Shown here: one piece after another, positions 1-36,785 of the stretch
Position numbering within the stretch: position 1 is the first letter of the stretch
How the letters are laid out: each line of letters starts with the position of its first letter
Source: Methanosarcina sp. KYL-1
GTDB taxonomy: Archaea; Halobacteriota; Methanosarcinia; Methanosarcinales; Methanosarcinaceae
Reading direction: 5' to 3'
Assembly: GCF_024372725.1 (NCBI RefSeq)
Contig: NZ_VOUA01000035.1
Location: forward strand, 1 to 36,785
DNA: 36,785 bases
Translations under genes and position numbers: made by a program
The notes under the pieces: generated by a model
What the model was told of the DNA's origin: nothing
Databases searched by the model: none
What the model saw: the letters and a program-made list of their open reading frames with translations, nothing else

Positions 1-31
1 TCACTTTGCATATATATAAACGTCTTTGAAC

Positions 32-215
32 AATTGATAGAAAGTTAATCAATTGTAGTATCGGGAAGTTGACGGCTTTCATCCCCCACCTGTCGGGCTA
101 CGCCCTCCGAGGAAGGGGACTTCCCGCCTTAGAGTTAAAATTGATGCGATTTAACTTTGCAAACGGGAAGTCCCCTTCCTCGACTCTGAAGGAGGCAGGG
201 AGGGGTAGTTAACTT
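32..215. repeat. Palindromic MITE-like element with nested inverted repeats
   Basis: A perfect 19-bp inverted repeat (arms 108-126 and 164-182) encloses a second inverted pair (AGTTAAA near 132-138 and TTTAACT near 150-156). Outside the arms, 67-107 and 183-213 are imperfect complements (GTTGAC/GTTAAC ends and C-rich/G-rich blocks). A separate small palindrome (CAATTGAT/ATCAATTG) sits at 32-56. The block is GC-richer than its flanks and has no open reading frame. It could be a non-autonomous transposon relic, such as an IS200/IS605-type end or a MITE, or a folded RNA. No transposase or clear target duplication is visible. Confidence 0.6.
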
Positions 216-232
216 TGGCAATGACTATAAAA

Positions 233-277
233 TGATAGCTCTAAAACAGATGGCTCTAAAACAGATGGCTCTGAATA
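233..277. repeat. 15-bp tandem repeat, 3 copies
   Basis: Three near-identical 15-bp units (GATGGCTCTAAAACA type) sit just downstream of the palindromic element. The stretch 278-447 holds nothing else I can support. Confidence 0.85.
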
Positions 278-447
278 AATCTTAGAAAAGTTCACGGAAA
301 CAGGTTTCTGGGAAAAGTTTCTGGAAAGAGCTTCTGAAAAAAAGGTAGTTTTTGGTAAAATTCCAGTATCTCTCTCGTTCTCCCTTTTTGCCTTCTTTTC
401 CCTTTATTCGGAGAAGGCCTGAATGTTTTATTTGTTCCCGCTCGAAT

Positions 448-600
448 TCATTCCTTCTCGACTTTGATGGAAATTTCCTTCCATTCATTGTCAATGGTGT
501 GGAGAGTTTCTACCATTGCCTGGATGACGTTTCCTACGATTTTCTGGACAAAGTCGTTCATGGGGATTTTCCTGCCGTCTACCGTAAGTTCGATTTTCAC
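448..600 (-). CDS. Small conserved-looking protein (50 aa) downstream of moaA
   Basis: This short frame starts with GTG at 600, preceded by an excellent ribosome site (AGGAGG, about 8 nt upstream), and ends with TGA at 448-450. The product begins MKIELTVDGRKIPMNDFVQ and continues into an amphipathic helix with a charged end (KEISIKVEKE). It looks like a compact strand-turn-helix protein without membrane segments. It lies 47 nt after the moaA stop on the same strand, so it is probably co-transcribed. I do not recognise a family. Evidence for a gene is the strong ribosome site, protein-like codon use and position; function is unknown. Confidence 0.7.
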   Translation of the reverse strand: MKIELTVDGRKIPMNDFVQKIVGNVIQAMVETLHTIDNEWKEISIKVEKE

Positions 601-612
601 TTCTCTTCCTCC

Positions 613-642
613 TGATTGTATGTTTCCTGATCGTATGTTTCC
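613..642. repeat. 15-bp direct duplication between moaA and its small neighbour
   Basis: Two copies of a 15-bp unit (TGATTGTATGTTTCC and one variant) lie between the moaA stop and the ribosome site of the 50-aa gene. Confidence 0.85.
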
Positions 643-647
643 TTATT

Positions 648-1652
648 TTATTTTTCTTCTTTTTCAAGCCCGGTAATTGGAGTGCAATAGGGCTTTCGCC
701 GGCTTACCGCAAGCCTGAGCAGTTTTTCTATCTCTTCCGGGCTTTTTGCTTCCCGGACGTCTACATGGTTGTTGCTCACCAGCAGGCAGGGCTTGAATTT
801 CCCGTCGGCTGTGACCCTGAGCCTGCTGCAGTGGGCGCAGAACTCCGAGTTGTCCATGGGGCGCACGAACTCCACTTCCACGCCGTCGATTATATACTTT
901 TTCCGGTGGTGAAGGTGCCGGACCCTTACCTCACTCGCCCTCTTTTCCAGTTTTTCTTCAAGGGCCCGGGAGTCGATCATGTATTCCGAAAGCCGGGGGT
1001 CGATGTTCATGAGTTCGATAAGCTGCAGGATAACTTTTCCTTCATAAGGCCGGATGAAGTCCATCATGGCATCGATTTCGTTGTCGTTTATGCCTTTGAG
1101 GAGCACCATGTTCAGCTTTACCGGGGTCAGGCCGGCTTCAACTGCGCTGTCGATGCCTTTAATAACCTTTTCAAGAGAGCCCCGGGGGGCTCCGGTAATC
1201 TCTTCGTACTTTTCAGGGTTAAGGGAGTCCAGGCTTACGTTTACCCTGTCCAGGCCCGCGGCTTTCAGGGCCTTTGCTCTTTTTTCAAGCAGGATGCCGT
1301 TTGTGGTTGCCGAGACTTCTTTAAGAGGGGGGAGGCAGGCCAGGATGTCTTCAAAGTCTTTCCGGAAGAGCGGCTCTCCTCCCGAGAACTTTACCTTACG
1401 GACTCCGAATTTCGCAGCTTCCCGGACAATGCCGCAGATAAGTTCCGGGCTCATCTCATGCCCGACGGGGCCGCAGGTGCAGCAGTCTGCCCCTTCATTG
1501 TGGCAGTACATACAGGAAAGGTTGCACCTGTCCGTGATGGATATGCGAAGCCCTGTAACTTTACGCCCGTAAGGGTCCACAAGGGCGTTTCCTTCTTGTT
1601 TCCTCCCTTTTTCTGTCGGAAGTCGTGAGCTCCCTGAAATATTGTCTTTCAT
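648..1652 (-). CDS. moaA: GTP 3',8-cyclase (molybdenum cofactor biosynthesis protein A)
   Basis: A radical SAM enzyme making the first step of molybdopterin synthesis from GTP, needed for molybdenum or tungsten enzymes such as formylmethanofuran dehydrogenase. The N-terminal SAM-cluster motif is CNLSCMYC (Cys43, 47, 50), with a GGEP box following (KFSGGEPLFRKDF). The C-terminal second-cluster motif is CAHCSRLRVTADGKFKPCL. The 334-aa length is normal. The bacterial C-terminal Gly-Gly tail is absent; the protein ends in GLEKEEK. The start at 1652 has AGGA 6-7 nt upstream. A TATA-like sequence at 1665-1675 is rather close to this start, so the exact promoter is uncertain. The 50-aa gene follows downstream. 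Confidence 0.93.
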   Translation of the reverse strand: MKDNISGSSRLPTEKGRKQEGNALVDPYGRKVTGLRISITDRCNLSCMYCHNEGADCCTCGPVGHEMSPELICGIVREAAKFGVRKVKFSGGEPLFRKDFEDILACLPPLKEVSATTNGILLEKRAKALKAAGLDRVNVSLDSLNPEKYEEITGAPRGSLEKVIKGIDSAVEAGLTPVKLNMVLLKGINDNEIDAMMDFIRPYEGKVILQLIELMNIDPRLSEYMIDSRALEEKLEKRASEVRVRHLHHRKKYIIDGVEVEFVRPMDNSEFCAHCSRLRVTADGKFKPCLLVSNNHVDVREAKSPEEIEKLLRLAVSRRKPYCTPITGLEKEEK

Positions 1653-2096
1653 GTTTCCTGATTCAATTTATATAATTTAGGTAATAATATTTTTTGGTAG
1701 CGTTCTGGTATGCTTGCCTTGCGTGATTAAAAAATATCCGCCTAAAAATAATTTTTGCTTACCGATATGTTCCAGTTACTATAATACCTAATTGCAGCTA
1801 GTATAAATTGATAGCGCAGATCCTCAGAAAATAAGTAAAATAAAATTCTCCAAATTAGGGTTTAAAAGTTTCTTGATGGTTATTTGAAGGCTATTTGAAT
1901 GGTCATTTGACGGCTTTTTAAAGACTTTTTGGTGGCAATTTGAAGGTTATTTGAAGCCCGTTTGGAGGCCATTTGACGTCTATTTATTAACCCGCTTATT
2001 AACCCGCTGGAATTGCCCTCCTTCTTCCGGTAAGCGGTTGCTGTCCTCCTTAAACCAGCCGAATTAATATATATTAATCTGTACAATAGTTAACAA
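1653..2096. other. Divergent intergenic region between moaA and cfbB
   Basis: An AT-rich spacer of 444 bases between divergent genes. Positions 1865-1975 hold a degenerate repeat built from ATTTGAAGG/ATTTGACGG words about 10-15 bp apart, then a doubled TTATTAACCCGC at about 1984-2005. No RNA gene or open frame could be supported. The cfbB TATA box is at its right end. Confidence 0.7.
2064..2076 (+). promoter_or_regulatory. TATA box of cfbB, predicted leaderless
   Basis: The sequence TTAATATATATTA is centred about 27 nt upstream of the ATG at 2097, the usual archaeal TATA-to-start-site distance. No Shine-Dalgarno sequence lies in between, so transcription should begin at or next to the start codon. 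Confidence 0.6.
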
Positions 2097-3416
2097 ATGA
2101 CAAAAGGAATACTTATCGCAGGAACCCATAGCGGGGTTGGAAAAACAACAGTCTCCATGGGTATTATGGCTGCCCTCAAGCACAGGCAGCTTAAGGTCCA
2201 GCCGTACAAGGTCGGCCCGGACTACATCGACCCTTCTCATCATACTGCCATTTGCGGGCGCCCTTCCAGGAACCTTGACACCTACATGATGGGCGCCGAG
2301 GAGGTCAGAATGACCGTAGCCCGGACTTCAGCAGATGCCGATATCGCAGTAGTCGAAGGTGTCATGGGGCTCTTTGACGGGATCGATTCCACGGAAGTTG
2401 CAAGCTCGGCACATGTTGCAAAGACCCTTGACTTGCCTGTCATCCTGGTTATAAACGTACACGGTATGTCCCGGAGTGCTGCAGCCATTCTAAAAGGCTA
2501 TTCCGAATTCGACCCCGAAGTCAGGGTCGCAGGCGTAGTCCTGAACCAGGTAGGAAGCCCGCGGCACGCAGAGCTCATTAAAAATTCCCTTCCCGGAAAC
2601 ATCCCTATAGTCGGGATGATTCCAAGGAGAAAGGATATTGAAGTCCCCTCCAGGCATCTCGGGCTGTACATGGCCCATGAAAAGGATTATAATACTGCGG
2701 AAATGGCAGCATTCATCGAGGAAAATGTTGACCTTGATGCAATTCTCGAACTTGCGGAACCCTGTTCTGTCCCCGAATACAGGGAAACCCCCGAGACCGG
2801 AACCGATCTCAAAGTAGGGATTGCCCTTGATCCTGCATTTTGCTTCTACTACCGGGACATGTTCGATGCCTTCAGGAACACCGGAGCCGAAGTGGTGTTT
2901 TTCAGCCCCATGGAAGGCGAACTTCCGGACGTTGACGGGATCTACCTCGGAGGCGGCTACCCCGAACTCTACGCCGAAACCCTTGAAACTTCCGGGACCA
3001 CCCGGAAATTGAAAGGTCTTTCAACCGACGGCCTGCCCATTTATGCGGAATGCGGAGGCCTCCTTTACCTCTGCGGGACCTATGAGGTGGACGGCCGGAC
3101 CTACAAACTGGCTGATGTCGTACCCGCAAACACCCGCATGACAGACAGGCTGAAAGCTCTCGGCTACACCGAAGCCCGCCCCCTGGACAAAAACTTCTGC
3201 TCCCATACCATCAGGGGCCACGAGTTCCACTACTCCCTCACGGAATGCGACCGGGATGCGAGGTTTGCATACGAAATGCTCCGCGGAAAAGGTATTCAGG
3301 ACGGTTTTGACGGCCTTATGGAACACAACACCCTTGCCGGGTACATGCACTCCCACCCCGCAACCTTCCCCGTAGAAAAGTTCGTGGAAAAGTGCAGGGA
3401 ATACAGAAGAAAGTAA
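2097..3416 (+). CDS. cfbB: Cobyrinate / Ni-sirohydrochlorin a,c-diamide synthase
   Basis: This ATP- and glutamine-dependent amidase converts the a and c acetate side chains of a tetrapyrrole to amides. In methanogens the CbiA/CfbB family is assigned to both cobamide synthesis and coenzyme F430 synthesis (Ni-sirohydrochlorin). The N-terminal half has a P-loop (GTHSGVGKTT, residues 9-18) and the dethiobiotin-synthetase-like motif KVGPDYIDPSHH. The C-terminal half is a class I glutamine amidotransferase with nucleophile Cys319 in AECGG and a GHEFHYS motif. Its 439 aa is normal. It stands alone here, away from other cfb genes. The choice between cobamide and F430 roles cannot be made from sequence alone. 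Confidence 0.88.
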   Translation: MTKGILIAGTHSGVGKTTVSMGIMAALKHRQLKVQPYKVGPDYIDPSHHTAICGRPSRNLDTYMMGAEEVRMTVARTSADADIAVVEGVMGLFDGIDSTEVASSAHVAKTLDLPVILVINVHGMSRSAAAILKGYSEFDPEVRVAGVVLNQVGSPRHAELIKNSLPGNIPIVGMIPRRKDIEVPSRHLGLYMAHEKDYNTAEMAAFIEENVDLDAILELAEPCSVPEYRETPETGTDLKVGIALDPAFCFYYRDMFDAFRNTGAEVVFFSPMEGELPDVDGIYLGGGYPELYAETLETSGTTRKLKGLSTDGLPIYAECGGLLYLCGTYEVDGRTYKLADVVPANTRMTDRLKALGYTEARPLDKNFCSHTIRGHEFHYSLTECDRDARFAYEMLRGKGIQDGFDGLMEHNTLAGYMHSHPATFPVEKFVEKCREYRRK

Positions 3417-3425
3417 GAAAGTGGT

Positions 3426-3505
3426 AAGACTGTAGAAAGGCAAGACTGTAGAAAGGCAAGACTGTATAAAGGTAAGACTGTATAAAGGTAAGACTGTAGA
3501 AAGGT
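3426..3505. repeat. 16-bp tandem repeat, 5 copies
   Basis: Five 16-bp units (AAGACTGTAGAAAGGC and variants) start 9 nt after the cfbB stop codon and fill the spacer before the convergent priL end. Confidence 0.93.
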
Positions 3506-3542
3506 AAAAATCAGTCCGGTTCCCGGGAAATCATCTGTCTTT

Positions 3543-4616
3543 TCAGGATTTTTCCAGCCCTTTTTCTAGCCCTTTCTCCTGTGCCTTTTCCCGCTCTTTT
3601 TCTTTGTCCCTGTTTTTGAAGTAGACTTTTTTCTCGTAATACCCGAGAGGGTGGCTGATCGTTGCGCAGAGCCCGTCCTTTCCGATGCAGTTCCCGTAGG
3701 TCCGCATGGTGTCGCAGGCCGGGGGCTTATAGGTGTTGCCGGTGGCTCCGGCGATGTGCTCGATCTGGTAGAGGGTTTTTTCTGCGTCAAAGTCAGGGGA
3801 GACATTGAAGAGGTTCAGGATTTCGTCTACGGACATCCCCACGCTGAGCAGGAAGGAAGTCATGGCAAAACGCATGGAATGGGCCAGGTTCACCCCGCCC
3901 TGCACGTTTGCCAGGGCATGGGAGATACAGGGGGGAAAGAGTTCGGGCTCCACTATCCCGAAATCCGTTGCCCCGAATTTTTTCTTCTGGACCTCAAACT
4001 GTTCTTTTATCTCGGCAACGTAAGGGGCACAGAACTCCGAGACTTCTTCAGGGATTTCGGGAATGGGGAAGGACTGTTCGATCCGTTCCCTGACGGCTTC
4101 CTGAAGCAGCCTTGCAAACTCCTCCCTGGAAATCCTGACCCTGCCGGCCCGGAGCTGGCGGTTTGTCAGTTTCCAGGCAGGCTCCTTCAGGGAATTTGAA
4201 AAGCGGATGTAGTCCGTAAAATGCATGCTGAAATAGGAGTCTCTGGCTTCTGCGGAGATCCCGAAATCTTCTCCGAAAGTGAGCAGAAAATCCGGGGTTT
4301 CGGTTCTCAGGAGAGTGTAGGCAGCTTTTGCTTCTGCCAGAGAGTAGCGCCGGGTAAAGAGCTGGTCGTCCACACAGGCAACCAGCATCCTGGCAAAAGG
4401 ATAAGAAAGGAGTTCCGAAAGGACCTGGACTTCTCCGGAAAGAGGGCTTTTTTTAATCTCTCCTTCCAGGGCTTCCCTGACTCTTTCGACCCCCCGGGCT
4501 CTTGCAGTCCGGTAAGCCCGGGAATTGAGCAGGCCTTCAAGGGAAATGCCCAGGTGTTCGACGTGGGCAGATGCTTCTGATAAGAATGGGTAAAGCGCTA
4601 GCTTTTCAGCTTCCAT
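3543..4616 (-). CDS. priL: DNA primase large subunit PriL
   Basis: The regulatory Fe-S subunit of the archaeal/eukaryotic-type DNA primase, which with PriS makes primers for replication. The C-terminal domain carries conserved cysteines for a [4Fe-4S] cluster: FPPCISH, then PPACDTMRTYGNCIGKDGLC, followed by HPLGYY. The N-terminal part is helical, as expected. The C terminus ends in a charged tail (KEKEREKAQEKGLEKGLEKS) made of short internal repeats, probably dispensable. Start is ATG at 4616, 6 nt after the PCNA stop, so pcn-priL form one transcription unit. Length 357 aa is normal. Confidence 0.93.
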   Translation of the reverse strand: MEAEKLALYPFLSEASAHVEHLGISLEGLLNSRAYRTARARGVERVREALEGEIKKSPLSGEVQVLSELLSYPFARMLVACVDDQLFTRRYSLAEAKAAYTLLRTETPDFLLTFGEDFGISAEARDSYFSMHFTDYIRFSNSLKEPAWKLTNRQLRAGRVRISREEFARLLQEAVRERIEQSFPIPEIPEEVSEFCAPYVAEIKEQFEVQKKKFGATDFGIVEPELFPPCISHALANVQGGVNLAHSMRFAMTSFLLSVGMSVDEILNLFNVSPDFDAEKTLYQIEHIAGATGNTYKPPACDTMRTYGNCIGKDGLCATISHPLGYYEKKVYFKNRDKEKEREKAQEKGLEKGLEKS

Positions 4617-4622
4617 ATCCCA

Positions 4623-5360
4623 TTAGTCCGACTCGATTCTCGGGGCAAGGAGATAGGAAATTCTTCCTGCACCGTTTGCGATTTCGAAATCAATCAGGAC
4701 GGGGAAGTCTCTTCCGAGGGAGAGGACGACTTCATTGACCTTGTTTGTGGGTTTGACTATGTCAGTCAGGTAGTCCAGGGAGAAAAGGGAGCATGCGTCT
4801 CCGGATTTCAGGTCGATAAGCTGGTCTCTGCCCATCTCCAGGCGGACCTGGTCGGTATCGCCTTTTGCTTCCATGTAGAAAGTGTCCCCTGAAACTCCCA
4901 TGAGCAGGTGGTCGCTGATCTTTTCTGCAGCTTTCACTGCACGCCTCAGGTCTGCCCCGTTCATGACGACTTTTGCAGGCAGCTCAAGCTGGGGGACCCT
5001 GGGCTCGGCTCTTATAGTGGAGGGGTCGAGGATGGAAAGGGTATAGGACAGCCCGCCTACATCGATCAGGAGTTTCTGGCTTTTCTCTTCAAGTTCCATC
5101 CTGACTGTATCGGTCTTTTCCGCAATCCCCAGCAAGTCCGTGATCTTGTTCAGGTCGATTCCGATTTCACACTCGTCCGCGCTGTATTCCTCAAAAGCTG
5201 CTGATCCAAGCTCAAAGATCCCCATTGCGACGTTGGCAGGGTCAACCGCTTTTACTGAAATGCCTTCCGGGTTGATCTTGAACCTAACTTCATCTACAAT
5301 TACAGCCAGTGCGGCAATCGAGTCTTTCAGAAGCTCTGCATTAATCGCTGCCTTGAACAT
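4623..5360 (-). CDS. pcn: DNA polymerase sliding clamp (PCNA)
   Basis: A homotrimeric ring that tethers replicative polymerase and other enzymes to DNA. At 245 aa it is full length, with the two-fold repeated clamp domain. Typical blocks include the N-terminal FKAAINAELLKDSIAAL, KAVDPANVAMGIFEL, and the C-terminal LLAPRIESD. The start is ATG at 5360 with GGAG at a normal distance upstream. It is followed after 6 nt by priL, giving a replication operon. The clamp loader subunit of this window (32745-33770) would act on it. Confidence 0.96.
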   Translation of the reverse strand: MFKAAINAELLKDSIAALAVIVDEVRFKINPEGISVKAVDPANVAMGIFELGSAAFEEYSADECEIGIDLNKITDLLGIAEKTDTVRMELEEKSQKLLIDVGGLSYTLSILDPSTIRAEPRVPQLELPAKVVMNGADLRRAVKAAEKISDHLLMGVSGDTFYMEAKGDTDQVRLEMGRDQLIDLKSGDACSLFSLDYLTDIVKPTNKVNEVVLSLGRDFPVLIDFEIANGAGRISYLLAPRIESD

Positions 5361-5662
5361 ATTTCTTCTCCGTTAAATAAATTTGAATCTTAAACTCCTT
5401 ATTGACCCTCGAGATATATAAATTTCTTTATAGATCCGGGAGCTTTCGGCCTGTTTCAAAGGGAAACTTCCGAATCGGGGTAAACAGCCGTCTGGAATCT
5501 TGAAAAATCATTAGATTCAAAGTCCCGGCAAGTATATAAAGCTTGGTCAGAAAACCGGAAGGCTTCAGGCTCTACCTGAAGCAGGAAAGAAGCTCTGGGG
5601 CCTAAAACTCAATTTTTCGGTAAAGTAATCCTTACAGGTATCCGGGAAACGGGAAAAGGTGT
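5361..5662 (-). promoter_or_regulatory. Intergenic region with the pcn promoter and a possible tfs terminator
   Basis: On the minus strand a TATA box at 5413-5424 (TTTATATATC) is placed for transcription starting about 30 nt before pcn. A second TATA-like sequence lies at 5532-5542. A perfect 8-bp inverted repeat (GCTTCAGG/CCTGAAGC, 5562-5569 and 5575-5582) lies about 80 nt beyond the tfs stop and could end that transcript. No gene is seen in this stretch. Confidence 0.55.
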
Positions 5663-5977
5663 TCAGTCGTATTCTCTCCAGGTGAACCCGCATTTTGTGC
5701 ACTTGAAGAAGCGAGTCTCGGACTCATCCGCAGACCTGAGCTGCCTGAGCCACCAGGCCGCAGTGTTGTTTCCGCATTCCGGGCATTTTACATTTGTTGT
5801 GGGCAGGCCTGAAGTCTGTTCGCCTTCCAGGACCACAACTTCATGATCATCGATCTTAGCTTTGGAAACAAAAGCCTCTGCATTTTTTTCAATCGGTAAT
5901 GTGTGGCCGCATTTTCTGCACTGTAAATTACCATTTTTAGGAAACATCATACTTTTGCATTTGGGACAAAACTGCAT
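5663..5977 (-). CDS. tfs: Transcription factor S (TFIIS/RPB9-like cleavage factor)
   Basis: A small RNA polymerase-associated factor that stimulates transcript cleavage in backtracked complexes. Two zinc ribbons are visible: N-terminal CPKCKSMMFP...CRKCG and C-terminal CPECGNNTAAWW...CTKCG. The acidic pair of the cleavage loop is present (RSADESETRFFKC). I start it at ATG 5977 (MQFCPKCK), because AGTGAT lies just upstream and family members begin there; an upstream in-frame ATG at 5998 would add seven residues. The start lies inside the nudix gene, overlapping its end by 41 nt, which suggests coupled expression. Confidence 0.93.
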   Translation of the reverse strand: MQFCPKCKSMMFPKNGNLQCRKCGHTLPIEKNAEAFVSKAKIDDHEVVVLEGEQTSGLPTTNVKCPECGNNTAAWWLRQLRSADESETRFFKCTKCGFTWREYD

Positions 5978-6371
5978 TAATATCACTTTTTGCGTCATTT
6001 ATCATTTTATTATGGTCAAAAGCCAGTTCAGGAATGGAATCAAACTCAAAAAGTTCAGCGGCAGCGGCGTCAGAACCTGATTTTAATTCCCCTTCTCCTT
6101 TTGCAAGGTAGCATACCGATACAGTATGCCTTCGCGGGTCGCGTCCCGGGTCGGAATACACCCCGATTAACTTAATAATCTCTACAGAAAGCCCGGTTTC
6201 TTCAAAAGCTTCTCTGGAAGCCGCCCTTTCGGTGCTTTCCCCTATCTCCACAAAGCCGCCAGGAAGGGCAAATTTCCCCTGATACGGGGGATTCTTTCTC
6301 TTCACAAGAACAAGCCTGTTTTTAAAGAGGATAACGGTATCAACGGTTAAGCTGGGGGTGTGAGGTCTCAT
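5937..6371 (-). CDS. NUDIX hydrolase
   Basis: A 144-aa member of the NUDIX pyrophosphohydrolase family, probably acting on a nucleoside diphosphate derivative such as ADP-ribose. The NUDIX box is complete (GGFVEIGESTERAASREAFEETGL, given here as the pattern Gx5Ex7REUxEExGU), starting at about residue 39. The N terminus (PSLTVDTVILFKNRLVLVKR) is the usual first strand of the fold. Substrate cannot be told from sequence. The gene ends 41 nt inside the tfs gene, so the two are likely one transcript. An AT-rich TATA-like sequence lies at 6468-6480, implying a leader near 75 nt. Confidence 0.88.
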   Translation of the reverse strand: MRPHTPSLTVDTVILFKNRLVLVKRKNPPYQGKFALPGGFVEIGESTERAASREAFEETGLSVEIIKLIGVYSDPGRDPRRHTVSVCYLAKGEGELKSGSDAAAAELFEFDSIPELAFDHNKMINDAKSDINAVLSQMQKYDVS

Positions 6372-6708
6372 AAAACGCCTTCGTGACTCACTTTCCTGGA
6401 TATGTCCTTTCCGCTGTCAATCTCCTTTCCGAACTGTGGCTTTTTCCGGCAGGAATGCCAGAGTAAAATAATATATTATTATTGTACTTAATGTAGAAAC
6501 TCGTTATCGTATTTCAATTATTCTTCTCGTTTTTTTCTTGCTGTGAGCCAGATTTCCCTCTCAAGCAAAAAAGTTTCTTACACAATAGTTGCACTTAAAG
6601 CTTTCTCTTTTTTCAATAATGAAGGGCTTTTTCGTTTTTCTTCATCAGAGTTCTTTCTTCTTCCGGGAGACCTTTCTAATAAATGGAAATCTTCCTGTAA
6701 TCCGTATC

Positions 6709-6822
6709 AATCCGGTATTTTTCTATTCATATAATCCGGTATTTTTCTATTCATATAATCCGGTATTTTTCTATTCATATAATCCGGTATTTTTCTATTC
6801 ATATAATCCGGTATTTTTCTAT
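6709..6822. repeat. 24-bp tandem repeat, about 4.75 copies
   Basis: The unit begins AATCCGGTATTTTTCTATTC and is 24 bp long. Copies start at 6709, 6733, 6757, 6781 and 6805 and are essentially identical, so the array is recent or kept homogeneous. Confidence 0.97.
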
Positions 6823-7455
6823 AATAGAAATCTATATCATATTTACCCGGTGCTAAACCCTATCAAAAGTTCGTTCCGAATGTTTGTCTGCTCATGTGCT
6901 TATCCGGATATGTTTCCGATCCGGCTCATATCGAACTGCTATGTGCTCATGTGTTTCGAGACCTGTGTCTGACCGCCCCTCTATCAGGTGACTTTGTGCT
7001 CATGTGTTTATCCCTGCCTTCTGGTCTGTAATAACTCTGGTATCGGGCATCTGGAAAACGGGATACATAAGTTCTGGCCTCATGGGTCCGGTCACATGAG
7101 TCATTCCCCTGAGCGTATGACAGAAACTGCTATGGAAACCTATTAATCATTTTAGAGGATTTCATGTGTTGATTTCTGAAAATTTAAAAACGTCGTGGAA
7201 TTTTTTCGGGCAGTTCTCCTTAAAGGAAACATAATTCCCCGGAAAAATACGGTCCTCTCTAAAAATGAGTAAATCTAAAAGGAAATAATAAAATAAGCCC
7301 AGTACTTTGAAAGATAATGATGATAAACTCTGAAGAAGTAATAACTAAATTCAGGCAAACCCGAAACCTGGTATCAAGCAGGAAATGAATTCGATCTAAG
7401 CTGAAAGCGAGAAACAGGCAAGCTGCCTGAGCCTCAAAAAGAAAAAGAATAATAG

Positions 7456-7499
7456 ATACGGAACATAGTTTTGTCATACATACGGAACATAGTTTTGTC
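7456..7499 (+). promoter_or_regulatory. Two 20-bp direct repeats upstream of artA
   Basis: The sequence ATACGGAACATAGTTTTGTC occurs identically at 7456-7475 and 7480-7499, 24 bp apart, ending 25 nt before the artA start codon. The position suits an operator or a leader element; it may equally be one more tandem duplication of the kind common in this window. Confidence 0.5.
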
Positions 7500-7524
7500 C
7501 GGGCAAAAAAAAGGTGCATGAAAA

Positions 7525-8391
7525 ATGATCGAAAATGTGCTCTGGCTCGCACTCGGGTTAATGGTTGCGTCATCCATCATCCCTCAGTCAATCGGGATGC
7601 GCAAACTTATTGGAGGGATAGGATGGAGTATGTTCTCCATCCACTGGGGTTACCAGCCTCTCCATTACATTGAGATCGGGGACTATGCCAATGTGCTGTT
7701 GACCATTGCGTTTGCCCTGTTCTGTTTGCTTGTGGCGTTTATCATGCTCAGGGAGTACAGGGAAGGCCCGATTAAGGTCGGAAATGAGGAGAAAACACCC
7801 CCGGAAATTTCAGGTCAGGGCACGAAGGCCTCGACGGATATAACCTCCATGCTTACCAGTGCTACGGCCCTGGGAGCCCTTGTGTATTTCCCGTTTGCTA
7901 ATTTCTCTTACCTGAACACCTGGATCATCGGCGAAGTTACCTCCCAGGTTGTTTGGGTCCTCCAGTACTTTGACATCCCGGCATATCTGAAGGCATGGAA
8001 TATGATAACCCTGAACGGCTACACGGTAGAAATTATCCTTGCCTGCACTGCCATCGAAAGTATTGCCCTTTTCATGGGGCTCATAGGTTCGGTAAAGGCT
8101 CCCCTCAGGCGCCTGGGTGCGGCCTTCCTTGTATCCGTGCCCGTAATCTACATACTCAACCTGATCAGGGACGTTTTTGTGGTGATGGCCTACGGAGGAC
8201 AGTGGTTTGGTGCCGATAGTTTCATGATTGCACATAACTATATCGCCAAGGCCGGTTCAGGGGTAGCCCTCTTTATGATTTCGTATGCAGTACTCCGAAT
8301 TCTTCCGGAACTGCTGGAGATGATCGACGGTTTGTGGGTTATACTCTCCGAAGAAGTGAAGAATCTATTGTACAGATTTGCGGGTGATTAA
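7525..8391 (+). CDS. artA: Archaeosortase (exosortase-family transpeptidase), ArtA-like
   Basis: A multi-pass membrane cysteine protease/transpeptidase that recognises C-terminal sorting signals of exported proteins (PGF-CTERM type for ArtA), removes the tail and passes the protein to a lipid. The 288-aa product has many hydrophobic segments and the family triad in order: Cys174 in EIILACTAIES, Arg215 in ILNLIRDVF, His237 in IAHNYIAKAGSG. The start ATG at 7525 has AGGTG about 9 nt upstream. Five nucleotides after its stop comes archaetidylserine decarboxylase, then archaetidylserine synthase. That association supports lipid attachment as the shared role. Assignment to the PGF-CTERM subtype is inferred; no substrate gene is in the window. 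Confidence 0.87.
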   Translation: MIENVLWLALGLMVASSIIPQSIGMRKLIGGIGWSMFSIHWGYQPLHYIEIGDYANVLLTIAFALFCLLVAFIMLREYREGPIKVGNEEKTPPEISGQGTKASTDITSMLTSATALGALVYFPFANFSYLNTWIIGEVTSQVVWVLQYFDIPAYLKAWNMITLNGYTVEIILACTAIESIALFMGLIGSVKAPLRRLGAAFLVSVPVIYILNLIRDVFVVMAYGGQWFGADSFMIAHNYIAKAGSGVALFMISYAVLRILPELLEMIDGLWVILSEEVKNLLYRFAGD

Positions 8392-8396
8392 GGTCC

Positions 8397-9020
8397 ATGC
8401 TTGCAAAAGGTTCGGAACCCTGGCTTTTTACGGCTGTATCAGCGACCGTTATGCTTGAAGTTCTTTATGTAGTAACGGGGAGTTCATTTCTCCGTCCTGC
8501 AGTTTTCCTTGGAGGGATGTTAACTTTATTTATGCTCCTGTTTTTCAGGGATCCTGAAAGAGAGGTTGAAATCTCGGACACTTACATGATTTCCCCGGCT
8601 GACGGCACTGTTATTGATATCAGGGACCGGAAGATCTGCATCTTCATGTTTTTCCAGAACGTCCATGTGAACAGGGCTCCTATTTCAGGCAGCGTCAGGG
8701 AAATCATCTACAAGAAAGGCGGATATCTCCCTGCTTTTTGCAAGGACTCGGAAAGGAATGAAAGGAACGAGTTTATCATTCACAGCAAATACGGGGACGT
8801 CTGCGTTACACAGATAGCAGGCACAATTGCCCGCAGGATTGTCTCGTACTCCAGGGTAAATGACCTGGTAGACCAGGGACAGCGTATAGGAATGATCCGT
8901 TTCGGGTCCAGGGTGGACGTAACAATCCCCGACGAGTTTGACATTGCCGTCAGGAAAGGGGAGCGTGTGCTTGCAGGTAAAACCGTTATAGCAACAATAA
9001 AAAATGACACGGACTTTTGA
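8397..9020 (+). CDS. asd: Archaetidylserine decarboxylase proenzyme
   Basis: Converts archaetidylserine to archaetidylethanolamine in the cytoplasmic membrane. It belongs to the phosphatidylserine decarboxylase family, which self-cleaves to form a pyruvoyl group. Two membrane segments fill the N terminus. Then come SPADGTV and a conserved QNVHVNRAPISG block. The cleavage site is seen as RFGSRVDV, where the Gly-Ser bond would split into beta and alpha chains. At 207 aa it is the short, prokaryotic/archaeal form. A GGTGAT/AAGG ribosome site overlaps the artA stop. It is the middle gene of an artA-asd-pssA operon. Confidence 0.9.
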   Translation: MLAKGSEPWLFTAVSATVMLEVLYVVTGSSFLRPAVFLGGMLTLFMLLFFRDPEREVEISDTYMISPADGTVIDIRDRKICIFMFFQNVHVNRAPISGSVREIIYKKGGYLPAFCKDSERNERNEFIIHSKYGDVCVTQIAGTIARRIVSYSRVNDLVDQGQRIGMIRFGSRVDVTIPDEFDIAVRKGERVLAGKTVIATIKNDTDF

Positions 9021-9022
9021 AC

Positions 9023-9733
9023 ATGAACGTATTCCAGATGTTAAGGCTCCCGGACCTGGTATCCCTTTTGAACCTGCTCTTCGGGATAGGCTCCATTTCA
9101 GCTGCCCATAATGGCTCTTTTGACCTGGCTTTGATCTTCCTCCTCCTCGCGGCAGTCGCAGACGGGGCAGATGGCTACATAGCCCGGAGGTTCAGCGGAG
9201 GAGAACTCGGGGAGCAGCTGGATTCCCTTGCCGATGCAGTCTCTTTCGGAGTTGCTCCTTCCCTTATCATATACTTCGGTTTCGGAGGAGAAGACCTTCT
9301 GGTTCCGATATTTTCGTGTTTCTACGCCGTTTGCGGGGTACTCCGGCTTGCCCGTTTCAATGCCCTCCCCTCCAAAAAAATAGGGTTTGAAGGCCTTCCT
9401 ATCACCGCAGGCTGTGTTATGCTGGTATCCTACTTGCTCCTGGACATGAGCCTTCTAAGGATAGACTTCCTGCTTGTCCTGACCCTTGCCCTCTCCTTCC
9501 TGATGGTGAGCACGGTAGCTTATCCCAAGGTCCGGAACATAAAGATCCTGGCTTTCGTAGCTTTCGTTTTCGGGGTTACGGTACTCCTGTTCTTTGTAAA
9601 CCCTTACTATATGCGGCTTTTTTCGGTGGTGCCCTTTGTCTTGATGCTGACTTACCTCTTATCCCCCTTCCTCAAGGTCCCCCTGCTGAGCAGTGCAAAC
9701 AATAAAAACGGAAGGGCAGGCAGGAAAGGATGA
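9023..9733 (+). CDS. pssA: Archaetidylserine synthase (CDP-alcohol phosphatidyltransferase)
   Basis: Transfers L-serine to CDP-archaeol to give archaetidylserine, the substrate of the preceding gene's product. The CDP-alcohol phosphotransferase signature is complete: DGADGYIARR followed by the G-x3-D-x3-D part in GEQLDSLADAVSFG. Several membrane segments follow, as in the family. I use ATG 9023 because GGA at 9011 is at a better distance. A TTG at 9017, overlapping the asd stop, is an alternative giving two extra residues. It is the last clear gene of the artA operon and is followed by a 12-bp repeat array and mptD. Confidence 0.9.
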   Translation: MNVFQMLRLPDLVSLLNLLFGIGSISAAHNGSFDLALIFLLLAAVADGADGYIARRFSGGELGEQLDSLADAVSFGVAPSLIIYFGFGGEDLLVPIFSCFYAVCGVLRLARFNALPSKKIGFEGLPITAGCVMLVSYLLLDMSLLRIDFLLVLTLALSFLMVSTVAYPKVRNIKILAFVAFVFGVTVLLFFVNPYYMRLFSVVPFVLMLTYLLSPFLKVPLLSSANNKNGRAGRKG

Positions 9734-9760
9734 CCCCGTTCAACATGTCTGCAGATAAAT

Positions 9761-9880
9761 ATTCCAGATAATATTCCAGATAATATTCCAGATAATATTC
9801 CAGATAATATTCCAGATAATATTCCAGATAATATTCCAGATAATATTCCAGATAATATTCCAGATAATATTCCAGATAAT
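9761..9880. repeat. 12-bp tandem repeat, 10 copies
   Basis: Ten consecutive copies of ATTCCAGATAAT run between pssA and mptD, ending about 55 nt before the mptD start. Copies are virtually perfect. The 12-bp period keeps every frame open, which explains the long spurious EYYL-type reading frame on the minus strand. Confidence 0.98.
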
Positions 9881-9935
9881 ATTCAGATAAAAATTTCAGA
9901 TAAAAACAAGATACAAAAACGCAGGAGATCTCCAC

Positions 9936-10304
9936 TTGACTGAAGGAAAGATAACTGACAGGGACAATGCCCTTTTTGAGGCCGGGATAAAACTCGGAGC
10001 CCTCTATCACCAGTTTACGGGCTCTCCCTTGAACATGAAAACAGCCTCAAGCCTTGAAAAAGCTATCCAGGAGAGTATCTCGGTCCAGCCCTACGTCGAA
10101 GACATTTCCGTGCAAATCGACCGGGAGATGCTGAAGAGCAAGTTGAACAGTGAATTCGGCTATTCCGAACTCCAGGGTCCCATGCTGAAAATCAAAATCA
10201 CTGTAAAATATAGCACTGCAAGGGTAAAAGTGGGGATGGCGTACGACCCGGAGCTGAATTATCCTCTCATGAAAATTGAAGAAATTGAAGAAATAACGGT
10301 TTGA
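9936..10304 (+). CDS. mptD: Dihydroneopterin aldolase MptD (methanopterin biosynthesis)
   Basis: Cleaves 7,8-dihydroneopterin to 6-hydroxymethyl-dihydropterin and glycolaldehyde, an early step to the methanogen C1 carrier (tetrahydromethanopterin or sarcinapterin). The 122-aa protein matches the archaeal family (formerly DUF372), unrelated in sequence to bacterial FolB. Characteristic blocks are GIKLGALYHQFTGSP near the N terminus, EKAIQESISVQPYVEDI, and LKIKITVKYSTARVKVGMAY. It starts with TTG at 9936, with AGGAG about 9 nt upstream. The last codons and stop are part of a 23-bp unit that is repeated three times past the gene end. Confidence 0.9.
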   Translation: MTEGKITDRDNALFEAGIKLGALYHQFTGSPLNMKTASSLEKAIQESISVQPYVEDISVQIDREMLKSKLNSEFGYSELQGPMLKIKITVKYSTARVKVGMAYDPELNYPLMKIEEIEEITV

Positions 10305-10350
10305 GCATTGAAGAAATAACGGTTTGAGCATTGAAGAAATAAAGTTTTGA
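10284..10350. repeat. 23-bp tandem repeat, 3 copies, containing the mptD stop codon
   Basis: The unit ATTGAAGAAATAACGGTTTG (plus AGC) is at 10284-10306 and 10307-10329; a diverged third copy is at 10330-10350. The first copy encodes the last residues of MptD and its TGA (10302-10304), so the gene's end has been duplicated in tandem. Confidence 0.96.
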
Positions 10351-10379
10351 ATCTAAGCGAACTTCACTTCATCTGGCAT

Positions 10380-10415
10380 GAAAGTACTTCGACGTGAAAA
10401 GTACTTTCCTTTCTT
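10380..10415 (+). terminator. Hairpin terminator candidate after mptD
   Basis: A perfect 10-bp inverted repeat (GAAAGTACTT at 10380-10389, AAGTACTTTC at 10399-10408) with a 9-nt loop is followed by a pyrimidine-rich run. It is well placed to end transcripts from the artA-pssA-mptD region. The rest of 10305-10691 holds T-rich sequence and a TATA box at 10571-10580 for the next gene. Confidence 0.5.
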
Positions 10416-10570
10416 TGTGCCTGTTATTTTGTAGAATTTCATGTTTGTTTTACTTTTCTTACTTTTTTCACTTTTTTGTAGCCGTCCTGTTTCTTATTCG
10501 ATAAATCCCTATTTCGATAAATCCCAATTATATAAATGAGGAGTGACTATATATTCTTTAAAAAAATATC

Positions 10571-10580
10571 CTTATAAATA
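10571..10580 (+). promoter_or_regulatory. TATA box for the PAS/GAF sensor gene
   Basis: CTTATAAATA would place transcription start near 10602, giving a leader of about 90 nt before the TTG at 10692. Confidence 0.45.
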
Positions 10581-10691
10581 GGGTAGGTCATTGGGGTCCA
10601 GCTCGTTATTTTTTTCTGCTGAAAGATTCCGGACCTTTTAGATTGTTAAAATTGTCGGAATCCTTCCGGGGGGGAGAGGATTAGTTTCTTA

Positions 10692-12263
10692 TTGATATCC
10701 GAAGACTCGGGGCCTGAAGAACTTGAGGCAATAGCCATTGCAGTACACTCTCTTGTAGGGCTCCCCACCACCATCCGCAGTCTCAGGCGAAAGGGGCTCC
10801 GGCTGGAAAAGGGGGAAATCCTTGACAGGGACTACACCGGGCCTGTACTCGAAGAGGTACTAAGGACAGGCAGGACCATACGTGAAGTCCCAATAGAAGG
10901 CACGTACAGCTGCAGGAACGTGGTAGTGTCTCCCATCTTCTCGGAGGACGGGAAGGTTATTGCGGCAGTCGGGATTGTGGACCTGCTGTCCCTCCTTGAA
11001 ATGCAGGAGATAATCAGGACCGTGATAAGCAACAGCCCTGCAGTTGTTTTTTTGTGGAAAAATGAAGAAAAATGGCCTTCTGAGTTCGTATCGGAAAACG
11101 TGGTCAAGTTCGGGTATACGGCAGAGGACTTTACTTCAGGCAGGGTCCTGTACGGGGATATCATCCACCCCGAGGACCTGAGGAGTGTGGAAGAGAATCT
11201 TGAACAGCGGATCCGGGAAGGGGCTGTTGACTTCAACATGGAGTACAGGATCTTTACGAAAGCCGGGGACCTGCGCTGGGTGAACGAAAGGACTTTTATC
11301 CAGCGAAACCCGGAGGGGGAAGTAACCCACTTCCAGGGGATCGTCCTGGACGTAAGTGACCGGAAGGAGAGTGAAGAGGCCCTCAAAAAAGCTCTTGAAA
11401 TGCAGGAGTCGCTGAAGACCATAATTAATAACAGCCCGGGAGTGGCTTTTTTGTGGAAAAACGAAGAAAACTGGCCTGCCGAATACGTTTCGGAAAACGT
11501 GACCCAGTTCGGGTATACGGTAGAAGATTTTACCTCAGGGAAGGTGCTTTACGGAAACATCATCCACAGGGATGATCTCGGAGCAGTGGTTGAAGCCCTT
11601 GAACGCAACATTGCAGAGGGACAGGACTCTTTCGAGATGGAATACAGGATCTTTACCGGAGACGGAAAAATGCTCTGGGTGGATGAGAGGACCTTTATCC
11701 AGCGGGACACGGAAGGCAATGCGACCCATTTCCAGGGCCTGGTCGTTGATGTTACCGAAAGAAAAGAAGCCCTTGAAATGCTTGAAGTCCAGAGGGAGCT
11801 TGGAATGGCCCTTAGCACCACCTGGAACCTGCAGTCCATGCTCAACCGGGTCCTGGATGACTGCTTGCAGATAAACGGGATCGACGCCGGGGGCATATAT
11901 CTCAAGGACGAACTCCTGGACCAGATAAACCTGGTGGCACACAGAGGAATTTCTCCCGAGTTTAAAAGAAGGGTTTCCAGATATAAGGCCGATTCCAGGG
12001 AGGCAAGCCAGATCTGGGCAGAAAGGCCCATCTACTCCCTGGACTTTTACTCCGAAGAAATGGCTGATGCAATCAAAGAGGAAGGGATCACGGCGGTTGC
12101 CATAATCCCCATGAAATACAAAGGGGAAATCATAGGCAGCCTGAACTTTGCGTCCCGCACCCTGGACAAAATTCCCCGGAATGTCCGTAACTTCCTTGAA
12201 AGCATCGCTCTCCTGGTGGTAAATCACATAGCTCCGATCCGTATCCAGGCGGAACTGTCGTGA
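10692..12263 (+). CDS. PAS-PAS-GAF sensor protein with a methanogen N-terminal domain
   Basis: A 523-aa soluble signal-sensing protein. Residues 1-100 form a domain that resembles the archaeal DUF2111 family (VHSLVGLPTTIRSLRRKGLR, then ...SPIFSEDGKVIAAVGIVDLL). Two PAS domains follow at about 105-230 and 240-355. They are close duplicates of each other: both carry WKNEE.WP.E.VSENV and MEYRIFT...HFQG. A GAF domain fills about 360-520 (LSTTWNLQSMLNRVLDDC, GEIIGSLNFASRT). No histidine kinase, HAMP or transmembrane segment is present, so output must pass through partner proteins. It starts with TTG at 10692; a GGAGAGGA ribosome site lies about 12 nt upstream. Ligand is unknown. Confidence 0.8.
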   Translation: MISEDSGPEELEAIAIAVHSLVGLPTTIRSLRRKGLRLEKGEILDRDYTGPVLEEVLRTGRTIREVPIEGTYSCRNVVVSPIFSEDGKVIAAVGIVDLLSLLEMQEIIRTVISNSPAVVFLWKNEEKWPSEFVSENVVKFGYTAEDFTSGRVLYGDIIHPEDLRSVEENLEQRIREGAVDFNMEYRIFTKAGDLRWVNERTFIQRNPEGEVTHFQGIVLDVSDRKESEEALKKALEMQESLKTIINNSPGVAFLWKNEENWPAEYVSENVTQFGYTVEDFTSGKVLYGNIIHRDDLGAVVEALERNIAEGQDSFEMEYRIFTGDGKMLWVDERTFIQRDTEGNATHFQGLVVDVTERKEALEMLEVQRELGMALSTTWNLQSMLNRVLDDCLQINGIDAGGIYLKDELLDQINLVAHRGISPEFKRRVSRYKADSREASQIWAERPIYSLDFYSEEMADAIKEEGITAVAIIPMKYKGEIIGSLNFASRTLDKIPRNVRNFLESIALLVVNHIAPIRIQAELS

Positions 12264-12299
12264 AACCCGGGTTTCCGGAATGCCTTCTAAGCTTCGTAC

Positions 12300-12360
12300 C
12301 TTTTCAAGCTTCTTACTTTTTCAAGTCTTTTCAAGCCTTCTCAAGTCTTTTCAAGCTTCT
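12300..12360. repeat. Degenerate 10-11 bp repeat including the hisC stop codon
   Basis: On the minus strand the hisC end reads GAAGCTTGA and is followed by four or five variants of AGRCTTGAAAA, each again containing TTGA. The unit is short and imperfect. Confidence 0.7.
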
Positions 12361-13451
12361 TTTTTTGCAGCCTCAAAAGCCGCTACAACCTTTTTGTTCT
12401 GTGCCGGAGTGCCCACAGTCACCCGGATGAAGGTATCTCCAGCCTCCCGGAAGGAGTCACAGGGGCGAACGATTATGCCCTTTCTCATGAGGGATTCGGT
12501 AACTGCTTTTGATTTCAGGGGGGAGACATCCACGAGCACGAAATTTGCCTGGGAAGGATATACCCTGAAGGGGATCTTTTCTATCAGGTATTTCCTGCCT
12601 TCCCTGGCAAGTTCTATGCTTTTTTGGAGGTGTTCGGCATCCGAGAGGGCTGCAACCCCTGCCCTGAGGGCGGGGAGGCTTACGGAAAATGGCGTTGCAG
12701 CCCGCAGGTACTCTTTTGCAAGCCATTCCGGCATTATCCCGTAGCCCAGGCGCAAGCCTGCAAGCCCGAAAACTTTGGAGAAGGTCCTGCCCACAACCAG
12801 GTTGTCGTACTCCCTGATGAGTCCGGCCAGGTTTTCGTCTGCGAACTCCACGTATGCTTCGTCCACGAAGACGAGTGCCTTTGTGTTTTCGACAATTCTC
12901 CGGAGGTCGGCTTCGGGCAGGAGGTTGCCTGAGGGGTTGTTTGGGGAGCAGAGAAAGATTATTTTTGTCCGGGAAGATTCGGCTTCCAGGACCTTTTCGG
13001 GGTCTAAGGAAAAGTCCGGGTTTCTTCCGACAAAGACCGGTTTTCCTCCGCAGGCCCTGGCCGGCAGTTCGTAATAGGCAAAGGTGGGGGTCGGGACAAC
13101 GACTTCGTCTCCCTTTTCAATCATGATCCTGCAAAGCCCGTCCAGGAGCCCGTCCATCCCGGGCCCTGAAGCTACCAGGTTCCGGACCGGAAAACCCGTG
13201 TACACCGAGAGGGCTTCCCTGAGTTCCCGTGCGTCGGCTGAGGGATAGATATTTGCCCCCGGGGCTGCTTCCACCAGGGCCTGCACGGCTTTTTGGGAAG
13301 GGCCAAGAGGGTTTTCGTTTGAGCCGAGTTTGATGATCGATGCAGGGTCAAGCCCGTAGGCCGAGGCAATTTCCTCAATGGATTTTCCCGGCACGTACTC
13401 TGCGATCTCAAAGATTTCCTTTTTTATGAGTTCAGGCCTGCTCAATGACAT
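12351..13451 (-). CDS. hisC: Histidinol-phosphate aminotransferase
   Basis: A PLP-dependent, class I/II fold aminotransferase that converts imidazole-acetol phosphate and glutamate to histidinol phosphate. Visible motifs are [11 protein letters not shown] near residue 43, [12 protein letters not shown] near 169, FVDEAYVEF near 196, and the PLP lysine in [17 protein letters not shown] (about residue 226). The protein ends in KKEA. I start at ATG 13451; a TTG one codon earlier is possible. The start overlaps the end of argD by 20 nt, so the two amino-acid aminotransferase genes form one operon. Confidence 0.93.
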
Positions 13452-14619
13452 CAACTACCGTATCTATCTGCTCTTTCGTAATCACGAGCGGAGGGACCAG
13501 GCGGAGCACCGAGTCCGAGGTGCAGTTCACGAGTACGCCGTTTTCCCTTGCAAAGTCGACAAACTTGCCGCAGGGGTACTTGATTTCAACCCCTACCATG
13601 AGCCCTTTCCCGCGGACTTCCACAACGTCGTCCCTGGCCATGTTCCTGAGCTTTTCTGTAAAGTAAGCCCCCATTTCCTTTGAACGTTCAAGGAGCTTTT
13701 CTTCCCTGATGGCCTCAATCGAAGCCAGGGCTGCTGCACAGGCAAGGGGCCCGCCCCCGAAGGTTGAGGCGTGCTGTCCGCGCTCGAAACTGATCCCATC
13801 GCGGGCCGCAATGGCTCCCATGGGGAAACCTCCTCCGATAGCCTTTGCCATGCTCATGATGTCGGGCTCAATCCCGAAGTGTTCCTTGCAAAACCAGGTG
13901 CCTGTCCTGCCAAAGCCTGTCTGGACCTCGTCAAAGATAAGGAGGGTCCCGGTCTCGTCACAGATTTCCCTGACCTCTTTGAGGTAACCGGCATCTGGCA
14001 CGTTCACCCCGCCTTCTCCCTGGATCGGCTCCAGGATCACGGCGGCTGTGTTTTTTGAAATTGCTTTCCTGACCGCGTCGGCATCGGAATAGGGAACAAA
14101 GGCGGTTTCCGAACTCACCGGAGGCATGAAGGGGTCCCTGTACATGCTTTTGTGGGTTACGGAAAGCGCTCCTATTGTCCTGCCGTGGAAAGAGTGTTCA
14201 GCTGCCACAAATGAGCTTTTTCCCGAGACCACGCGGGCAAGTTTCATTGCGGCTTCTACGGCTTCTGCCCCCGAGTTGCAGAAAAAGACGCGCTCCATGC
14301 CCGTGACCGAGACCAGGTTTTCAGCAAGTTCGGCCTGGATTTCGGTGTAGTAGAGGTTGGAGGTGTGGATCAGTTCCCCGGCCTGGGCCTGGATCGCCCT
14401 TACCACTTTCGGGTGGCAGTGTCCCACATTGTTTACTGCTATCCCGGCCACGCAGTCGATGTACTCCCTGCCGTAGATGTCCTGGACAAGTGCCCCCCTT
14501 CCTTTAGAAAGCACCAGGGGCTGGCGCCCGTAAGTCTGCATTACACATTTTGCATCCTTCCCGATAACGGAATCATACCTTGCCTGTGGGTCCTGCGGGC
14601 CCTTTGTTTCTTCTGTCAA
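13432..14619 (-). CDS. argD: Acetylornithine aminotransferase
   Basis: A class III PLP aminotransferase of arginine synthesis, transferring the amino group from glutamate to N-acetylglutamate semialdehyde; it may also serve N-succinyl-diaminopimelate in lysine synthesis. Motifs are [36 protein letters not shown], and the PLP lysine in [15 protein letters not shown] choose TTG at 14619 ([11 protein letters not shown]) because AAAGGAG lies 5 nt upstream. An in-frame ATG at 14649 lacks such a site and would add ten residues. hisC overlaps its 3' end. A long presumed leader upstream carries seven 25-bp repeats. Confidence 0.92.
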
Positions 14620-15126
14620 GTAAACTCCTTTCCTGAAATTTGTAATCATAAACGGTTGATTTTGAAGTTTTAGCGGGTTATTATGTTTGAAGTTTAACGG
14701 GTTATTATGGTTTGAAGTTTAACGGGTTATTATGGTTTGAAGTTTAACGGGTTATTATGGTTTGAAGTTTTAATGGGTTATTATGTTTGAAGTTTAACGG
14801 GTTATATGGTTTGGAAGTTTTAGTGGGTTATTGCATTTACGTTTATTTTGAATTTTTAGGGGGTGCTGAAAACCAGATAATTCCCTGATTCCCTAATAAT
14901 GTTACTGCTCCTTCTAAAAAAAAGAAATTCCTTTTATACAGTTCATCCTTTCCGGGAATTCGTCCTTTTTTGCCTTTTTCTCCCTTTCTTATGGAGCCTG
15001 TTTTTCCCATAAGGATGAAGCGGCATTTAAGGATATGGGTGAAGTGGATGGAAGAGAAAAGGATGGAAGAGAGCGGACATAAACGGGACTTAAGCGGGAA
15101 TATTCCGTTTTCGGACCTTTCCCTGT
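14620..15126. other. Intergenic region with argD promoter and leader array
   Basis: On the minus strand TGTATAAAAG at 14931-14940 is a good TATA box, predicting transcription from about 14908 and a leader near 290 nt for argD. Most of that leader is the 25-bp array. Between 14940 and 15126 I see only purine-rich sequence and no supported gene. Confidence 0.5.
14661..14833. repeat. About 25-bp tandem repeat, 7 copies, in the argD leader
   Basis: Units of 24-27 bp built on TTTGAAGTTTAACGGGTTAT repeat seven times with small insertions and substitutions, more diverged toward the promoter-distal and promoter-proximal ends. Confidence 0.94.
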
Positions 15127-16377
15127 TTATATATGGTGTTCTCCGGTTCCCGAGTTTCTTCCGGACATCCGGGAGCCTGTGAAACGCCTGCTTCTTCCTA
15201 AAGCCCTGGTCCTGGCAGACCTTCTTTCCCTGCCGGGCACAAAACCATTTTTGGCTTTTGTCTTTGTTTTGGTTTTTGTCTTTGTTTTAAGCAGGGTTTC
15301 GATTTCCACCACTTCAAGTGCCTTTACGAGCCCCTCTTCGGGAGAGTTTTCTTTAAACCCTGTGGCTGCCTTTTCAGCCGCCTGGCTCTCAGAGTTCTGG
15401 ACTTTTCTGAACGCTGTTTTTTCTGCGGGTTCCCGGATAAAGGATACTCCGGAAGGTGCCCTGATTGTGCCGTCTACCCTTGCCTTTTCATGCAGGAACA
15501 CGGAGTCGGCCTTTATTCCTCCGTAGATCCGGCTGTTTCTTCCTATGCGGACCTGCCCCTTTGAAACAAGGCTGCCGTGGACGGTGCTGTTGTCCCCAAG
15601 GGTAATTTTGCCTTCCGAATGGATGCTTCCCTGCAGGGTCAGGCCTTTTCCTCCCTCCAGTGATTGCGCTTTAATATTCCCTATAAGGATGCAGCTGTTT
15701 CCTATTTTGGCTTCTCCGGAAACCTCTATGGCTTCCGGGGAGACTTTTGTGCCGGCAGGCACGACCAGAAGCTTTTCACCAAGCCGTGGGCTCTCTTCAT
15801 CGTCTTCACAGTCTTCGAAGAGGTCTTCAATGGCTTTTTCAACTTCTTCGCCCTTTCCTAGGCGCATCATTTCCCTTATGTACAGGAAGAGGAACATGAT
15901 TACGGGCACGGGGTTCCTGACCACTATCCAGCCTTTGGTTTCGAACCCGGCTTTGACCTTCACCTCTTTTCCGACGTCAAGGTCTCCGTTGACGGTCAGT
16001 TTCCCGTCAATTGCCACGAATTCTCCCAGATAGGCGTTTTTCCCGACCTCTACGCTGCTTCCCAGTTTTGACCACATGTCAATCCTGGCATCGGACTTTG
16101 CCACGACTTCCCCCGAAACGTTCACCCCTTCCCCTATGATGACCGTGTTTCCGAGTATGCCGTATTCAATGCTGGAGTGATTGCCGACAATAACGTCTCC
16201 ATCCACTACAATCCTGTTTTCCTCGATTCTGGTGTTATCGGGAATCAGGAGGGACCTGAGGATCTGTTCTGGCTCTGAGATGCTCTCACTCTCCGGGGGC
16301 ATGCTGCCTGAGTATCTTTTATGAGTTTTAAGAATTTTACGTATATTCGAAGGTATGCTTCTTGAAACTTTCCTCAA
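15127..16377 (-). CDS. Bactofilin-like polymer-forming cytoskeletal protein
   Basis: A 416-aa protein with two right-handed beta-helix regions. They are recognisable from short strand repeats such as NRIVVDGDVIVGNHSSIEYG, INGKL-type turns (IDGKLTVNGDLDVGKEV) and later KAQSLEGGKGLTLQGSIHSE and GRNSRIYGGI. This resembles bactofilin/polymer-forming cytoskeletal domains. Between them lies a hydrophobic segment (NPVPVIMFLFLYI) that could touch the membrane, followed by an acidic stretch. The C-terminal 100 residues are low-complexity and basic, with a KTKTKTKTKTK run encoded by a DNA microsatellite near 15260-15290. It starts with TTG at 16377 after AAAGGAT. A TATA box lies at 16431-16445. Role in shape or envelope organisation is inferred. 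Confidence 0.7.
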   Translation of the reverse strand: MRKVSRSIPSNIRKILKTHKRYSGSMPPESESISEPEQILRSLLIPDNTRIEENRIVVDGDVIVGNHSSIEYGILGNTVIIGEGVNVSGEVVAKSDARIDMWSKLGSSVEVGKNAYLGEFVAIDGKLTVNGDLDVGKEVKVKAGFETKGWIVVRNPVPVIMFLFLYIREMMRLGKGEEVEKAIEDLFEDCEDDEESPRLGEKLLVVPAGTKVSPEAIEVSGEAKIGNSCILIGNIKAQSLEGGKGLTLQGSIHSEGKITLGDNSTVHGSLVSKGQVRIGRNSRIYGGIKADSVFLHEKARVDGTIRAPSGVSFIREPAEKTAFRKVQNSESQAAEKAATGFKENSPEEGLVKALEVVEIETLLKTKTKTKTKTKAKNGFVPGRERRSARTRALGRSRRFTGSRMSGRNSGTGEHHI

Positions 16378-16430
16378 AAATCCTTTTTAGGCCCACTTTG
16401 AAAGGCCTTCATCCGAAAATTACTCTCTAT

Positions 16431-16445
16431 GATATAGATATATTC
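16431..16445 (-). promoter_or_regulatory. TATA box of the bactofilin-like gene
   Basis: On the minus strand GGAATATATCTATATC predicts initiation near 16410, about 35 nt before the TTG start. Confidence 0.5.
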
Positions 16446-16643
16446 CTGTTCTTTTTTCAGTTTATCCTGTGAAAATGCTTGAGCAGTAAGGATAACATCT
16501 CTAAGAATAACGTCCTATATATATTATCCCTAACTACACAAAAATTCTAATTACACGAAAGTCCTGGCTGCACAAAATTTTTGCAATATGAGAAGAGACT
16601 CCTCAAAGAAAAAAAATAATATTGAAAAAGAGTGCCTTATGGC

Positions 16644-17126
16644 TTATTCTTCTCTTTTCGACTCAATCCCTACCCGTACATCCACTGCCGGTCCGTTTTC
16701 GAGGTCCCGGATCTCGGCAGGGGACAGGAGCAGCTGTCCTGTTGCAAGCAGCCTTCCGGCTTTGTCCGTGACCAGCACCTCTTCTCCGGCCCGGATATCA
16801 GGGTCAAGTTCAACCACATGCTTTGCAAAGGCTGTTTTGCCCTTTGCAATAAAAGGTGCGGCATCTTCGCAGACCGTGACCCTGAGTTTCTTTTCCGGCA
16901 GAAATCCGTGGAGGACGGAAGCTGCCTCCATGCTCAGGGTAAAAAACCCGTCCTTTGCTCTTGCAGTGGCGATACGCTTTCCGGAGTGGAAGACCTGGCG
17001 CACCCTTTTTGTACGGGATAACTGGAACGTTGCCCCGTCCGGGAAAAGTTCTTTTCCCGCGCCTTTCCCGAACTGGTAATCCGCAATCATACGGACTCTG
17101 GAAAGTCTTTCTTTATCACTGTCCAT
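16644..17126 (-). CDS. PUA-domain RNA-binding protein
   Basis: The N-terminal half (LSRVRMIADYQFGKGAGKELFP and following) resembles the domain that precedes PUA in archaeal tRNA-guanine transglycosylase-related proteins. The C-terminal part is a PUA domain (KHVVELDPDIRAGEEVLVTD, then LLATGQLLLSPAEI). The likely role is RNA binding in tRNA or rRNA modification. I choose ATG 17126 (MDSDKERLSRV) because the homology-like sequence begins there. An in-frame ATG at 17204 would add 26 residues without domain character. Neither start has a clear ribosome site, and the promoter TATA at 17231-17245 leaves room for the upstream start. The exact start is therefore uncertain. Confidence 0.75.
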   Translation of the reverse strand: MDSDKERLSRVRMIADYQFGKGAGKELFPDGATFQLSRTKRVRQVFHSGKRIATARAKDGFFTLSMEAASVLHGFLPEKKLRVTVCEDAAPFIAKGKTAFAKHVVELDPDIRAGEEVLVTDKAGRLLATGQLLLSPAEIRDLENGPAVDVRVGIESKREE

Positions 17127-17230
17127 GAGGGTAAATAATATACAGGCCTTAAAGCCGTTCCGGTCATTCCCTGTTTTGGAGAAGGGGTGAAAAGAAATGC
17201 ACATTTTTATTTTCTGAATGAAATAAAAAA

Positions 17231-17245
17231 CTATTTATATTGGTA
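17231..17245. promoter_or_regulatory. Shared bidirectional TATA element
   Basis: CTATTTATATTGG reads as a TATA box on both strands (TTTATATT plus, AATATAAATAG minus). It lies between the divergent PUA gene and the first RHH-like paralog and could serve both. Confidence 0.45.
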
Positions 17246-17347
17246 TCTTTTAAGCAATAAACTGCAGGAAGGCATGAAACCCTGTAATGAACCTGGCAAT
17301 AATGTAAGGAACTCCGGGGCTTAAGGTCGCAGGTAGAAGTCCCCTGC

Positions 17348-18481
17348 ATGAATTACGTTTCTAAAAAGGAAAAGTCGAGGCCTGTGTTGATTCGCAAAAA
17401 CATTTCTCTGGATGAAGCCCACCTACAGAAACTCCAGCCCTTGCTTGAAAAACACAATGGAAATTTGAGTGCAGCAGTAAGGGAAGCTATTGATTTGCTT
17501 AGCCTTGCCCTTGAAGGGCATGAAACTCCCGAAGGGATGGCTGAGAGCCTGAAGAAAAAAGAGATCTACTCCGAAACCTGGGAAGAACTTATCCAGAGAG
17601 GGGAATGCATCCTTATGAGCCAGCAGGTGCTGAGCTGGCTTATAAAAAACGCTTCAGGTAGGCTTATGGACAGTGACGTTGTCTACGAGCTGATTAATCC
17701 GTACAGGATAACCACAATCTCCGAGTTGAAAGAATACCTTAACTGCAGAAGCAAACGCAGGGGCTGGAAAATTCAGATTTCTATCTCCTGCAATGACGAA
17801 ATCGAACCTGAATATGCCACCATGGACTTTGTCGGAGGAGACAGGGATTTCCGTGAACTTCTGATAGAGATTGTCTGCATCTTTCTTGCACGCTGGATGA
17901 ACCTTGATGTGGAGTCTGTGTACCGGAAGTCTAATTCATCCACCATCTACCTGAGGAGTTTTGTCCGGCATGACCCGCAGGAAATTGCTCCGGGTGTCTG
18001 GAAGTACTTCGGTTCGAAGGAAGTCCTGTACAGGGAAGTGGAAAGAAAACCTGAGTTCTGGATAACCCTTTCCGAGCTTTACAGAAGTTTTAATTACCAG
18101 AGGGTAGACATCGACAAAAACCTCTTTGAAGCCCTGGTTGGCGGGAAACTTCCTGATATCACGAAATATTTCGAGATCAAGGCCGGACGCTCCCTGCACG
18201 AAATCCCTCTCCCCGAGTTGCTCCCCCTTTTCAAACGCCTGGTGATGGCTTCCCAGCTGGTAAGTGATGTTGAGGTGTGTACGGAAAAAGGGCAGGAATA
18301 CATAAAAATCCTGCATGACTATTCGGATGAAAAAGTTGTTTCAAAGCTTGTGCAGATGTTTTCCAATGTTTTTGAAATGGGCTGGCATACCTTCCGCGTA
18401 AGCTCGGTATCCGAGCTGATAATATTCGATTTTTCTGTTTCCGGGCTCCCTGAAAGGTATTCCTCCGCAAGTTTTTCCTGA
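17348..18481 (+). CDS. Uncharacterised protein with RHH-like N terminus, paralog A
   Basis: A 377-aa protein I do not recognise. Residues 10-60 resemble a ribbon-helix-helix DNA-binding unit: a strand (VLIRKNISL), a helix (EAHLQKLQPLLEKHNG), then a second helix NLSAAVREAIDLLSLAL. The rest (about 75-370) is a larger alpha/beta region with blocks ECILMSQ, YRKSNS.TIYL, FWITLSELYRSFNYQRV and SQLVSDVEV. It aligns end to end with the next gene, so they are tandem duplicates. The ribosome site is weak. No membrane segment or catalytic motif is seen. A DNA-binding regulator with a ligand or partner domain is the most natural reading but is inferred. Confidence 0.8.
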   Translation: MNYVSKKEKSRPVLIRKNISLDEAHLQKLQPLLEKHNGNLSAAVREAIDLLSLALEGHETPEGMAESLKKKEIYSETWEELIQRGECILMSQQVLSWLIKNASGRLMDSDVVYELINPYRITTISELKEYLNCRSKRRGWKIQISISCNDEIEPEYATMDFVGGDRDFRELLIEIVCIFLARWMNLDVESVYRKSNSSTIYLRSFVRHDPQEIAPGVWKYFGSKEVLYREVERKPEFWITLSELYRSFNYQRVDIDKNLFEALVGGKLPDITKYFEIKAGRSLHEIPLPELLPLFKRLVMASQLVSDVEVCTEKGQEYIKILHDYSDEKVVSKLVQMFSNVFEMGWHTFRVSSVSELIIFDFSVSGLPERYSSASFS

Positions 18482-18511
18482 GGCCGGAAATCGCAATTAA
18501 AATTTAAGAAA

Positions 18512-18617
18512 TTTTATATATACCTGCTGATTATGTAAACGGTATATATTAACTATTTATTATATTGGCCATTTGTTTCCATCGGTTCTATCATCTATCA
18601 GCCTATCATCTATCAGT
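18512..18617 (+). promoter_or_regulatory. Promoter region and 15-bp duplication before paralog B
   Basis: TATA-like sequences lie at 18512-18520 and 18542-18550. A 15-bp unit (CTATCATCTATCAGC) is doubled at 18588-18617. Paralog B therefore appears to have its own promoter. Confidence 0.45.
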
Positions 18618-18660
18618 CCTATCGGTCATTTACTTCTATTAATCATTTAATTGCCGCAAA

Positions 18661-19761
18661 ATGTCGGGCTGCTTGAATAAGCACTCTAAAAAAGGTCGAG
18701 GTAAGCTCTTGATTCGGAAAAACGTCTCCATGGAAGATGCATATCTTCAAAAACTGCGTCCTTTTCTGGACGAAAATAACGGGAATTTGAGCGCGGCAAT
18801 AAGGGATGCTATAGCTCTTGCGGATGCTGCCCTTAAGGGCCATGACTCTATTGAGGACGCAATGGAACAGCTCAGCGGAGGCCAAAACTACCCTGCAATC
18901 CGCAACAGCCTGATTGAGAGTGGGGAATGTGTACTGATGAGCCAGCTTGCCGCCAAGTGGCTTATAGAGAAAACCGACGGCATCCTGGTTGAAGATGAGA
19001 TCGTTAGTGAGCTTTTCAATTCTTACCACATAAAGACCGTTCCCGAACTTGTGGAATATCTGAATACCCGTAGCAGGAACCTGGGCTGGGGGTTGGAAGT
19101 TTCCACCATGCACTCCGAAGCCGATAAAACCGAGGTAATCGTGCTCGAAGGCGGAGATCCGAGTTTCAGGGCTTTTATTGCCGAAGAAATTTCCATCTTC
19201 CTGGGCCTCTATCTGGACCTGGATATCTCTTTTATCCACAGGAAGTCAAATTCGGTCCGGATCTATCTCAAGGAGTACTTTTCCACGGGCAAGGAAATCC
19301 CTCCCGGTATCAGAAAACACTTCGGGACCCTGGACTACACCTTCAAAGAGATTAAAAGCAGGCCGGATTTCTGGATCTCCCTGGTGGAAAGGTACAGGAT
19401 GCACAGGTACCAGAGGGTTAACCTGAACATGGAAGTCTTCGAAGCTTTCCTTTCGGAAGAAGTTCCTGACGTAACAAGCTTTTTTGAAGCTTCGGCAGGC
19501 AAGCCTATAAAGGAAATTTCTCTCTGTGAGCTGATTGTCATTTGCAGAAAACTGTCTTCGGTTACCCAGCTTGTGAGCGACGTTGAGAGAGTGCTTGTGG
19601 AAGGAAAGATGACTGTAAAAATCCGGCATCCATATTCAAGTGAAAAAGCCGTAATCAAGCTTATCGAACTTTTCTCTAAAGTTTTCCGGGCTGCAGGATA
19701 CCTTTTTGGGGTAAAAACCGTCTCTAACCTGATTATCCTTGAATTTGAAGAAAAGTGTTGA
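18661..19761 (+). CDS. Uncharacterised protein with RHH-like N terminus, paralog B
   Basis: A 366-aa duplicate of the preceding gene product. The N terminus has the same strand-helix-helix pattern (LLIRKNVSM, EDAYLQKLRPFLDENNG, NLSAAIRDAIALADAAL). Shared blocks include GECVLMSQ, YRKSNS-type HRKSNSVRIYL, FWISLVERYRMHRYQRV and QLVSDVERV. The C terminus (KIRHPYSSEKAVIKLIELFS) is conserved in both. The start codon has no clear ribosome site. Presence of two adjacent, clearly diverged copies suggests either heteromeric assembly or different ligands. No known family is assigned. Confidence 0.8.
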   Translation: MSGCLNKHSKKGRGKLLIRKNVSMEDAYLQKLRPFLDENNGNLSAAIRDAIALADAALKGHDSIEDAMEQLSGGQNYPAIRNSLIESGECVLMSQLAAKWLIEKTDGILVEDEIVSELFNSYHIKTVPELVEYLNTRSRNLGWGLEVSTMHSEADKTEVIVLEGGDPSFRAFIAEEISIFLGLYLDLDISFIHRKSNSVRIYLKEYFSTGKEIPPGIRKHFGTLDYTFKEIKSRPDFWISLVERYRMHRYQRVNLNMEVFEAFLSEEVPDVTSFFEASAGKPIKEISLCELIVICRKLSSVTQLVSDVERVLVEGKMTVKIRHPYSSEKAVIKLIELFSKVFRAAGYLFGVKTVSNLIILEFEEKC

Positions 19762-19887
19762 TAAGATCCCGGTTCTTTTGCTTATCTCGGAGAAAATGGG
19801 AAGATAATTTATTCTCCCCACATTTCCCGGCCCCTAAACTCAATTTAACAGATAAATTGATATTCCAGAGTTTACTATCCCCTTTTC

Positions 19888-20454
19888 ATGAGTGACGTAA
19901 TTTTGCTCTGGGACTGTCCCCTGCTTTTTGAAAAACTGTTTCTGGAATACGGGCTTGAATGCACCCGGGCGCTTTCAACGTCCCTGGGGACCCCTTATCT
20001 TCCTGCCTGCAAGGTCCTGATCGCACCCACAGGCTTTGCAAACCGGCAGTATACCAGCACAGGAACAGGCCTTGAGCGCGGAAAGCGGGCGCTTGAAAGG
20101 TTTGTGGAAAAAGGAGGTACACTGCTGGTTTTCAGTCCCCTGGTCCCTGAATACGAATATGAGTGGCTGCCCTTTTCCCTGAAGTACGTAATGGAAGAAA
20201 ATCCCTGCACCCCTCACCCCGTAGGGGCACACGATGCCCAGAAACTCGTTGAAGGCATCCAGCCTCCTGTCGGATGCGATGGTTATTTTTCCGAAACGGA
20301 TGCGGACGTTGTGCTTGAGGACGATAACGGCAGGCCTATCATGGTCGTAAAAGAAATCGGAAACGGCATGGTGGTGGCAACCACTGTTCACGAGCTGCCT
20401 GCAGCCGGGTTTTTTGAGTGCAGGGTTACGTGTACGAAAAAAGTGAAAGTCTGA
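19888..20454 (+). CDS. Uncharacterised class I amidotransferase-like-fold protein
   Basis: A 188-aa soluble protein. The pattern of a short N-terminal strand (DVILLWDC), a middle strand (CKVLIAPTGF) and FVEKGGTLLVFSPLVPEY resembles the class I glutamine-amidotransferase-like fold used in several non-catalytic or sugar-related families. The strand PIMVVKEIGNGMVVATTVHE also fits such folds. No Cys-His-Glu catalytic triad can be assigned confidently. It follows the two RHH-like paralogs on the same strand, with 126 nt between. A TATA-like sequence near 19850-19862 and no ribosome site suggest a short or absent leader. Its final codons and stop are duplicated just downstream. Confidence 0.7.
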   Translation: MSDVILLWDCPLLFEKLFLEYGLECTRALSTSLGTPYLPACKVLIAPTGFANRQYTSTGTGLERGKRALERFVEKGGTLLVFSPLVPEYEYEWLPFSLKYVMEENPCTPHPVGAHDAQKLVEGIQPPVGCDGYFSETDADVVLEDDNGRPIMVVKEIGNGMVVATTVHELPAAGFFECRVTCTKKVKV

Positions 20455-20469
20455 AAAGTGAAACCCTGA
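20440..20469. repeat. 15-bp duplication containing the stop codon of the upstream gene
   Basis: AAAGTGAAAGTCTGA (20440-20454, ending in the stop) is followed directly by AAAGTGAAACCCTGA. Confidence 0.8.
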
Positions 20470-20599
20470 GGCCAAAAGCTTCTCTCTGCATAGTAACCTG
20501 AAAGTAAACTGAAACTAAAGAAATGCGGGGAAATCAGCGTAAAAAGAACTTGATGAAACATAAAGAAAGCTTTAAAGGAAAAACAAACAGCCAGATGAT

Positions 20600-20647
20600 A
20601 GCTCTGTTGTCAGCTCTGTTGTCAGCTCTATTGTCAGCTCTGTTGTC
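20600..20647. repeat. 12-bp tandem repeat, 4 copies
   Basis: Four copies of AGCTCTGTTGTC (one with a single change) lie in the 3' spacer shared by convergent genes, ending 5 nt before the orphan DUF1894 stop. Confidence 0.95.
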
Positions 20648-20652
20648 AACCT

Positions 20653-20955
20653 TTATTTTATTTTCTTTACATTTTTATCCTTTTTATACTGCTCTCTAAG
20701 TTTCTTGATTTCTCCTGCTTCATTTTTCATCCTGATTACAAAGAGGCCGAAGCAGGGTTTTATGAATTGAAATAGAATGTCATTTCCTGAAAAACCAACA
20801 GGTATAGCTGTACCCAGAAGGAAAATGCCTTTTACATTATACCCTCCTGGTACAAGGTACGCATCCTCCGAACGTTCCTTTATTAAGTTTTCACATTCTT
20901 TGAGGGTTGCATTTTTCAGGAGGATCTCATAGTCAAGTTCGCTTAAACATACCAT
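20653..20955 (-). CDS. DUF1894-family protein, orphan paralog
   Basis: A 100-aa protein clearly homologous to the product of the gene at 21856-22230. Both have a Cys near the N terminus, YEILL, a segment E.Y.V.PGY and the motif KPCFG.FV (KPCYG.FV in the other). The family is restricted to methanogens and has no known function. AAGGT lies about 8 nt upstream of the ATG at 20955. Its leader holds nine copies of a 14-bp repeat. Unlike the other copy it has no DUF1890 partner and lies on the opposite strand, diverging from the pair. The C terminus is a short lysine-rich tail. Confidence 0.82.
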   Translation of the reverse strand: MVCLSELDYEILLKNATLKECENLIKERSEDAYLVPGGYNVKGIFLLGTAIPVGFSGNDILFQFIKPCFGLFVIRMKNEAGEIKKLREQYKKDKNVKKIK

Positions 20956-21400
20956 TTTTGTACCTTTTATGATTTTTTTTCTTTTAGATCAAGCCTTTTA
21001 GATCAAGCCTTTTAGATCAAGCCTTTTAGATCAAGCCTTTTAGATCAAGCCTTTTAGATCAAGCCTTTTAGATCAAGCCTTTTAGATCAAGCCTTTTAGA
21101 TCAAGCCAGAAAGATTCTGATGGCTGTCACTGCCTCAATAGCTCCGAATTAATGCTATAAATTAAAATTACGTGGGGATGATATATAGAGATAGTTCCTT
21201 CTTAAAAGATTAAAAGAGGGCTCTGTATAAATCCTTAATTCAATCCGGATTATTTCTACAGTCTTTTTGTTTACGTCAACCTTTTTGTTTACGTTATACA
21301 CTATCAGTTCAAGGATTTCTGCCTGAACATCAATTGCAAAGGTTGAAATTCAGGGTTAGCCATATTCCTTACAGATAAAATACATAAGAGATGAAATGTT
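20956..21400. other. Divergent spacer between the orphan DUF1894 gene and DUF1890
   Basis: It holds the 14-bp array, minus-strand TATA candidates near 21160 and 21188-21197, and a doubled CTTTTTGTTTACGT word (21263-21276 and 21281-21294). The second copy is followed by a TATA-like GTTATACA that could serve the DUF1890 operon. Confidence 0.5.
20982..21107. repeat. 14-bp tandem repeat, exactly 9 copies
   Basis: Nine identical copies of TTTTAGATCAAGCC occupy 126 bp in the presumed leader of the orphan DUF1894 gene. Read on the minus strand each unit contains AAAAGG, a weak ribosome-site-like word. Confidence 0.98.
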
Positions 21401-21859
21401 ATGACCGGCGAAAAAGTGCTCCTAATGATGGGATGTCCCGAGGTCCCAATTCAAACCAGCATTGCCCTGTATCTTTCCCACAAGCTGGCCAACTTAGGAT
21501 TCGATGTAACCGTTGCCGGGACAGGTGCAGCAAACCAGCTTTTGAAGGTCTCTGATTCCGACGGCTATTATGTAAAAAAGCTGGTGAATCTCGATAAAAC
21601 CCTGGAGGATGTTATTGAGAATAGAGCGGATTTCGACATCTGTTTCGCCTTTATGCATAACGATGCCGGAATGACTTATGCTGCGACCATGAGCGCCGTT
21701 TCTAAGGCCAAACTGTACTCCATAGTCTTTGGCAGGAACGCCGAGGCTCTGGCTGAAACCATCGAGTTCGATTGTGAAATGATCATCGAAAAGGCTGCTC
21801 ACAACCCCGTCCAGCTCAAGAACAGGCTGGATAAGGTGGTGGAGGGGATACTCAAATGA
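21401..21859 (+). CDS. DUF1890-family methanogen protein
   Basis: A 152-aa alpha/beta protein of a family found in methanogens, function unknown. The N terminus (KVLLMMGCPEVPIQTSIALY) starts with a strand and a Cys-Pro turn; FDVTVAGTGAANQLLKV and FAFMHNDAGMTYAATMSAVS follow. The alternating strands and helices recall DsrE/F-like or Rossmann-type folds, which is an inference. The stop overlaps the start of the DUF1894 gene by 4 nt (ATGA), so the two products probably act together. No membrane segment is present. Confidence 0.88.
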   Translation: MTGEKVLLMMGCPEVPIQTSIALYLSHKLANLGFDVTVAGTGAANQLLKVSDSDGYYVKKLVNLDKTLEDVIENRADFDICFAFMHNDAGMTYAATMSAVSKAKLYSIVFGRNAEALAETIEFDCEMIIEKAAHNPVQLKNRLDKVVEGILK

Positions 21860-22230
21860 GCTGTATTGAGCAGATGAAATATGAGATCCTCCTGGATAGG
21901 ACGACCTATAAGGCTGCCAGAGAGTACATTGAGAAAAACTCGGAAGAGGTTTACTATGTATCCCCCGGCTACAAGATCTTCAAGGACTATCACATAATAG
22001 GAGTTCCGCCTATTGCTCTGGGGGCTAAAGGTAATGCTCTGATCTTTACCTATACAAAGCCCTGCTATGGGACTTTTGTCCTGACCGTAGACAACGAGGA
22101 CAGCATAAAGGAGATCGACAGGCTCAGGAAGATGGAGACGGAAAAGGTGACTCCATCATTGAAGAAGAGCAAGCCTGCTGAAAGCTCAAGGGCACCCCTA
22201 ACAAGCTTCCAGGATATGTGGAAAAAGTGA
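21856..22230 (+). CDS. DUF1894-family methanogen protein
   Basis: A 124-aa protein of a methanogen-specific family without known function. It shares CIEQMKYEILL, VYYVSPGY and KPCYGTFVLTV with the orphan copy at 20653-20955; the Cys in KPC.G is the most notable conserved residue. A strong GGAGGGGAT ribosome site lies within the end of the DUF1890 gene, consistent with translational coupling. The C-terminal 30 residues are polar and likely disordered. The stop codon lies inside a 21-bp unit that is repeated three times. Confidence 0.88.
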   Translation: MSCIEQMKYEILLDRTTYKAAREYIEKNSEEVYYVSPGYKIFKDYHIIGVPPIALGAKGNALIFTYTKPCYGTFVLTVDNEDSIKEIDRLRKMETEKVTPSLKKSKPAESSRAPLTSFQDMWKK

Positions 22231-22282
22231 AATCTAAGACGGAAAAAATGAAATGTAAGAAGGAAAAAGTGAAATCTAAGAG
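22220..22282. repeat. 21-bp tandem repeat, 3 copies, containing the DUF1894 stop codon
   Basis: Units at 22220-22240, 22241-22261 and 22262-22282 (GGAAAAAGTGAAATCTAAGA type). The first includes the stop TGA at 22228-22230. Confidence 0.95.
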
Positions 22283-22294
22283 GATTTCAACATC

Positions 22295-22318
22295 GGGAAA
22301 TGAGTTTTCCCTCTTTTT
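22295..22318 (+). terminator. Terminator candidate of the DUF1890-DUF1894 operon
   Basis: GGGAAA (22295-22300) pairs with TTTCCC (22306-22311) across a 5-nt loop and is followed by a T-rich run. Confidence 0.5.
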
Positions 22319-22340
22319 CCTCTAAGTTGGCTTTCAAAAT

Positions 22341-22388
22341 CGAGTTTTACGCTCGTTTACTCTATTTTACTCTATGATCAGGTCCTTT
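22341..22388 (-). repeat. 10-bp duplication at the purM stop codon with small hairpin
   Basis: On the minus strand ATAGAGTAAA occurs twice in succession, the first copy holding the purM stop TAA (22367-22369). It is followed by a CGAG/CTCG hairpin and ATTTTG, a weak terminator. Confidence 0.5.
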
Positions 22389-23368
22389 ACCCTGATCCCG
22401 CTTTCTACGATTTTCCCTACAATCTTTCCGCCGGTAATTTCTGCGGCTTTTGCAGCGTCTTTTTCCGGCAGGATGATCAAAAATCCCATGCCCATATTGA
22501 AAGTCCTGTACATCTCCAGGACTTCTACTCCGCCTTCTTTCTGCAGGAACTTGAATATTTCCTGGGGCTCGAGGGGGTCGGAAAAGTCAAAACCGAGCTG
22601 TGTAACCCTCCTCAGCTTCAAAAGCCCGCTGCCTGTGATGTGGGCAAGCCCGTGGACCTCGCATTTCTTCAGGGCGTCCAGGACTTCGATGTAGATCCGG
22701 GTGGGGGTCAGGAGGTCGTCTCCTATTGTCTTTGAGCTGTCATAGGGGCAGGGGTCGTGGTAGGAATAGCCTGATTCTTCAACAATCTTCCGGACCAGGG
22801 TGTAGCCGTTGCTGTGCACTCCACTGCTCGGGATTCCGACAAGCACGTCACCTACCTTTACCTTTTCTCCGGTGAGGACCTCATCTTTTTTAACAAACCC
22901 CAGGCAGGTGCCTGCAAGGTCAAAGCCTTTAATAATGTCAGGCAGGGTTGCGGTTTCCCCTCCTACAATGGACATCCTGGAGATTTCGGCTCCTTTTACG
23001 AGCCCTTCCCCTATCTGGGCGGCAAAGCCTTCCTCATGCTTTTCCAGGGCCAGGTAGTCCACAAAGGCCACAGGTTCGGCCCCGATGGCCAGGAGGTCGT
23101 TTACGTTCATGGCTATGCAGTCTATCCCTACGGTGTTCCAGCGCTGCATCTCGTTTGCAATAAGGACTTTTGAGCCTACCCCGTCCGTTGTCAGTGCGAG
23201 GGCATATTCCCCGAAATCCAGGAGCCCTGCATAGTGCCCTATCCCTGTCAGGGGGGCTCCGATTCCTTTTCGGACATAACTTAGTTTTTCGATAAGGGTT
23301 TTGACGGTATTCTCTTCTTTTTTGATGTCTACGCCCGAATCTGCGTATGTAAGGTGCTTTTCACTCAC
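22367..23368 (-). CDS. purM: Phosphoribosylformylglycinamidine cyclo-ligase
   Basis: The AIR synthetase of purine synthesis, closing the imidazole ring with ATP. The 333-aa protein has the standard blocks YADSGVDI at the N terminus, TDGVGSKVLIA, GIDCIAMNVNDLLAIGAEP, VGGETATLPD, and IPSSGVHSNGYTLVRK. Near the C terminus are AHITGSGL and MGMGFLIILP. The canonical GGG of the HITGGG motif reads GSG here. The start ATG lies 21 nt after the lysC stop, indicating co-transcription with lysC, an unusual functional pairing. Confidence 0.95.
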   Translation of the reverse strand: MSEKHLTYADSGVDIKKEENTVKTLIEKLSYVRKGIGAPLTGIGHYAGLLDFGEYALALTTDGVGSKVLIANEMQRWNTVGIDCIAMNVNDLLAIGAEPVAFVDYLALEKHEEGFAAQIGEGLVKGAEISRMSIVGGETATLPDIIKGFDLAGTCLGFVKKDEVLTGEKVKVGDVLVGIPSSGVHSNGYTLVRKIVEESGYSYHDPCPYDSSKTIGDDLLTPTRIYIEVLDALKKCEVHGLAHITGSGLLKLRRVTQLGFDFSDPLEPQEIFKFLQKEGGVEVLEMYRTFNMGMGFLIILPEKDAAKAAEITGGKIVGKIVESGIRVKDLIIE

Positions 23369-23389
23369 TCTCTGACCCTTCCTGGCTGA

Positions 23390-24808
23390 TCATAGCTGTT
23401 TTTCAATTCCGTTTCCATTATAGAGTTCGAATTCATTATGCAGGGTCCTGACGGCGTCAAATGCGTCATCTTCCCGGACAACGAAGGAGATGTTGTACTG
23501 GGAAGAACCCTGGCTTATCATGATTATGTTGATCATGGAATTTCCGAGCGCCCCAAAGACCCTCTTTGCCACTCCCGGAGTCCCTGCCATGCCCGCGCCC
23601 ACGACTGCGACCACGCAGACGTTCTTGTCCGAGGTAATCTCCCTTACGATTTCCCGGTTGAACTCGGAATGGAGAGCTTTTAAGGCGGGTTCCACATGGC
23701 CTCCGCTGATCACGAAGGAGAGGTTGGACTCGGAAGAGCCCTGGCTGATCATAACGATGTTCACGCCTGCGTTGGCAAGGGCGGTAAATAGCCGCGCCAC
23801 GGTCCCTACGGTCCCTGCCATCTCGGCGCCTGCGATGTTGATCAGGGCCACGTTCTTGATAAGGCTCACTGCTTTTACCACTTGCCTGCACTGGAACTTC
23901 TCTGCGACCACCAGAGTGCCCTCGAATACCGGGTCAAAAGTATTTTTGACCCTCACCGGGATATGCTCGCGCATTGCAGGTTCGATGGTCCGGGGGTGCA
24001 GTACGTTGGCCCCGAAGTAGGAGAGTTCCATGGCTTCAGCATATGATATCTGTGGGATGGTCCTGGCCTCGGGCACGATCCGGGGGTCCGTGGTCATGAT
24101 ACCGTTCACTTCTTTCCAGAGCCAGATCTCGTCGGCTTTAAGGGCTGCACCTAGGATGGATGCCGAGAAATCCGATCCGCTCCTGCCAAGGGTTGTAATG
24201 ATCCCTTCTTCGTTTTCCCCGATAAAGCCCGTGACCACCTGGATATGGGAGCAAAGCCGGCATCCCAGCCTCTTTTCAACAAGTTCGTAGGTCTTTTCCA
24301 GAGGCCTGGCATTTCCGTAATCCGATGTTGTTACGATCCCTGCTTCCCCCCCGGTATATTCCGTTGAAGAGATCCCGAGGGAGCGGACAGCCCCGGATAC
24401 GATGGGGGCTGCAAGGCGTTCTCCGTAAGAGGAAATGTAGTCAATGGACCTGGGGGTGAGTTCGCCCAGGTAGCAGATCCCGATCAGGGCTTTTTCCAGC
24501 TCATCAATGCGGAGGTCAAGGACCCGGAGGACTTCTTCTGCAACTTTGGGGTCGTCGATGGCATCCTTCACGGCTTCATGGTGTTTGTTTGTAAGCTCTG
24601 TTCTAAACTCTTTCACAAGGGTTGTCCTGCCTTTTGTTGAGGCAAGGTGCGCATTTTCCATGAGCGAATCGGTAACTCCACTGAGTGCCGAGGTTACCAC
24701 CACGATCTGGTTGCCCTCCTCGTAGTAACTTTTAAGAAGCTGGGCAACGTGACGGATCTTTTTTCCGTCTCCAACGGAAGTTCCTCCGAATTTCATCACA
24801 AGTTTCAT
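23390..24808 (-). CDS. lysC: Aspartate kinase
   Basis: Phosphorylates aspartate, the first step to lysine, methionine, threonine and isoleucine. The N-terminal catalytic domain opens with KFGGTSVGDGKKI and contains TLGRSGSDFSASILGAAL. Two C-terminal ACT domains (about residues 315-390 and 395-465) carry paired NIVMISQGSSESN and NIIMISQGSSQYN motifs, typical of amino acid feedback sites. Length 472 aa is normal. GTGATC just upstream of the ATG at 24808 is a good ribosome site. A 18-bp repeat array lies in the presumed leader. purM follows. Confidence 0.94.
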   Translation of the reverse strand: MKLVMKFGGTSVGDGKKIRHVAQLLKSYYEEGNQIVVVTSALSGVTDSLMENAHLASTKGRTTLVKEFRTELTNKHHEAVKDAIDDPKVAEEVLRVLDLRIDELEKALIGICYLGELTPRSIDYISSYGERLAAPIVSGAVRSLGISSTEYTGGEAGIVTTSDYGNARPLEKTYELVEKRLGCRLCSHIQVVTGFIGENEEGIITTLGRSGSDFSASILGAALKADEIWLWKEVNGIMTTDPRIVPEARTIPQISYAEAMELSYFGANVLHPRTIEPAMREHIPVRVKNTFDPVFEGTLVVAEKFQCRQVVKAVSLIKNVALINIAGAEMAGTVGTVARLFTALANAGVNIVMISQGSSESNLSFVISGGHVEPALKALHSEFNREIVREITSDKNVCVVAVVGAGMAGTPGVAKRVFGALGNSMINIIMISQGSSQYNISFVVREDDAFDAVRTLHNEFELYNGNGIEKQL

Positions 24809-24873
24809 GATCGGATCACGTTTTGATATTAAGTAGGAATATTCTGACGCCTTTTTTGGTTGATTGGATCTAT

Positions 24874-24994
24874 AAATTTATTCGATTTATTAAATTTATT
24901 CGATTTATTAAATTTATTCGATTTATTAAATTTATTCGATTTATTAAATTTATTCGATTTATTAAATTTATTCGATTTATTAAATTTATTCGAT
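24874..24994. repeat. 18-bp tandem repeat, 6.7 copies, in the lysC leader
   Basis: The unit AAATTTATTCGATTTATT is repeated without change from 24874. It contains only A, T and one CG, so every unit offers TATA-like sequence on both strands. Confidence 0.97.
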
Positions 24995-25311
24995 TGATTA
25001 TCTTGATATGTTTCTGTCCTGCTTCCAGGACTGATTGCTTCCCCTGCTTGCAGGTCCCTCTCTTCCTGAAAAGAGTCCTCTTTGTAAAGGAAGTTATATG
25101 CTGGCTCTTTTTGCGGCTTAATATACTTTACGCTTTGGGCCTGTCCTGTATAGGATATGGGTACTATATTATAATGTTTGTGTAAAATGTTAGTAGGCAT
25201 TAAAATGTTTGGATAGGCGGAAGAATTCAGTTTTTCCGGGCATCCGGGTGAGGCTCATCAGGCATCTGGCAGGCATCTGGCAGGGCCTGCACGGGCAGCC
25301 CGGCAGAAAGT

Positions 25312-25320
25312 GATATATTT
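25312..25320 (+). promoter_or_regulatory. TATA box of apgM
   Basis: GATATATTT predicts initiation near 25343, leaving a 25-nt leader with AGGTGA at 25358-25363 before the ATG at 25368. Confidence 0.6.
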
Positions 25321-25367
25321 CATCCCCAAGATGAAAGAGAGTAAAACAGCTAAGGACAGGTGAAGCA

Positions 25368-26570
25368 ATGAAATACGCCGTACTTATCGGAGACGGAATG
25401 GCGGATTACCCCATAGAGGAACTGGGAGGCAGGACCATTCTCCAGGCAGCCAGTACCCCTGCTATGGATTCGATCGCAGCCCGCGGAAAAGCCGGACTTG
25501 CAAAAACCGTGCCTGACGGTTTTCCCCCGGGCAGTGACGTGGCAAACATGTCCATTATCGGATACGACCCGGCAGTATACTACTCAGGGCGGGCTCCTCT
25601 GGAAGCCGGAAGCATGGGCGTGTCCCTTGCAGCCGATGACGTGGCTTTCAGGTGCAATCTGGTAACAATCGAAAACGGGATAATAAAAGATTACAGTGCC
25701 GGGCATATCAGCAGTGACGAAGCAAAAATCCTTATCGAAACTCTTGACTCGGAACTCAGGACTGAGGAGTTGAAGTTCTATCCCGGGATCAGCTACAGGC
25801 ACCTTATGGTTGTCCGTGGGGACCGGGGGGCTGAAACCGAGTGTACGCCTCCCCACGACGTGACCGGGGAAAAAGTGGAGGGCCACCTCCCTAAAGGAAA
25901 GGACGGGAAGTTTTTCTCGGACCTCATGGCAGCTTCAATGGAGATTTTGCAGCTGCACCCTGTGAACCTGAAGCGGGTCGAAGAGGGTAAAAACCCGGCC
26001 AACTCCATCTGGGTCTGGGGCCAGGGCCATGCCCCGAAGTTCACATCCTTCCGGGAACTTTACGGGAAGGCAGGGGCCGTAATCTCTGCCGTGGACCTCC
26101 TTAAAGGAATCGGGGTCTATGCAGGGCTGGACGTAATCGAGGTTCCGGGCGCCACCGGCTACCTGGACACCAATTACGAAGGAAAAGCCAGCGCCGCAAT
26201 TGAAGCTTTCAAGACCCGGGACATCGTCTTCGTGCACGTGGAAGCCCCGGACGAAGCCGGACACGAAGGCAGCCTTAAGAAAAAGATGCAGGCCGTTGAG
26301 GACTTCGACCGCAGGATCGTGGCTCCTATCCTGGAATACGCCGAGGCTTCGGAAGAACCCTTTACCATTCTCGTGATGCCTGACCACCCGACTCCCATCT
26401 CGGTAAAGACTCATACCCCTGACCCAATTCCCTTTGCTATCTACAGGACCGATGCAGGGGACCCGGACGGGGCAGAGGCTTTTGACGAGGAATCGGTTAA
26501 AAAAGGTTCCATGGGCATTGTTAAAGCTTCGGACCTTGTCGGGATGCTTATCAGGATGGATAATTTCTGA
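25368..26570 (+). CDS. apgM: 2,3-bisphosphoglycerate-independent phosphoglycerate mutase, archaeal type
   Basis: Interconverts 3- and 2-phosphoglycerate in glycolysis/gluconeogenesis. It is a metal-dependent alkaline phosphatase superfamily enzyme. The N-terminal metal site is IGDGMADYP; the nucleophile serine is in PPGSDVANMSIIGYDP. Later metal ligands are in HVEAPDEAGHEG and MPDHPTPI. The 400-aa length matches archaeal ApgM rather than the longer bacterial GpmI. A good promoter and ribosome site precede it. The stop codon lies within a 27-28 bp unit repeated three times downstream. Confidence 0.95.
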   Translation: MKYAVLIGDGMADYPIEELGGRTILQAASTPAMDSIAARGKAGLAKTVPDGFPPGSDVANMSIIGYDPAVYYSGRAPLEAGSMGVSLAADDVAFRCNLVTIENGIIKDYSAGHISSDEAKILIETLDSELRTEELKFYPGISYRHLMVVRGDRGAETECTPPHDVTGEKVEGHLPKGKDGKFFSDLMAASMEILQLHPVNLKRVEEGKNPANSIWVWGQGHAPKFTSFRELYGKAGAVISAVDLLKGIGVYAGLDVIEVPGATGYLDTNYEGKASAAIEAFKTRDIVFVHVEAPDEAGHEGSLKKKMQAVEDFDRRIVAPILEYAEASEEPFTILVMPDHPTPISVKTHTPDPIPFAIYRTDAGDPDGAEAFDEESVKKGSMGIVKASDLVGMLIRMDNF

Positions 26571-26639
26571 CCGGGTAATTCTTGTACAATAACCTGATCG
26601 GGTAATTCCTTGTACAGTAGCCTGATCGGGTAATTCCTT
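26567..26639. repeat. 27-28 bp repeat, 3 copies, containing the apgM stop codon
   Basis: Units begin CTGACCGGGTAATTCTTGTA (26567), CTGATCGGGTAATTCCTTGT (26594) and again at 26622. The first includes the TGA at 26568-26570, so the TGA triplet is carried in every copy. Confidence 0.93.
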
Positions 26640-26725
26640 CTGCGGTACCCAGGTCCCTTTCTTTTTTTCTTTAAAATCTTTTTTTTCTTTTTTGCACTAC
26701 CTTTTGTTAAAATCTTTCAAGAAAA

Positions 26726-26772
26726 CGTATATATTCCCTCTCAATATATTCAAATAACGACATTATACGTCG
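26726..26772 (+). promoter_or_regulatory. hsp20 promoter with a dyad over the start site
   Basis: A TATA box (CGTATATATT, about 26726-26735) predicts initiation near 26757. There an inverted repeat CGAC-N7-GTCG (26758-26772) is placed to act as an operator. A second TATA-like sequence lies at 26743-26750. Confidence 0.45.
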
Positions 26773-26800
26773 AAATTACAGTTTAATTAAGGGGGACTTT

Positions 26801-27265
26801 ATGATGAGATGGCCTGTCAAAAGACCGTTTGGAGGGCCGGCGCGCTGGGATCCTTTTGAGGAGATCAGGAGGACGCAGGAGCGCCTGAACCAGTTGTTTG
26901 AGGATTACATGCCCATGGAAGAATGGGGAGGCAGCAAGATATACGCCCCTGCCATTGACATCATGGATGAAGACGACAAGCTTGTGGTCACAACCGACCT
27001 TCCGGGGGTCAATAAAGAAGATATCGAGCTCAGTGTAAAAGACGACATGCTGGAAATCAGCGCAAAATCGGGGAAGGAAAAAGAAGTCGAAGAAGAAGGC
27101 TACCTGCGCCGGGAGAGGGCATACACGCGCTTTTACCGGGCAGTCCGGCTGCCTTCCAATGTCATGGATGAAGGCTCAACTGCAAAAATAGAAAACGGCG
27201 TCCTGACAATCACGCTTCCGAAACTCAAGCTTGAAGAGCCCAAGAAGCGGATCCAGATCGAGTGA
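26801..27265 (+). CDS. hsp20: Small heat shock protein (Hsp20/alpha-crystallin)
   Basis: An oligomeric holdase chaperone that binds unfolding proteins. The N terminus (PFEEIRRTQERLNQLFEDYM) is typical of archaeal Hsp20. The alpha-crystallin domain spans about 45-140 with DLPGVNKEDIELSVKDDMLEI and the closing motif GVLTITLPKL. The IQIE C terminus resembles the I-x-I tail. Two ATGs are adjacent in frame (26801 and 26804); GGGGGA at 26791-26796 is better spaced for the second. It has its own promoter and terminator. Confidence 0.94.
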   Translation: MMRWPVKRPFGGPARWDPFEEIRRTQERLNQLFEDYMPMEEWGGSKIYAPAIDIMDEDDKLVVTTDLPGVNKEDIELSVKDDMLEISAKSGKEKEVEEEGYLRRERAYTRFYRAVRLPSNVMDEGSTAKIENGVLTITLPKLKLEEPKKRIQIE

Positions 27266-27288
27266 TTTTCAAAAGGCTTAAAGCCCGA

Positions 27289-27322
27289 GATTGAGGGAAA
27301 TCCCTCATCAATCTATTTTTTT
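27289..27322 (+). terminator. hsp20 terminator hairpin
   Basis: GATTGAGGGA pairs with TCCCTCA-TC-AATC across a very short loop and is followed directly by TATTTTTTTCGTTTTTT. Confidence 0.65.
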
Positions 27323-27341
27323 CGTTTTTTCTGAGGAAAAC

Positions 27342-27731
27342 TCACGCATAGTGCGGGAAGATGTACTTTATTTCCTTGACCTTTTCTCCTTCTCCTTCCT
27401 CTTCATCGGGGAATTCCTTGCTTTTCAGGGCCTCGGCCCTTGCAATTTCCGGATGCTGTTTCAGGAATTCTCTCGAGTAGGCAGTGGTTTTCTTTGCGGA
27501 TGACTGGAATATTCCATCTATCTCTTCCCTGCCGAACTGCCCGTGGTAAAGGAGGAGCTGTGTGACCTTTTCCCGGGTGGCCTGGGGCTCGTTCTCATAA
27601 TCCAGAGAATAAAAAAGTTTGCTTATGATGACTCGTAAAGTCCTGGGCCTGCTCCGTTCATTGTCTTTTAGCTCAAAAGGAGTCCGTTCTTTGATTTTCT
27701 GTATGATTAAGTTGAGATCGTACTGGCTCAT
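27342..27731 (-). CDS. Conserved hypothetical archaeal protein
   Basis: A 129-aa soluble, mostly helical protein. It begins MSQYDLNLIIQKIKERTPFE and contains RPRTLRVIISKLFYSLDYE and VTQLLLYHGQFGREEIDGI, then an acidic low-complexity stretch (FPDEEEGEGEKVKE) and IKYIFPHYA. The helix spacing suggests a small winged-helix or helical bundle, but I cannot assign a family. GGGTGA lies 6 nt upstream of the ATG at 27731, a strong ribosome site. It is convergent with hsp20, whose terminator ends 20 nt away. Confidence 0.75.
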   Translation of the reverse strand: MSQYDLNLIIQKIKERTPFELKDNERSRPRTLRVIISKLFYSLDYENEPQATREKVTQLLLYHGQFGREEIDGIFQSSAKKTTAYSREFLKQHPEIARAEALKSKEFPDEEEGEGEKVKEIKYIFPHYA

Positions 27732-27840
27732 GTTTCACCCTTAAGAGTTTTGGGTTGCAAGCTAGATAAGAATTCGCAAATGCGCCTGTGAAAAGAAAAG
27801 GAAAGGTGGAAATCATATTTGCCGGAGAACAGGGTGAGAA

Positions 27841-27942
27841 CTGGAAATAGGTTTAGACCTGGAAATAGGTTTAGACCTGGAAATAGGTTTAGACCTGGAA
27901 ATAGGTTTAGACCTGGAAATAAGGTTAGACCTGGAAAATGGC
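27841..27942. repeat. 18-bp tandem repeat, about 5.5 copies
   Basis: The unit CTGGAAATAGGTTTAGAC starts at 27841, 27859, 27877 and 27895; the copy at 27913 is slightly changed and a partial copy follows. Confidence 0.96.
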
Positions 27943-28161
27943 GGGAATCAAAAAACAGACCAATAAATCGAAAAATAAGGTAAAAAGTGCGGCATCAGGA
28001 AATTGTTTTCGTCATCTTTTGCTCGGTCGGGGTAACTCTCATCATCGCCGCGAAACTTAGTATATCGGTGGTCTTATTTATGGTTACTGCCTTTACTGCT
28101 GCAAATTATTCCCGTATGGGATTTTTTCCCGGATTCTGTCGGGTACTATCACGTTGCATCG

Positions 28162-28223
28162 TCACATCACACTGTCACATCACACTGTCACATCACACTG
28201 TCACATCACACTGTCACATCACA
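28162..28223. repeat. 13-bp tandem repeat, about 4.8 copies, before cofE
   Basis: TCACATCACACTG repeats from 28162 and ends about 30 nt before the cofE ribosome site. The 13-bp period shifts frame at each unit, so it is not coding. Confidence 0.96.
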
Positions 28224-28262
28224 TTATATCTTACCGATTTCAAATCTCTTTGAGGAAGCCGC

Positions 28263-29024
28263 TTGAAATTCGAAGCCATTGCCGTAGAAAATATACCCCT
28301 GATCCAGAAAGGGGACGACCTTCCCTTAATCATCTGCGAAAACATGGAATTGCAGGACAGGGATATTGTCATCATCGCCTCGACCGTGGTTGCAAAAGCC
28401 GAAGGGGAAACCTTCAGGCTTAAAGACCTCATCCCGGGGGAGAAGGCACTTGAAATTGCAGCTAAGAACGGGCAGGACCCCCGCTTTGTCCAGGCTGTCC
28501 TGGACCGGAGCAGGGAGCTTCTGGTGGAAGTCCCATTCATGCTTGCAATAACCCATGCCGGACACACTTGCGTAAACGCGGGGGTCGACAACTCCAATAT
28601 CGAGGGAGACTTTTTGCTTAACACTCCCGGGGACCCGGATGCAAGTGCCGCAAGGCTCGGGGAAAGACTTGAAAAGCTGAGCGGGAAAAAGTTAAGTGTC
28701 ATAGTCACGGACACAAACGGGCGGGCTTTCAAGATAGGACAGACAGGTGTTGCCATAGGGATCTACAGGATAAAACCTATAAAACGCTGGATAGGGGAAA
28801 AAGACCTTTTCGGGAAAGTCCTTGAGATTACCGAGGAGGCCGTGGCAGATGAGCTTGCGGGCGCAGCCAATCTCCTGATGGGGGAAGGAGCAGGCGGGAC
28901 TCCTGTAATTATCATTCGAGGGCTTGATTATTACTGCGAAGTAGATGCCTGCATCAAAGAAACCTACCGCCCTGAAGAAATGGACATAATTAAAAAAGGG
29001 CTTCGCTACCTGCAGAACAAATGA
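28263..29024 (+). CDS. cofE: Coenzyme F420-0:L-glutamate ligase
   Basis: Adds glutamates (GTP-dependent) to F420-0 to form the gamma-linked tail of coenzyme F420, the main hydride carrier of methanogens. Family blocks are IIASTVVAKAEGETFRL near the N terminus, AGHTCVNAGVDNSNIEGDF, VIVTDTNGRAFKIGQTGVAIG (GTP and metal site), and VADELAGAANLLMGEG. The 253-aa length fits. It starts with TTG at 28263, with GAGG about 8 nt upstream. The last codons and TGA are followed by a diverged copy of the same words (GACAAATAATC), a faint case of stop duplication. Confidence 0.94.
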   Translation: MKFEAIAVENIPLIQKGDDLPLIICENMELQDRDIVIIASTVVAKAEGETFRLKDLIPGEKALEIAAKNGQDPRFVQAVLDRSRELLVEVPFMLAITHAGHTCVNAGVDNSNIEGDFLLNTPGDPDASAARLGERLEKLSGKKLSVIVTDTNGRAFKIGQTGVAIGIYRIKPIKRWIGEKDLFGKVLEITEEAVADELAGAANLLMGEGAGGTPVIIIRGLDYYCEVDACIKETYRPEEMDIIKKGLRYLQNK

Positions 29025-29166
29025 TCTCGAGACAAATAATCCTGACCTGGGTGGGGTTCGGGCGTTAAAACAGGATCTGTTGAAAGGAAAAACTGGAACG
29101 GAATAGGCCGGAAAGGAAAAATGGAACGGAAACTCGGGATTCTTCCTTCCGGTTCTGTTTCCGGTT

Positions 29167-29640
29167 TCAGTCGCAATTCTCATTGTTAAGTTCAAAGGGG
29201 ATGTGTTCCACTTCCACCCCGGCGTCTCTGAAATAGCCCAGGGAATCGGTATCCGGGTATGGGGTTGCGTATACAACTTTTTTGATATTCGAGTTGATTA
29301 TCATCTTTGCACAGAGGATGCAGGGCTGATGAGTACAGTAGAGGGTTGCCCCGGCTATGCTGACCCCGTGGATTGCGGCCTGGATGATGGCGTTCTGTTC
29401 CGCATGTACGGCCCTGCACTTTTCATGCCGCGTACCGGAAGGAATTTTTTCCTGGGCCCGGATGCAGCCTATTTCAAGGCAGTGTTCCATACCGCTTGGA
29501 GCGCCGTTGTACCCTGTTGAGAGGATGCGCTTGTCCCGGACGATCACAGCCCCCACGTTGTTCCGGAGGCATGTGGCCCTTTTGCCTACCACGAAGGCGA
29601 TTTCGAGGAAGTATTCGTCAAGGGAAGGTCTTTCTGTCAT
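29167..29640 (-). CDS. Deoxycytidylate (dCMP) deaminase family protein
   Basis: A zinc-dependent cytidine deaminase fold enzyme, probably converting dCMP to dUMP for thymidylate synthesis. The metal and catalytic motif is HAEQNAII, followed by [33 protein letters not shown] is the usual nucleotide-binding start. I place the start at ATG 29640 ([11 protein letters not shown]) because the domain begins there and a TATA box at 29663-29673 predicts initiation near 29642, making it leaderless. The 53 residues available upstream are unlikely to be translated. Length is then 157 aa, normal for the family. Confidence 0.9.
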
Positions 29641-29662
29641 TATTTTTAATGAACAGTAACTC

Positions 29663-29673
29663 GTATATATAGT
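29663..29673 (-). promoter_or_regulatory. TATA box of the dCMP deaminase gene, predicted leaderless
   Basis: On the minus strand CTATATATACG is centred about 28 nt before the ATG at 29640, with no ribosome site between. Confidence 0.6.
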
Positions 29674-30080
29674 TGTGACGTTAGAACCTGTACCATTTTT
29701 GCGAATCAGTTTTAAATATATAAAAAGAACCTCGCTTTTCGAGGAAGAATTGATATAAATTGATATAATCAGTGAGAGTACAGAATTGAAATAGCTCAAC
29801 TTTCATTAGTATAATAGCTCAACTTTCATTAGTATTATTGAGAAGTTGTATTAGTATTATTAAGAAGTCGTAGAAGTATTAAAAAGTTAAAGAATTAAAC
29901 CGGATAACGCTTATTAGCACTATTGAGAAGTGTTGAATGCCTGTATCCGGGGCCGCGATCGGAATCCGGTTCAGATACGTTCAAGGTCATCAAGTAATTT
30001 CTGGATTGTGAATCTGGATTTGTAAGACAGATTCGGATAAGTTCAAGGAAAAATAGATTATTTATTCGGAGTATTGAATC
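29674..30080 (+). other. Long upstream region of secF with nested repeats
   Basis: A plus-strand TATA box (TTTAAATATATAAA, 29710-29723) predicts a transcript from about 29748, over 330 nt before secF. A CCTCG/CGAGG hairpin is at 29730-29744. A 23-bp unit (AATAGCTCAACTTTCATTAG type) is doubled at 29790-29835. A 22-bp unit (ATTAGTATTATTGAGAAGTT type) is doubled at 29828-29871. Near 30020-30050 the words GATTCGGATAAGTTCAAGG echo GGTTCAGATACGTTCAAGG at about 29967. No gene is supported. Confidence 0.55.
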
Positions 30081-30986
30081 ATGGCAACAGGTTTGACCGA
30101 ATTTTTAGATTCCTTCGTGAAAAGTCACGATAATCGCCAGTTGCTGGCAATTCCCCTTGCAATACTGGCCCTTTCTTTAGCAGTGCTGCTTGTTTCTTTT
30201 GCAAGCAGCGGGTCACCGGTAATTCTGGGGATGGAATTCCAGGGCGGTACCCAGATTTCTGTAGAAACGACAGATTCTCCTTCTGTACTTGAAGAGCTGT
30301 ATTCGACTTATCCGCTAATGGATGCCCGGCAGGCCGGAAGCAGGGTCATCATGCAGTTCGGGGTCATGGGAAATGAAGAACAGCGCCAGCTCGAAGACGA
30401 TGTAATGGGCCGCTATTCCAATGTGGAAATAAAGCAGATAGGTCCAGTGTACGGGAAGGACCTGCAGGTCCAGGCTCTAAGGGCCCTTTTCATTTCTTTC
30501 TTAGGGATGGCCCTTGTAGTCTTCCTTATCTTCCGGAGCCCTATACCCTCTTTTGCGGTGGTGCTCTCTGCCTTTTCGGACATCGTGATTGCTGCGGCTT
30601 TCATGCGGATAGCAGGAATCGAACTCTCCCTTGGGACCGTTGCTGCCCTGCTCATGCTGATAGGTTATTCCGTGGACAGTGACATCCTGCTTACGAACAG
30701 GGTGCTCAAGCGCAGGGGCACGGTCGAAGAAAAAGTTTCCAGGGCCATGCAGACCGGGATTACCATGACCACCACAACCCTTGCAGCCCTTGTGGTGATG
30801 TATGTCGTCTCCACTTTCCCCTACCTGATCATCCCCTCTTTCACGCAGATCACCCTGCTCTCGCAGATTTCTATCGTGCTGATCATAGGGCTGGCTGCTG
30901 ACCTTATGAACACCTGGCTCTTAAACACCGGGATTCTGCGCTGGTTCGTCCTCAAACCCGAATTCAGAGGGAGGTATAACAGATGA
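30081..30986 (+). CDS. secF: Preprotein translocase subunit SecF
   Basis: An RND-family membrane protein that works with SecD and the SecYEG channel in protein export, probably using ion gradients, as archaea lack SecA. The 301-aa product has an N-terminal membrane helix, the extracytoplasmic motif ILGMEFQGGTQISVE, and five C-terminal membrane helices including GYSVDSDILLTNRVLKRRG. The start at 30081 has GGAG 11 nt upstream. secD overlaps its stop by 4 nt, so the order is secF-secD, the reverse of most bacteria but usual in archaea. Confidence 0.94.
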   Translation: MATGLTEFLDSFVKSHDNRQLLAIPLAILALSLAVLLVSFASSGSPVILGMEFQGGTQISVETTDSPSVLEELYSTYPLMDARQAGSRVIMQFGVMGNEEQRQLEDDVMGRYSNVEIKQIGPVYGKDLQVQALRALFISFLGMALVVFLIFRSPIPSFAVVLSAFSDIVIAAAFMRIAGIELSLGTVAALLMLIGYSVDSDILLTNRVLKRRGTVEEKVSRAMQTGITMTTTTLAALVVMYVVSTFPYLIIPSFTQITLLSQISIVLIIGLAADLMNTWLLNTGILRWFVLKPEFRGRYNR

Positions 30987-32707
30987 GTGACGCAAAAAGC
31001 CTCTTTAAAAACGTAAGGGTTATCATATTCATTATTGCCCTGCTGGGGTCAATCGTGGCTATAGGCCCAGGATACACTTCCGGGGAAGGCACAACCTCCA
31101 ACCTTAACTACGGGCTTGACCTGGAAGGCGGGTCCTGGCTCCAGATCCAGCTGCAGGGCGCTCTGGTCCAGGTGGATGCCGATGGTGGAAAGATCGTCAC
31201 TGAAATGGTGGAGCCGGTCATCGGAGCCCCTATAACGATTACGCAAAACAAGCTTGAAGGCAGCGGCCTTACAGAAGCTGAAAATTCAATCACATTCACG
31301 ACAGATGCCTCGGTCAGCACGTCCGAACTCGAACACCTGGAACTCGGGAGGATAAGTGTGGACAGGCTGAACCAGGGCATTACCCAGGTCACCATCTTTA
31401 CCAGCAAGGAAGCCCTTATCCGGCTTTACCTGGCAAATGCCCTGGATTCCGAGGTCGTTACCCTGGATACCGGGGAAGGGGTTTTTTATGAAATCAGGAC
31501 CGCCGTATCCGAAGAAGAGCTCAAAGCCCTTATGGAAAAGGTAGGCGGGTCAATTCTCCTTAACGAAGACGGGACCTCCAGTTACAAAGAAGGGGTCAGC
31601 GTCCAGACCAGAGACCTGACCAGGGAGATCCTCAACGACAAGCTCAACTCCCTGGGCCTGAAAGACATCCCTGTCAGGACAGTCGGGGAAGACTACATCC
31701 TCATTGATTTCGCAGGCATAGACCTGGCAACCGCCAAGGACATTGCCGAAAAGCCCGGGAAATTCGAGATAAGGATCCAGACTACCGGAAACGAGTCCCG
31801 GCATGTGCTCTACGGTGATTCCATCGTAAGCGTCGGAATTCCGGGCTTCCATGACAACCAGTGGCATACGCCCTTCACCCTGGATGAAGATGGGGCTCTT
31901 GCTCTCCAGAAGGTTGCAATCGAAACCGGGGCAGTGGACAACCCGCAGGACCACTACCTGGACATGTACCTGGACGAAAACCTGATCTACAGCGCCCCTC
32001 TGAGTTATTCTGCCGCAACAAGGCTGAAAGAGTCCCCGATTTATTCCTGGGAATCTTCCACGGGCAGTGACGAAGCTGCCAAGGCCGATGCCGAAGCCCT
32101 CCAGATCCACCTAAGGGCCGGGGCTCTTCCTGTGAACGTGGTGCTTGTGGGTTCCGGGCATGTGGATGCAGCTCTCGGGGAACAGTTCAAGACCGAAGCC
32201 CTTATCGCAGGTCTGCTGTCTCTCATTGCCGTGGCCGCAGTGGTCTTCCGCAGGTATAAAAGACCTGAAATTCTGGTGCCCATGGTCGGGACTTCCATAA
32301 GTGAAGTGATCATGATCCTCGGGGTTGCGGCAGCCATTGGCTGGCAGCTGGACCTTCCGGCAATTGCAGGTATCATTGCCGCCATAGGGACGGGTATTGA
32401 CCACCTTGTAATCATCACCGACGAGGTGCTCTACGAAGGCAAGCTCCCCCCCACAAAGGTCTTCCTTTCCAGGATCGGAAAAGCCTTCGCAATCATCTTC
32501 GGGGCAGCGGCCACAACTGTCATTGCCATGTCCCCGCTGGTGATTATGGGCTTCGGAGCCCTGAAAGGCTTTGCCATTACCACGATCATCGGTGTCTTTA
32601 TCGGGGTCGTAATTGCAAGGCCGGTTTACGGCATGGTGATCAAGGAAATGCTTGAAGCAAGCGGAGCAACTGCAGAGAACGGAAAAGCGGAAGTTTCGGC
32701 TGAGTGA
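30983..32707 (+). CDS. secD: Preprotein translocase subunit SecD
   Basis: The larger partner of SecF. A membrane helix at residues 10-30 is followed by NYGLDLEGGSWLQIQLQG, the SecD signature, and a large extracytoplasmic domain of about 350 residues. Five further helices include IIAAIGTGIDHLVIITDEVL near the C terminus. The 574-aa length is normal for archaea. It overlaps secF by 4 nt and is followed after 37 nt by the clamp loader gene, so all three may be one transcript. Confidence 0.94.
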   Translation: MSDAKSLFKNVRVIIFIIALLGSIVAIGPGYTSGEGTTSNLNYGLDLEGGSWLQIQLQGALVQVDADGGKIVTEMVEPVIGAPITITQNKLEGSGLTEAENSITFTTDASVSTSELEHLELGRISVDRLNQGITQVTIFTSKEALIRLYLANALDSEVVTLDTGEGVFYEIRTAVSEEELKALMEKVGGSILLNEDGTSSYKEGVSVQTRDLTREILNDKLNSLGLKDIPVRTVGEDYILIDFAGIDLATAKDIAEKPGKFEIRIQTTGNESRHVLYGDSIVSVGIPGFHDNQWHTPFTLDEDGALALQKVAIETGAVDNPQDHYLDMYLDENLIYSAPLSYSAATRLKESPIYSWESSTGSDEAAKADAEALQIHLRAGALPVNVVLVGSGHVDAALGEQFKTEALIAGLLSLIAVAAVVFRRYKRPEILVPMVGTSISEVIMILGVAAAIGWQLDLPAIAGIIAAIGTGIDHLVIITDEVLYEGKLPPTKVFLSRIGKAFAIIFGAAATTVIAMSPLVIMGFGALKGFAITTIIGVFIGVVIARPVYGMVIKEMLEASGATAENGKAEVSAE

Positions 32708-32744
32708 ACTTGAGTGTGAAAGGCCAAAAACGAGGTTGGAATAC

Positions 32745-33770
32745 ATGCAGGATCTCTGGACATTGAAATACAGGGCAGGTACCCTGGAGGAGCTGCTTGG
32801 AAACGAACACTCCGTAGACACGCTTTCCGAACTGGTGAAGTCCGGGGCTCTCCCCCACCTCGTTTTCTACGGCCCGGAAAACTCGGGCAAGACGACAGCT
32901 GCTCTTGCCCTTGCCCGGGAACTCTACGGGGAAACCTGGAAAAACAACTTTACTTATTTCAACGCCTCGGACTTTTTTGACCAGGGCAAGCGTTATCTTG
33001 TCCGGGACAAGCGTTTTGTCCGCTTTCTGGGTACCGATGACCCCAAAAAGATCTACAAAAGCGTAATCGAGATTTTTAAGGAAATCATCAACGAATATGC
33101 AGGGATGGCTTCCATAGATGCGGATTACAAGCTTATCTATATTGATAACGCCGAGTCCCTGAGTTCCGATGCCCAGCATGCCCTCAGGCGCATTATGGAA
33201 AAGTACAGTGCGACCTGCAGGTTCATCCTCTCCACAACTCGCCCCTCAAAGCTTATTTCTCCTCTCCGTTCGAGAGGCCTTCAGCTCTTTTTCACATATG
33301 TGCCGGATTCCCTCCTGAAACCTCATCTCGAAAAAATCGTAGAAGCCGAAAAACTCCTGTGTTCGGAGGGAGCCCTGGATGCAGTCCTCTATCTTGCGAA
33401 AGGGAATGTTGCAAGGGCTGTACAGATCCTCCAGCTTGCTTCTCTCAGGGCAGGGGAGGATGCGGTTACGGAGGATATCGTGTATGAGGTTACCGTGAAA
33501 GGCAGGGATGAAGCAATAGATGAACTGCTGGATGCCGCTCGTGCCGGGAACTTTACCCGCAGCCGCCAGCTCATTGATGACATGCTTATCGAAAAAGGGC
33601 TTTCGGGGACCGAAATCCTCGAAGGGCTTTCCGAAGCCCTGGCGGATTCGGGGGAAGCTGATGAGGAAATCGCCCGCCTTGTAGTGAAGGTCGCAGAAGC
33701 TGATGCCCGCCTCGGGGGGGCCGCAAATGAGAGGATCCAGCTTGAAAAGCTGATTTCCTATTTCTCCTGA
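32745..33770 (+). CDS. rfcS: Replication factor C small subunit 2 (clamp loader), altered motifs
   Basis: A AAA+ clamp loader subunit that loads PCNA onto DNA. From ATG 32745 the product is 341 aa, with WTLKYRAGTLEELLGN at the N terminus and Walker A GPENSGKT (43-50). Walker B reads LIYIDNAE instead of the usual DEAD. The arginine-finger SRC motif reads SRG (176-178). A segment of about 25 extra residues (FDQGKRYLVRDKRFVRFLGT) sits between Walker A and B. Such divergence fits the second small subunit known in Methanosarcina and haloarchaea rather than the main RfcS. I choose 32745 because GAGGT lies 9 nt upstream and family members start there. Confidence 0.87.
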   Translation: MQDLWTLKYRAGTLEELLGNEHSVDTLSELVKSGALPHLVFYGPENSGKTTAALALARELYGETWKNNFTYFNASDFFDQGKRYLVRDKRFVRFLGTDDPKKIYKSVIEIFKEIINEYAGMASIDADYKLIYIDNAESLSSDAQHALRRIMEKYSATCRFILSTTRPSKLISPLRSRGLQLFFTYVPDSLLKPHLEKIVEAEKLLCSEGALDAVLYLAKGNVARAVQILQLASLRAGEDAVTEDIVYEVTVKGRDEAIDELLDAARAGNFTRSRQLIDDMLIEKGLSGTEILEGLSEALADSGEADEEIARLVVKVAEADARLGGAANERIQLEKLISYFS

Positions 33771-33922
33771 TTTATTTTTTTGGATGTTTGGGTTTTGTTT
33801 ATATAAGTTTTGGTGTTTTATTCAGGCATCGAATTCTTATATTTAAATCTTCCCTATTACTCATTTTCAATAATCCAAAAATATATATACTAATTCCCCC
33901 TCTCAAAATTATCATGGGGAAG

Positions 33923-33932
33923 TTATATATAC
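33923..33932 (+). promoter_or_regulatory. TATA box upstream of the candidate RNA
   Basis: TTATATATAC, in a good archaeal promoter context, predicts initiation near 33955. A near-copy lies at 33881-33890. Confidence 0.5.
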
Positions 33933-33954
33933 TTTCGATTTTTATCTATAAGTT

Positions 33955-34125
33955 AGAAAAGGCCAGGAATTAAGCTCCTCAGGAAACGATAGGTTCAAAA
34001 GAACTCTCTGACGGGGGCAGGACCCGGGCAAATTCCGGGATGCGTCCAGTAAGTGGCGTGCTCTGCGTCCTTCGGAGGTTCAGCGCCTGGATTCCCTCGA
34101 GAAGGAGATAAACCCGAACCTTTTA
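33955..34125 (+). ncRNA. Candidate structured non-coding RNA
   Basis: A GC-rich island in an AT-rich spacer, beginning about 25 nt after a strong TATA box and lacking a convincing reading frame. Local hairpins are visible: GTTC-AAAA-GAAC (about 33992-34003), CCCGG-N7-CCGGG (about 34023-34039), and a GTCC-TTC-GGA stem around 34070. Conserved elements of RNase P RNA, SRP RNA and tRNA were looked for and not found. It may also be the remains of a gene. I give this low confidence. Confidence 0.3.
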
Positions 34126-34250
34126 AAAATCCCACAAAACTCCCTCAATCACTCCCTGAGAACTCCACAAATTTCAGGGAGGTTATGCTCTTGCGGCAGG
34201 CCGTTCTTATTAAAAGCAGTTCCGGAACAAAAAGAACGAAAGTCTGCCTT

Positions 34251-34340
34251 TCTAAAAATCAAAGATCTAAAAATCAAAGATCTAAAAATCAAAGATCTAA
34301 AAATCAAAGATCTAAAAATCAAAGATCTAAAAATCAAAGA
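34251..34340. repeat. 15-bp tandem repeat, 6 copies
   Basis: Six perfect copies of TCTAAAAATCAAAGA. Confidence 0.98.
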
Positions 34341-34358
34341 ATCCCTCTAAAAAATATT

Positions 34359-34400
34359 GACTGTCCGGTCCCTCCGTCGGGCAGTCAACTTCTTCCTTAA
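34359..34400. terminator. Bidirectional terminator hairpin
   Basis: GACTGTCCGG (34359-34368) pairs with the complement at 34377-34386 (GTCGGGCAGTC, one G-T pair). On the minus strand it is followed by AATATTTTTTAG and would end the permease operon. On the plus strand T-rich sequence follows and would end transcripts from the 33950 region. Confidence 0.6.
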
Positions 34401-34422
34401 GCTTTTTTTCAGATTTTTTTCT

Positions 34423-34674
34423 TCAGTACTTGTAGTGCTTTACCGAGTGGTGGAGGATCACTACAAAGAAAGCAATTATTACCAGTACGAAACTGAAGAA
34501 GCCTACGGGGTCCCAGACAAAGCCTATTCCTGATCCGCCTTCGTCCCAGGAAACGAGCACTGCTCCCTGGAGCACCGTGGGAACCACGACACAGGCAAAG
34601 GCCAGGACGAAGATGAATATGATGTCAAGGGCCTCCGCAAGGGTACTTTTTTCTTTCTTGGAAATTTCTGCCAC
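34423..34674 (-). CDS. Small two-helix membrane protein of the methylamine permease operon
   Basis: An 83-aa protein with two membrane segments: IIFIFVLAFACVVVPTVLQG and FFSFVLVIIAFFVVILHH, linked by an acidic/glycine loop (WDEGGSGIGFVWDP). The N terminus is charged and cytoplasm-like (AEISKKEKSTLAEA). GTG at 34674 is the start, with GAGGAGG 8 nt upstream. It is 12 nt after the preceding small gene, which itself overlaps the permease gene. I do not recognise a family. The context suggests an accessory subunit of the permease, as small membrane subunits exist for some Na+ symporters. Confidence 0.78.
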   Translation of the reverse strand: MAEISKKEKSTLAEALDIIFIFVLAFACVVVPTVLQGAVLVSWDEGGSGIGFVWDPVGFFSFVLVIIAFFVVILHHSVKHYKY

Positions 34675-34686
34675 TTTTCAGCCTCC

Positions 34687-34965
34687 TCAATCGTAGTAGG
34701 TGAATTCGAACATGTGCTTCTTTATGGAGTCGCGTACCCGCAGGCAGCCGATCGTTTCGACTACAACTATCAGCCCGAAGAAGATCACGTAGAGATAGTA
34801 GAAATTCGAAGCGATCTCCCACGTAGCTCCGACGATCTTGCCGATCACGAAGAGTTCCACGCCTATGAGCAGGGCAAGCATGCCCACAACCAGGACAGAG
34901 TCCCCGTTCAGTTTACTGTGGTATTTTTTTTCCATCTCCGGGTTAATCGTCACTGAACTCAACAC
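34687..34965 (-). CDS. Small two-helix membrane protein overlapping the permease gene
   Basis: A 92-aa protein with membrane segments DSVLVVGMLALLIGVELFVIG and FYYLYVIFFGLIVVVETIG and a charged C terminus (RVRDSIKKHMFEFTYYD). I start at GTG 34965, because the complete ribosome site AGGAGGTGAT lies 6 nt upstream, inside the permease coding region; a later ATG at 34935 has no usable spacing. It overlaps the permease end by 23 nt, implying translational coupling. Family unknown. Its partner at 34423-34674 has the same two-helix design but no obvious sequence similarity. Confidence 0.78.
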   Translation of the reverse strand: MLSSVTINPEMEKKYHSKLNGDSVLVVGMLALLIGVELFVIGKIVGATWEIASNFYYLYVIFFGLIVVVETIGCLRVRDSIKKHMFEFTYYD

Positions 34966-36355
34966 CCATCACCTCCTTTCCTATTCTTGCATTTTCCGAA
35001 CCTTTGGGTTCGGGCCATCCCATCTCAGCCCAGTTGTTTTCTGCCTTTGAAGTCTTATGCTTGTGGCTGAAGTAGAAGTACGCAATGCCGTAGAACACGA
35101 ACCCGAAGATCAGGTTGTACTTGTAACCCCAGAAGAGGGTCGAAAGGATCGTTATGGCAATTGCGATCGCAAAGTAGGCTATGAAGGGCTGAAGCGGCCC
35201 TGCAAAGGGACGGACTTTGCTGGTGGTTTCCGGGAAGAGGTTCCTGAAGCGGATCAGGGCGAAGGGAATCAGGACGTAGCAGAGCAGTCCCGAGACAATG
35301 GAGAAGGTAATTACCTGGTCCAGGAATCCGCTGAAGGCAAATCCTATTGCAACAGGCATTGTGAAGATCACAGCCCTGTAAGGGGTGTTGTACCTCGGGT
35401 GCACCGCCGAGAACCAGGATGATACATAGTGGTCCCTGGAAAGCGCAAACCAGGAGCGTGACGAGTCACAGACACAGCCGTTTGCACTTGCAACGCAGGT
35501 CAGGAACGTCCCCAGGCCCAGGGCAGCAATGAAGATGAACACACCGCTGTTCTGGGCCGCTTCAAAGAGCGGGTACACGGAAACCCCAAGCATGTCCGCA
35601 GGGATCAGTACTGCACAGAGGTAGAGGGTCATTGCCGCTCCTATCAGGAGGGTAATCATTCCGGCCTGCTGCCCCAGGGGCACCGCCCTTGACGGGTGCT
35701 TGCACTCCTCGGCACACATCGCCGCTCCTTCAATCCCCAGGTAGAACCAGGGCCCGAATTGCAGTGCCGCAAAGAGGCCTATCATGCCGTTTGGCAGAGC
35801 TCCCTGGAAAAGGTATTCGGGGTGGATGTCTACTGTTCCGAAGGCCGTTGCGAAGAAGAAGACCACTATTGCGATGAAGGCTATCATGGTCAGGACGAAG
35901 TTCAGGGTCAGGGCTGCAACGACACCCCGGTAGTTAATGAAGGTTAGAAGTGCAATAACAAGTAGTGTTATGGGAAAGACCTGTAGTTCCGGGAAGATGC
36001 TTTGTGCAATGAATGCGACTACAATGGCATCCGCCGCCTCGAGGGCGATGTATTCCATGTAGACCGCAAGCCCGACACTGGCAGCCGCTCCGGGCCCGAT
36101 AAAGAGCCTGGCCCAGTCATAAGGTCCTCCTGCAAGTTTTGTTGACGATCCGAGTTCACTGGCGCAGAGGGAAATTATGACATACATTGTTCCTGCAACC
36201 AGCATGGCAAGCAGGGACCCCAGAACTCCTCCTTTTGCAACGGTGAAGTTCCAGCCCATGTATTCCCCGACCAGCACGATCCCGACTCCAAGGGCCCATA
36301 CGTGGAAAGGCCGCAGAGTCTTCACTAAGCTGGCAGATTCATGGTTTTCAGACAT
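34943..36355 (-). CDS. mtmP: APC-family permease, probable methylamine permease
   Basis: A 470-aa amino acid/polyamine/organocation-type transporter with about 12 membrane helices. The first helix region is FHVWALGVGIVLVGEYMGWN with the unwound glycine motif, and GPYDWARLFIGPGAAASVGL follows. It lies directly downstream of the probable mtmB on the same strand. In Methanosarcina a permease named MtmP occupies this place after mtmCB, so uptake of monomethylamine is the likely role; substrate is inferred from context only. Start ATG 36355 has GAGGGATG upstream. Three small membrane proteins flank it. Confidence 0.85.
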   Translation of the reverse strand: MSENHESASLVKTLRPFHVWALGVGIVLVGEYMGWNFTVAKGGVLGSLLAMLVAGTMYVIISLCASELGSSTKLAGGPYDWARLFIGPGAAASVGLAVYMEYIALEAADAIVVAFIAQSIFPELQVFPITLLVIALLTFINYRGVVAALTLNFVLTMIAFIAIVVFFFATAFGTVDIHPEYLFQGALPNGMIGLFAALQFGPWFYLGIEGAAMCAEECKHPSRAVPLGQQAGMITLLIGAAMTLYLCAVLIPADMLGVSVYPLFEAAQNSGVFIFIAALGLGTFLTCVASANGCVCDSSRSWFALSRDHYVSSWFSAVHPRYNTPYRAVIFTMPVAIGFAFSGFLDQVITFSIVSGLLCYVLIPFALIRFRNLFPETTSKVRPFAGPLQPFIAYFAIAIAITILSTLFWGYKYNLIFGFVFYGIAYFYFSHKHKTSKAENNWAEMGWPEPKGSENARIGKEVMGVEFSDD

Positions 36356-36374
36356 GTTTAATCACATCCCTCAT

Positions 36375-36476
36375 TCAGTTTCTTTTCGAAATTTTACTGG
36401 CGTCCAGCAAAACCCAGCCCATCAATGCAAAAGCCAGGAGATATATCAGCCCATTTATAACAGTCCATATATCCAT
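36375..36476 (-). CDS. 33-aa single-pass membrane peptide upstream of mtmP
   Basis: A short frame between mtmB and mtmP. The product starts MDIWTVINGLIYLLAFALMG and ends WVLLDASKISKRN: one membrane helix followed by a basic tail, placing the C terminus in the cytoplasm. A GGGGG ribosome-like site is 9 nt before the ATG. It ends 19 nt before the mtmP start. Small size limits certainty, but the ribosome site, helix design and position support a real gene, probably an accessory peptide of the permease. Confidence 0.6.
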   Translation of the reverse strand: MDIWTVINGLIYLLAFALMGWVLLDASKISKRN

Positions 36477-36498
36477 TATTCATATCCCCCTATGTTTT

Positions 36499-36508
36499 TT
36501 TATACACT
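36499..36508 (-). promoter_or_regulatory. Possible internal promoter before the mtmP operon
   Basis: TGTATAAAAA on the minus strand would start transcription near 36478, very close to the ATG of the 33-aa gene, allowing expression of the permease operon separate from mtmB. Confidence 0.4.
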
Positions 36509-36594
36509 GAATTTTTGGATCAAGTCGCCTATGCGTGAAAATTGTTCCATATCAAACGTATCAGACCTTTTTAAAGGTTTCGCCTGAGTTTTTC

Positions 36595-36627
36595 AAAAAA
36601 AATTAGCCAGCGAGAAACTCGCTGGCT
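36595..36627 (-). terminator. Terminator hairpin after mtmB
   Basis: AGCCAGCGAG (36605-36614) and CTCGCTGGCT (36618-36627) form a perfect 10-bp stem with a 3-nt loop, 29 nt after the mtmB stop. On the minus strand it is followed by AATTTTTTTTG, a full intrinsic-type terminator. Confidence 0.75.
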
Positions 36628-36656
36628 TTTTGAGTACTACTCTGTAAACTTCAGGT

Positions 36657-36785
36657 TTAGAATACAAGCCCGAGGTCTTCGAGCTTCTTCCTTGCTCCGT
36701 CGTAGACCTGCATGTATTCGTCAGTTGGGGTGACGGTCTTGACGTCGTAGCATTCCTGGAAGGTCTTTCCTGCAGGTGCGTTTGC
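36657..36785 (-). CDS. mtmB: Monomethylamine methyltransferase MtmB, C-terminal end (partial)
   Basis: Only the last 42 residues are in the window (starting ANAPAGKTFQECYDVKTVTP and ending KKLEDLGLVF); the gene continues past 36785. The sequence matches my recollection of the MtmB C terminus, and the APC permease downstream agrees with the known mtmC-mtmB-mtmP order. MtmB moves the methyl group of monomethylamine to the corrinoid protein MtmC, feeding methanogenesis. Its in-frame amber (pyrrolysine) codon would lie outside this window. Another methylamine methyltransferase cannot be fully excluded from so short a piece. Confidence 0.72.
   Translation of the reverse strand, partial: ANAPAGKTFQECYDVKTVTPTDEYMQVYDGARKKLEDLGLVF

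Follow-up and report, generated by a model that had tools for sequence, protein, structure and literature searches.

Prokaryotic permeases of the APC superfamily are taken to work alone. A locus of Methanosarcina sp. KYL-1 raises the question of whether this applies to every member, as a permease gene located beside mtmB, the gene for monomethylamine:corrinoid methyltransferase, is closely flanked by three genes for very small membrane proteins. Here we ask whether these small genes are genuine, how faithfully they accompany the permease in archaea and bacteria, and whether the four products may constitute a single transporter.

Gene organisation of the locus

The window analysed in this study is the entire contig NZ_VOUA01000035.1 (36,785 nt). 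The features around the permease gene are given below, where s33, s92 and s83 are the names we gave to the three small proteins.

36660..36785, minus strand: C-terminal end of mtmB, matching PF05369 and truncated by the contig end
36605..36627, minus strand: 10-bp hairpin between mtmB and the s33 gene, terminator-like or a processing hairpin (z -4.4)
36375..36476, minus strand: gene of the 33-aa one-helix peptide s33, based on the motif M-D-x-W-T-x-I-N-G, dN/dS and bacterial counterparts
34943..36355, minus strand: APC-family permease of 470 aa, MtmP-type, based on PF00324, a TIGR00908 score under the cut-off and the APC fold
34687..34962, minus strand: gene of the 91-aa two-helix protein s92, with a TTG start, overlapping the permease gene
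34687-34965, minus strand: 92-aa version of s92, if GTG 34965 is the start
34423..34674, minus strand: gene of the 83-aa two-helix protein s83, based on dN/dS, a GAGGAGG box and bacterial homologues
34357..34388, minus strand: hairpin below the last gene, a probable terminator of moderate strength, based on sequence and fold (z -1.7)

The partial mtmB at the window end comprises the last 42 codons, reading ...KTFQECYDVKTVTPTDEYMQVYDGARKKLEDLGLVF, and matches PF05369 at 412-450 (E 4.4e-15). The s33 gene is separated from the permease gene by 19 nt, the permease and s92 genes overlap by 20-23 nt, and 12 nt lie between the s92 and s83 genes. Shine-Dalgarno boxes precede all four starts (AGGGGG for s33, GAGGG for the permease, GGAGGTGA for s92 and GAGGAGG for s83), so the tight packing and ribosome sites described in the first-pass annotation hold. 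The four frames also lie on the minus strand where that annotation had placed them, but the length of 92 aa assigned to s92 probably needs correction: the protein most likely starts at TTG 34962 (91 aa) rather than at GTG 34965 (92 aa), because nearly all Methanosarcina relatives keep this TTG together with a GGAGG box at constant spacing.

A clear terminator had been claimed for the operon end. A hairpin is indeed present at 34357..34388, with a stem of 8 bp plus 3 bp followed by UAUUUUUU / TATTTTTT, but its z value of -1.7 makes it moderate only. Far stronger is the hairpin at 36605-36627 (minus strand; z -4.4), whose arms, AGCCAGCGAG-UUU-CUCGCUGGCU, are followed by a U8 tail, AAUUUUUUUU. 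It is conserved in the genus, with a counterpart in all relatives checked except two. Since this strong and conserved hairpin lies between mtmB and the s33 gene, the four transporter genes are probably separated, at least partly, from the mtmB transcript. The hairpin may represent the end or a processing site of the mtmB message and thereby set the ratio of enzyme to transporter.

Apart from these features, short tandem arrays with units of 12-25 bp, some of them perfect over 90-130 bp, occur in or near intergenic gaps along the whole window.

Tandem arrays: 34251-34340, 24873-25000, 20981-21107, 9752-9903, 6709-6822, 14661-14832

Family and fold of the permease

The permease scored 137.9 bits against PF00324 (gathering cut-off 24.6; E 5.3e-40), which places it in the APC superfamily, and both its sequence and its model match the fold of BasC, LAT1 and GkApcT (E 1e-12 to 1e-14). 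The closest NCBIfam model is that of the ethanolamine permease family (TIGR00908, 2.A.3.5 type), and some bacterial relatives adjoin EutE or Eut-type enzymes. Nevertheless, the permease reached 223.4 bits against a curated cut-off of 381.75, and on this ground we rejected the view that it is simply an ethanolamine permease; its bacterial clade members, at 196-210 bits, also stay under 381.75. The small genes described below set the clade further apart, as the APC permeases outside it lack them.

Three small genes under purifying selection

Across 21 Methanosarcina-level loci, the median dN/dS values were 0.10 for s33, 0.10 for s92 and 0.07 for s83, compared with 0.05 for the permease. In contrast, the same small-gene DNA read in the +1 frame gave values of 1.1-2.5. 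The three frames are real genes under purifying selection. Scans of their products against Pfam and NCBIfam yielded only sub-threshold noise, with nothing above the cut-off of any model, and neither the archaeal nor the bacterial small proteins matched the MetS-type family PF16951, DUF485 or DUF4212 up to E 1. Profile searches against the PDB returned nothing for s83 and chance matches only for s92 and s33. The three proteins represent small protein families without an earlier description.

Judged from its charges, s33 should cross the membrane once with its positive end inside, and the sequences of s92 and s83 suggest that each should cross twice with both ends inside. Two aspartates stand at the membrane border: Asp17 of s83 is invariant in the archaeal and bacterial sets, and Asp21 of the 91-aa s92 is invariant in the archaeal set. 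In addition, s92 ends in a short, conserved cytoplasmic tail, YYD.

Conservation within the Methanosarcinaceae

The gene order s33-permease-s92-s83 was found at every Methanosarcinaceae locus that carries this permease and has its flanks available, in Methanosarcina, Methanolobus, Methanococcoides, Methanohalophilus, Methanohalobium and Methanimicrococcus. Even the most divergent locus of the family (L105; 57% identity) is no exception, although its s33 was missed by the profile and is visible by eye as METIAYVNFGILILGLIIIAYLLFDAAKVMKGAE. The genome of the window has a further copy (C48), which encodes a permease 81% identical to the first, accompanied by the same three small genes. Among 60 related genomes, most of those from Methanosarcina carry an mtmB with an in-frame TAG about 0.3 kb upstream of the permease gene.

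Loss of the permease is accompanied by loss of its neighbours. In the Methanosarcinaceae genomes G001, G005, G022, G024 and G036, both the permease and s83 are absent. A decayed second copy of Methanococcoides type (L199, 632-982, minus strand) has no permease left and only stop-ridden remnants of s92 and s83; here permease and small genes decay together. As G001, G022, G024 and G036 retain mtmB without the module, the latter is dispensable for methylamine use in general, and these archaea must take up methylamine by another route.

At several Methanosarcina-type loci (L061/L102, L062, L106; L063, L064), the small genes are intact beside a permease frame that has a frameshift, is shortened or contains stops; the frameshift of L062 lies elsewhere than that of L061 and L106. 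The M. mazei permease is likewise split (MM_1435/MM_1434). Sequencing error, decay or recoding may account for these broken frames.

Relatives in bacteria and another archaeon

Outside the Methanosarcinaceae, the nearest permeases are 44-48% identical and come from Bacillota, Pseudomonadota, Planctomycetota, Synergistota, Actinomycetota and Thermodesulfobacteriota, as well as from one archaeon, JdFR-19. Relatives of s92, s83 and s33 were all found beside the permease in 36/36 of these loci, by reading the neighbourhoods and by a search with profiles built from the bacterial and JdFR-19 surroundings themselves (the L107 row of the bacterial s92 profile was taken in a wrong frame, which leaves the counts unaffected). 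The bacterial genes run s92-s83-s33-permease, and those of JdFR-19 follow the archaeal arrangement. Comparison of archaeal with bacterial profiles by hhalign gave E values of 7.6e-17 for s83, 1.1e-10 for s33 and 7.9e-6 for s92. The relation between archaeal and bacterial s92 appears to be the weakest link by sequence, resting partly on position and on a shared D...Y pattern. The s92 and s83 genes are fused into one in Thermincola ferriacetica (L112) and at L108, L204-L206 and L222.

Many bacterial loci carry two further genes immediately 3' of the permease gene, which the archaeal module does not have. The product of one, about 220 aa long, has a single helix at its N-terminus (12/36 loci); that of the other has two helices in about 90 aa and a VPGSGY/LPGAG motif (26/36 loci).

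Examples of the further bacterial genes: L112, 10364-11023 and 11007-11288; L234, 9460-10158 and 10168-10431

Linkage in both directions

The association was found whichever partner was taken as the starting point. In 25 whole genomes, the s83 profile matched only beside clade permeases, except for one match on a contig fragment of G348, and the more distant APC paralogs of the same genomes (<235 bits) had no s83 nearby. Across 348 sampled Bacillota genomes, s92 and s83 accompanied every clade permease with its upstream side available, and so did s33 except at L209, where it was not detectable between s83 and the permease. No small genes were found at 13 other intact Bacillota APC permeases (116-262 bits with the clade profile) or at the three APC paralogs of the window genome. 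Among 72,556 plasmids, 22 records carry the permease and 22 carry s83, from the same genera in the same counts, and the small genes on them are annotated as 'hypothetical protein'.

In a tree of 57 permeases, all 38 triad-bearing sequences fell on one side of a branch with a support of 100/100; triad membership was established gene by gene for most of the 38, and L208, which starts at a contig edge, was assigned by score. None of 500 shuffles (0/500) reproduced this separation by a single branch. The triad-bearing permeases share a single-clade origin.

The two-way linkage of partner genes and permease expected of a heteromeric transporter was found across distant genomes. The first-pass annotation would have fallen if the small frames were not conserved next to homologous permeases; they are present beside every clade permease with available flanks in two domains, the sole exception being s33 at L209. 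They are specific to this clade as well, being absent at the 16 other intact APC permeases tested and lost together with the permease.

Neighbouring enzymes and the probable substrate

In the Methanosarcinaceae and Thermincola, mtmB lies immediately upstream of the module. The neighbours in Thermincola (L112) are mtmC, mtmB and pylC, and MtmB is also encoded near the module of JdFR-19 and near an actinomycete locus. In Paracoccus aminophilus and Sinorhizobium meliloti, the module is accompanied by glnT and genes for an FMN-type glutamate synthase, a GXGXG protein and an amidotransferase, a set that we interpret as the N-methylglutamate pathway for the use of methylamine. Other loci adjoin the sarcosine oxidase genes soxAB (Paraburkholderia, L132), a sarcosine-reductase-like GrdF (Formimonas, L131), EutE (L126) or, in Dethiosulfatibacter, genes for MttB-like proteins. 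The neighbours at L122, L114 and L138 may be EutB/EutC, if read from their sequences only. What recurs among the neighbours as a common theme is enzymes for small amines, namely monomethylamine, sarcosine and ethanolamine. Some loci depart from it, such as those of Synergistota with genes for a TRAP transporter and aconitase-X.

Because the neighbouring enzymes share this theme, we infer that monomethylamine is the substrate of the copy in the window. We found no measurement of monomethylamine uptake by MtmP in the literature. The earlier reading as a methylamine transporter is supported by mtmB upstream of the Methanosarcinaceae and Thermincola modules and by the N-methylglutamate genes beside the Paracoccus and Sinorhizobium versions.

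Comparison with known systems

Papers on Methanosarcina name MtmP but give it no small partners (PMC8196204, PMC7465815). The M. mazei genes mtmC1 and mtmB1, the split mtmP (MM_1435, MM_1434) and MM_1433 rise together (PMC7465815). MM_1433 has been annotated automatically as 'efflux RND transporter permease subunit'; judged by its position, it probably encodes one of the two-helix proteins. The permease of the window resembles MtmP in being an APC permease encoded directly downstream of mtmB; the difference is that none of the papers found counts the three small genes among the components of MtmP. No earlier description of the four-gene module was found in the open-access literature.

The first-pass annotation suggested looking for the same gene order beside the permeases of the other methylamine operons. 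It occurs with mtm but not with mtt: neither the permease nor s33, s92 or s83 had a significant match in six mtt regions, and the trimethylamine permease MttP (348 aa) is unrelated to APC permeases. The s33-permease-s92-s83 module does not serve di- and trimethylamine. MttP comes with a conserved one-helix partner of its own, a 49-aa protein unrelated to s33 (L228, 2664-2855; L229, 8059-8208; L231, 7922-8071; L232, 7810-7959), which is probably sORF_05 of M. mazei. The latter, encoded beside the trimethylamine permease MM_1691, is translated (Ribo-seq) and membrane-localised (Western blot), and was proposed as a permease subunit (PMC11456600). Like the small proteins of the window, it is a small membrane protein of a methylamine operon, but we rejected the idea that s33 is sORF_05, as the latter belongs to the unrelated MttP. 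With MttP and the 49-aa peptide, methylamine uptake offers another, independent example of a permease with a tiny partner.

GkApcT (PDB 5oqt, 6f34), the closest bacterial relative with a solved structure by sequence, was found with the one-helix protein MgtS of Escherichia coli packed on its TM5, and loss of MgtS left its melting temperature unchanged (PMC5803215). This precedent shows, by analogy, that the APC fold can take a one-helix partner; MgtS, however, came from the expression host and is not encoded beside GkApcT. The mammalian heteromeric amino acid transporters (LAT1-4F2hc and other SLC7-SLC3 pairs) likewise combine an APC permease with a dedicated partner that has a membrane helix. 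In those pairs the partner, a type II glycoprotein, is large and has an outer domain, whereas the proteins described here consist of 33, 91 and 83 aa with almost no soluble part. In MetP-MetS of the NSS family and in the SSS symporters with DUF485 or DUF4212 partners, too, the gene of a secondary transporter adjoins that of a dedicated small membrane subunit. These transporters differ from the present system in having one small subunit instead of three, and in belonging to other transporter families.

A proposed four-part transporter and its alternatives

Three observations favour subunits of a single complex over casual neighbours: the linkage is strict, it survives changes of gene order, and s92 and s83 can be fused. 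We consider it likely that the products of the four genes form a single heteromeric APC-superfamily transporter, in which three small subunits are dedicated to the permease, and that this transporter imports monomethylamine in Methanosarcina sp. KYL-1. The genome evidence thereby supports the proposal of a multi-subunit transporter with dedicated small proteins, and extends it from a methanogen operon to a clade that spans two domains. That the four proteins associate physically, what each small one does, and which substrate is transported in which direction are what we infer from these data. In such a transporter, the 12-helix permease would carry the substrate, and the single-helix peptide and the two 2-helix proteins would attach to this permease within the membrane as obligate subunits, required for assembly, stability or gating. 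Monomethylamine, in the form of methylammonium, would be delivered to MtmB for methanogenesis, and the bacterial relatives would serve methylamine, sarcosine or ethanolamine.

Docking was modelled by AlphaFold2 on natural read-through chains, obtained by translating across the stop codons at loci whose genes are in one frame: permease-s92-s83 of L059 and s33-permease-s92 of L186. The pTM values were 0.73 and 0.75, and the permease core was predicted well. The pLDDT was about 35-65 for s92 and s83, too low to place these two with confidence, and about 90 for s33, a level which a lone helix can also reach; the models thus speak neither for nor against the complex.

A bolder version, which we regard as possible though somewhat unlikely, is that the clade forms an architectural class of APC transporter common to bacteria and archaea, in which the three obligate small subunits build part of the transport path or of the coupling site. 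If this is the case, Asp17 of s83 and Asp21 of the 91-aa s92 could help to admit or energise small cationic amines. Quite unlikely, in our view, is that the small proteins are transient regulators or quality-control factors, acting for instance in ammonium shut-off or in protection from proteolysis like MgtS, MgtR or the pair sP36-AmtB1. Such regulation of transporters by small membrane proteins is well known (PMC10710835), and sP36 of M. mazei acts on AmtB1 (PMC11456600), but three proteins beside one permease clade in two domains, with the permease never alone, go beyond what regulators usually show. The fusion of s92 with s83 moreover suggests a fixed stoichiometry.

It is less probable still that the small proteins are only co-regulated with the permease and form a separate membrane complex, such as a docking platform for methyltransferase and corrinoid proteins at the permease exit. 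The conserved short cytoplasmic tails, e.g., the YYD at the C-terminus of s92, could offer a binding site for a soluble partner of this kind. The same small proteins, however, also occur beside enzymes sharing nothing with MtmB (sarcosine oxidase, sarcosine reductase and ethanolamine enzymes), and their sole constant partner is the permease. There is hardly any chance that the small frames are fortuitous open frames, or that their linkage was merely inherited by descent within the Methanosarcinaceae. The frames are short, and 77 frames of at least 25 aa can be listed in the window, but such a reading is refuted by dN/dS values of about 0.1, by the 36/36 loci, where the frames are conserved in bacteria with another gene order, and by the two-way linkage. 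We thus favour the four proteins as subunits of one amine transporter.

Significance

The module concerns the entry step of methylamine-driven methanogenesis, as well as the use of methylamine, sarcosine and ethanolamine by bacteria. The clade is spread over at least six bacterial phyla and methanogenic archaea, always in the company of small partners, and these are annotated as hypothetical proteins or missed. If the four-part transporter is genuine, descriptions of a basic nutrient importer have so far left out three quarters of its parts, and this would account for any failure of these permeases when tested alone.
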